A DNA stretch of 36,740 nt from the NCBI GenBank assembly GCA_018812265.1, contig JAHJDG010000149.1:1-36740 (forward strand), in the 5' to 3' direction. Numbering within the stretch: position 1 is the first letter of the stretch; every line of letters begins with the position of its first letter. Below the pieces are notes generated by a model. That model saw nothing but the letters and a program-made list of their open reading frames with translations, was not told the DNA's origin and did not search any database. The translations under genes and the position numbers were made by a program. Shown here piece after piece: positions 1 to 36,740 of the stretch. This stretch comes from a bacterium (GTDB lineage: Bacteria > Electryoneota > RPQS01).

Positions 1-672
1 AAAAACACGACGCGGCGAGAATCACGATGAAAAGGCGCGCGCACCTGCCGCATCCGGGTTCGGAAAGCTCTCTAATCATAGTCGAATTCCTGTGTGATAA
101 CGACGCTACCGCAACCTACAGACCCTCGGGCGGAATCTTCCCTTCGCGCCGGTTCCTGCTTGTGCGGAGATGTTCTCCGTATATTGGGCAACCGTCGTGC
201 CATATTCTCCCGGAAAATCCTCGAACCCAATCCACCGAGGCGAGAGGCGTTCCCAACCGCCAGAGGTATCTTTCGAGGAGAAACCAACCGAATTCGATCA
301 ATGTATCTGATCGCTCATTATTCCTCCCAAGAGTCGTGAGAGCGTGTTTCGTCCGACTCCACGTAGTTGTTTCCATGAAACTACAAGGCAAGCTCTGTGA
401 ATATTGTCACAAAAAGGAGCGTTGGAACAAGCGTGCAAACTCACACCGTTCCCGATTTGCGATGAGTTTCACACAATCGGCGAGTTCGGTTGCGCATTGA
501 CTTGACAATAGTTATACTTATTTATCGCACCACCTCGAAGGATCGAAGACGGAAGGGTTCCACCACGATTCGGTGCGTTACCGCCGCAGAATTTTAACGA
601 AGTCCTGCGCAGTAATTCCAACTTTCCCACCAATTCGGATTTCCCTTAACGCTTTTTCATTTAGGAGACGGA
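1..672. other. gene-poor lead-in region
   Basis: No convincing gene is visible. Open frames here are short, overlap each other on both strands, lack ribosome binding sites and match no family I know. A short frame at 375-500 encodes a CEYCH motif but has no ribosome binding site, so I do not call it. The only supportable element is the promoter-like site near 490-518. The stretch from about 525 to 672 would be the untranslated leader of the decarboxylase operon. Confidence 0.5.
490..518 (+). promoter_or_regulatory. putative sigma-70-type promoter for the oad operon
   Basis: A -35-like TTGCGC (490-495) lies 17 bp before a good -10 TATACT (513-518). An alternative -35, TTGACA at 502-507, is too close to this -10. 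Transcription would start near 525, giving a leader of about 148 nt before oadG. No other promoter-like site stands out between here and the operon. Confidence 0.4.
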
Positions 673-885
673 ATGGGCGAACCGAGCTTGGCAGTGCTAT
701 GTACGACCGCATTCGTGGCGGTTTTTATTCTTTTGGCGGTGCTGGCCGGATTGATGTATTTGATCATGCTGGTCTTTCCGGTTACGCGAAAGACCCTTGA
801 GCCGGTGCATGTGGCGGCCATAACTTCAGCGGTGCAGGCGCTGGCGCCCGGCGCACGGGTTACACGAATCGAGGAGTTAAGATGA
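673..885 (+). CDS. oadG: Na+-translocating decarboxylase, small gamma subunit (OadG-like)
   Basis: This 70-residue protein has one N-terminal membrane segment (about residues 7-36, very rich in Val, Leu, Ile and Phe) and a short polar C-terminal tail. That is the layout of the gamma subunit that holds Na+-translocating oxaloacetate decarboxylase together at the inner membrane. The start is supported by AGGAG at 663-667, five bases before the ATG. The last four bases (ATGA) overlap the start of the alpha-subunit gene, so the two are probably translationally coupled. Sequence conservation in this family is low, so the call rests mainly on topology, size and position in a gamma-alpha-beta gene order like the enterobacterial oadGAB. 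It lacks an obvious His-rich zinc-binding tail, so the assembly role is inferred. Confidence 0.75.
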   Translation: MGEPSLAVLCTTAFVAVFILLAVLAGLMYLIMLVFPVTRKTLEPVHVAAITSAVQALAPGARVTRIEELR

Positions 886-2762
886 TCTACGCGAAGAAGC
901 GCAAGACGATCCGGGTGATGTTCACCCCCTTTCGCGACGGCTTGCAGAGCATGTTCGGCGGCAAGACGCGGGTGCAGGACATTCTCCCCGCCATGCAGGC
1001 CTCGGCCCGCGCGGGCATCCGCCACTTCGAGTTCGGCGGCGGCGCGCGCTATCAAGCACCCTATTTCTACTGCGCGGAAGACCCGTTCGAGACGATGAAG
1101 AAGATGCGTGATGCGGTGGGACCGGAAGCCGATCTGCAGATTCTCACCCGCTCGATCAGCGGCGTCACGCTCACCAATCAGAACATCAAGGCTCTACAGC
1201 TTCAGGCCAAGCTCCACAAGCAGTACGGAACGACCTGGGATCGCAACTTCGACTTCATGAACGACGTGGATTTGCTGGTGAAGACCGGCAAGCCCATTGT
1301 GGATTCGGGAATGCACCATCAGGTGTGCGTAGCCTTGATGGGTCTGCCGTTCAAGTCGGATAAAGCCCATACACCGGAGTTCTACATCGGCATCGCCAAG
1401 CGGATCATTGACAGCGGAGTTCATTTCGATTCGCTGTGCATGAAAGATGCCAGTGGAACGACTCCGCCGCAGATCGTGTTTGAAACAACCAAGGGCATCC
1501 GTCAGCTTCTGCCTCCCGAGATTCCCCTCTGGGCTCACACGCACGACACGGCCAGTACGGCGGTGGCCTGCTATATGGCGGCCATCGAAGGCGGAGCGGA
1601 CGGAGTGGACTGTTCGGTCCGGCCACTGGCCAGCGGAACCGTGCAGCCCGACGTTCGCTCGATGGCTCACGGACTGAAGGGCACCGGCTACGAGCTCGAT
1701 GTGGACGCGTCGAAGATGGACGAGATCGAGAAAATCCTCACCGACGGACTGAAGGATTACGAGTTCAATCCGGTGGTGACGTCGGCGGACGCGCGGGTGG
1801 TGGGTTTCCCGATGCCGGGCGGCGCGATCGGCCCCAACGTGCATATGATGGTCAAGGCGGGAATTCTCCACAAGTACGGCGACGTGCTGGCCGAGTTCCC
1901 GGTGGTCGTGGAAGCTGGCGGCGCGTGGACGAGCGTCACGCCGGGCAGTCAACAGTACTGGCTGCAAGCCTTCAACAACGTGCTCTACGGACGGTGGGCC
2001 AAGATTGATCCGGGCTACGGCAAGTCGGTCTTGGGCTACTTCGGCACGACGCCGCTGCCGCCCGATCCAAGCGTCGTGAAGATCGCCTCCGAACAATTGA
2101 AGCTCGAACCGCTCAAGGGAGTGGATCCGCTCGACGCCGCGCCCGACATCCTGCCGAAGGCGAAAGAAGAACTGGCCAAGCGCAACCTCCCGACCGATGA
2201 GAAGTCGGTGTTCCTCGTGGCGGCGGCGATGGTTCCGGGAAAGAACATCGAGCTCAACGAAGGTATCAAGCTGCTCGAAGGCACCGCCAAGATTGACTTG
2301 CCATTGAAGAAAAAAGAGGAACCGAAAGCGGCGCCGGCCGCTCCGCCTCCGCCCGCAGCGGTGGCGGCGACTCCACCGATCTTCGTGTCGGGGCCCGTCA
2401 CCACCAACGTCCAAGTGGTGGAGAACGGCGTGCGACGGGATTTCCACGTCACTGTGGAGTTTCCTTCGGCGGCGCTGGCATCCCCGGCAGTGGCCGCGGC
2501 TCCCGCAGTAGAGACAAAAACACTGACAGCCACAAAGTCCATCCCCGTGTTCTCACCTTTTGACGGTGACGCGCCGGTCGTCGAGCTGAACGTGAAAAAG
2601 GGCGATATCATCGTGAAGGGTCAGACTCTGGGAGCCGTGGAAGCGATGAAAGCCAATCATCACTTCAAGTCTCCCGTGGCGGGAGTCGTGGACGAGGTGT
2701 TCGTCAGAATCGGAGATGAAGTAGGCGCAGGCAAGCCGATCCTCTCCATCCGCGAGGGATAG
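882..2762 (+). CDS. oadA: biotin-dependent decarboxylase/carboxyltransferase alpha subunit (OadA-like)
   Basis: The 626-residue protein has a carboxyltransferase TIM barrel (about 10-290), a conserved helical region, an Ala/Pro-rich linker (about 478-500) and a C-terminal biotinyl domain with the EAMK motif; the biotinylated lysine is K590. The barrel shows RDGLQS near the N-terminus, MKD (the lysine that is carboxylated in pyruvate carboxylase and transcarboxylase 5S) and the HTH metal-binding pair. In the known system this cytoplasmic subunit moves CO2 from a 2-oxoacid, usually oxaloacetate, onto biotin, and the membrane beta subunit then decarboxylates the biotin and exports Na+. The active-site surroundings differ from textbook OadA: GGGARYQ where GGATFD is usual, and RSIS where RGQN is usual. 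A related substrate is therefore possible. It overlaps oadG by four bases and precedes oadB by 14 bases. Confidence 0.85.
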   Translation: MIYAKKRKTIRVMFTPFRDGLQSMFGGKTRVQDILPAMQASARAGIRHFEFGGGARYQAPYFYCAEDPFETMKKMRDAVGPEADLQILTRSISGVTLTNQNIKALQLQAKLHKQYGTTWDRNFDFMNDVDLLVKTGKPIVDSGMHHQVCVALMGLPFKSDKAHTPEFYIGIAKRIIDSGVHFDSLCMKDASGTTPPQIVFETTKGIRQLLPPEIPLWAHTHDTASTAVACYMAAIEGGADGVDCSVRPLASGTVQPDVRSMAHGLKGTGYELDVDASKMDEIEKILTDGLKDYEFNPVVTSADARVVGFPMPGGAIGPNVHMMVKAGILHKYGDVLAEFPVVVEAGGAWTSVTPGSQQYWLQAFNNVLYGRWAKIDPGYGKSVLGYFGTTPLPPDPSVVKIASEQLKLEPLKGVDPLDAAPDILPKAKEELAKRNLPTDEKSVFLVAAAMVPGKNIELNEGIKLLEGTAKIDLPLKKKEEPKAAPAAPPPPAAVAATPPIFVSGPVTTNVQVVENGVRRDFHVTVEFPSAALASPAVAAAPAVETKTLTATKSIPVFSPFDGDAPVVELNVKKGDIIVKGQTLGAVEAMKANHHFKSPVAGVVDEVFVRIGDEVGAGKPILSIREG

Positions 2763-2776
2763 GCAGGTACTTTCTT

Positions 2777-3901
2777 ATGGAACTTCTTGGCGCGACGGGA
2801 TTCGCTCACCTGAATTTCGGCAACGCGGTGATGCTGCTGATCGGCGGCGTGCTGATCTTTCTGGCCATTACGAAAGGATTCGAGCCTTACTTGCTCATTC
2901 CCATCGGTTTTGGCGCGCTGATGGCCAATCTGCCGCTGGGTCACATGGCCGCCGGGATGGGAGTAGAGGAAGGCTTGCTTCAGTTCGTGTACAAGCACGG
3001 AGTGAAAACGGAGTTCCTGCCGCCGGTGATTTTTCTGGGAGTGGGCGTGCTGACGGATTTCCGTCCGCTGCTGTCGAGGCCTTACACGTTTCTACTTGGC
3101 GCGGCGGCGCAACTCGGAATCTTCGTGGCCGCCCTGATTGCTTTCTACTGGGCGGGTTTCACGATCCAGGAGTCGGCCAGCATCGGCATCATCGGCGGTG
3201 CCGATGGGCCGACCTCGATCTTTCTGACGGTTCAACTGGCGCCGCATCTTCTGGGAGCCGTTGCCGTGGCGGCCTACAGCTACATGTCGCTGGTTCCCAT
3301 CATTCAGCCGCCGATCATGCGGCTGTTGACCACCCGCAGCGAACGGGCCATTGCCATGCCGTTGGCCCGGCCGGTATCGCGGACGTCGGTAATCCTGTTT
3401 CCGATCGTAACCGGCGTGATCGCCATTCTAGGTGTTCCCAGCAGCGCGCCGCTGATCGGAATGCTGATGTTCGGGAATCTCCTGCGCGAATGCGGAGTGA
3501 CCGAGCGGCTGCGCAAGACGGGCGGAACCTCGCTGGTGGACATCGTGACGATCTTTCTCGGACTGGCGGTGGGAGCGACCATGGCCGCCGAGAATTTCCT
3601 GCGTCTCGAAACGATCAAAATTCTCGTGCTGGGAGCGGTGGCCTTTGCTTTCTCGACGGCGGGCGGCGTCTTGTTCGGGAAGTTAATGAACGTCTTCGTG
3701 CGGCCGGAAAAGCGAATCAATCCCTGCATCGGCGCGGCGGGAGTCTCGGCGGTGCCGATGTCGGCGCGAGTCGTGCAGAAATTCGTCTCGGACTCGACCG
3801 ACGGTAAGGTTAATCCGCTGATGGCCGCGATGGGACCCAACGTGGCGGGCGTGGTCGGCTCGGCCGTGGCGGCGGGCGTGTTCCTGCAACTTCTCAAGTG
3901 A
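2777..3901 (+). CDS. oadB: Na+-translocating decarboxylase beta subunit (OadB-like)
   Basis: A 374-residue polytopic membrane protein with about nine to eleven hydrophobic segments. It carries the family signature GIIGGADGPTSIF (roughly residues 135-150), which contains the Asp implicated in Na+ binding. A second conserved block contains GAAGVSAVPMSARVVQ, followed by the C-terminal GPNVAGVVGSAVAAG. Beta subunits of oxaloacetate, methylmalonyl-CoA and malonate decarboxylases catalyse decarboxylation of carboxybiotin coupled to Na+ export across the inner membrane. The length is close to the normal family size. The gene starts 14 bases after oadA and ends the operon. The next gene is preceded by repeats and its own ribosome binding site, so it is probably not part of the same function. 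The family is confident; the exact substrate depends on OadA. Confidence 0.9.
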   Translation: MELLGATGFAHLNFGNAVMLLIGGVLIFLAITKGFEPYLLIPIGFGALMANLPLGHMAAGMGVEEGLLQFVYKHGVKTEFLPPVIFLGVGVLTDFRPLLSRPYTFLLGAAAQLGIFVAALIAFYWAGFTIQESASIGIIGGADGPTSIFLTVQLAPHLLGAVAVAAYSYMSLVPIIQPPIMRLLTTRSERAIAMPLARPVSRTSVILFPIVTGVIAILGVPSSAPLIGMLMFGNLLRECGVTERLRKTGGTSLVDIVTIFLGLAVGATMAAENFLRLETIKILVLGAVAFAFSTAGGVLFGKLMNVFVRPEKRINPCIGAAGVSAVPMSARVVQKFVSDSTDGKVNPLMAAMGPNVAGVVGSAVAAGVFLQLLK

Positions 3902-3990
3902 ATTCCGGCGGTGACTCCTCAGGCAAACCATGCCCCCACCCTCCGGGCGGGAGGACGAACCGCCCGTGACGACTTTCCCGTTTCGTCGTT

Positions 3991-4011
3991 CCCCCCTTTG
4001 AACAAGGGGGG
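3991..4011. repeat. C-rich hairpin repeat, copy 1
   Basis: Arms CCCCCCTT and AAGGGGGG flank TGAAC, and a G-rich tail follows. Similar units lie at 8203-8223 and 36668-36688. This copy sits 54 bases before the palindrome at 4065, the same arrangement as the copy at 8203. A degenerate half copy of that palindrome (GGTGACTC) also occurs just after the oadB stop, around 3909. Confidence 0.6.
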
Positions 4012-4064
4012 AATCGAAGGGGGGTTGGAAGAAACGGCGAATGATGAAACAATCTTCTCCCGGC

Positions 4065-4084
4065 GGTGACTCTCCAGAGTCACC
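4065..4084. repeat. 20-bp palindrome, GGTGACTC type, copy 1
   Basis: GGTGACTC-TCCA-GAGTCACC, with arms that pair perfectly. The same sequence occurs at 8267-8286 and, inverted, at 10532-10551 and 25983-26002. In this copy and the one at 25983 the match extends upstream to CTTCTCCCGGYG, so the unit is about 33 bp and directional. It lies 31 bases before the lipoprotein start codon, between the decarboxylase operon and that gene, and would form a hairpin in the 5' leader. Confidence 0.8.
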
Positions 4085-4115
4085 CCGATATATAAGGAGT
4101 GAAAGGAGTTCTCTT

Positions 4116-4673
4116 ATGAGATGGTTTCTTGTGTCCGTGCTTGCCCTGGCGCTGTTGCTGCTGGCGGGATGCTGGGCGGTTTCCATATTCCCGCTCTATA
4201 CGGATAAGGACTTGATCTGGGACAAGCAGCTTGTCGGAAGCTGGAGTACGTCCGATGGCAGCAACAGCATCTGGTCGTTCGCGCCATCGGATACGAATAG
4301 CTACGTTCTCACGGTTCGCGAGGAGAACGAACGCGACGCGCAGTTCGAAGCCCATCTGCTCCGTCTGAAGGATCATCTGTTCCTCGATCTGCTGCCCGCC
4401 CAAGGGGACTTCGCAAGCGATTTCTACACCGGCCACCTGTTGCCCGCCCATTCATTCTGGAGGGTGGACCTGAAAGACGACACTCTCCGGCTGGGGATGC
4501 TAAGCATGGACTGGCTGGAGGAAGCCATTGACAAGGGAACCGTCAGCATCCCCCATCTCGAACGCAATGATGGTTATGTGTTGACGGCTCCCACCCAAGA
4601 ACTGCAGGCCTTTGTCCTCTCCCACCTCGAGGAGGCATTCAAGTGGGAAGACCCCCTCGTGCGTATCCCGTAG
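4116..4673 (+). CDS. small lipoprotein of unknown function
   Basis: The 185-residue product begins with a lipoprotein signal peptide: basic start, hydrophobic core and lipobox LAGC with C19 as the modified residue. The mature part has alternating beta-like segments (for example GSWSTSDG and IWSFAP), so it may be a small beta-rich, lipocalin-like envelope protein, but I recognise no family. I chose the ATG at 4116 because AGGAG lies at 4104-4108, seven bases upstream, and because the lipobox is then correctly placed. The in-frame extension back to 4041 would translate the palindromic repeat and destroy the signal peptide. The acidic export motif seen in the lipoprotein at 29021-30832 is absent. 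A strong terminator follows at 4699-4732. Confidence 0.75.
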   Translation: MRWFLVSVLALALLLLAGCWAVSIFPLYTDKDLIWDKQLVGSWSTSDGSNSIWSFAPSDTNSYVLTVREENERDAQFEAHLLRLKDHLFLDLLPAQGDFASDFYTGHLLPAHSFWRVDLKDDTLRLGMLSMDWLEEAIDKGTVSIPHLERNDGYVLTAPTQELQAFVLSHLEEAFKWEDPLVRIP

Positions 4674-4698
4674 CACATAGCACAAACTGGATATCTCG

Positions 4699-4732
4699 GC
4701 CGGAAGGTAGTTTTCCTTCCGGCTTTGTTTTT
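4699..4732 (+). terminator. rho-independent terminator after the lipoprotein gene
   Basis: A 9-bp perfect stem GCCGGAAGG/CCTTCCGGC (4699-4723) encloses a seven-base loop and is followed by TTTGTTTTT. It lies 26 bases after the lipoprotein stop codon. Confidence 0.85.
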
Positions 4733-4898
4733 ATGGAAGTTGGTGGGTTAGGAAAGTCCAACCGTGGGATTGTTCCACTACTGTTTGTGAAATACTTGTA
4801 CAACTATGGAAAACATTATGTTGGAACAAGACCCGTTATATCGAGTTTAAAAGGATGTGTGCCGATTAGTCACGGATCGAAACTACAGTGGAGGTATC

Positions 4899-6530
4899 AT
4901 GAGGTCTCTCAGCCAATTCTTTCTCATCGTCGCGGCCACCGCGTTTGTGATCAGCCCGGTGTCGGCTCGTTCGTTCCGGGTCGCCCAAATCCCCAACGGT
5001 AGTGTTCTGAACTGCTCGGCCTGCCACGTGAATGCGGGCGGTGGCGGCACTCGAAACGCATTCGGTCAATTGGTGGAGCGGAGTTTCTTGGTCGGCGACA
5101 ACGTACAGTGGAGTCCGCTGCTGGCCGGCTTGGACGCCGACGGCGACGGTGTTTCCAACGGAGTTGAGCTACGGGATCGCTTCGGCCAGTGGCAGACCGG
5201 GAATCCCAATCCAGGCAACGCGGCGCAGGTCACACATCCCGCTGATGCGGCCAGCAACCCGCTGCGCACGCTGACCGTGCAGTTCTCGAATATGGATCCG
5301 CATGTCGGACAGATGCTTGAATTGCGAATCGTGGACAAGTCCACCGGATTGGAAGCCGGGCGGGCGATGGTGTCAAGTATTTCGGGTGGGAGCTTCAACG
5401 TTGCCATACCGACCGCCGTGGACGGCCGGAGCTACTGGGTGGATTTCTTTGCGGACGTGAATAGAAACGGTTTCTACGATCCGCCGCCTACGGATCACGC
5501 CTGGCGAATCTCCGCCGACGTGAGCGGAGCGACGTCGGTCAGTTTCATGCACAATACCAACTTCACGGATATTCAGTGGGTCTATGCCGTGACTTTGAAT
5601 GCGCAGGGTATGACCCCTCATCAAGGGCAGCTCTTCGAGCTGCGGGTGGTGGACAGCAACACGGGAATGGAGGTCGGCCGCAAGCGCGTGGAGATCGTTC
5701 CGGGAGCGAACTTCTCGGTCATGGTTCCCGGGATCATGCGGAACGGAAACTACGACGTGGACTTCTATGCCGACTTGAACCGTGACGACCGCTATAGCGG
5801 GACTCCCACCGACCACGCGTGGCGGCTGAGCTTCGCGAACACCACCGGTGACGTGACGCTTGACTTTTCGCACAACACGAGCTTCACCGACGTGATGTGG
5901 GAGTATCTGTTCCAGATCAATATGCTGTCCATGAATCCGCACCTCGGACAGCTTTTCGAGCTGCGAGTCGTGGATCAATCGAGTGACACGGAAATCGGCC
6001 GCACGAGCCTGCCGGAAGTGGCCGTAGCCAACTATACGGTTTCGGTTCCGGGGATGGCTCTGAACGGAAGCTACCGCGCGGATTTCTATGCCGACCTGAA
6101 CGGAAACGGAACCTATGACGCGCCGCCCACCGATCACGCGTGGCGGCAACTGTTCCAGAATCCCGCCGGAAATGCGGTGGTGAATTTCAGCCACAACACG
6201 AACTTCACCGACATCGGCTGGCCGGTGCTGGCCGCCGACGATCCGGTGGCGGGATCCTCGCTGCCCGAAGCGTTCGCTCTGGAACAGAATTACCCGAATC
6301 CCTTCAATCCCTCGACCAACATCGCCTTCGATCTTGCCGAGCCGGGGCTGGTGCGACTCAGCGTTTTCAATATTCTGGGTGAACACGTAGCCGAGCTCGC
6401 GCGCGGGCCGATGGCGGCGGGACGGCATTTGGTAAGTTTCGACGGATCGGGTTTGGCCACCGGAATGTATGTCTATCGGCTGGAGGTTGACGGCTGGGCC
6501 GCTGAGAGAAGGATGATGCTGACGAAGTAG
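4899..6530 (+). CDS. secreted CxxCH / calcium-motif protein with T9SS sorting domain
   Basis: The 543-residue protein has a signal peptide (about 1-24), a short domain with a c-type heme motif CSACH (C39, C42, H43), and an acidic loop DADGDGVSNGVE (79-90) like thrombospondin type-3 or dockerin calcium loops. Three tandem repeats of about 105 residues follow (roughly 124-228, 229-333, 334-440). Each contains a HxGQ-xELRIVD-like block, a D-x-N-x-NGxYD-like calcium loop and PTDHAWR. The last 85 residues are a T9SS type A sorting domain (NYPNPFNPSTNIAFDL, then GMYVYRLEV). Secretion to the surface or medium is therefore predicted. One CxxCH suggests a single covalent heme, but an axial ligand cannot be assigned. 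The start at 4899 follows GGAGG at 4890-4894; the earlier in-frame ATG at 4857 lacks a site. The function of the repeats is unknown. Confidence 0.8.
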   Translation: MRSLSQFFLIVAATAFVISPVSARSFRVAQIPNGSVLNCSACHVNAGGGGTRNAFGQLVERSFLVGDNVQWSPLLAGLDADGDGVSNGVELRDRFGQWQTGNPNPGNAAQVTHPADAASNPLRTLTVQFSNMDPHVGQMLELRIVDKSTGLEAGRAMVSSISGGSFNVAIPTAVDGRSYWVDFFADVNRNGFYDPPPTDHAWRISADVSGATSVSFMHNTNFTDIQWVYAVTLNAQGMTPHQGQLFELRVVDSNTGMEVGRKRVEIVPGANFSVMVPGIMRNGNYDVDFYADLNRDDRYSGTPTDHAWRLSFANTTGDVTLDFSHNTSFTDVMWEYLFQINMLSMNPHLGQLFELRVVDQSSDTEIGRTSLPEVAVANYTVSVPGMALNGSYRADFYADLNGNGTYDAPPTDHAWRQLFQNPAGNAVVNFSHNTNFTDIGWPVLAADDPVAGSSLPEAFALEQNYPNPFNPSTNIAFDLAEPGLVRLSVFNILGEHVAELARGPMAAGRHLVSFDGSGLATGMYVYRLEVDGWAAERRMMLTK

Positions 6531-6577
6531 TCGTGACTACTCTGAGACGGATGAGGACGGCCCAGCCGTGTTTCTTG

Positions 6578-6608
6578 AAGGGCGAGCGCTTTGCTCGCCC
6601 TTTGTTAT
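6578..6608 (+). terminator. rho-independent terminator after the T9SS protein
   Basis: A 10-bp stem AAGGGCGAGC/GCTCGCCCTT (6578-6602) with a five-base loop is followed by TGTTATTT. It lies about 47 bases after the stop codon at 6530. Confidence 0.8.
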
Positions 6609-6711
6609 TTCACGAGTTCCCGCATTGGGCCACTTGTACCCGCCATTGCCTTGCCGCCTTTCAATTTCGGAAGAATCTTGTATATTGTGTGGTTAGGAAT
6701 TTCCGCCGGAA

Positions 6712-7626
6712 TTGCGAGAGACGGACTTGCCCTTAGACCTCGGCCCCAACAAGTGGCGGATTTTGCGCGAGCGGCTGCCCAAACTCTATGGGCTTCTCGA
6801 TCCCTGCCGGCTCTGTCCGCGAAGATGCGGCGTGCATCGAACGAGCGGAGAACTCGGCGAGTGCGGGATGGGCGGAGAGCTGATGGTGTCGTCGGTGGGA
6901 CTGCATTTCGGGGAAGAATCGCCGATCTCCGGTCATCGCGGTTCGGGAACGATCTTTCTGTCCGGCTGCAACCTCCACTGCGTGTTCTGCCAGAACTGGA
7001 CGATCAGTCAGCTTGCCGAGGGCGAACGAGTGACTGTTGCTGAGCTGGCTGAAGCGATGCTCGGGCTGGAGCGGAGCGGAGCGCACAACATCAACTGGGT
7101 TTCGCCGACCCACATGGTGCCGATGCTGATGGAGGCCTTTTGTCTGGCGGGAGAACACGGCCTGTCCATTCCGCTGGTGTACAATTCGGGCGGCTATGAC
7201 AGTCTCGAAGTACTGAAACTCCTGGATGGAATGGTGGACGTGTACATGCCGGACATGAAGTATGGAGACGCGGCGGTTGCAAGGCGTTTGTCCGGCGTAG
7301 AAGATTATCCTGCGCACAATCAGGCTGCCATAAGGGAAATGTATCGGCAGGTGGAGCCGCTCCAGCTTGATGCGAGCGGTGTGGCCGTGTGCGGGCTGCT
7401 CATTCGGCATCTCGTTCTGCCCGAAAATCAAGCCGGAAGCGAAGCGGTGTTTACGTTTCTTGATGAGGAACTTCCCGGTCCGGTGGACGTGAACGTGATG
7501 GCTCAGTACCATCCCTGTCATCTGGCATGGGAACATCCTGAGCTGGAGCGTTGCCCAAGCCGCGATGAATTTCAAGCGGCTCTCCGTCTGGCACGGTCGA
7601 AATCCTCGATTCGCATCGTGGATTGA
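6712..7626 (+). CDS. radical SAM protein, PflX / pyruvate-formate-lyase-activating-like
   Basis: A 304-residue radical SAM enzyme of the PflX-type group (COG1313). The cluster motif is C86-x3-C90-x2-C93 (CNLHCVFC), in the usual sequence SGCNLHCVFCQN. An N-terminal cysteine set, C32, C35, C39 and C51, could bind a second metal centre and is typical of this group. Such proteins reductively cleave S-adenosylmethionine, but the physiological substrate of PflX-type members is not established, and no glycyl-radical enzyme is encoded nearby. The start is a TTG: an in-frame TAG at 6694-6696 blocks any longer frame and no ATG occurs before residue 53. The gene ends overlapping a possible TTG start of the next gene (TTGA), so the two may be co-translated. 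Confidence 0.85.
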   Translation: MRETDLPLDLGPNKWRILRERLPKLYGLLDPCRLCPRRCGVHRTSGELGECGMGGELMVSSVGLHFGEESPISGHRGSGTIFLSGCNLHCVFCQNWTISQLAEGERVTVAELAEAMLGLERSGAHNINWVSPTHMVPMLMEAFCLAGEHGLSIPLVYNSGGYDSLEVLKLLDGMVDVYMPDMKYGDAAVARRLSGVEDYPAHNQAAIREMYRQVEPLQLDASGVAVCGLLIRHLVLPENQAGSEAVFTFLDEELPGPVDVNVMAQYHPCHLAWEHPELERCPSRDEFQAALRLARSKSSIRIVD

Positions 7627-7634
7627 TACGGCTT

Positions 7635-8195
7635 ATGCGTTACGTCAGTTGCTATCGTGATTCCCGCACGCTGCGCGCCGCTTTCACGGCGGTGCAGGTG
7701 ATGGTGCTGGTGGCTCCCGTGTCCATCATCGCCTTTGTCGTCATCACGCTTCACAATCTCCGCCTGGACTGGCGGGCGCTGCCGAGCCGGGTCTGGTGGT
7801 TGCTGGCGATCATGCTCATACTGAGCTTGACGGTGTACATACTCGTCCGGCAGTTCTTCCGGCGGCATCTCACACTCACCGTAGACGTGACCGCCGAGGG
7901 AATTCATCACCTGGCTCCCCCGCCCGTCCGGACGATTCTCTGGCGGGACATGGTGCTGGTTCGTCGCATTCCCTACGGTAAGGGAATTGTCGCCCTGCAA
8001 CTGCGAACGCGCACTCAGCGATACACGCTCTCACCCCAGCTGGTTCCCGATTCGCCCGATGCGCCGCGTTTGCGGGTAGGGCCGCGGGGACAATTCTGGG
8101 AGTATCCCAGCGGCGAGGTCGAGCCTTGCGATCTGAAGCACAGCTATGCCTATCGCCTCATCCGTGAGCATCGCCCCGACTTGCTTTCCCGGTAG
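7635..8195 (+). CDS. two-TM membrane protein of unknown function
   Basis: The 186-residue product has two hydrophobic helices (about residues 14-38 and 54-75). A soluble C-terminal part follows with short beta-like segments (TLTVDVTAEGIHHL, TILWRDMVLVRRI, GIVALQLRTRTQRYTL). This layout resembles small membrane proteins with a bacterial PH-like domain, but I cannot assign a family with certainty. I prefer the ATG at 7635; a TTG at 7623 overlapping the radical SAM stop codon is an alternative that would couple the two genes. Neither start has a clear ribosome binding site. The C-rich repeat at 8203-8223 begins eight bases after the stop codon and could serve as a 3' hairpin. Confidence 0.65.
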   Translation: MRYVSCYRDSRTLRAAFTAVQVMVLVAPVSIIAFVVITLHNLRLDWRALPSRVWWLLAIMLILSLTVYILVRQFFRRHLTLTVDVTAEGIHHLAPPPVRTILWRDMVLVRRIPYGKGIVALQLRTRTQRYTLSPQLVPDSPDAPRLRVGPRGQFWEYPSGEVEPCDLKHSYAYRLIREHRPDLLSR

Positions 8196-8202
8196 CATCT
8201 TT

Positions 8203-8223
8203 CCTCCCTTTAGCAAAGGGGGG
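8203..8223. repeat. C-rich hairpin repeat, copy 2
   Basis: Arms CCTCCCTT and AAGGGGGG (one wobble pair) flank TAGCA. It is followed by a G-rich tail like that of copy 1 at 3991-4011. Again a GGTGACTC palindrome follows, here 44 bases later, so copies 1 and 2 look like one composite element of about 85-95 bp. Confidence 0.6.
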
Positions 8224-8266
8224 GATGAAGGGGGATCGCAAGAAGACCTGAAAAACCACTCCCGGT

Positions 8267-8286
8267 GGTGACTCTCCAGAGTCACC
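8267..8286. repeat. 20-bp palindrome, GGTGACTC type, copy 2
   Basis: GGTGACTC-TCCA-GAGTCACC, identical to the copy at 4065-4084 and in the same orientation, with CCCGGTG upstream. It ends 32 bases before the symporter start codon at 8319, almost the same distance as copy 1 from its gene. Confidence 0.8.
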
Positions 8287-8318
8287 CCACCATACTCGAT
8301 CCCAACCCCTGCTGTCCC

Positions 8319-9536
8319 ATGTTCAAGAAATTCACTCTCACGCACTGGATATTTCTGGGGATCGCGCTCGGCATTCTCGGCGGCTGGCTGATCGGCGAGC
8401 CGATTCAACCCATTGCCCAGCCGGTGGGGGACATCTTTCTGCGGCTGCTCAAGATGATCATCGTTCCGCTGATCGTGTCCTCGATCATGGCCGGAGTGCT
8501 CGGTATCGGCGATACCCGCAACCTCGGACGGCTGGGCGGCAAGACGATCCTCTACTATCTCTTTACCAGCACGATTGCGATTCTGACCGGACTGGTGCTC
8601 ATCAACATCGTGCGGCCGGGCGTAGGTGCGGACATCGAGTTGCAGGCCACGCCCGAACTGGGAGTGACCGATTCGAGCACGGTGTGGGGACTCATTCTGC
8701 GTCTGGTTCCCGAGAATCCCATCCGCGCAATGGCCGAAGGCGACATGCTGGCGGTGATCTTCTTCACGCTACTGTTCGGGGTGTTCGTGACGCAGCTTCC
8801 CGAGCGCGGCCGCATGTACTTCAAGGACCTCTTCGACAACATCTTTGAAGTGATGATGAAGATGACGCGGTTCGTGATCTGGTTCGCGCCGCTGGGAGTC
8901 TTTGGCCTCATCGCGAACATCGTCGCCACCACCGGTTTTTCCGCGTTCGGTTCGCTGCTCAGGTTTTTCGTCACCGTGCTCTTCGCGTTGCTGTTCCACG
9001 CGCTGGTCACCCTGCCGCTGTTGATACGGATCTTCGGCAAGGTTCGGCACCCCTACCGGCATTTGCGGGCGATGACGGAAGCGCTGCTCACCGCGTTTTC
9101 AACCGCTTCATCGAACGCTACGCTGCCCGTGACAATGCGCTGCGTCGAGGACAACTCGGGGGTGTCGAATCGCATCTCGTCGTTCGTGCTTCCCATCGGT
9201 GCCACGGTGAACATGGACGGCACGGCGCTCTACGAGTGCGTGGTGGCCATGTTCATCGCGCAGGTCTATGGAATCGAACTGACGTTTCTTCAGCAGTGGA
9301 TCGTGGTGTTCGTAGCGCTCTTGACTTCCATCGGCGTAGCCGGAGTTCCAATGGCGTCGCTGGTGGCGATTGCCATTATTCTCAAGGCGGTGGGATTGCC
9401 GCTCGAGGGAATCGGACTGGTGCTGGTCACCGATCGCGTGCTCGACATGGTGCGCACGACGGTGAACATCTGGTCGGATTCGTGCGGCGCGGTCGTCATC
9501 GCTCGTACCGAAGGAGAAGAGACGAAGCTGATATGA
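8319..9536 (+). CDS. dicarboxylate / acidic amino acid:cation symporter (DAACS, GltP/DctA family)
   Basis: A 405-residue polytopic inner-membrane transporter with the family hallmarks in order: Ser-rich re-entrant loop 1 (SSNATLP), NMDGT in TM7, re-entrant loop 2 (GVAGVP) and the TM8 signature with D376, R379 and N383. These are spaced as D394/R397/N401 in the archaeal homologue GltPh. The retained Arg favours a side-chain carboxylate, so glutamate, aspartate or a C4-dicarboxylate is likely; Na+ or H+ coupling cannot be decided. I place the start at ATG 8319 because it gives the usual short basic N-terminus. A longer frame from GTG 8265 would translate the palindromic repeat. No clear Shine-Dalgarno sequence precedes 8319. 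Its ATGA end overlaps the start of the metal-binding protein gene. Confidence 0.9.
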   Translation: MFKKFTLTHWIFLGIALGILGGWLIGEPIQPIAQPVGDIFLRLLKMIIVPLIVSSIMAGVLGIGDTRNLGRLGGKTILYYLFTSTIAILTGLVLINIVRPGVGADIELQATPELGVTDSSTVWGLILRLVPENPIRAMAEGDMLAVIFFTLLFGVFVTQLPERGRMYFKDLFDNIFEVMMKMTRFVIWFAPLGVFGLIANIVATTGFSAFGSLLRFFVTVLFALLFHALVTLPLLIRIFGKVRHPYRHLRAMTEALLTAFSTASSNATLPVTMRCVEDNSGVSNRISSFVLPIGATVNMDGTALYECVVAMFIAQVYGIELTFLQQWIVVFVALLTSIGVAGVPMASLVAIAIILKAVGLPLEGIGLVLVTDRVLDMVRTTVNIWSDSCGAVVIARTEGEETKLI

Positions 9537-10465
9537 AGAGACAATTCGCAAGATGGATTCTCGGTATCTGCTCTGCATCTCTGATTCTCGTTTCACTCTC
9601 AGATGAAGCGCGGGCAGAGCAATCACCGGCTCCAATCCGCGTGGTGACGTCCACCACGATTATCGCCGACGTCATGCGGAACGTCGGCGGAGAATTCACG
9701 GACGTGACTTCGCTGCTTCCGGCGGGAGCCAATCCCCACAGTTTCGAGCCGACACCGGCCGACGTATCGCGATTAATCAATGCATCGGTGGTGTTCCTGA
9801 ACGGACTGGGACTCGAACAGTCCTTTGAGCCGCTGATCGCCGGAGCCGGTAGACAGGTGCGAGTCGTTGATCTGTCCAAGAATCTGCCAGCGCGAACGCT
9901 CGATCACGGGGAGCATGACCATCACGATCACTCCACCGGTCTCGATCCGCACGTATGGCTCGATCCGACTCTCGTCATTGCCTGGATTGAAGAGACCGTG
10001 CGCGTTCTGAGCGAACTTGATCCGCGGCACGCCGACCATTACCGCGCGAATGCGGATTCCTACCAGAAGGAACTGCATGAGCTCGATACATGGATCGGCG
10101 AGAAGGTCGCTCAAATTCCGCCTGCGAATCGAAAAATCGTGAGCGATCACGACATGTTCGGCTATTTCTGCGAGCGCTACGGATTCGAGCGGGTGGGCGC
10201 GATCATTCCCGGTTTCAGCACGCTCTCCGAGCCTTCGGCGCGCGAGTTGGCCTCATTGGAAGATGCGATTCGCAAATTGAAAGTGAAGGCGGTCTTCGTC
10301 GGCAACACGGTCAATCCGACGCTGGCCAGGCGCGTTTCCGAAGACACGCACACAAAGTTGATAACGCTTTACACCGGCTCGCTGACTGATTCCACAGGCA
10401 CTGCGCCCGACTACATCGCCTACATGCGCTACAACGTGACGGCCATCGTCAATGCACTCAAATAG
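9533..10465 (+). CDS. znuA: zinc/manganese-type ABC transporter substrate-binding protein
   Basis: The 310-residue protein has a signal peptide (about 1-28, ending ARA) and the cluster A-I metal-binding fold. The four expected ligands are visible: H69 (NPHSFEP), H140 (DPHVWLDP), H206 (SDHDMFGYF) and D286. A short His/Asp-rich loop (residues 125-133) lies before the second ligand, a feature commonly seen in zinc-specific members. It would capture metal in the periplasm and deliver it to the ABC importer encoded by the next two genes. The true start is the ATG at 9533, overlapping the symporter stop codon by four bases; the frame stays open upstream only because it runs inside the symporter gene. 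Zn2+ is favoured over Mn2+, but specificity is inferred. Confidence 0.88.
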   Translation: MKRQFARWILGICSASLILVSLSDEARAEQSPAPIRVVTSTTIIADVMRNVGGEFTDVTSLLPAGANPHSFEPTPADVSRLINASVVFLNGLGLEQSFEPLIAGAGRQVRVVDLSKNLPARTLDHGEHDHHDHSTGLDPHVWLDPTLVIAWIEETVRVLSELDPRHADHYRANADSYQKELHELDTWIGEKVAQIPPANRKIVSDHDMFGYFCERYGFERVGAIIPGFSTLSEPSARELASLEDAIRKLKVKAVFVGNTVNPTLARRVSEDTHTKLITLYTGSLTDSTGTAPDYIAYMRYNVTAIVNALK

Positions 10466-10531
10466 CGACGCTTCGACCTTTCCTCGTGGGGTCTCTCCAG
10501 CGGCCCCCGTTCGGCAAAGATCGCTTGAAAG

Positions 10532-10551
10532 GGTGACTCTGGAGAGTCACC
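10532..10551. repeat. 20-bp palindrome, GGTGACTC type, copy 3 (inverted)
   Basis: GGTGACTC-TGGA-GAGTCACC, the reverse complement of copies 1 and 2. It lies between znuA and znuC, 52 bases before the znuC start. Downstream, ACTGGG corresponds to the inverted CCCGGYG flank of the other copies. Confidence 0.8.
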
Positions 10552-10568
10552 ACTGGGTGGAAGTCATT

Positions 10569-10585
10569 CTGATATTCTCTGATAT
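10569..10585. promoter_or_regulatory. CTGATAT direct repeat upstream of znuC
   Basis: Two exact CTGATAT heptamers (10569-10575 and 10579-10585) are spaced 10 bp apart, one helical turn, 18 bases before znuC. Part of the first reads TATTCT, a possible -10 element. It could be an operator or an internal promoter for znuCB, or chance. Confidence 0.2.
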
Positions 10586-10603
10586 GAAAACAACAAGGGA
10601 TTC

Positions 10604-11440
10604 ATGACCACGGTATTCCAACGTTTGAGTCGTTCGCTGGGTCTGCGATTCAGTCCGCACGTGCACGGCGCGCCGATCATTCGCGTCCGCGATCTGCGCG
10701 TGGAATATGACGGCAACGTCGCGCTGGAAAGCGTCTCCTTCGAGATCCAGCGCGGCGATCGGGTGGCGGTGGTGGGTCCCAACGGCGCGGGCAAAACCAC
10801 GCTACTCAAGGCGATCTCCGGCGTGATCCGTTCCGCGAGCGGCAGTATCGAGGTGTTCGGCAACGAACCGGAGGGACACATCTGTATCGGCTACGTTCCG
10901 CAGCGGAGTCAGATTGACTGGAATTTTCCGGTGAACGTGGCCGACATGGTGATGATGGGGCGGATCAGCAAGATGGGGTTTCTGCGCAATCCGCGGCCTT
11001 CCGATTGGAATCACGTGCGGCGCGGACTCGAACAGGTGGGACTTTCCGATCTGGCGAAGCGGCGGATCAATCAGCTCTCGGGCGGGCAGCAGCAACGCAT
11101 CTTCATTGCCCGCGCGCTGGCGCAGGAAGCCGAGCTTCTGCTCCTCGACGAACCGTTCAGCGGGCTCGACGCCGCCGCGCAGCAGAGCATCTTCGAGATT
11201 CTTGAACAACTCGGCGAGCAGGGTGTGACGATTCTGGTTTCTTTGCACGATCTGAATCTTGCTTCGCGGAGATTCGGCAAGGTGATGCTTCTACATCATC
11301 GTATGCTCGGTTTCGGCGCGGCGGCGGAGGTGCTGACCTCGAAGAATCTCATGGCGGCTTACGGCGGACACTTGCATATGGTGGAAACGGAAAGCGGGAC
11401 ATTGGCGGTGAGCGACACGCACTGCGAAGGCTGCGAGTAG
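10604..11440 (+). CDS. znuC: zinc/manganese-type ABC transporter ATP-binding protein
   Basis: A 278-residue ABC ATPase with Walker A GPNGAGKT (58-65), Q-loop region VPQR (98-101), signature LSGGQQQR (158-165), Walker B LLLLDEP (178-184) and H-loop SLHD. The stretch DWNFPVNVADMVMMGR is typical of the metal-importing (MntB/ZnuC/TroB) subgroup. It powers import through the permease encoded four bases downstream. AAGGGA lies close before the ATG at 10604. The 138-base gap after znuA, containing a palindrome and a heptamer repeat, could allow separate expression from the binding protein. The N-terminal extension of about 25 residues before the ABC fold is slightly long for the family. Confidence 0.9.
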   Translation: MTTVFQRLSRSLGLRFSPHVHGAPIIRVRDLRVEYDGNVALESVSFEIQRGDRVAVVGPNGAGKTTLLKAISGVIRSASGSIEVFGNEPEGHICIGYVPQRSQIDWNFPVNVADMVMMGRISKMGFLRNPRPSDWNHVRRGLEQVGLSDLAKRRINQLSGGQQQRIFIARALAQEAELLLLDEPFSGLDAAAQQSIFEILEQLGEQGVTILVSLHDLNLASRRFGKVMLLHHRMLGFGAAAEVLTSKNLMAAYGGHLHMVETESGTLAVSDTHCEGCE

Positions 11441-11444
11441 CGCG

Positions 11445-12275
11445 ATGCTCGATCTACTCTTAGAACCATTGCGCTATCCGTTCATGGTGCGCGGCCTCAT
11501 GGCGGCGGCGATGGTGGGAGTGGTGTGCGCGGTAGTGGGAACGTACGTCGTCTTGCGCGGGCTCGCGTTCTACGGAGACGCGCTGGCGCATACGATTTTG
11601 CCGGGCGTGGCGGTAGGCTATCTGATCGGCGGCGGCGAGCGCAAGCCGCTCTTCTGGTGGGCGATGCTGGCGGCACTCGTGAGCGCGCTGGGAATCGGTC
11701 TCATCGCGCGCACGGCCCGGCTCAAGGAAGACACGGCGGTGGGGATCGTGTTCGCGGGGATGTTTGCGGTGGGAATCGCGGTGATCTCGACGGTGCGGAA
11801 CTACGCGGTGGATCTCACGCACTTCCTGTTCGGCGATATTCTCGGCGTGGCGGCGGGAGATTTATGGCTGATCGGCGGTTTCAGTGCGGTGATCGTGCTG
11901 ACGGTGCTCGCGCTCTACAAAGAGTTCATGGTCGTTTCGTTCGATCCGGTACTGGCAACCACGCTCCGTCTGCCCGCCAAATTGCTCGACTTTCTGCTCT
12001 TGGTTCTCATTGCGATGGCGATAGTGGTCTCGCTGCAGACGGTGGGGATTGCGTTGATGGTGGCGATGCTGGTGACTCCGGCGGCGACGGCCTATCTCCT
12101 CGTACAACGACTGCCCTCAATGATGGCACTGTCGGCATTGATTGCGGTACTGTCAGGCGTGATCGGACTCTACGTATCGTACTTCGTGGGGATCGCATCG
12201 GGAGCGGCGATTGTGCTGGTGGCGACGGCTTTTTTCGGGATGGCGTGGCTGGCGCGGATCGTTGTACGAAGATAG
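11445..12275 (+). CDS. znuB: zinc/manganese-type ABC transporter permease
   Basis: The 276-residue protein has about eight hydrophobic segments and the ABC-3 family pattern: N-terminal RYPFMVRGLMAA, then GTYVVLRGLAFYGDALAHTILPGVAVGY (the coupling-helix region) near residues 32-60. A conserved LVTPAATAYLLVQRL occurs near residues 210-224. It forms the membrane channel for the metal delivered by the znuA product and is energised by the znuC product. It starts four bases after znuC. A short terminator-like hairpin follows at 12318-12338. No Zur or MntR regulator gene is encoded in the window. Confidence 0.9.
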   Translation: MLDLLLEPLRYPFMVRGLMAAAMVGVVCAVVGTYVVLRGLAFYGDALAHTILPGVAVGYLIGGGERKPLFWWAMLAALVSALGIGLIARTARLKEDTAVGIVFAGMFAVGIAVISTVRNYAVDLTHFLFGDILGVAAGDLWLIGGFSAVIVLTVLALYKEFMVVSFDPVLATTLRLPAKLLDFLLLVLIAMAIVVSLQTVGIALMVAMLVTPAATAYLLVQRLPSMMALSALIAVLSGVIGLYVSYFVGIASGAAIVLVATAFFGMAWLARIVVRR

Positions 12276-12317
12276 ATTCCGGCGGAGACATTGTTCCTGC
12301 TCGGCGGTGAAAGGTAT

Positions 12318-12338
12318 CACCCTTTGGGGTGGTTTTTT
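12318..12338 (+). terminator. possible terminator after znuB
   Basis: A short stem CACCC/GGGTG (12318-12331) with a four-base loop is followed by GTTTTTT. An alternative pairing GGTGA/TCACC (12306-12321) overlaps it. Confidence 0.45.
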
Positions 12339-12417
12339 CTTGTGTTACAGGCAGTTAGTTCGGAATCAGGGTCGAAATGTTTTTTGACCAAACGAACTTC
12401 GTAACCAGATGAAAAAG

Positions 12418-12449
12418 CTGAAATACTGAAAGGCTGAAAGGCTGAAAAA
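12418..12449. repeat. 8-bp tandem repeat (CTGAAAGG)x4
   Basis: Four head-to-tail units: CTGAAATA, CTGAAAGG, CTGAAAGG and CTGAAAAA. Such short arrays can expand by slippage. It sits in non-coding DNA at the left flank of the AT-rich island. Confidence 0.7.
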
Positions 12450-12818
12450 CAGGAGGATATTGGCAGAAAACCGCCGTTTTTCGATGTCGCTTGGTGAATT
12501 CATGGGAAGAAAGGAAGGGCGGGCGAGAAGCCGAGGGTGATGCTGATAATTTAGTCGCTGACAGAGGGAAAGTCAAGGAAAACTGAAAATTTGTTCAAGC
12601 GACGGTAACGGCTGGGATTGGGCGGAATTGGCATTGGAGATAGCGGGTGGTGGTGGTATGTGAGGAGGTCTGTAGTAATAGAATTCGCTTAGGCTTTAGA
12701 TTCAGATATTCCCAAGGGCAGATTATGCTGAGGTTATATCAATCATCGGAACACAGGAGATTATTTTTTTTAGAATTAGGATCATGGATGATATGTTCAG
12801 AGATATAGTTAGTTTTTG

Positions 12819-12847
12819 TTGACAATCATCTGAAATTTGTGTATAGT
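12819..12847 (+). promoter_or_regulatory. near-consensus sigma-70-type promoter
   Basis: TTGACA (12819-12824), a 17-bp spacer and TATAGT (12842-12847): a perfect -35 and a five-of-six -10. The predicted start is near 12854, 221 bases before the HD gene and 172 bases before the end of the U-tract at 13026. It is the best promoter match I found in the window. Confidence 0.7.
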
Positions 12848-12853
12848 GAAAAC

Positions 12854-13026
12854 CTCATCTCTTAGGGAAACCTTCCTGCATTGAAGACTGGCAGTTTGTT
12901 CTTGCTGATGTTCCAAGACACTCTGCATTATACGCGTCTTCTTCCATGAAACCTACTGGTTGGATAGTTGTCCTAGCCCTACCGGAATTGTAGCCTGCTA
13001 CAATCTTATGGTCGGGCTTTCTTTTT
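12854..13026 (+). ncRNA. candidate structured leader or small RNA
   Basis: The segment between the strong promoter and the terminator at 12975-13026 contains several nested pairings. A small hairpin lies at 12864-12877. A rod at 12883-12941 is built from GAAGAC/GTCTTC, GCAG/CTGC and TCTTG/CAAGA around a nine-base loop. Another small hairpin (AACC-TACT-GGTT) is at 12950-12961. No open frame with a start and ribosome binding site is apparent inside. It could be a free RNA of about 170 nt or an attenuating leader for the HD gene. I compared it by eye with 6S RNA and common riboswitches and could not match it. Confidence 0.4.
12975..13026 (+). terminator. two-tier intrinsic terminator or attenuator before the HD gene
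   Basis: An inner perfect 8-bp hairpin ATTGTAGC-CT-GCTACAAT (12986-13003) is enclosed by AGCCCTACC/GGTCGGGCT (12975-12983 with 13010-13018, one mismatch). TTTCTTTTT follows (13018-13026). The structure lies inside the transcript that would reach the HD gene 49 bases later, so read-through must be partial or controlled unless a second promoter exists. Confidence 0.75.
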
Positions 13027-13074
13027 GCACTTGGAAATCACCAATACGGTTGCACTATAGGGAAGTAATAGGTA

Positions 13075-14688
13075 ATGCGTGGGCATCGTGTATTTGATCC
13101 GATTTACGGGTACGTGCATCTGACCGATTCTGAATTTCGTCTAATTCGGTCTCCTCTGTTTCAGCGGCTTAACCTAATCCGTCAGCTCGGATTTGTGAAT
13201 GTCATGTTTCCGAGTGCAACACACACACGACTAAGCCACTCGCTCGGCGTGCTCCATATGGCTCAGCGAATGATCGATTCGGTTAACAAGAACGAACACA
13301 AGGCGGAGCAAGGAGACATCATCACGCCGAAGGATGCTGCAATTATACGATTTGCAGCTCTGCTTCACGATATTGGACACTTACCATTCTCACACGTTGG
13401 TGAACAAGCCTACTCTGCAGTGTTGGACGACTCATTATCTCGCAACGTTGATGTCGGGGATAAAGTTGGATTCAAAACAACAGATGCAATCCGCCTAACA
13501 TCGGGGAATCTCCACGAGCAGCTGTCTGCACGAATAATCCGAGAAGACAAGGAGATTGGAGAAGCATTCAAAGAGTATAATTCTTCCGCACCCCCGCGGG
13601 AACGCATCGACAAAGATGAAGTTGCGGCGCTCATAGAAGACACCTCGACAGATCAGAAGTCCTTTCTCAAATCATTTATTCATTCTGCAATTGATGCTGA
13701 CAGACTGGATTTCCTTAGTCGAGACTCGTATTTCGTGGGAAGTAATTATGGCCGCGTTGAGACCGAGACAATCATCAGGAAACTGCGGTTTGTCCAAGTC
13801 AAGGAAGGAAGAACACCTGCGGAGGAGTGGTGGGAATTATGTCTGGATTCGGATGCTGGGCTTGTAGCAGATCATTTTCTCCTTTCTCGGTTCTACTGGT
13901 ATGCAATGTTGCTTGGCCAGCCACGCATCCTTTATCTCGATCTATTAACGAAGAACGTGATGAAGTATCTCATCAATACGAATAGAATCTGCTGCATAGA
14001 TCAACTTGACAAATTGACAATAGCCATAAGAGAAAAGAGGCATATGCATGAGTTCATGGAATTGCAGGATTCTGGTGTTATTATGGCGATGCGTAGATGT
14101 CATAATGAATGGGACGGCAATGACTCAATATCGGAGTTAGAAAAGGAACTGGATACAGCGATCAAGGTCCTGATGGGCGGGAACCTTGCGCATATGTTTT
14201 TGCGAAAACAAGGCCTCATGGAACACAAGGAATACCAAGACACATTTGATTCCTCTCGTCTTCACGAAGCTGAGAAATGCGCGACCGAGGAATTGCGCAA
14301 ACAAGAGAAGATCGACAAATCGCGAGCCTTTGTAAAATTTGTTCACAAGGCAAGAAACCTGCACGTATGGGCACCTGATTGCAGGGGGGCTGAATTCGAA
14401 GAGGATTGGCGTGACCATGTACTAATAAAATGCGATCGTGACGGCCATCCAAAGTGTGTGCCAATCCAGCTAGCTAACACAAATGTTCTACACAGAATCG
14501 GTCTTTCTCGTATACAGGATGGGAACAAACCAAAGGAAAAATCTTCGCTTGTGAGCGTCAGCTTCGCAACATTCATCCTATGGCCATCAACGATCAAGGA
14601 GGATCAATACTCGGGAATAGAAGAAATTTTGAACAAGTACTTTGGCGAATTAACACAACCTTTTCATGAGGAGCTCGTCAATGGATAG
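13075..14688 (+). CDS. HD-domain phosphohydrolase, SAMHD1/YwfO-like (predicted dNTPase)
   Basis: A 537-residue protein whose N-terminus follows the COG1078 pattern: DPIYGYVHLTDSE, then SPLFQRLNLIRQLG and THTRLSHSLGV. Metal-ligand candidates are H55, H98-D99 (in ALLHDIGHLPFSH) and D207 (in IDADRLDFLSRD); H102 matches the catalytic His region. Characterised relatives (SAMHD1, enterococcal EF1143, B. subtilis YwfO) hydrolyse dNTPs, so that reaction is predicted here. The C-terminal 200 residues are less conserved and may be regulatory. AGGG at 13059-13062 precedes the ATG. The gene is clearly AT-richer than its neighbours and overlaps the next gene by eight bases. A role in phage defence by dNTP depletion is possible but inferred only from the enzyme class and gene setting. 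Confidence 0.85.
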   Translation: MRGHRVFDPIYGYVHLTDSEFRLIRSPLFQRLNLIRQLGFVNVMFPSATHTRLSHSLGVLHMAQRMIDSVNKNEHKAEQGDIITPKDAAIIRFAALLHDIGHLPFSHVGEQAYSAVLDDSLSRNVDVGDKVGFKTTDAIRLTSGNLHEQLSARIIREDKEIGEAFKEYNSSAPPRERIDKDEVAALIEDTSTDQKSFLKSFIHSAIDADRLDFLSRDSYFVGSNYGRVETETIIRKLRFVQVKEGRTPAEEWWELCLDSDAGLVADHFLLSRFYWYAMLLGQPRILYLDLLTKNVMKYLINTNRICCIDQLDKLTIAIREKRHMHEFMELQDSGVIMAMRRCHNEWDGNDSISELEKELDTAIKVLMGGNLAHMFLRKQGLMEHKEYQDTFDSSRLHEAEKCATEELRKQEKIDKSRAFVKFVHKARNLHVWAPDCRGAEFEEDWRDHVLIKCDRDGHPKCVPIQLANTNVLHRIGLSRIQDGNKPKEKSSLVSVSFATFILWPSTIKEDQYSGIEEILNKYFGELTQPFHEELVNG

Positions 14689-15211
14689 CAAGGGACTTCT
14701 TCTGCGGCTGACACTCGATGCGTTACGCGACGCTGGCGTCTTCACGAATATTGATAATTTCGAAGGCCGCAAGAACGTTCAGAAATCACTTTACCTGCTA
14801 CAAGAGAATCGGCTCCCTTATGGGTACTTCTTTGGCTGGTACCTACGAGGCCCATACTCCAGTGGCCTGGCGAATGACTACTTCAAGGTGGCGGAGGACC
14901 AAAGCGATAGATACACGAAGCTCGCAAAGGATAAGACCCTATCTGAAAGCATTAGAGACAAAATAAAGCAACTGGTATCCCTCTTAAAAAGTGATAATTG
15001 GCAACTTAAAGATCAGTTAGAAGCTGCAGCATCTGCCCGGTTTATAATGGTGTCTGAATCACGCGATGCGCAGTCTTCGGTAGCAGAACTCAGAAAGCGC
15101 AAGCCTGGGTTACCGTTTGATGAGGGGAAGGTATTGGCATGCCTCAATTCATTAGAGCCCGTCAGTGATGCGAGGGGGAATGGGCATTCGGGACAGCAGG
15201 ACACTCCCTAA
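14681..15211 (+). CDS. YwgA-like protein (possible Panacea/DUF4065 relative)
   Basis: The 176-residue protein begins MDSKGLLLRLTLDAL and contains KNVQKSLYLLQE followed by GWYLRGPYSSGLANDYF (about residues 34-70). This K-Q-K-x-L-Y-L-L-Q ... W-Y-x-x-G-P-Y-S pattern is typical of YwgA-type proteins and resembles the Panacea domain found in some antitoxins. No catalytic residues can be assigned. The correct start is ATG 14681, with AGGAG at 14669-14673 inside the end of the HD gene. The 8-base overlap implies translational coupling and a shared function. As I recall, ywgA and the HD gene ywfO are also neighbours in Bacillus subtilis, which would support a conserved pair. A symmetrical terminator follows at 15262-15296. 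Confidence 0.7.
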   Translation: MDSKGLLLRLTLDALRDAGVFTNIDNFEGRKNVQKSLYLLQENRLPYGYFFGWYLRGPYSSGLANDYFKVAEDQSDRYTKLAKDKTLSESIRDKIKQLVSLLKSDNWQLKDQLEAAASARFIMVSESRDAQSSVAELRKRKPGLPFDEGKVLACLNSLEPVSDARGNGHSGQQDTP

Positions 15212-15261
15212 TCTCATCATCGAACGTAGCAAATCTAACCTAAGACCGACAGCGGATTAGC

Positions 15262-15296
15262 AAGAAACCCACATGTTTCGGCATGTGGGTTTCTTT
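15262..15296. terminator. bidirectional terminator after the HD/YwgA pair
   Basis: A perfect 14-bp stem AAGAAACCCACATG/CATGTGGGTTTCTT (15262-15275 with 15282-15295) encloses a six-base loop. A and T ends give a U-tract on both strands, so it could serve the YwgA-like gene and the convergent CPBP gene. Confidence 0.85.
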
Positions 15297-15416
15297 ATCT
15301 CTGGGGCATTTAGTCTTTCATCTCTATTATCAAGCGAGTTCGCCGATATAAGGGTTTTCCGCGGTCACTTTAAGCAGGTGAAGGGATACCTCGCGCGGCT
15401 ACTTTTTCTTTTATAA

Positions 15417-15436
15417 GGGCACGGCATGCCGTGCCC
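15417..15436. repeat. 20-bp palindrome, GGGCACGG type
   Basis: GGGCACGG-CATG-CCGTGCCC, a perfect palindrome followed by CTAC. It lies 12 bases beyond the 3' end of the CPBP protease gene. It shares the 8-4-8 layout of the other palindromes here but not their sequence. Confidence 0.75.
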
Positions 15437-15447
15437 CTACCGTTGAT

Positions 15448-16149
15448 CTACATGATGTACCCCACCAGCGTTCCGGCAACATTGCCGAGGAAGTGGACGA
15501 GAATGGCGGGGAGGAGGCTGCCGGTTTTTTCGCGGAAGTAGCCGGCCACGCCGCCCAGCAGCAGCGCGAAAATCAGAATCGGAATCACGCCCGCCGGAGC
15601 CATTCCCGCCGTGAGCAGCATGAGATGCATGACCGAAAACAGCACCGCCCCCACCGTCACCGGCAGACTGAGCCGCACGCCGAACAGGTTCACGCCGCGT
15701 TCGCGGAGTGGATCGAGATAGCTCTGTAAGAGTCCGCGATAGAGAACTTCTTCGCAGGTGCTGGCCCAAATCCAGACGATGAGCACGATTTGCAGGAACG
15801 TCAGGTCGGCCGTCGCCGGATTCTCGCCCCCGCCGAACAGCGCTTCCGCGAGTCCGGTCGCGAGTCCCAAAGCGATTCCCCAGATGAGAATCGGTTTCAG
15901 AAAACTCGCTTTCGGACTGACGAAACCGAAGCGCGAAAAATTCCCCCGGCCGAGAATCATGATGAGCGCCAGCGAGAAAACGAGAATCCCCGCCTGAATG
16001 ACCAGTCCCGACAGCCACGGCATACCGGGCTGCATGGTGGTGAAGGTCATCATCGCCGCCGAAGCCAAAAACAGCACCAGCATCCACAGGCAGCAGGCGA
16101 TGAGTACGCGCGAAATCGCGTAGGCCAGCGTCGGTCGTTCGGTGTTCAT
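15448..16149 (-). CDS. CPBP-family intramembrane metalloprotease
   Basis: A 233-residue membrane protein with about seven or eight hydrophobic segments and the CPBP (CAAX protease and bacteriocin-processing, ABI) motifs: E133-E134-x3-R138 (CEEVLYRGLL), H175 (SVMHLMLL) and H219-x3-N223 (VHFLGN). These residues form the glutamate/histidine active site within the membrane. Bacterial members cleave peptides or take part in bacteriocin self-immunity, but most have no known substrate. The gene is monocistronic in appearance and convergent with the YwgA-like gene, with a shared terminator and a palindrome in between. Its base composition matches the GC-rich surroundings, so it does not look like part of the AT-rich island. 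Confidence 0.88.
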   Translation of the reverse strand: MNTERPTLAYAISRVLIACCLWMLVLFLASAAMMTFTTMQPGMPWLSGLVIQAGILVFSLALIMILGRGNFSRFGFVSPKASFLKPILIWGIALGLATGLAEALFGGGENPATADLTFLQIVLIVWIWASTCEEVLYRGLLQSYLDPLRERGVNLFGVRLSLPVTVGAVLFSVMHLMLLTAGMAPAGVIPILIFALLLGGVAGYFREKTGSLLPAILVHFLGNVAGTLVGYIM

Positions 16150-16549
16150 GGTTGGAGTTTCTCCGTGTATTTGCCGCTTTCCACGTACGGCTTCAGTCCG
16201 TCATAGAAGAAGTGATGCCAGACGGCGCGCCTCTGCCACAAAACGGGCCGACCGCCGATCTAAACATACTGAACCCCCTTTCCCTGCTTTTCACCAATAT
16301 ACCAAACCCTCGCACACCGGGCAAGTCCGAATCTCCCGAAATTCCAAGTCGTACGGAGTTGATAAACATAGATTTCGCCCGGCCACAAGGCTCAATTCGG
16401 AGCGACCGAACCGGTCCCGCGCCCGCCTCGCTTGATTTGTTTCGGAGAGGAGTGTATACTTTACGTTCACGGCCGCCGATGCCTCTCCATCTCATTTCCC
16501 AGCAATCACGATATCGAAATAGACCAACCACCTTCTTGCAGAGGAAACC
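16150..16549. other. intergenic region between divergent CPBP and pepF genes
   Basis: Four hundred bases with divergent genes on both sides. Short frames on both strands have no ribosome binding sites or recognisable products. The only clear element is the pepF promoter at 16432-16460, so the pepF leader would be about 80 nt. I see no operator or structured RNA with confidence. Confidence 0.5.
16432..16460 (+). promoter_or_regulatory. putative sigma-70-type promoter of the oligoendopeptidase gene
   Basis: TTGATT (16432-16437), a 17-bp spacer and TATACT (16455-16460). The predicted start near 16467 lies about 83 bases before the ATG. Confidence 0.6.
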
Positions 16550-18502
16550 ATGATTCATCACCACCACATTCCGTTTGTTTGTGCCCTGATGTTACTGCTG
16601 GCCGTTCCCGCCACGCGCACGCTCGGCGTCGAACGCTCGCAGATTGACGACGGCTACAAGTGGAAACCCGAACACATCTATGAAAACGTCGCTGCCTGGG
16701 AAGCCGACATGAAGGTGATCCGCGAAGGACTCGATGAGCTGGCCGCCTTCAAGGGCAAGTTTGCGGGCGAGAACGCCAAGACCCCCGCCGAGGACCTCAT
16801 CGCTTTCAACAAACTGAGTGAAGCAATCACCACCAAGTTCGAGCAAACCTATACCTACGTGATGTACAACTATCACGTGAATATGGGCAACACCGAGTGG
16901 ATGGGCCGCATGCAGGAGCTTTCCAATCTCGGCGTGGACTTCGGCCAGAAACTGGCGTGGGCAACGCCCGAACTCCTACTGATCCCCGAAGCGACGCTGC
17001 TCGGCTGGTGCGGTAAATATCCCAAACTCGCGGACTATCGCAAGTCCTACCAGGATATGTACGCGCTGCAGGAGCATGTGCTTTCCGAGAAGGAAGAAGA
17101 GATCCTCGCGCTGTCCGGCAACATCACCGGCACCGCTTCCGACGTTTACGGCAAGTTCACCAACGTGGACATGACCTTCGGAACGATCCTCGATGAAAAC
17201 GGCGACACGGTCAAAGTCACCGACGAAGGCTGGGTGGGCTGGAGAACGAATCAGAACCGCCGCGTCCGCGAGGAGTATTTCAAGGCGGTGTGGAACGAAT
17301 ACGAGAAATACGGCACCACCCTGGCCGCGCTGATGGCGGGCAACCTCAAAAAGAATCTCTATCTTTCCAAGGCCCGCAAGTTCGACAACACGCTGCAAGC
17401 CGCGCTGAGCAGCACTTTCGTTCCCGAGGCGGTGTACGTGAATCTGGTGAGCGCCACCCGCGCCAACACCGCGCCGCTCCACAAGTACGAAGCCCTCCGC
17501 AAGCGCGTGCTCAAGCTCGATCACTACCGCCACTGGGATTACTACGTTTCTCTGATTGACGCCGACGAGACCCGCTACACGTGGGAAGAGGCGGTGGCGA
17601 TGATTTCCGACGCGCTGAAGCCGCTCGGTGAAGAGTACCTCACTGACATCACCCACGGTCTCAGCCCGGCCAGCGGCTGGGTGGACGTGTATGCCAGCGA
17701 CGGCAAGCGCGGCGGAGCCTATTCCAGCTCGTGCTATGGCGTGCATCCCTACATGCTCTTCAACTTCGACCACCAGAAGGGCCTGACGATGGACGACGCC
17801 AGCACCGTCGCCCACGAAGTCGGCCACTCGATGCACACCTACTATTCGGAGAAGAATCAGCCCTATCCGAACAAGGATTATGTGATCTTCAACGCCGAGG
17901 TGGCGTCCACCACCAACGAGTCGCTGTTCAACATGAAGATGCTCGACGAAGCGCGGGCCGCCTACAAGAAGGCCAAGGGCGCGGAGAAGGACGCGGCCAA
18001 GAAGCGCTTGATCTATCTCCTCGATCAGAATCTGGCTTCGGCGCGCGGGACGTTCTTCCGTCAGACGCAGTTCGCGGCCTGGGAACTCGAAGCCAACAAG
18101 ATGGCCGAAGCGGGCAAGCCGCTCACCAGGGACAGCTTCAACCAGCTCTACGGCGATCTGCTGAAGGAGTTCTACGGCCCGGCGGCGGAGTATGAAGATT
18201 TGTCGGCCGTTTCGTGGTCGCGCATTCCGCACTTCTATCGCGGCTATTACGTGTACACGTACGCCACCAGCTATGCGGCCGCCATCGCGCTGGCGAAGGA
18301 TATCCGCGCCGAGCAGATGGGCGACGCCAAGAAGAAGGGCGCGACCCAGCGCTACTTGAACTATCTGAAGTCCGGCAGCGCCAAGCATCCGGTGGAACTC
18401 CTGAAGGATGCGGGCGTGGACATGACCACACCGGCTCCGATTCAGTCGTTCATTCAGTATTTCACCGAGATGGTGAACGAGCTCGATAAGCTGACGTCGT
18501 AA
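16550..18502 (+). CDS. pepF: oligoendopeptidase F (M3 family metallopeptidase), exported
   Basis: The 650-residue protein has the M3B oligoendopeptidase F architecture: N-terminal helical domain (about 35-200) and catalytic domain with zinc motif HEVGH (H422, E423, H426) and a third ligand probably at E450 (in IFNAEVAST). Conserved C-terminal segments include FYRGYYVYTYATSYAAA. These enzymes cleave peptides of about 5-20 residues inside a closed channel. Unlike classical cytoplasmic PepF, this protein starts with a hydrophobic leader (about residues 7-26) preceded by a His cluster. It is therefore probably exported to the periplasm or anchored there. AGAGGAAA just before the ATG supports the start. 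Length is slightly above the usual 600 because of the leader. Confidence 0.9.
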   Translation: MIHHHHIPFVCALMLLLAVPATRTLGVERSQIDDGYKWKPEHIYENVAAWEADMKVIREGLDELAAFKGKFAGENAKTPAEDLIAFNKLSEAITTKFEQTYTYVMYNYHVNMGNTEWMGRMQELSNLGVDFGQKLAWATPELLLIPEATLLGWCGKYPKLADYRKSYQDMYALQEHVLSEKEEEILALSGNITGTASDVYGKFTNVDMTFGTILDENGDTVKVTDEGWVGWRTNQNRRVREEYFKAVWNEYEKYGTTLAALMAGNLKKNLYLSKARKFDNTLQAALSSTFVPEAVYVNLVSATRANTAPLHKYEALRKRVLKLDHYRHWDYYVSLIDADETRYTWEEAVAMISDALKPLGEEYLTDITHGLSPASGWVDVYASDGKRGGAYSSSCYGVHPYMLFNFDHQKGLTMDDASTVAHEVGHSMHTYYSEKNQPYPNKDYVIFNAEVASTTNESLFNMKMLDEARAAYKKAKGAEKDAAKKRLIYLLDQNLASARGTFFRQTQFAAWELEANKMAEAGKPLTRDSFNQLYGDLLKEFYGPAAEYEDLSAVSWSRIPHFYRGYYVYTYATSYAAAIALAKDIRAEQMGDAKKKGATQRYLNYLKSGSAKHPVELLKDAGVDMTTPAPIQSFIQYFTEMVNELDKLTS

Positions 18503-18521
18503 GACACGAAAGCGAAATCAC

Positions 18522-18556
18522 GAGGGCGGACGCAATGTCCGCCCTCTCGTCTTTTG
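18522..18556 (+). terminator. rho-independent terminator after pepF
   Basis: A perfect 10-bp stem GAGGGCGGAC/GTCCGCCCTC (18522-18546) with loop GCAAT is followed by TCGTCTTTTG. It lies 20 bases after the stop codon. Confidence 0.8.
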
Positions 18557-18614
18557 TCTTCTCACACTTTGTGGTTTCTTGGGGTGGAATTATCTGCAAG
18601 AAGGGAGAATGCTC

Positions 18615-20672
18615 ATGGCACGGTTTCAAGTAATTGTTGCATTGCTGTCGGTTCTGGTTCTTGTCGGAGTAGCCGTGGCCGACTGGCCGGACGATCCGAA
18701 TCTGAACTTGGCTATCTGCAATCACACGGGTGAGCAGATGCTGCCGAAGATTGCCGCCACTTCCGACGGCGGCTGCTACGTCGGCTGGCATGACAATGCC
18801 TCCGGCAACCTCGACCTCTATCTGCAGAGACTCGACGGCGAGGGGGTTCCCCAGTGGCAAGAGAACGGACTCTGCATCAACAATCGTGTGCAGGACATGG
18901 GGCTTGCCGATTGGGATCTGGCCGTGGATGACGAGGATTATTGTATCATCGCCACCTATGATCTTCGGGCGGGCAGCGACTGGGACATCTACGGCTATCG
19001 CGTCAGCCCCGGCGGCCAGCCGGTGTGGGGCGCAAGCGGACTCGTGATCTCGGACAACGCCAACTTCGAGGCCGATCCGCGGATTGCCGTCACGACCGGC
19101 GGCAACGTGGTGTTCGCGTGGCCGGAGGAAATGGACGGGAGTTTGGTGGTTCACCTGCGCAAGGTCACCGCGATGGGGGCAGACGTCTGGAATCCGGCTA
19201 CGATTACGCTGACCGGAACCTATGGCGTCTCCGTTCCTCGCGTGGTCGCCTGCGAAAATGACGGTGTGATCCTTCAGTATGTCGTTGCTCAAGACGCGGG
19301 GATGTACGTTCCCCGCTTCATCTACGTTCAGAAATACGATTCACTCGGCGCGCCCCAGTGGACGGCGGGCGGAGTGCTGGTTTCCAATGCCGGTGGAATC
19401 AGCGCGTGGATGAAGCAGGACTTGACGGCTGACGGCAGCGGCGGCGCGTATTCCTATTGGTATGACACGCACGACCAGAACCGTCACCACGTTTACGTTC
19501 AGCACGTGAACGCCGCCGGAACTCCGCTGTGGACGGCCAACGGTGTGCAGACGTCGCTGTCGGCGTCCGAATTGCAGATGGCGCCCGTCACACTGGCGCA
19601 GATTCCCGGAACGGAAGACGTGCTGTTGTTCTATCAGGTGACGAATCTCGGTCAGAGTCAGAACGGTCTGGGCGGGCAAATGATGAACGCCACCGGACAG
19701 CGCATGTGGGGGGACAACGGAATCAATTTCCGTCCGTTGGGCAGCCCGCAGTCGGTCGGCATTTCCGCCGTCCCACAGGAGGGGGGAGCCATCGTGGTGT
19801 TCAATGAGCACGAGTCCGTCGGCTCCAACAACAAACGGATTCGCGCGTTCTACGTGAATCGCGATGGTATTCTCGAATGGACCGACTCCTACCGCGACCT
19901 CTCCATCGTAGCCAGCGACAAGGTTCACATGAGTGCGGCCGTCAATTCAATGGATCAGGCGATTGCCGTCTGGCGGGATGATCGAAGCGACGCCGGAGAC
20001 ATCTATCTGCAGAACGTCAATCCTGACGGCAGCCTCGGCGACTTCGGCCCGACCAATCCGCCGTCAATTCACATTACTGCGCCGGAAGACAGCATGAGGT
20101 GGTATTCGAATGATACAACACGGATCATCTTGAGGTGTGATATCGAGAACTTCGTTGTCGTGTCACAGGGAGGCGATGGGCTTGTTCATGTGAATGTGCG
20201 GAGTGAGTTTGGATTTGAGGAAGATCACTATGTGGCAGAACCGGATTCAGTGGATATCACCGTAGATTTTGGATTGCTGTACCACTGGAACACGGTCACG
20301 GTTGAACTTGTGGACTACGATCATCTGGCTCTTGATCCACCGGTTCTTGATTCCGTTCACATCGAACTTATCGAGGTTGCCGCCGACGACTTGCCCGATC
20401 TGCTTCCAGAAGGCATCGCCCTTCTTCCCGCCTACCCCAATCCATTCAATCCGGCCACGACCCTTGCCTTCGATCTGCCGCGCGTCACGTCCGTGGAATT
20501 GATTGTCTACAATGCTCTCGGACAGGAGATTGCGGAGCTGGTGAACGGAGTCGTACCGGCGGGTCGGCATGAAGTCCTGTTCGATGGAACGGGCTTGGCC
20601 AGCGGGACTTACGTCTGCCGTCTGGCTGCCGAGGGATTCTCCGCTGAACGGACGATTGTGCTTACCAGATAG
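18615..20672 (+). CDS. secreted propeller-like repeat protein with Ig-like insert and T9SS sorting domain
   Basis: The 685-residue protein has a signal peptide (about 1-23). A region follows with recurring blocks of the form Y-[LV]-Q-x-[LVY]-x-x-x-G-x-P-x-W (YLQRLDGEGVPQW, YVQKYDSLGAPQW, YVQHVNAAGTPLW, YLQNVNPDGSLGD), which suggests a beta-propeller. Next comes an Ig-like segment (about 480-600; nucleotides 20052-20390) and a type A T9SS sorting domain (AYPNPFNPATTLAFDLP, then GTYVCRL). It would be secreted and attached at the cell surface; its ligand is unknown. The start at 18615 follows GGGAG (18603-18607), and the context CTCATGGCACGG is identical to that of the downstream paralogue. The Ig-like segment is missing from the paralogue and is more AT-rich than the rest. 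Confidence 0.8.
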   Translation: MARFQVIVALLSVLVLVGVAVADWPDDPNLNLAICNHTGEQMLPKIAATSDGGCYVGWHDNASGNLDLYLQRLDGEGVPQWQENGLCINNRVQDMGLADWDLAVDDEDYCIIATYDLRAGSDWDIYGYRVSPGGQPVWGASGLVISDNANFEADPRIAVTTGGNVVFAWPEEMDGSLVVHLRKVTAMGADVWNPATITLTGTYGVSVPRVVACENDGVILQYVVAQDAGMYVPRFIYVQKYDSLGAPQWTAGGVLVSNAGGISAWMKQDLTADGSGGAYSYWYDTHDQNRHHVYVQHVNAAGTPLWTANGVQTSLSASELQMAPVTLAQIPGTEDVLLFYQVTNLGQSQNGLGGQMMNATGQRMWGDNGINFRPLGSPQSVGISAVPQEGGAIVVFNEHESVGSNNKRIRAFYVNRDGILEWTDSYRDLSIVASDKVHMSAAVNSMDQAIAVWRDDRSDAGDIYLQNVNPDGSLGDFGPTNPPSIHITAPEDSMRWYSNDTTRIILRCDIENFVVVSQGGDGLVHVNVRSEFGFEEDHYVAEPDSVDITVDFGLLYHWNTVTVELVDYDHLALDPPVLDSVHIELIEVAADDLPDLLPEGIALLPAYPNPFNPATTLAFDLPRVTSVELIVYNALGQEIAELVNGVVPAGRHEVLFDGTGLASGTYVCRLAAEGFSAERTIVLTR

Positions 20673-20695
20673 TGCAAAGATTGCCATTGAACGGG

Positions 20696-20726
20696 AAGGG
20701 GCGCATCAGCGAATGCGCCCCTTTTT
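20696..20726 (+). terminator. rho-independent terminator built on the GGGCGCAT palindrome
   Basis: An 11-bp stem AAGGGGCGCAT/ATGCGCCCCTT (20696-20723) with loop CAGCGA is followed by TTT. The inner arms GGGCGCAT and ATGCGCCC are the same as those of the palindrome at 26029-26048. Confidence 0.85.
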
Positions 20727-20930
20727 CATATAGAGTGGCTGCCCACGGCCGTTCACGACAAAATAACTGACGGGAGGGTAGGGAATTTGCCGTAGTGCAA
20801 CAAGATCAGCCATTCTCCGCTCGCACTATATGAACGCTGCACTCACGCACCTTCTTCAGTAGTCCGGCACGATTTCAGGAACGCGGCGGGCGTCCATCTA
20901 ACGTTTCGCCCGCGAGAAGGAGGAATACTC

Positions 20931-22667
20931 ATGGCACGGCTTTGCATGTGTGCGGCGATTTGTCTGGCTCTCGCCCTCGCGCCTCTCACCTTCGCCGCAT
21001 GGCCGAACGACCCGGCCCAAAACCTCGTGATCTGCAATTGTCTGGGGCAGCAGATCGCGCCGAAACTCGCGACCACCTCAAGCGGCGGATGTTACATCGG
21101 CTGGTATGATAACGATTCGGGGAACTTCGACGTTTACCTGCAACGGCTGAATGAACACGGCGTCCCGCAGTGGCAGGAAAACGGGGTCTGCGTGGACGGC
21201 AATCCCCAGCTTGCCCAAATCACCGACTGGGACCTGGCCGTGGATCACAGCGATCATTGTGTGGTTGCCGTCAATGACGCTCGCGGGGGTGGAGGCAATC
21301 TGAACGTTTACGGCTATCGCATCGGGCCGGGGTGCAGCTTCGATTGGGGCGGGGGCGGATTGGCCATGTCCGACAACGACGACCGCGAACCCGATCCCCG
21401 TCTGGCCGTAACCACCGGCGGGAATGTGGTGTTCGTCTGGGAACAGGAAACCGCCACCGGCAGCGTCGTCAACCTGCGCAAGGTCAATCCCGACGGCGGC
21501 AATTGCTGGTTCCCGTACACCCTCACGCTGTCTTCGGATCACGGGATTTCCGCTCCGCGCGTCGTGGCCTGTGAAGACGACGGAGTGATCGTACAGTACC
21601 TGAAAGCGCAAAGCTCCGATCCGCAAGGCGAACGTTACATCTACGTGCAGAAGTTCAACTCGCAGGCGGTGTCTCTCTGGCCCAACGGCGGCGTCGCCGT
21701 CTGCACGGCCGGGGGAATCGAGTCGGGCGCGGAACCGGAGATCATCGCCGACGGGCGGGGCGGAATCTACTGCTACTGGCACGACGCCCGTATTCCAGAT
21801 TCTTACCATGCGTACGTGCAACATATAGACTCCAGCGGCACTCCGCTCTGGACGGAAAACGGCGTCAGATTGTCCCTCACGGAAACGCAATTGCAGATGA
21901 AACCGGCGCTGGTCGCGTTTCCGGGTACGGGTGAAGTGATGGCTTTTTATGAGACCACCGATGCGAATCATACTCCGCATGGACTGGCCGGTCAGTTGAT
22001 CAGTGCCGCCGGGGACCGTCCCTGGGGATATCACGGCGTTACGTTTGTCCCGATGGGCGAATTGAGCCCCTGCAACATCCTCGCTTTCCCGCTGAATGAC
22101 GGAGCGATCGTGGTCTACCGTGAATTCGCTCCCGGCAGCACCACCGGCACGGTCATCAAGGCGTTCCGCGTGGATCACGACGGCACTATGGTCTGGCCGA
22201 ACTCGCCGACAGACGTGTGCGCGGTTCCCAGCGAAAAAAGCTGCATGTCGGGGAGCATGAACGGCCTCGGACAGGTGATCGTGGCGTGGACGGACATGCG
22301 CGTGGACGCCAGCGGCGACCTCTATCTGCAGAACATCAATCCCGACGGCACGCTCGGCGACTACACTCCCGAAGCGGCCGACGACCGTATGGCATCACGC
22401 AGCGACGAGTTCGCGCTGAAGACCAACTATCCGAATCCGTTCAATGCCGTCACGCGGATTGCCTTCGCCCTGCCGCGATCGGTTCCCGTCGAGCTGGTCG
22501 TTTACAACCTGATCGGCCAGGAAGTCGCGCGACTGGTGGACGGTCCGATGGCGGCAGGCGAGCACGAGCTGCTATTCGACGGTGCGGGTCTGGCCAGTGG
22601 AACCTATGTCTACCGGCTCACCACGAACGATTTCACTGCGCAGCGAACGATGATCCTCACCAAGTAG
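20931..22667 (+). CDS. secreted propeller-like repeat protein with T9SS sorting domain (paralogue)
   Basis: The 578-residue protein is a full-length paralogue of the preceding gene product. Both begin after the signal peptide with WP-x-DP-x-x-NL-x-IC, and both share P-x-W-Q-E-N-G, CYxGWxDNxSGNxDxYLQRL and the Y-[LV]-Q...W repeat blocks. It lacks the Ig-like insert and passes directly from YLQNINPDGTLGD into a linker and a type A sorting domain (NYPNPFNAVTRIAFALP, then GTYVYRLTT and a Lys end). Surface secretion by T9SS is predicted; binding partner unknown. AAGGAGGAA precedes the ATG at 20931. A leader of about 200 bases separates it from the terminator of the first paralogue, so it probably has its own promoter. 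Confidence 0.8.
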   Translation: MARLCMCAAICLALALAPLTFAAWPNDPAQNLVICNCLGQQIAPKLATTSSGGCYIGWYDNDSGNFDVYLQRLNEHGVPQWQENGVCVDGNPQLAQITDWDLAVDHSDHCVVAVNDARGGGGNLNVYGYRIGPGCSFDWGGGGLAMSDNDDREPDPRLAVTTGGNVVFVWEQETATGSVVNLRKVNPDGGNCWFPYTLTLSSDHGISAPRVVACEDDGVIVQYLKAQSSDPQGERYIYVQKFNSQAVSLWPNGGVAVCTAGGIESGAEPEIIADGRGGIYCYWHDARIPDSYHAYVQHIDSSGTPLWTENGVRLSLTETQLQMKPALVAFPGTGEVMAFYETTDANHTPHGLAGQLISAAGDRPWGYHGVTFVPMGELSPCNILAFPLNDGAIVVYREFAPGSTTGTVIKAFRVDHDGTMVWPNSPTDVCAVPSEKSCMSGSMNGLGQVIVAWTDMRVDASGDLYLQNINPDGTLGDYTPEAADDRMASRSDEFALKTNYPNPFNAVTRIAFALPRSVPVELVVYNLIGQEVARLVDGPMAAGEHELLFDGAGLASGTYVYRLTTNDFTAQRTMILTK

Positions 22668-22687
22668 AGCAGCGGTTCGCGCGAAAA

Positions 22688-22717
22688 CAAGGGGCGCGCC
22701 GAAAGGTGCGCCCCTTG
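22688..22717. terminator. bidirectional terminator between convergent genes
   Basis: A 13-bp stem (22688-22700 with 22705-22717, one G-U pair) is closed by a GAAA tetraloop. T-rich DNA follows on the minus strand (TTGTTTTC) and weaker TCAATTT on the plus strand. It separates the T9SS paralogue from the end of the minus-strand envelope operon. Confidence 0.8.
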
Positions 22718-22740
22718 TCAATTTCTCACGGGAGCAGGTA

Positions 22741-23940
22741 TCAAAACGACCACTTGATCCTCGCCATGAGCATCTCCCCCGCGTCTCCGAACTCCGTATA
22801 TTCGTCTCCCCCGAAGATCAGTCCCGCGCCCACCACGTCGAGATTCGTGATAACCGACCAACTCACCGTCGGCCCCGCGTACCATGAAAGATCATAGGGA
22901 TTAAGGATCCCCGCCACGCTCGCCCGAACCAGCGGCGATAAATCCTGCGCGACCTCTCCGAACAGCGACAGCCGCGCCGGAGTCAAGTCTCCCTTCAGAA
23001 ACGCGAAGACCTGCCGGACGCCTCCCGCCTTGTCGGTGGTCCCATGCTCGTTGTACAGCACCTCGCCGTGCAGATAGAGCGAACTGGGAAACGTGTAATC
23101 GCCGGAGATCGCCGCCGTTAGATTATCTTTGTGCTCCTCGATGAAAGAGAAAAACGGTGGAAACATAAAACGCCATCCGCTTCCCGCGCGCAGCATCGTG
23201 TACAGAATCTCGCCGCGGAATCCTCCGCCGCGAATGTGTCCGGCCCATGCGAATCCCGCCACGGTTGTCGGTCCCCGCCGACCGGCCAAAACGATCCAAT
23301 CGTATTCCCAGCGGTTCACCTTCAGCCGCGCCGCCGCCACGCTGCTGTCGGCTTTCTCCTGCGGGGCGAAGGCCGCGTCGAGAACCGAGTTCGGCCCGAG
23401 GTACCATTCCGCCCGCACCGCGTCGGCGCCCGGTTTCTCCTCGTTGTCGAAATCGAACGGCGAAGATGGATTGAAGACATCGGTCGGATTCCACACCCAA
23501 TTGGTTCCCCACGCCACTCGCTGCCGTCCCGCTGTAAACGTCAACGGCCCCGGCTCCCATTGCAACCACAAGCGATCCACGCTCCCCGTCCATATCGCAT
23601 GATCGCTCTCCGAAAACGTTCGCGAAAGACGAAAATACGGCTGAAGGTGGGACGAGATATCCGCCTGCTGCCGCATTTCCTGTGCTGACTCGCCGGTGAA
23701 TATCCGCGTCTTGAGTTCGGCTCCGATCCGCAGGCGGGAAGCCGGATACAATCTTCCATTCAGTCGGGCGTGAAGAATATTGTCGAAGCGTCGCTCGCCC
23801 GTGTCAGAAAGATACGGCGGCGGCTTCCAGTAGATGGGAGTCTCACGCACGTAGCCGCGCAGCGAATAGTCCGGCCGCCATTCCGCTCTCGCGGATATTA
23901 CGCACATGAGCAGAATGACCGCGGCGCGCAGAAAGTTCAC
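22741..23940 (-). CDS. outer-membrane beta-barrel protein of an export operon
   Basis: The 399-residue protein has a signal peptide (about 1-19, ending ARA). It then has many short amphipathic strands and a C-terminal Phe after alternating residues (MARIKWSF), the usual assembly signal of outer-membrane barrels. A block GRQRVAWGTNWVWNPTDVFNP (split here as GRQRVAWGTNW and WNPTDVFNP) resembles barrels of the DUF1302-like kind that accompany lipid or LolA-like transport genes. That likeness is by eye only. It is the last gene of the TetR-led operon and its start overlaps the end of the ATPase gene by four bases. It is therefore the likely outer-membrane partner of the LolA-like protein and ABC exporter. 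Substrate unknown. Confidence 0.72.
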   Translation of the reverse strand: MNFLRAAVILLMCVISARAEWRPDYSLRGYVRETPIYWKPPPYLSDTGERRFDNILHARLNGRLYPASRLRIGAELKTRIFTGESAQEMRQQADISSHLQPYFRLSRTFSESDHAIWTGSVDRLWLQWEPGPLTFTAGRQRVAWGTNWVWNPTDVFNPSSPFDFDNEEKPGADAVRAEWYLGPNSVLDAAFAPQEKADSSVAAARLKVNRWEYDWIVLAGRRGPTTVAGFAWAGHIRGGGFRGEILYTMLRAGSGWRFMFPPFFSFIEEHKDNLTAAISGDYTFPSSLYLHGEVLYNEHGTTDKAGGVRQVFAFLKGDLTPARLSLFGEVAQDLSPLVRASVAGILNPYDLSWYAGPTVSWSVITNLDVVGAGLIFGGDEYTEFGDAGEMLMARIKWSF

Positions 23941-24635
23941 GCCACCGCCTCTTTCACCGATTCGTCGGACGCGACCCGCCCGTCTTCCAGTGTAATCACC
24001 CGCCGCGCCCGCTTCATCACTCGCGGATCGTGCGTCGAAAACAGGAAAGTCATTCCATGCTCGCGATTCAATCTCTCCATGATGTCCAGAAGATTTTCCG
24101 CCGAGGCCGAGTCGAGATTGGCGGTCGGTTCATCGGCCAGAACATACGACGGCATCGAGGCCAAAGCCCGCGCCACCGCCACCCGCTGCTGCTGCCCGCC
24201 CGAAAGCTCACTGGGCCGCCGGTCCATTTCCGCATCGAGACCCACCGAATGAAGAAGCTCCTCGGCGCGCGCCTCGCGCTCGACTTTCGGCCGCTTCTGC
24301 AGGAGCATAATGAACTCCACGTTCTCCCGCGCCGTCAAAACCGGAATCAGGTTGAAGGCCTGAAAGACGAAGCCGATATGATGAAGACGGAATCCGATCA
24401 GTTCTCCGGCTCGCATCGTGGCCACATCGCGCTCATTCACCACCACGCTGCCCGAGGTCGGCTTGTCCAGTCCGCCGAGAATGTTCAAGAGCGTCGTCTT
24501 GCCCGAGCCGGACGGGCCCACAATAGCCGCGAATTCGCCCTGCTCGATGGACAGCGTGACTTCGTGCAGCGCCGTGACGGGCACGCCGTTGTCTTCGTAG
24601 GTTTTGGTGATTTTGTCGGTTCGAATAACCGCCAT
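23937..24635 (-). CDS. ABC transporter ATP-binding protein, LolD/MacB type
   Basis: A 232-residue ABC ATPase with Walker A GPSGSGKTT (40-48), signature LSGGQQQR (144-151), Walker B VLADEPT (165-171) with NLD following, and H-loop STHD (H202). The compact single-domain form and the LHHIGFVFQAFNLIPVLTARENV stretch (about 84-106) place it in the LolD/MacB/FtsE group that powers FtsX-fold permeases. It acts at the cytoplasmic side of the inner membrane with the two permeases encoded upstream. Four bases overlap with the outer-membrane protein gene, and 14 bases separate it from the permease gene. LolD-like export by mechanotransmission is the expected mechanism for the family. Confidence 0.92.
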   Translation of the reverse strand: MAVIRTDKITKTYEDNGVPVTALHEVTLSIEQGEFAAIVGPSGSGKTTLLNILGGLDKPTSGSVVVNERDVATMRAGELIGFRLHHIGFVFQAFNLIPVLTARENVEFIMLLQKRPKVEREARAEELLHSVGLDAEMDRRPSELSGGQQQRVAVARALASMPSYVLADEPTANLDSASAENLLDIMERLNREHGMTFLFSTHDPRVMKRARRVITLEDGRVASDESVKEAVA

Positions 24636-24649
24636 GTCAAACTCCCTTG

Positions 24650-25864
24650 TCAGTAGGTGCGAATCGCGTTCACCGGATTCAACCGCATCGCCTTTATCCC
24701 CGGATAGATCGCGGCGAACAACGCGGTAAGAGTCACCAGTATGATGATGGTCGGATATTCGGCCAGCGGAAGTGATGGATAGAGAATCGCGCTCATTCCG
24801 AACATCTCGAAACCGCCCGCAACGAAGCTGAGGTCAATTCCCACCTTGCCGATGATCTCAATTGTCGCGGCTCCCATTCCAATGCCAATGAATGCGCCCA
24901 GAGTCGTAAGAAAGATCGTCTCCAAGAGGATCATCAGAAAGATCTGCGCGTGGTTCATCCCGAGGGCAATGACGACTCCCAGCTCACGTACGCGCTCCAG
25001 AACTCCCATGAGCATCGTGTTGGTGATTCCGAACACCAGCGCTAGTAGGATAGTAATCAGGAAAATGTACACCCACTGCCGCGTCATGTCGTTCATCGCG
25101 CCCATCTCAGGTTCCAATTGCCTCCACGTCGCCACTTCCAGATTGGGAAACTGCCGTTGCAAAGCAGCCTGCAGATCGTCGAGTCGTTTGACGTCGCTTC
25201 CCAGCACGGCAATTTCGTGGAATTCGCCGTTCATCTCGAACGTGTGATCCAGGTCTTCGCGCAGCGCGAAGATCATTCGCTTGTCGAACTCGGTGGACAC
25301 GGTCTTATAGATGCCGACCACCCGGAACGCTCCCCCCGCGATCGAGCCGTCCGCCGCCTGTGCCGTGAGCACGATCTTGTTCCCCACCTTCACTCCGAGT
25401 TTTTCGGCCAGCTTCCGCCCGATCACCACCGGATTGCGCGCCTTTGACGCGAAGTAGTCACCTTCAATGATCTGCGTATGAATGCTCGTTACGGCGGCTT
25501 CATTCTCGGGAGAGATTCCCATCATCACTACTCCCGTGCCAGTCAGCGGCGAGCTGGCCATACCGGCCACCACTGCGCGCCCCGTCGCTTTGCGAACGTT
25601 CGGCTCATTCCGCACCGCCCGCAGAACCTCTTCGCCCTTCGGAATAACGTTTCCGATTTCCATGTGGGCACGGAAGTCGGGATGATGGATCTGCAAATCG
25701 GACGTACGAAGCTCGATAGTGGAACTCACCATCTGCTCGACCATACCGAACGACAGCGCCGACGAGAACAGTCCCGCCCACAAGCCGAACGCAATCGCCG
25801 CCAGAATGACCGCGCTGCGTTTCTTGTTGCGCCAAACGTTGCGCCACGCAATAGACCAGATCAT
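24650..25864 (-). CDS. FtsX/LolE-type ABC transporter permease (second of pair)
   Basis: The 404-residue permease has the MacB/LolCE topology: one N-terminal membrane helix (about 17-40), a large periplasmic domain (about 45-265), and three C-terminal helices (about 270-300, 315-345 and 368-395). It starts MIWSIAWRNVWRNKKRSAV and ends LNPVNAIRTY. The pattern W-R-N-x-W-R-N-K-K-R-S at the N-terminus is shared with the permease encoded upstream, showing common descent. Together the two would form a heterodimer driven by the neighbouring ATPase. The 259-base gap between the two permease genes is unusual for such a tight operon and holds three palindromes. Confidence 0.9.
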   Translation of the reverse strand: MIWSIAWRNVWRNKKRSAVILAAIAFGLWAGLFSSALSFGMVEQMVSSTIELRTSDLQIHHPDFRAHMEIGNVIPKGEEVLRAVRNEPNVRKATGRAVVAGMASSPLTGTGVVMMGISPENEAAVTSIHTQIIEGDYFASKARNPVVIGRKLAEKLGVKVGNKIVLTAQAADGSIAGGAFRVVGIYKTVSTEFDKRMIFALREDLDHTFEMNGEFHEIAVLGSDVKRLDDLQAALQRQFPNLEVATWRQLEPEMGAMNDMTRQWVYIFLITILLALVFGITNTMLMGVLERVRELGVVIALGMNHAQIFLMILLETIFLTTLGAFIGIGMGAATIEIIGKVGIDLSFVAGGFEMFGMSAILYPSLPLAEYPTIIILVTLTALFAAIYPGIKAMRLNPVNAIRTY

Positions 25865-25932
25865 ATTGGGCTATACCGGTAAATTCTCCGTTGTGGCTCT
25901 CCTGAGCCGCAAAGGCACGTCCTTGTCGCAGC

Positions 25933-25952
25933 GGCGAATCTCCCGATTCGCC
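25933..25952. repeat. 20-bp palindrome, GGCGAATC type, copy 1
   Basis: GGCGAATC-TCCC-GATTCGCC. A near-identical copy with TCCA at the centre lies at 27373-27392, upstream of the other permease gene. Both are preceded by CGCAG. Confidence 0.8.
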
Positions 25953-25982
25953 CCGTTCAATGTTGCCGAAATGTTGCCGAGG

Positions 25983-26002
25983 GGTGACTCTGGAGAGTCA
26001 CC
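25983..26002. repeat. 20-bp palindrome, GGTGACTC type, copy 4 (inverted)
   Basis: GGTGACTC-TGGA-GAGTCACC with ACCGGGAGAAG downstream. Read in reverse, the 33-bp extended unit matches the copy at 4053-4086. Confidence 0.8.
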
Positions 26003-26028
26003 ACCGGGAGAAGAAGGGTATTTCGTAG

Positions 26029-26048
26029 GGGCGCATGGCGATGCGCCC
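26029..26048. repeat. 20-bp palindrome, GGGCGCAT type
   Basis: GGGCGCAT-GGCG-ATGCGCCC, preceded by GTA and one further G. The arms match the terminator stem at 20696-20723. Confidence 0.75.
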
Positions 26049-26123
26049 GCTCCATGCCAAGTCGGGTTAAGCGCTCAATATCTTTTCCTGAGGAACATTT
26101 CGCTGCGCGCAACCCGGCCGGAA

Positions 26124-27347
26124 CTATCCCGTCCGCAGTGCCGTCACCGGATCGAGCCGCGACACCCGCCACAGTGGATACAGCGAGGTTATCAGAGCAA
26201 TGACGAGTACGGACAATGCCTGCCAGAGAAAAATCGAAGGGTCAGTCGCAAACGGCATAATCGGATCGAATCCCCACTCGAGCATGCTCTGCGCCATTTC
26301 TCCGCCTAATACGATCGGATGGTAATAGAGATAGAGAATAATCGGAATCCCCGCAATCACTCCGGCCAGCGCGCCCACCAGTGAAAGCAGAATGCTCTCG
26401 ACCACCATGATTCCTCGCAGCACGCCCCGTTTCATGCCGACCGCCATCAGCATTCCGAATTCGCGCGTGCGTTCGAGGGTCATCATCAGGATCGTGCCCA
26501 GAATCCCGAATCCGATCACCATGTAGATGATGATCAGCATAATAATTCCGCTGGCGTTGTCGGTTTGGATGTACTCCACCAGTTCGGGCAGCATATCCCG
26601 CCACGAGAGCACGTCGTAACTCTCGCCGAGCTTGTCCTTCAGCGCGCTCATCACTGTCGGCAAGCGCTCCTCGCGCTCGATCATCACCGCCAGCGAAGTC
26701 AGCCGGTCTTCCGCCGCGAAAAAGTACTGGGCTTCGGACAAAGCCATGAACACCATGATTGAATTCAGCTCGGGAACGGGAAACTTCACCGTTCCGAGAA
26801 CGACGAATTTCCCGGCCGCCGTCACCGCATGATAGCCCTGCCCGAGCAGAATCACCGTATCGCCGATGCCGACTCTAAGGTGTTTGGCCAGACCCTCAGC
26901 CAGAAGAACTCCCTTGTCCTCGGAGCGAAGATAACGGCCTTTCTCCACGCGCTCCTGCAGACCGGTCAAGAGATTTTCGCTCACCGGGTCCGTTCCGATC
27001 ACCATCACTCCGTCCGTCACGTCTCCGCACGATGCCAGCGCGAACGATTCCAACCGGGGAGCGATCTGCGTCACGTATTCCGTCTTCGCAATCGCTCTTA
27101 GCAGCGAATCCGAAGCCACGTAGCTGCGGTCAATAGACTGGTTCTCATAATAGCCGGGCGCGTGCACCTGAACGTAGCCGGTGAAGAACGACACCATGTT
27201 GTTGATCGAGTGCCGGTAGAAACCGATCTGCATCGAGCGCGTGAGCAGCGCGATGATGACCGCGAACACAACAGACGCGATGGAGATCAGGCTCCGCTTC
27301 TTGTTGCGCCAGATGTTGCGCCAGGCCAGTTTCAGATAAAGTCCCAT
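26124..27347 (-). CDS. FtsX/LolC-type ABC transporter permease (first of pair)
   Basis: A 407-residue permease with the same layout as its partner: N-terminal helix after WRNIWRNKKRS, large periplasmic domain, three C-terminal helices and the ending LDPVTALRTG. The region FGILGTILMMTLERTREFGM, followed by MAVGMKRG, is the conserved cytoplasmic loop contacting the ATPase. I place the start at the ATG at 27347, which gives MGLYLKLAWRN like the partner permease. A longer frame to 27395 would translate the GGCGAATC palindrome and is unlikely. It would extract a lipid or lipoprotein from the inner membrane and pass it to the LolA-like protein encoded just upstream. Cargo is unknown. Confidence 0.88.
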   Translation of the reverse strand: MGLYLKLAWRNIWRNKKRSLISIASVVFAVIIALLTRSMQIGFYRHSINNMVSFFTGYVQVHAPGYYENQSIDRSYVASDSLLRAIAKTEYVTQIAPRLESFALASCGDVTDGVMVIGTDPVSENLLTGLQERVEKGRYLRSEDKGVLLAEGLAKHLRVGIGDTVILLGQGYHAVTAAGKFVVLGTVKFPVPELNSIMVFMALSEAQYFFAAEDRLTSLAVMIEREERLPTVMSALKDKLGESYDVLSWRDMLPELVEYIQTDNASGIIMLIIIYMVIGFGILGTILMMTLERTREFGMLMAVGMKRGVLRGIMVVESILLSLVGALAGVIAGIPIILYLYYHPIVLGGEMAQSMLEWGFDPIMPFATDPSIFLWQALSVLVIALITSLYPLWRVSRLDPVTALRTG

Positions 27348-27372
27348 AATGAAAAGAGTCTTCTTGCGCAGT

Positions 27373-27392
27373 GGCGAATCTCCAGATTCGCC
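27373..27392. repeat. 20-bp palindrome, GGCGAATC type, copy 2
   Basis: GGCGAATC-TCCA-GATTCGCC. It lies in the 69-base gap between the LolA-like gene and the first permease gene, 25 bases before the permease start codon. It would form a hairpin near that ribosome binding region. Confidence 0.8.
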
Positions 27393-27416
27393 CAAACATG
27401 CTCGTTCCCGAACTTG

Positions 27417-28172
27417 CTACCGTACCCGTTTCATGTTCTGCTCGGAGAAAAACGAATCATCGAGCGGTTTGTCCCACTCCGCCGAATGATAAACGATTTC
27501 CGTGTATTGGTTGGGCTTGTCGGCGGGGATCATGCGGAATATCGTCGGGATCACGCGTCCACCGAGGTCCTTGATGTCGGAGAGAATCATCGTATTGATG
27601 AGTTCGCCCTGCTCATCGTAGTATTCGGCCAGGAGTTCCAGTTCGTCCTTCTTCGTGATCCACAGAAAAACCTTGTCCCACACCACGGCCGCATCGGGAT
27701 TGGGCACCATCTCGATTTTCCAGCACTCCCGCCCAGCGAGCACCGTATCCCCCGCGATGGCGTGTGTGTAATCGTGGACGATGGAGGACTCCTTCACCAG
27801 ATCGTCGTTGGTGAAGTCCGAGCCCATCCACGACTGCATCATCATCGAAGGCGGAATCTTGATGACCTTTTCCACCGCCGGGACCCAGTTCCACACTTCG
27901 TTCTTCCGCTTGAGAAACGTGCTTCCCTGGTCGCGGGCCGGAGCGGTGATGAGAATCAGCGAATAGTCGTAGCCTTTCGACCAGCTTTTCATCGTGACTT
28001 CCCGCGACCAGTCGGGCCGCACCACCGTCATCGTCATTTCCGAGTAGGCGGTGGTTCCGCGCATCCGCTCATCGGCCCGCCGCACGATTTCCGTCGCGTC
28101 TTGCGCGAGAGCGGTGTAGGCCAACGACAATAAGAAGAGGCCAACAAGGATTCTGATAGGAGAGTTTTTCAC
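27417..28172 (-). CDS. LolA-like outer membrane lipoprotein-sorting protein
   Basis: The 251-residue protein has a signal peptide (about 1-23, ending ALA). Its mature part is typical of periplasmic 'outer membrane lipoprotein-sorting' proteins: early helix ATEIVRRADERMRG, then strands TMTVVRPDW and KSWSKGYDYSLILI, and the conserved GSTFLKRKNEVWNWVP and MMQSWMGSDFTNDDLV blocks. These proteins have a LolA-like half-open barrel that binds acyl chains and carries cargo across the periplasm. In other genomes they accompany ABC or MMPL exporters. Its start overlaps the TetR gene by four bases (ATGA), and the permeases follow, so it is the predicted shuttle of this system. It is distinct from housekeeping LolA. 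Confidence 0.88.
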   Translation of the reverse strand: MKNSPIRILVGLFLLSLAYTALAQDATEIVRRADERMRGTTAYSEMTMTVVRPDWSREVTMKSWSKGYDYSLILITAPARDQGSTFLKRKNEVWNWVPAVEKVIKIPPSMMMQSWMGSDFTNDDLVKESSIVHDYTHAIAGDTVLAGRECWKIEMVPNPDAAVVWDKVFLWITKKDELELLAEYYDEQGELINTMILSDIKDLGGRVIPTIFRMIPADKPNQYTEIVYHSAEWDKPLDDSFFSEQNMKRVR

Positions 28173-28795
28173 GATGGATTCCTGAGACCGTTTAGAATGA
28201 AGGCTTTCACCTCGGCCGCCAGCGCCGGTTCTTCGAGTGGTCCCGGCTGCCCGGTGATTCGCGGAACGAGAAACGAGGTGGTGTCGAGAAACGTGTAGAT
28301 CATTTCGGTTTCTATTTCCGGATTCACCGGCCGAAACTCGCCGCGCTGAATGCCCAACTTAAGAATCTCCCGTAAAACCAGAAACGTCGGCCACACCTTC
28401 CATTCCTCGGACAGCGAACCAAACGCCAGCAGGATATCCTGATCGGAGAGTACCATGCGAAAGATCTGCCGTTGCCGCGCGAGATCGAAGTAGGCTTCGA
28501 TAAAGTCATCCAACTGCCGCGCCGCTGCCTTGTCCGGCGATGAAGTGGCTCGCCACCTGTCCACGATTTCATCGGCAGCGTGCATCGTCAGCCGCGCCAC
28601 CAAGTCCGCCTTGTCCTTGAACAGCTCATAGAAGGTCCGCTTCGAGGCCCCCGCCGCGCGGCAGATCTCCTCGACCGTGGTCTTCCGGTATCCATAGCGA
28701 ACCAACAGCGGCTCTGCAGCTTGAAAGAACTTCCGCCGCCGCTCGCTGGCAGAGCCATCGTCGGGAGCCAGTTCGTTTGATGTCCGGGCGATCAT
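28169..28795 (-). CDS. TetR-family transcriptional regulator of the envelope operon
   Basis: The 208-residue protein has an N-terminal helix-turn-helix (about 38-60; TTVEEICRAAGASKRTFYELF) of clear TetR type. Its helical C-terminal domain differs from other members and should bind an effector. It is the first gene of the minus-strand operon and overlaps the LolA-like gene by four bases. This strongly suggests that it controls its own operon, as TetR repressors of export systems usually do. A possible operator (AAACGA-N11-TCGTTT, 28844-28866) lies 49 bases upstream of the start codon. The effector cannot be predicted; a fatty-acid or lipid-like signal would fit the neighbours but is inference. 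Confidence 0.88.
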   Translation of the reverse strand: MIARTSNELAPDDGSASERRRKFFQAAEPLLVRYGYRKTTVEEICRAAGASKRTFYELFKDKADLVARLTMHAADEIVDRWRATSSPDKAAARQLDDFIEAYFDLARQRQIFRMVLSDQDILLAFGSLSEEWKVWPTFLVLREILKLGIQRGEFRPVNPEIETEMIYTFLDTTSFLVPRITGQPGPLEEPALAAEVKAFILNGLRNPS

Positions 28796-28843
28796 TCTTT
28801 GGCTGTGGGGAACATGCTTGGATAGAGGAGGGGCGTGTCAGAA

Positions 28844-28866
28844 AAACGAGATTCGTATCATCGTTT
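28844..28866. promoter_or_regulatory. candidate operator for the TetR regulator
   Basis: Inverted repeat AAACGA (28844-28849), 11 bases, TCGTTT (28861-28866), between the predicted transcription start (about 28921) and the TetR start codon. The centre is not symmetrical, so confidence is low. Confidence 0.25.
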
Positions 28867-28927
28867 AATAGACGCAACACAGTCCTGATTGTTCCCCTGC
28901 GCAGAAATCGGTTTATTCACAGAAATC

Positions 28928-28957
28928 ATTATAAAACAAATGTAAAGGAGGGAATAA
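28928..28957 (-). promoter_or_regulatory. putative promoter of the TetR-led operon
   Basis: On the minus strand a perfect -10 TATAAT (28928-28933) follows a weak -35 TTATTC (28952-28957) with an 18-bp spacer. Transcription would start near 28921, about 126 bases before the TetR gene. Confidence 0.45.
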
Positions 28958-28997
28958 AAAAAGACAAGGCCCCGATCTCTTGCGAGAAATCGGGGCC
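28953..28997 (-). terminator. rho-independent terminator of the duplicated lipoprotein gene
   Basis: A strong stem GGCCCCGATCTCT/AGAAATCGGGGCC (28968-28980 with 28985-28997, one mismatch) is followed on the minus strand by TTGTCTTTTTTTATT. It sits 23 bases beyond the gene end. Its U-tract overlaps the -35 region of the next promoter. Confidence 0.9.
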
Positions 28998-29020
28998 AGG
29001 AGAGGAGAAAGCGAGACCGG

Positions 29021-30832
29021 TTACGGAGCTACCGTTACCACCGGGCAGTTGACCGTGGCCACGCCCTCAGCCAGTGTCATCGCCGACATCGCACTCGACC
29101 AGTCGCTCACCGCGTCGAAGTCCATGTTGTCATAGACGTCCACGTCCCACAGCGGCGAATAGCTGGCATCGCCGGGTAGAGTCTGAACCACGTTATGCGT
29201 CTGATCCGTGCCCATTTCCGTGCGGAAACCCGAAGGCGGTCCGCCGCCTGTCTGGTCAGGATTGATGTTGAACGTGACCAGAATTTCCGAGAGCGGCACC
29301 ATTCCGCTGGGATCAGTCATCAGCGGATGCTCTTCAAAGGTGAAATACTTGACCACAAATCCTTCATACCAGCCGCGGTGAAGCTGATTGGATTCTCCGG
29401 CATAGCGCAGGCTGGCGGTCGAGCCGTCGGGAACCACCGGACAATTGACCAATGTCGTGGTCGGTTCGATGGCGTAGCCCTCGGCCATGATCTGGTCGTA
29501 GCCGGTGAGGGTGTTGGCAACATAGTTCGCCGGAACCGTCACTTTATGCACGCGCCAGAAATCGTTATATCCTGCGTCGCCCGGAATCACGTCAATGATG
29601 TTGAGCTGACTGGCCACCGGAGAGGTCTCGCCGGTGCGGAACAGCACGTAGATGGGAGCGGGCGAGGTGGGCTGAACGTCTAAGTTGTAGTACTGGACGG
29701 AATGACCGCTCGGTCCTAAGCCGCGCGTGATGAACGGTGCGCCGGCGTCGAAGTTGATCGGTGCGTTGGGAGCCGGCAGCATCGGATTATCGCTGCGGCG
29801 AAAAAGATGTGCGGCCGCGTCGCTGAAGCGATCCACGCTCACCACCGGAGCGAAATCAGGATTTACCGCTCGCCGGTCGCCGACGCTAACCACCGGGCAA
29901 TTCACCAGCGCCACTCCTGTCGCCAGGAAGTCCGCCAGCTCGGCAGAGGGCCAGTTGTAGACGGCGTTGAAATCCATGTTGTCATAGACGTCCACGTGCC
30001 ACAGCGGTGAATATCCCACGTCGCCGGGAAGCGTCTGCAGCACGTTATGAGTTTGCGCCGTTCCCGCTTCGGTTCGGAATCCCGAGGCCGGACCGCCGCC
30101 CGATTGATCGGGATTGATGTTGAACGTCACCGAAATGTCCGAGATCGGAACCAACCCGCCCCCGGTGGTCATCAGAGCATGCTCTTCAAAGGTGAAGTAT
30201 TTGACCACCATGTCGCGGTACCATCCGCGAGCTAATGCAGATGCGCCGCCGCCGTGACGCATGTTCGCGGTCGAGCCGTCAGGAACCACCGGACAATTGA
30301 CAATCGTGGTGGTGGCTTCAATGGTATAACCCTGAGCGACGATGTCCGCAAAACTCGATACCGAGTTGACCACGTAGTCAGCCGGGACCGTAACCTTGTG
30401 CACCCGCCAGAAATCGCTATAGCCGGCGTCGCCCGGAATCACGTCAATCACGTTCAATTGTCCGGCCACCGGACTGGATTCGCCGGAACGGAAAAACGCG
30501 TAGATGGGCGCGGGCAATGCGGACTGAACGTCGAAATTGTAATAGCGAACTTCCTCTCCGTCCGGACCCAGTCCGGTCGTGATAAACGGAGCACCTTGAT
30601 CAAAGTGGATCGCTGCGTTCGGACCGGGCAGACCCGGATTTTCGCTCCGCTTCATCAGGTTCGCCGCCGCATCGCTGAAGCGGTCAATGGCCACCACCGA
30701 GGTGTTGTCGGGATCGCGGCCCATTGGAGTGTTGGGGCCGGTGGGGGAATCATCGTCATCGCTGCAGCCGGCCAGAAAAACAAGGAACAGAACAGGTACG
30801 ATCAGTGCGAGGATGGGAAATCGCTTAGCCAT
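29021..30832 (-). CDS. surface-type lipoprotein with two tandem ~275-residue repeats
   Basis: The 603-residue product has a lipoprotein signal peptide with lipobox LAGC (C23), followed at once by SDDDD. Its mature part is an internal duplication: repeat 1 (about 46-325) and repeat 2 (about 331-603) share RFSDAAAxLxxRSxNPxLPxPN, GAPFITxGLGP, NxIDVIPGDAGYxDFWRVHK and VVKYFTFEEHxLMT, then FNINPDQxGGGPxSGFRTE and PLWxVDVYDNMDF. I recognise no family or catalytic motif. The acidic stretch after the lipidated Cys resembles the Bacteroidota lipoprotein export signal, so exposure on the outer surface is plausible. GGAGG lies five bases before the ATG. The transcript ends at a strong terminator, so the gene appears monocistronic. 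Confidence 0.8.
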   Translation of the reverse strand: MAKRFPILALIVPVLFLVFLAGCSDDDDSPTGPNTPMGRDPDNTSVVAIDRFSDAAANLMKRSENPGLPGPNAAIHFDQGAPFITTGLGPDGEEVRYYNFDVQSALPAPIYAFFRSGESSPVAGQLNVIDVIPGDAGYSDFWRVHKVTVPADYVVNSVSSFADIVAQGYTIEATTTIVNCPVVPDGSTANMRHGGGASALARGWYRDMVVKYFTFEEHALMTTGGGLVPISDISVTFNINPDQSGGGPASGFRTEAGTAQTHNVLQTLPGDVGYSPLWHVDVYDNMDFNAVYNWPSAELADFLATGVALVNCPVVSVGDRRAVNPDFAPVVSVDRFSDAAAHLFRRSDNPMLPAPNAPINFDAGAPFITRGLGPSGHSVQYYNLDVQPTSPAPIYVLFRTGETSPVASQLNIIDVIPGDAGYNDFWRVHKVTVPANYVANTLTGYDQIMAEGYAIEPTTTLVNCPVVPDGSTASLRYAGESNQLHRGWYEGFVVKYFTFEEHPLMTDPSGMVPLSEILVTFNINPDQTGGGPPSGFRTEMGTDQTHNVVQTLPGDASYSPLWDVDVYDNMDFDAVSDWSSAMSAMTLAEGVATVNCPVVTVAP

Positions 30833-30956
30833 GAAGCCTCCAGTTCGTTACAGATTGTTATTGCAGGGATTACTCTTCGCTGAGGGGATAGCTTCGCGCT
30901 CGTCTCGAATTGACAGGACGAACAAACGAACTAAATATTACACAACCGATCTAATT

Positions 30957-30991
30957 AAAAAGATCCCTCTGGACTGATTCCAGACGGATCT
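30957..30991 (-). terminator. rho-independent terminator of the histidine kinase gene
   Basis: A 12-bp stem AGATCCCTCTGG/CCAGACGGATCT (30961-30972 with 30980-30991, one mismatch) is followed on the minus strand by TTTTAATT. It lies about 100 bases past the distal HPt-encoding end of the broken kinase gene, which supports the view that both halves belonged to one transcript. The remaining bases of the 30833-31094 gap should hold the lipoprotein promoter, but I see no clear one. Confidence 0.8.
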
Positions 30992-31094
30992 ATTAAGAAA
31001 AGCTGTTTCGAGCGTGATGTTTGTTTCGTGGTAGGGTGTTTTTTATTGGACTTACGTATCCACATTACACCCATTTACGCAGAAAGGCGGATTG

Positions 31095-31664
31095 CTACAA
31101 ATCGGCAAGCGGAGGCTTGTTCGCAACTGGTATATGATCAGAGGAAATCTGCAGGCCGAGCGAGCATGCGGTTTTTCGCAACAGAACGAGGTCCGCCTCG
31201 ATGCGTTGTGCGAGCGCGCGTACATGGTCCAACTCACTGCATTTGGCCGCCTGCTCCGCCTCCGCCGCCGTCGTGCGCAATTGGTTTGCACTCACCATCC
31301 CCGCCGCTCCCTTCATGCTGTGGGCGACCTTGCGGGCCAGTTCCGAGTTTTCCGCCGCCACCGCTTCGCGAAGAGCGGTGAGTTGATCTGGCACATGCTC
31401 GAAGAACATTCCCAGGACCTCGCGCAGCCTTGTCTCGTCGTGGCTCATTCGCTCGCGCAGTGCGGAAAGATCGAGAATCTCATCGCTTGGGACTACCGCC
31501 TCGCGAGCGTCTTCCTTTTCCTCATCTCGGGGAACCCACCGATCCAGCACCCGCTCGAGGTCTTGCGGATCGAACGGCTTGGATACGTAGTCACTCATTC
31601 CCGCCGCCAGACAGCGCTCGCGATCCCCCTTCATGGCATGAGCCGTGATTGCCACAATGGGAAT
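31095..31664 (-). pseudogene. distal part of the hybrid histidine kinase (end of REC2 and HPt domain) behind an in-frame stop
   Basis: This frame continues the kinase gene directly after the TAG at 31665-31667. It begins [22 protein letters not shown], the second half of a receiver domain, with the conserved Thr of ITAHA and the Lys of SKPFD. It then has an HPt domain with phospho-accepting His in [14 protein letters not shown] (H1022 if the stop is counted as residue 907). Without read-through it has no ribosome binding site; the only nearby start would be a GTG at 31655 in the middle of a receiver domain. A 186-residue product from there would lack the phosphorylated Asp. The coding sequence shows no further damage, so the interruption is recent, programmed or a sequencing error. 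Confidence 0.8.
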
Positions 31665-31667
31665 CTA
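31665..31667 (-). other. in-frame TAG codon splitting the kinase gene
   Basis: On the minus strand the codons read GAT CAT TAG ATT CCC ATT GTG. In receiver domains the position before IPIVA-like residues is usually variable and often polar; CAG to TAG is a single transition. Both sides are in the same frame, so this is a nonsense codon and not a frameshift. Confidence 0.9.
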
Positions 31668-34385
31668 ATGATCCAGAACGTCGGTTTGCGGGTCACGGAT
31701 TCGCTTCGTTGCCGCAAAACCGTCCATCAGCGGCATTTGCACGTCCATGAGCACCAAATCATACCGCGATTTGCGAAGCGCCTTCAGGGCTTCGACACCG
31801 TCCTCCACCACCTGTACGTGGCAGCTCAAGCGTTCCAGCATCGCCATTGCCACCTTCTGATTGATAATGTTGTCCTCGGCGAGCAGCACCCGCCGTTCCG
31901 GACGTTTCGTTCGAGCCTGAAGAGCCTGCGAGATGAGCTGACGCGCCGGCGAAGTGCCCGTCGGCGAAGGAAGACCGAACAATGCCGACAACCGCGCCAA
32001 CACCTGCGACCGCCGGATCGGTTTGGTCACGTAGCCGTCAAAGGCATATTCATCGAGCTCGCCGGCCTTCTCGCGACGATGCAAGGGAATCGCGGCAATC
32101 CGTTTCGTTCGCTCGCGCAGAAATGCTCGGGTTTGCTCGTCGCTTCGCTGAGTGGTCTCCCAGTCGGCGATAATCACGTCGAAAGGTGCGCCCTCCTCGG
32201 CCGATGTCAAAAAGAGACTTTTCGCTCCCTCCGCATCGGTAGCCAGCCATCGGCAACCGCAACCCTCCAAGAGAGCCGTTAGCGCCTCGCGGCTGGGAGC
32301 GTGGTCGTCCACCACCAGCACGTATTTGCCGCGGATCGGCGCACAATCCGCGCCCGCTTCGACCGCAACGCCGCTCGCCAGAGGCACATCGAACCAGAAC
32401 CTGGATCCCGAATTCGTCTTGCTCTCCACGCCGATTTCGCCGCCCATGAGCTCGATGATCCGCTTGCAGATCGTCAGTCCCAGTCCCGTCCCCCCATAGC
32501 GACGGGTGGTGGACGCATCGGCCTGCGTGAACGGCTCGAAGATTGTGCGCAGTTTCGACAGGGGAATTCCAATGCCGGTGTCGCTCACGGAGAACCGGAT
32601 CGGAACATGAGCGTCGCCGGCCGCCTCGGCCTTCACGCGAACGACAATCTCGCCGCGTTCGGTGAATTTGGTGGCATTGTCCACCAGATTCACCAGAACC
32701 TGCCGGAGCCGGGCGGGATCCCCCACCAACCTTCGCGGGACGTCGGGTTCGATGATGCAGGCGTAGTGAAGCCCTTTCTCCAGAGCGCGCAAAGCAATCG
32801 AGTCGTTGGTTTCGTCCAGGAGCTCATCCAGATCGAATTCCTCCGCCTCCAGCGTGATTTTACCCGCCTCGATCTTCGAGAAATCGAGAATGTCGTTGAT
32901 GATCGCGAGCAGCGCTTTAGCGCTGCTGCGGATCGTGCGGCTGTAGCTCTGCTGTTCGGGATCGAGATCCGTTTCCAGCAGCAGCGCGCACATGCCGATG
33001 ACGCCATTCATCGGAGTGCGGATTTCGTGGCTCATGTTGGCTAAGAACTCGCTCTTGGCCGCCGTCGCCATCTCCGCCTTGAGTGCCATGTGGTTGGCCC
33101 GCGCAATCGCCTGCTCGAGTTGCTGATTGACCTCCTCGAGTTCCCGGCGCGCGGTCTCGGCAACGTCACGGGCCGTCTGCAATTCGTCTTCGATCCGCCG
33201 CCGGTCCGAGATGTCACGGAACACCCCGAACGTGCTGACGGGATTGCCGTTCTGGTCGTAGTTGGGACGGGCCGTTACGATGAGTGTGCGGTGTTCGCCG
33301 TCGGGCCGAACGATTTCCAGCTCGTAGCTGTTGGCAACACCACTGCGTCGTCGGGCCGACTCCACTTGAATCCGCTCGGATTCCTCCTCCATCAGGAAAT
33401 CACGCAGGCAGCGCCCCACCAGCGTCCCCGTCGGGATTCCGAAGATCTGTTCGGCGGCCGGATTGGCAAACAGAAACGTCTCATTCCAGTCGGTGATGCC
33501 GATTCCTTCCCCCTGATTCTCGACGAGCGTGCGATACCATTCTTCACTGCGCTGCAGTTCCTCCTCGGCCTTCATGCGATCGGTGATGTCCCGCAGTACG
33601 ACTAACGCCTCGCCTTCTCCGTACGGTGCCAGTCTTGCCTCGAAACAAGCCTCGCCGGTCGGCAGCGACAGCGTGAACTCCAAGCCCACCGGAATGCGCC
33701 CGGCAAGCACTTTACGGATCGCTTTCTCCACAAGAGCGGCCGGACCGGCCGGCAGGATCTCGGCGATGTGGCGGCCCGCCACCCGATCGCCAATCAGAAT
33801 CCCCTGCCCCGGCCACGCATAATGATCCTCGACCGTTCCGTCCATCCGCACGCGAAACACCACGTCTGGAATCGTCTGTGGAAACTCCTCCGGTTCCACG
33901 CATCGCTGACTGAGCTTCTGCTCGAACGCCGTCAAGTCCGTTACGTCAATGATGATTCCGATCAGTTCTTTGACGGTTCCGTCCGCCCCCGCGAAAGTGG
34001 ACTTGTTCAGAATCACCTGACGACGGAGCCCGCTGGCCGCGATGATCTCCGATTCATACACCTGTGCTCCGCCTGCCCGAAGCGATTCGCCGTCCATCCG
34101 GGGATGTTGTTCCGCCAGCTCGGGCAATCCCAGATCGTGAGCCGTCCATCCCAGTATCTCCACCCGCGGACGCCCCAACAGCTCGGAAAACGCTGGATTG
34201 CACAGGCGGAAGACCTGCTTTGCATCCAAGATGTAGGCCGGGCTGGCGATCGCCGACAGGGCTCCTTCCACCATCCGGCGGCATTCGGAGTCATCACTTT
34301 CGCAGAGCTCGAGCTTCCGCGAAAGTTCGTGGAGGGTGTGGAGAACGGACACCAGATCGGGAACGGATTGGTAGAGATCGTTCAT
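31665..34385 (-). CDS. hybrid sensor histidine kinase (three PAS, HisKA, HATPase, two REC), truncated by TAG
   Basis: The 906-residue product has PAS domains at about 40-155, 165-280 (degenerate) and 285-400, then a coiled linker. HisKA carries phospho-accepting H453 ([10 protein letters not shown]). The HATPase domain has its N box (NLVDNATKF), G1 (DTGIGIP) and G2 (GGTGLGL). Receiver 1 starts VLVVDDH. Receiver 2 has AEDN and phospho-acceptor D881 ([13 protein letters not shown]), and it stops about 25 residues later, inside the domain. No membrane segment is evident, so it is probably a cytoplasmic sensor. Full-length relatives end with an HPt domain, which is present here behind the stop. 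Without it the phosphorelay lacks its carrier. A hairpin (34412-34432) lies just upstream of the start codon. No cognate response regulator gene is adjacent. Confidence 0.9.
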
Positions 34386-34411
34386 GGGGATTCCGAAACG
34401 GCTTCTCGGGT

Positions 34412-34432
34412 TCCGCCGGAATGACCGGCGGG
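34412..34432. repeat. hairpin upstream of the kinase gene
   Basis: Arms TCCGCCGG and CCGGCGGG (one wobble pair) flank AATGA. It ends 26 bases from the kinase start codon, a placement like that of the 20-bp palindromes in other leaders. Confidence 0.45.
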
Positions 34433-34513
34433 TCGGCTATCCTGCTGATTGCTGCAAATACCGTCCCACTCGCCGAGGCTCACGCTACAATCATGATTTC
34501 AAACCGATGCAAC

Positions 34514-34549
34514 GAAAAACGTGCGGACCTCGATATTCGAGATCCGCAC
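34514..34549 (-). terminator. rho-independent terminator of the Smr gene
   Basis: Stem GTGCGGA-CC-TCGA/TCGA-GA-TCCGCAC (34521-34549) is followed on the minus strand by GTTTTTCG. It lies 40 bases after the Smr stop codon and before the kinase gene. Confidence 0.75.
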
Positions 34550-34588
34550 AGAGATTGGAAATCAACGCCCGTGAGGACGAATCTGTAC

Positions 34589-34891
34589 TCATTCCGGTGG
34601 GTCGGCTACTTTCAGAACGGCAATGGTTGCACCCCATCCGGCGGCATCCGTGGCCAGGCCGAACGACATCACCTCCGGCATCTTCCGCAGCGTGGCATGA
34701 ACCGTCTCCCGCAAGGCTCCGATCCCTTTGCCGTGAATGATCCGCACCTCCAAAATTCCCCGCTCCCGGCAGGCCGCCAGATAGTCCTGCACCACCCCCT
34801 TCACGTCCCGCGGATGGAACGTGTGCAGGTCAAGGGTCCCGTCTATCGGAAGTTCAATCGCGTCATCTTCGTCCATACCGCAATATAGCAT
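34589..34891 (-). CDS. Smr domain protein
   Basis: A 100-residue protein consisting almost entirely of a small MutS-related (Smr) domain. It has LDLH (20-23), the helix HPRDVKGVVQDYLAACRERG, and the nucleic-acid-binding motif HGKG (53-56) in RIIHGKGIGALRETV. Stand-alone Smr proteins and the C-terminal domain of MutS2 have nicking-nuclease or RNA-binding roles, but the function of short solo versions is mostly unknown. The ATG at 34891 follows CAGG closely; an ATG five codons later (34876) is an alternative start. The gene is divergent from the ammonia-lyase and ends at its own terminator. Confidence 0.88.
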   Translation of the reverse strand: MLYCGMDEDDAIELPIDGTLDLHTFHPRDVKGVVQDYLAACRERGILEVRIIHGKGIGALRETVHATLRKMPEVMSFGLATDAAGWGATIAVLKVADPPE

Positions 34892-34958
34892 CCTGTACCC
34901 AGCCCGGCAAGTACCCTCCCCTCGCTTCCCCCTCGATTAGGCAGCCGGCTCGGCCCCG

Positions 34959-34987
34959 TTGCTTTCCTTGTAAATAATTGGTATCTT
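34959..34987 (+). promoter_or_regulatory. putative sigma-70-type promoter of the ammonia-lyase gene
   Basis: TTGCTT (34959-34964), a 17-bp spacer and TATCTT (34982-34987). Transcription would start near 34994, giving a leader of about 49 nt that contains AAGGAG at 35029-35034. Confidence 0.5.
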
Positions 34988-35042
34988 TGACGGATAGCTT
35001 CCCGATCCGGAGGAGGCAGCAGCATCGCAAGGAGACATCTGA

Positions 35043-36572
35043 ATGGCAGTTACAGTCACCGGAAAGAATCTCAAGGTTGAAGACGTCGTCGGCGTCGCCC
35101 GCGACGGCGAACGCGTCGAACTCCATCCCGAGGCCGTCGAACGCATCCGGGTCGGTCGCGCGTTCCTCGATAAAAAAGTGGCCGCCCGCGAGGTCATGTA
35201 CGGAGTGAACACCGGCATCGGCGAGCTCTCCGAAGTAATCCTGAACGACGAACAAACCCGCGATTTCCAGCGCTATCTGATCTATAACCACGCCGCCGGA
35301 ATCGGCGAACCGATGCCCCTCCCGTGGGTGCGCGGGGCGATGCTGGCTCGCATCAACGTCCACGCCAACGGTTTTTCCGCGTGTCGTCCCGAAATCACCC
35401 AATGCTACGTGGACATGCTCAACAAGGGCATGACTCCCGTGGTGTGCAACAAGGGCAGCGTGGGCGCGTGCGGCGATCTGGCTCCCATGTCGCAGATCGC
35501 GCTCTCGCTGATGGGCGAGGGCGAGTCGTTCTATCAGGGCGAGCGCATGGCCACTCGCGCCGCGCTTGCCAAAGCCGGAATCACTCCTCCCGGCCTCGAA
35601 GTTCGCGACGGACTCTCCGCCATCAACGGCAGCAATTTCATGTGCGCGGTGGGCTGTCTGATCGTTCACGACGTCGAACTCTGGCTCAAACAATCTGATA
35701 TCGTCGCGGCCATGACCCTCGAAGCGTTGCTTGCCAATATGAAACCGTATGACACGCGACTTCACGAGCTGCGCGGCTTCCGCGGTGCGGTCACCAGTGC
35801 GGCCAACATCCGCCAGATGATCGCCGGCAGCGATCTCACCACCGGCAAGATGAAGGTGAAAGTGCAGGACGCGTATAGTATGCGTTCCACCCCGCAGGTC
35901 GTGGGCGCGGCCCGCGATCAGCTCCGCTGGACGCGCGAGCAACTCGAAATCGAACTCAACGGCATCGGCGATAATCCGATCTTCCTGCCCCACGACAACG
36001 TGGTTCTCTCAGGCGCGAATTTCCAGGGTTCGCCGATCAGTGTTCCCTTAGACATGCTGGGCGCGTGCATCACGATGGTCAGCGTGCTCTCCGAGCGTCG
36101 CTTGAATCGTCTTCTCCATCCGGCCCTCAGCGTCGGCCTGCCCGCTTTCCTTACCAAAGGCGCGGGCATGTATTCGGGGCATATGCTCAGTCAGTACACC
36201 GCCGACATGCTGATCGTCGAGCAGCGGATTCTCTCGGCTCCCGCCAGCATTCAGAGCATTCCCGCCGCCGCCGATCAGGAAGACTTCGTGAGTATGGGCT
36301 GGAACACCGCTCTGAAAACGCAGCAAATTCTTGACAATGCCTACGGAGTGCTCGCCATCGAGTTTATCGGCGCCGCGCAGGCGCTCGACTTCCGCGATTT
36401 CCAGCCCGGTCAGGGCACGCAGGCCGCCCACAAAGCCGTCCGCTCCGTCGTCGAACACCTCGACATAGACCGCCCCCTCTTCCCCGACCACAACAACATG
36501 CGAGAAGCCGTCAAAAACCTCGTCGTTCTCAAAGCCGTTGAAGCAGCGATCGGCGAGTTGGGCACGTACTGA
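35043..36572 (+). CDS. hutH: histidine/aromatic amino acid ammonia-lyase (HutH family) with Ala-Cys-Gly MIO triad
   Basis: The 509-residue protein has the full MIO-lyase fold length. Y53 (YGVNTGIG), H83 (IYNHAAGIGEP) and E413 (DQEDFVSMG) agree with histidine ammonia-lyase residues Y53, H83 and E414. The prosthetic MIO group normally forms from Ala-Ser-Gly; here the triad reads GSVGACGDLAP with C143 exactly where Pseudomonas HutH has S143. The codons are GCG TGC GGC. As I recall, the laboratory S143C mutant of HutH was reported to mature into active enzyme, so activity is possible. The residue before H83 is Asn in place of the usual Ser, and QEDF replaces QEDH, so the substrate may not be histidine. 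AAGGAG lies eight bases before the ATG. No other hut gene is in the window. Confidence 0.85.
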   Translation: MAVTVTGKNLKVEDVVGVARDGERVELHPEAVERIRVGRAFLDKKVAAREVMYGVNTGIGELSEVILNDEQTRDFQRYLIYNHAAGIGEPMPLPWVRGAMLARINVHANGFSACRPEITQCYVDMLNKGMTPVVCNKGSVGACGDLAPMSQIALSLMGEGESFYQGERMATRAALAKAGITPPGLEVRDGLSAINGSNFMCAVGCLIVHDVELWLKQSDIVAAMTLEALLANMKPYDTRLHELRGFRGAVTSAANIRQMIAGSDLTTGKMKVKVQDAYSMRSTPQVVGAARDQLRWTREQLEIELNGIGDNPIFLPHDNVVLSGANFQGSPISVPLDMLGACITMVSVLSERRLNRLLHPALSVGLPAFLTKGAGMYSGHMLSQYTADMLIVEQRILSAPASIQSIPAAADQEDFVSMGWNTALKTQQILDNAYGVLAIEFIGAAQALDFRDFQPGQGTQAAHKAVRSVVEHLDIDRPLFPDHNNMREAVKNLVVLKAVEAAIGELGTY

Positions 36573-36576
36573 AAAA

Positions 36577-36656
36577 GGGATGAGGACGGAGGGATGAGGG
36601 ATGAACCGGAAGCGATGAGTGATGAATCACCGAGGGTAGTGCCGCACGGCCGTGCG
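36577..36656. repeat. GGGATGAG repeats and short palindromes after the ammonia-lyase gene
   Basis: GGGATGAG occurs at 36577 and 36591, with GGGATGAA at 36598. An inverted repeat GTGAT-GA-ATCAC lies at 36619-36630 and a 14-bp palindrome CGCACGGCCGTGCG at 36643-36656. No clear intrinsic terminator is seen. Confidence 0.5.
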
Positions 36657-36667
36657 CTTTCCGTCTT

Positions 36668-36688
36668 CCCCCATTAGAATAAAGGGGG
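36668..36688. repeat. C-rich hairpin repeat, copy 3
   Basis: Arms CCCCCATT and AAAGGGGG (one mismatch) flank AGAAT, followed by GATAGAGGGATTC like the G-rich tails of the other two copies. The window ends too soon to show whether a palindrome follows. Confidence 0.55.
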
Positions 36689-36740
36689 ATAGAGGGATTC
36701 GAGTCGTAGCGCCGCATGGAAGTCGATCAATTGAAATTTA

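Follow-up and report, generated by a model that had tools for sequence, protein, structure and literature searches.

A recurrent pairing of an HD-domain hydrolase with a DarG-like protein, a candidate for an undescribed toxin-and-inhibitor module

Enzymes that hydrolyse nucleotides can act against viruses: those of the SAMHD1-like kind do so in animals, and dGTPases do so in bacteria. The means by which a cell protects itself from its own hydrolase are just beginning to be understood. Two overlapping genes in a 36,740-nucleotide stretch of bacterial DNA (the window, taken throughout as the whole stretch) raise this question in a compact form: is the HD-domain enzyme encoded by the first gene restrained by the small protein encoded by the second, and did both arrive together? 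The original prediction had proposed an enzyme with its regulator or antitoxin, acquired as a cassette. The features on which our account rests are as follows.

12501..15450, no strand: AT-rich island, defined by GC, GC3, and absence from the sister genome G034
12819..12847, plus strand: sigma-70-type promoter TTGACA-17-TATAGT, with 11/12 consensus bases
12854..13026 (~173 nt), plus strand: leader with a terminator-like hairpin before the genes (fold z -2.3)
12975..13025, plus strand: terminator hairpin and T run of the leader, from folding against shuffles
13075..14688, plus strand: HD-domain hydrolase of 537 aa, SAMHD1/EF1143/aq_1910-type, predicted effector (PF01966, PDB matches, invariant residues)
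14668..14673, plus strand: ribosome-binding site GAGGAG of the partner gene, inside the HD gene
14681..15211, plus strand: stand-alone DarG-CTD/YwgA-like protein of 176 aa, predicted to inhibit the HD protein as its antitoxin (AF2 model, Foldseek, family profile, PADLOC)
15262..15295, plus strand: closing intrinsic terminator with a 15-bp stem (z -6.6)

The anatomy of the locus largely bore out what had been read from it. The HD gene is intact, and the partner gene overlaps it by exactly 8 bases (ATGGATAG), with its ribosome-binding site lying within the HD gene as predicted. The symmetrical terminator that closes the unit is near-perfect and folded better than all of its shuffles (0/200). The near-consensus promoter is also present, although promoter-like sites in the region numbered only 2 against 5.0 expected from shuffles, so that the quality and position of this one are all that is notable; the homologous pair in genome G032 has its own 11/12 promoter ~160 nt upstream of the HD gene. 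The description of a structured, terminator-ended leader survived in part, as the last hairpin (about 12975-13018), which sits between promoter and genes, is strong (z -2.9, 0/200 shuffles) and is followed by TTTCTTTTT, but the leader as a whole folds only moderately better than shuffles. It is possible that the leader acts as an attenuator or small RNA. We rejected a known RNA family for it, because the sole Rfam match was a chance snoRNA (E 0.58), and a MAFFT alignment with G032, the only close relative, showed that the sequence is not conserved there.

Base composition sets this unit apart from its surroundings. Across positions 12501-15500, GC ranges from 0.43 to 0.50, versus about 0.51-0.65 in the rest of the window and ~0.59 in the flanks, and when the 21 other window genes checked serve as the codon-composition reference (GC3 0.636-0.818), both the HD gene (0.473) and the partner gene (0.528) fall outside it. 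The claim that the segment is AT-richer than both flanks therefore holds for the GC profile and for each gene. Among the same-phylum genomes examined, a sequence profile found a close pair in only one other, G032, deposited as Calditrichaeota bacterium DeMMO2_36 (identity 55% for HD and 53% for the partner); the sister species genome G034 and the other genomes lacked it, with divergent HD-partner pairs present in G013, G035, and G038. The G032 pair occupies a different locus, adjoining the C-terminal remnant of a type ISP restriction enzyme; mutS2 and an aldo-keto reductase, both assigned by reading the sequence, also lie near it. Foreign GC3, patchy distribution within the phylum, and absence from G034 support the proposed acquisition as a compact cassette, and the island probably arrived by horizontal transfer. 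In the window the pair stands between a znu-type ABC transporter on one side and CAAX-protease and oligopeptidase genes on the other, and an empty-site comparison with related genera found that the gene order of these flanks is not preserved between genera.

Vehicles for such transfer gave little signal. No close relative of either protein was confirmed in viral contigs, the partner was not found in phages or plasmids, and a fold search against viral structures returned nothing confident. HD matches do occur on plasmids, mostly beside other neighbours, which means that the HD gene alone is not diagnostic. A scan of the genome collection with a single protein as query gave no match.

What the first gene encodes is clear at the level of family. 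The HD protein matches PF01966 (HD) in Pfam, and its nearest solved structures are 2hek (4.5e-26), which we take to be aq_1910, together with 2q14, 2o6i (presumably EF1143), and SAMHD1, whereas Dgt-type entries are far more distant, at E 1e-6 or weaker. In an alignment of 22 paired HD proteins, the predicted metal ligands H55, H98, D99, and D209 are invariant, as are H102, H107, E110, and H147; the window protein thus retains the catalytic histidine/acid dyad (H107, E110) and the second histidine (H147). This is the residue set expected, judging from sequence, of an active SAMHD1-type hydrolase, and the original call of a SAMHD1-like HD enzyme is supported by these residues and the PDB matches, with dNTPs as the predicted substrate. 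Residue correspondences with SAMHD1 combine the alignments with what we take to be established for that protein. On this basis the allosteric residues D137, Q142, and R145 correspond to R25, Q30, and N33, of which only the Q is retained; the R145 position is G in G032 and R in 19/22 paired HDs. The Y315 equivalent is F213 in the window protein and F in one other of the 22, the remaining 20 having Y. N33 and F213 suggest that regulation by nucleotides may differ from that of SAMHD1. The SAMHD1-type allosteric site is a regulatory trait that varies in other members too, and it does not define catalysis. The C-terminal part, over 200 residues long, aligned well only with G032.

The second protein proved to be something other than expected. 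It had been likened to the Panacea domain of some antitoxins, but the DUF4065 profile matched neither the window partner nor six relatives, and we rejected Panacea membership; the partner has no Pfam family at all. The relationship that can be detected is to DarG, namely to the C-terminal domain with which that antitoxin binds its toxin. Searched alone in PADLOC, the protein matched DarG weakly (5e-4), all members of the partner-family alignment matched the same model (8/8, best 2.6e-16), and the family profile found chain B of 7yk3 in the PDB (7yk3_B, E 7e-4), which is this domain of DarG as solved in the DarTG complex of M. tuberculosis. Structure prediction, which had been suggested for the pair, succeeded for one half: the AlphaFold model of the partner, built from 12 sequences, was confident (mean pLDDT 88.5), and that of the HD protein was poor (54.8). 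Searched against the PDB with Foldseek, the partner model returned 7yk3_B and 7yk3_D as its only confident matches (prob 1.00, TM 0.57, E 5e-3), a predicted likeness that is structurally clear but modest. The family profile also recovers many proteins of 340-375 aa, and the member scanned carries an N-terminal Macro domain and is therefore DarG. The 176-aa window partner has no Pfam match to Macro and appears to consist of the second DarG domain alone. In DarG, that domain by itself lacks glycohydrolase activity; it captures DarT and renders the toxin harmless (PMC7003065; PMC11543638). Kinship with such a domain places the reading of the partner as inhibitor or antitoxin on a better footing than before.

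How often the two families are neighbours was counted across genomes. Among 386 genomes from 341 genera, 16/25 stand-alone partner-family genes touch an HD gene, where chance would give ~0.005 (assuming about 3,300 genes per genome), and two more, outside that genome set (L130, L131), lie beside an HD gene that is truncated where the contig breaks off. At 12 loci in named genomes, the neighbour was an HD gene in 6; these six belong to a Calditrichaeota MAG, a Hydrogenedentota genome, two Planctomycetes, a Chromatiaceae, and a deltaproteobacterium. Both gene orders occur, with an overlap or a gap within 50 nt in 21/21 measured pairs, and proteins that are far apart in one family tend to have partners far apart in the other (pairwise distances, Mantel r 0.82, 0/10,000 permutations), a correlation to which shared host ancestry may contribute. 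Adjacency is neither accidental nor a peculiarity of the window's lineage, and functional coupling of the two genes far beyond that lineage is supported. The dependence is unequal and stronger on the partner's side, as about 100/115 HD genes of the window type have no detected partner; many of these HD proteins are evidently not toxic alone.

The company that the partner family keeps elsewhere points in the same direction as its fold. Where no HD gene is present, members adjoin a PemK/MazF toxin (L147) or a PIN protein (L040), or are fused to a macro domain as the DarG C terminus. We also saw members fused to a type I specificity-like subunit or a type IIG-like enzyme (L110, L105; assigned by reading the sequence). 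Since one small domain is common to antitoxin-like settings with several unrelated toxins, we argue that its role beside HD is likewise neutralisation. The locus also has the layout of a type II toxin-antitoxin system: overlapping co-directional genes, a small protein of an antitoxin family, and conserved pairing.

Recurrence of the same pair in either order across many bacterial groups makes it probable that we are dealing with an undescribed toxin-and-inhibitor module, and we lean, by a small degree, toward an HD-domain (d)NTP hydrolase restrained by a protein inhibitor in the manner of toxin-antitoxin systems. In such a module the HD-domain (d)NTP triphosphohydrolase would be the potentially harmful effector, and the stand-alone DarG-type domain would bind it and hold it inactive, while overlapping, translationally coupled genes would balance the two proteins. 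An invader or a stress, perhaps phage infection, would remove, occupy, or degrade the inhibitor or shift the nucleotide pool, and the freed hydrolase would deplete dNTPs until replication stopped. The proposal of an enzyme with a regulator or antitoxin thus stands as regards coupling and a DarG-like partner; inhibition through direct contact is what we infer from them. Weighing against a module of this kind are the partnerless majority of HD genes, the modest size of the DarG match, the share that host ancestry may have in the Mantel correlation, the placement of the Bacilli pair among core genes, and the lack of defence genes beside the window copy.

Location in defence islands, the other part of the prediction, was seen for some relatives and not for the window copy. 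In G235 the pair lies in or beside defence genes (a DUF1156 methylase and a PbeA-like helicase), in G393 between HmaA-like and HmaB-like genes, and in a Chromatiaceae MAG beside HmaA; with the restriction remnant of G032, these are the individual cases of defence neighbours found. The neighbours of the window copy are transport, CAAX-protease, and peptidase genes, with no defence gene among them, and the Priestia copy (L016) has none either. A role for the module in phage defence, taken by itself, is accordingly a tentative suggestion that falls somewhat short of even chances. We give about the same guarded standing to the widest formulation, a widespread undescribed type II toxin-antitoxin or anti-phage system whose inhibitor superfamily would also guard DarT, PemK/MazF, and PIN toxins.

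Because of the Priestia copy, a housekeeping role ranks first among the alternatives. There the same two families are adjacent in the same order between pta/hemQ/lipoate ligase and ywhD-type genes, although the partner is only 11% identical to the window partner over the alignment. We take this pair to be the ywfO-ywgA locus of Bacilli, its surroundings matching the neighbourhood of that locus in B. subtilis. HD could then trim dNTPs, or damaged NTPs, during normal growth with the partner as regulator, and the window copy would be a transferred metabolic operon; for YwfO, promiscuous hydrolysis of modified trinucleotides has been proposed (PMC4993169). Such a role sits poorly with the patchy distribution and foreign base composition of the window copy, with the pairs inside defence loci, and with a partner family shared with toxin-neutralising proteins, and we regard it as unlikely while taking it seriously.

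Coupling and co-variation would fit either sign of the partner's effect, and the loss of the R145 equivalent, which most paired HDs keep, would allow for different regulation. The partner might therefore be an activator, sensor, or specificity factor, with both proteins forming an active antiviral hydrolase. The homologous DarG domain is a sequestering inhibitor (PMC7003065), however, and the family's other partners in our survey are toxins, so that we consider this quite improbable. Least probable by our estimate is an antitoxin partner guarding an HD enzyme that acts on something other than dNTPs (e.g., cyclic nucleotides, alarmones, or nucleic-acid ends), as HD folds catalyse varied reactions and the Y315 position is altered in 2/22 paired proteins, but the HE dyad is present and the dNTPases EF1143 and SAMHD1 are among the closest proteins of solved structure.

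If an HD hydrolase restrained by a DarG-type inhibitor is the correct reading, it would provide a function for the uncharacterised YwfO-YwgA pair of Bacilli, for which the literature searched held no functional study, and it would point to a broader role for the DarG domain, as a general and swappable antitoxin module. The expectation that the system was undescribed held for the sources consulted, as the HD-partner pair was absent from PADLOC-DB 2023 and from the literature searched.

Several known systems share some part of this arrangement. With DarTG2, the window pair shares the DarG toxin-binding fold (7yk3), a profile match, and a two-gene layout with a partner enzyme, but the macrodomain is missing, no DarT is adjacent, and the neighbour is an HD hydrolase. 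SAMHD1 and EF1143 (YwfO, COG1078-type) have the same HD fold family and every metal and catalytic residue, but they differ in the R145 equivalent, in the long C-terminal region of the window protein, and in having no counterpart to its linked inhibitor-like gene. PanAT systems (DUF4065; PMC8832971) resemble it in combining a small promiscuous partner domain with several different toxins; they differ in the DUF4065 domain itself, and the main text of that paper mentions no HD toxin. The ywfO-ywgA pair of Bacilli has the same families in the same order, but in a core-gene context and with very distant sequence.

Clover, composed of the dGTPase CloA and the nucleotidyltransferase CloB (PMC12265719), is the nearest system in logic. 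In both cases, by prediction for the window pair, an HD dNTPase is linked to a negative regulator, and restrained nucleotide depletion is a plausible common logic. However, CloA is Dgt-like and the window HD is SAMHD1/EF1143-like, and CloB is a Pol-beta nucleotidyltransferase, a domain that the window partner lacks, having the DarG-CTD fold instead. With both HD subfamily and partner wrong for Clover, we rejected membership, though the two may work alike. Clover uses a nucleotide signal to keep its hydrolase in check; a DarG-family protein inhibitor, if confirmed, would be a second and simpler way of achieving the same restraint.

In at least five of the pairs in which an HD gene (SAMHD1/EF1143-type hydrolase) adjoins its YwgA-like partner, the HD gene is interrupted by a frameshift or stop, with the partner gene intact. 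The pairs with a split HD gene, in each compared locus's own coordinates, are:

L037, 994-2213
L126, 4649-5892
L128, 2970-4033
L142, 644-1932
L038, 6533-7501

Such splits could be assembly errors or a consequence of length bias, or they could mean that the HD protein is selected against. In the window itself, a leader with a terminator hairpin (12854-13026), possibly an attenuator or a small RNA, has a near-consensus promoter on one side and the HD and partner genes on the other.

The partner family, related in fold to the DarG toxin-binding domain, also occurs in other settings. In the archaeon DeMMO2_7, a PemK/MazF toxin gene directly follows a DarG-CTD/YwgA-like gene (L147 1229-2130), making the two a candidate toxin-antitoxin pair with an antitoxin of unusual type. 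Elsewhere, a PIN-domain gene precedes a YwgA-like gene without HD (L040 4934-6236, G006:C101). Two fusion proteins carry the YwgA-like domain at their C-terminal end: one joins it to a type I specificity-like subunit (L110 3905-5644), the other to a large restriction enzyme resembling type IIG (L105 3832-8400). Four-gene cassettes, possibly representing a further undescribed system, recur in genomes of the same phylum (L118 3940-6807, L120 3942-6821, and L113 195-3278); besides the YwgA-like protein they encode a probable membrane protein, a small protein that resembles nucleases, and one of ~410 to 460 aa.

HD genes also appear on plasmids beside other neighbours. On rhizobial and Roseibium plasmids (L007, L008, and L009), a conserved four-gene order of radical SAM, 3'-5' exonuclease, AAA ATPase, and an HD gene of the same type makes up an HD operon distinct from the HD-partner pair. 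On plasmids of Rhizobium and Desulfosarcina, a large HD protein (~810 to 825 aa) directly follows a hypothetical protein of ~135 to 140 aa (L012 4463-7352 and L013 4397-7268).

Two HD-partner pairs, at L128 1-8601 (G393:C1) and L150 1-12201 (a Chromatiaceae MAG), lie between or beside genes for HmaA, an SNF2 helicase, and HmaB, an adenine methylase. This placement suggests that the HD-partner pair may be an add-on to Hma-type systems.
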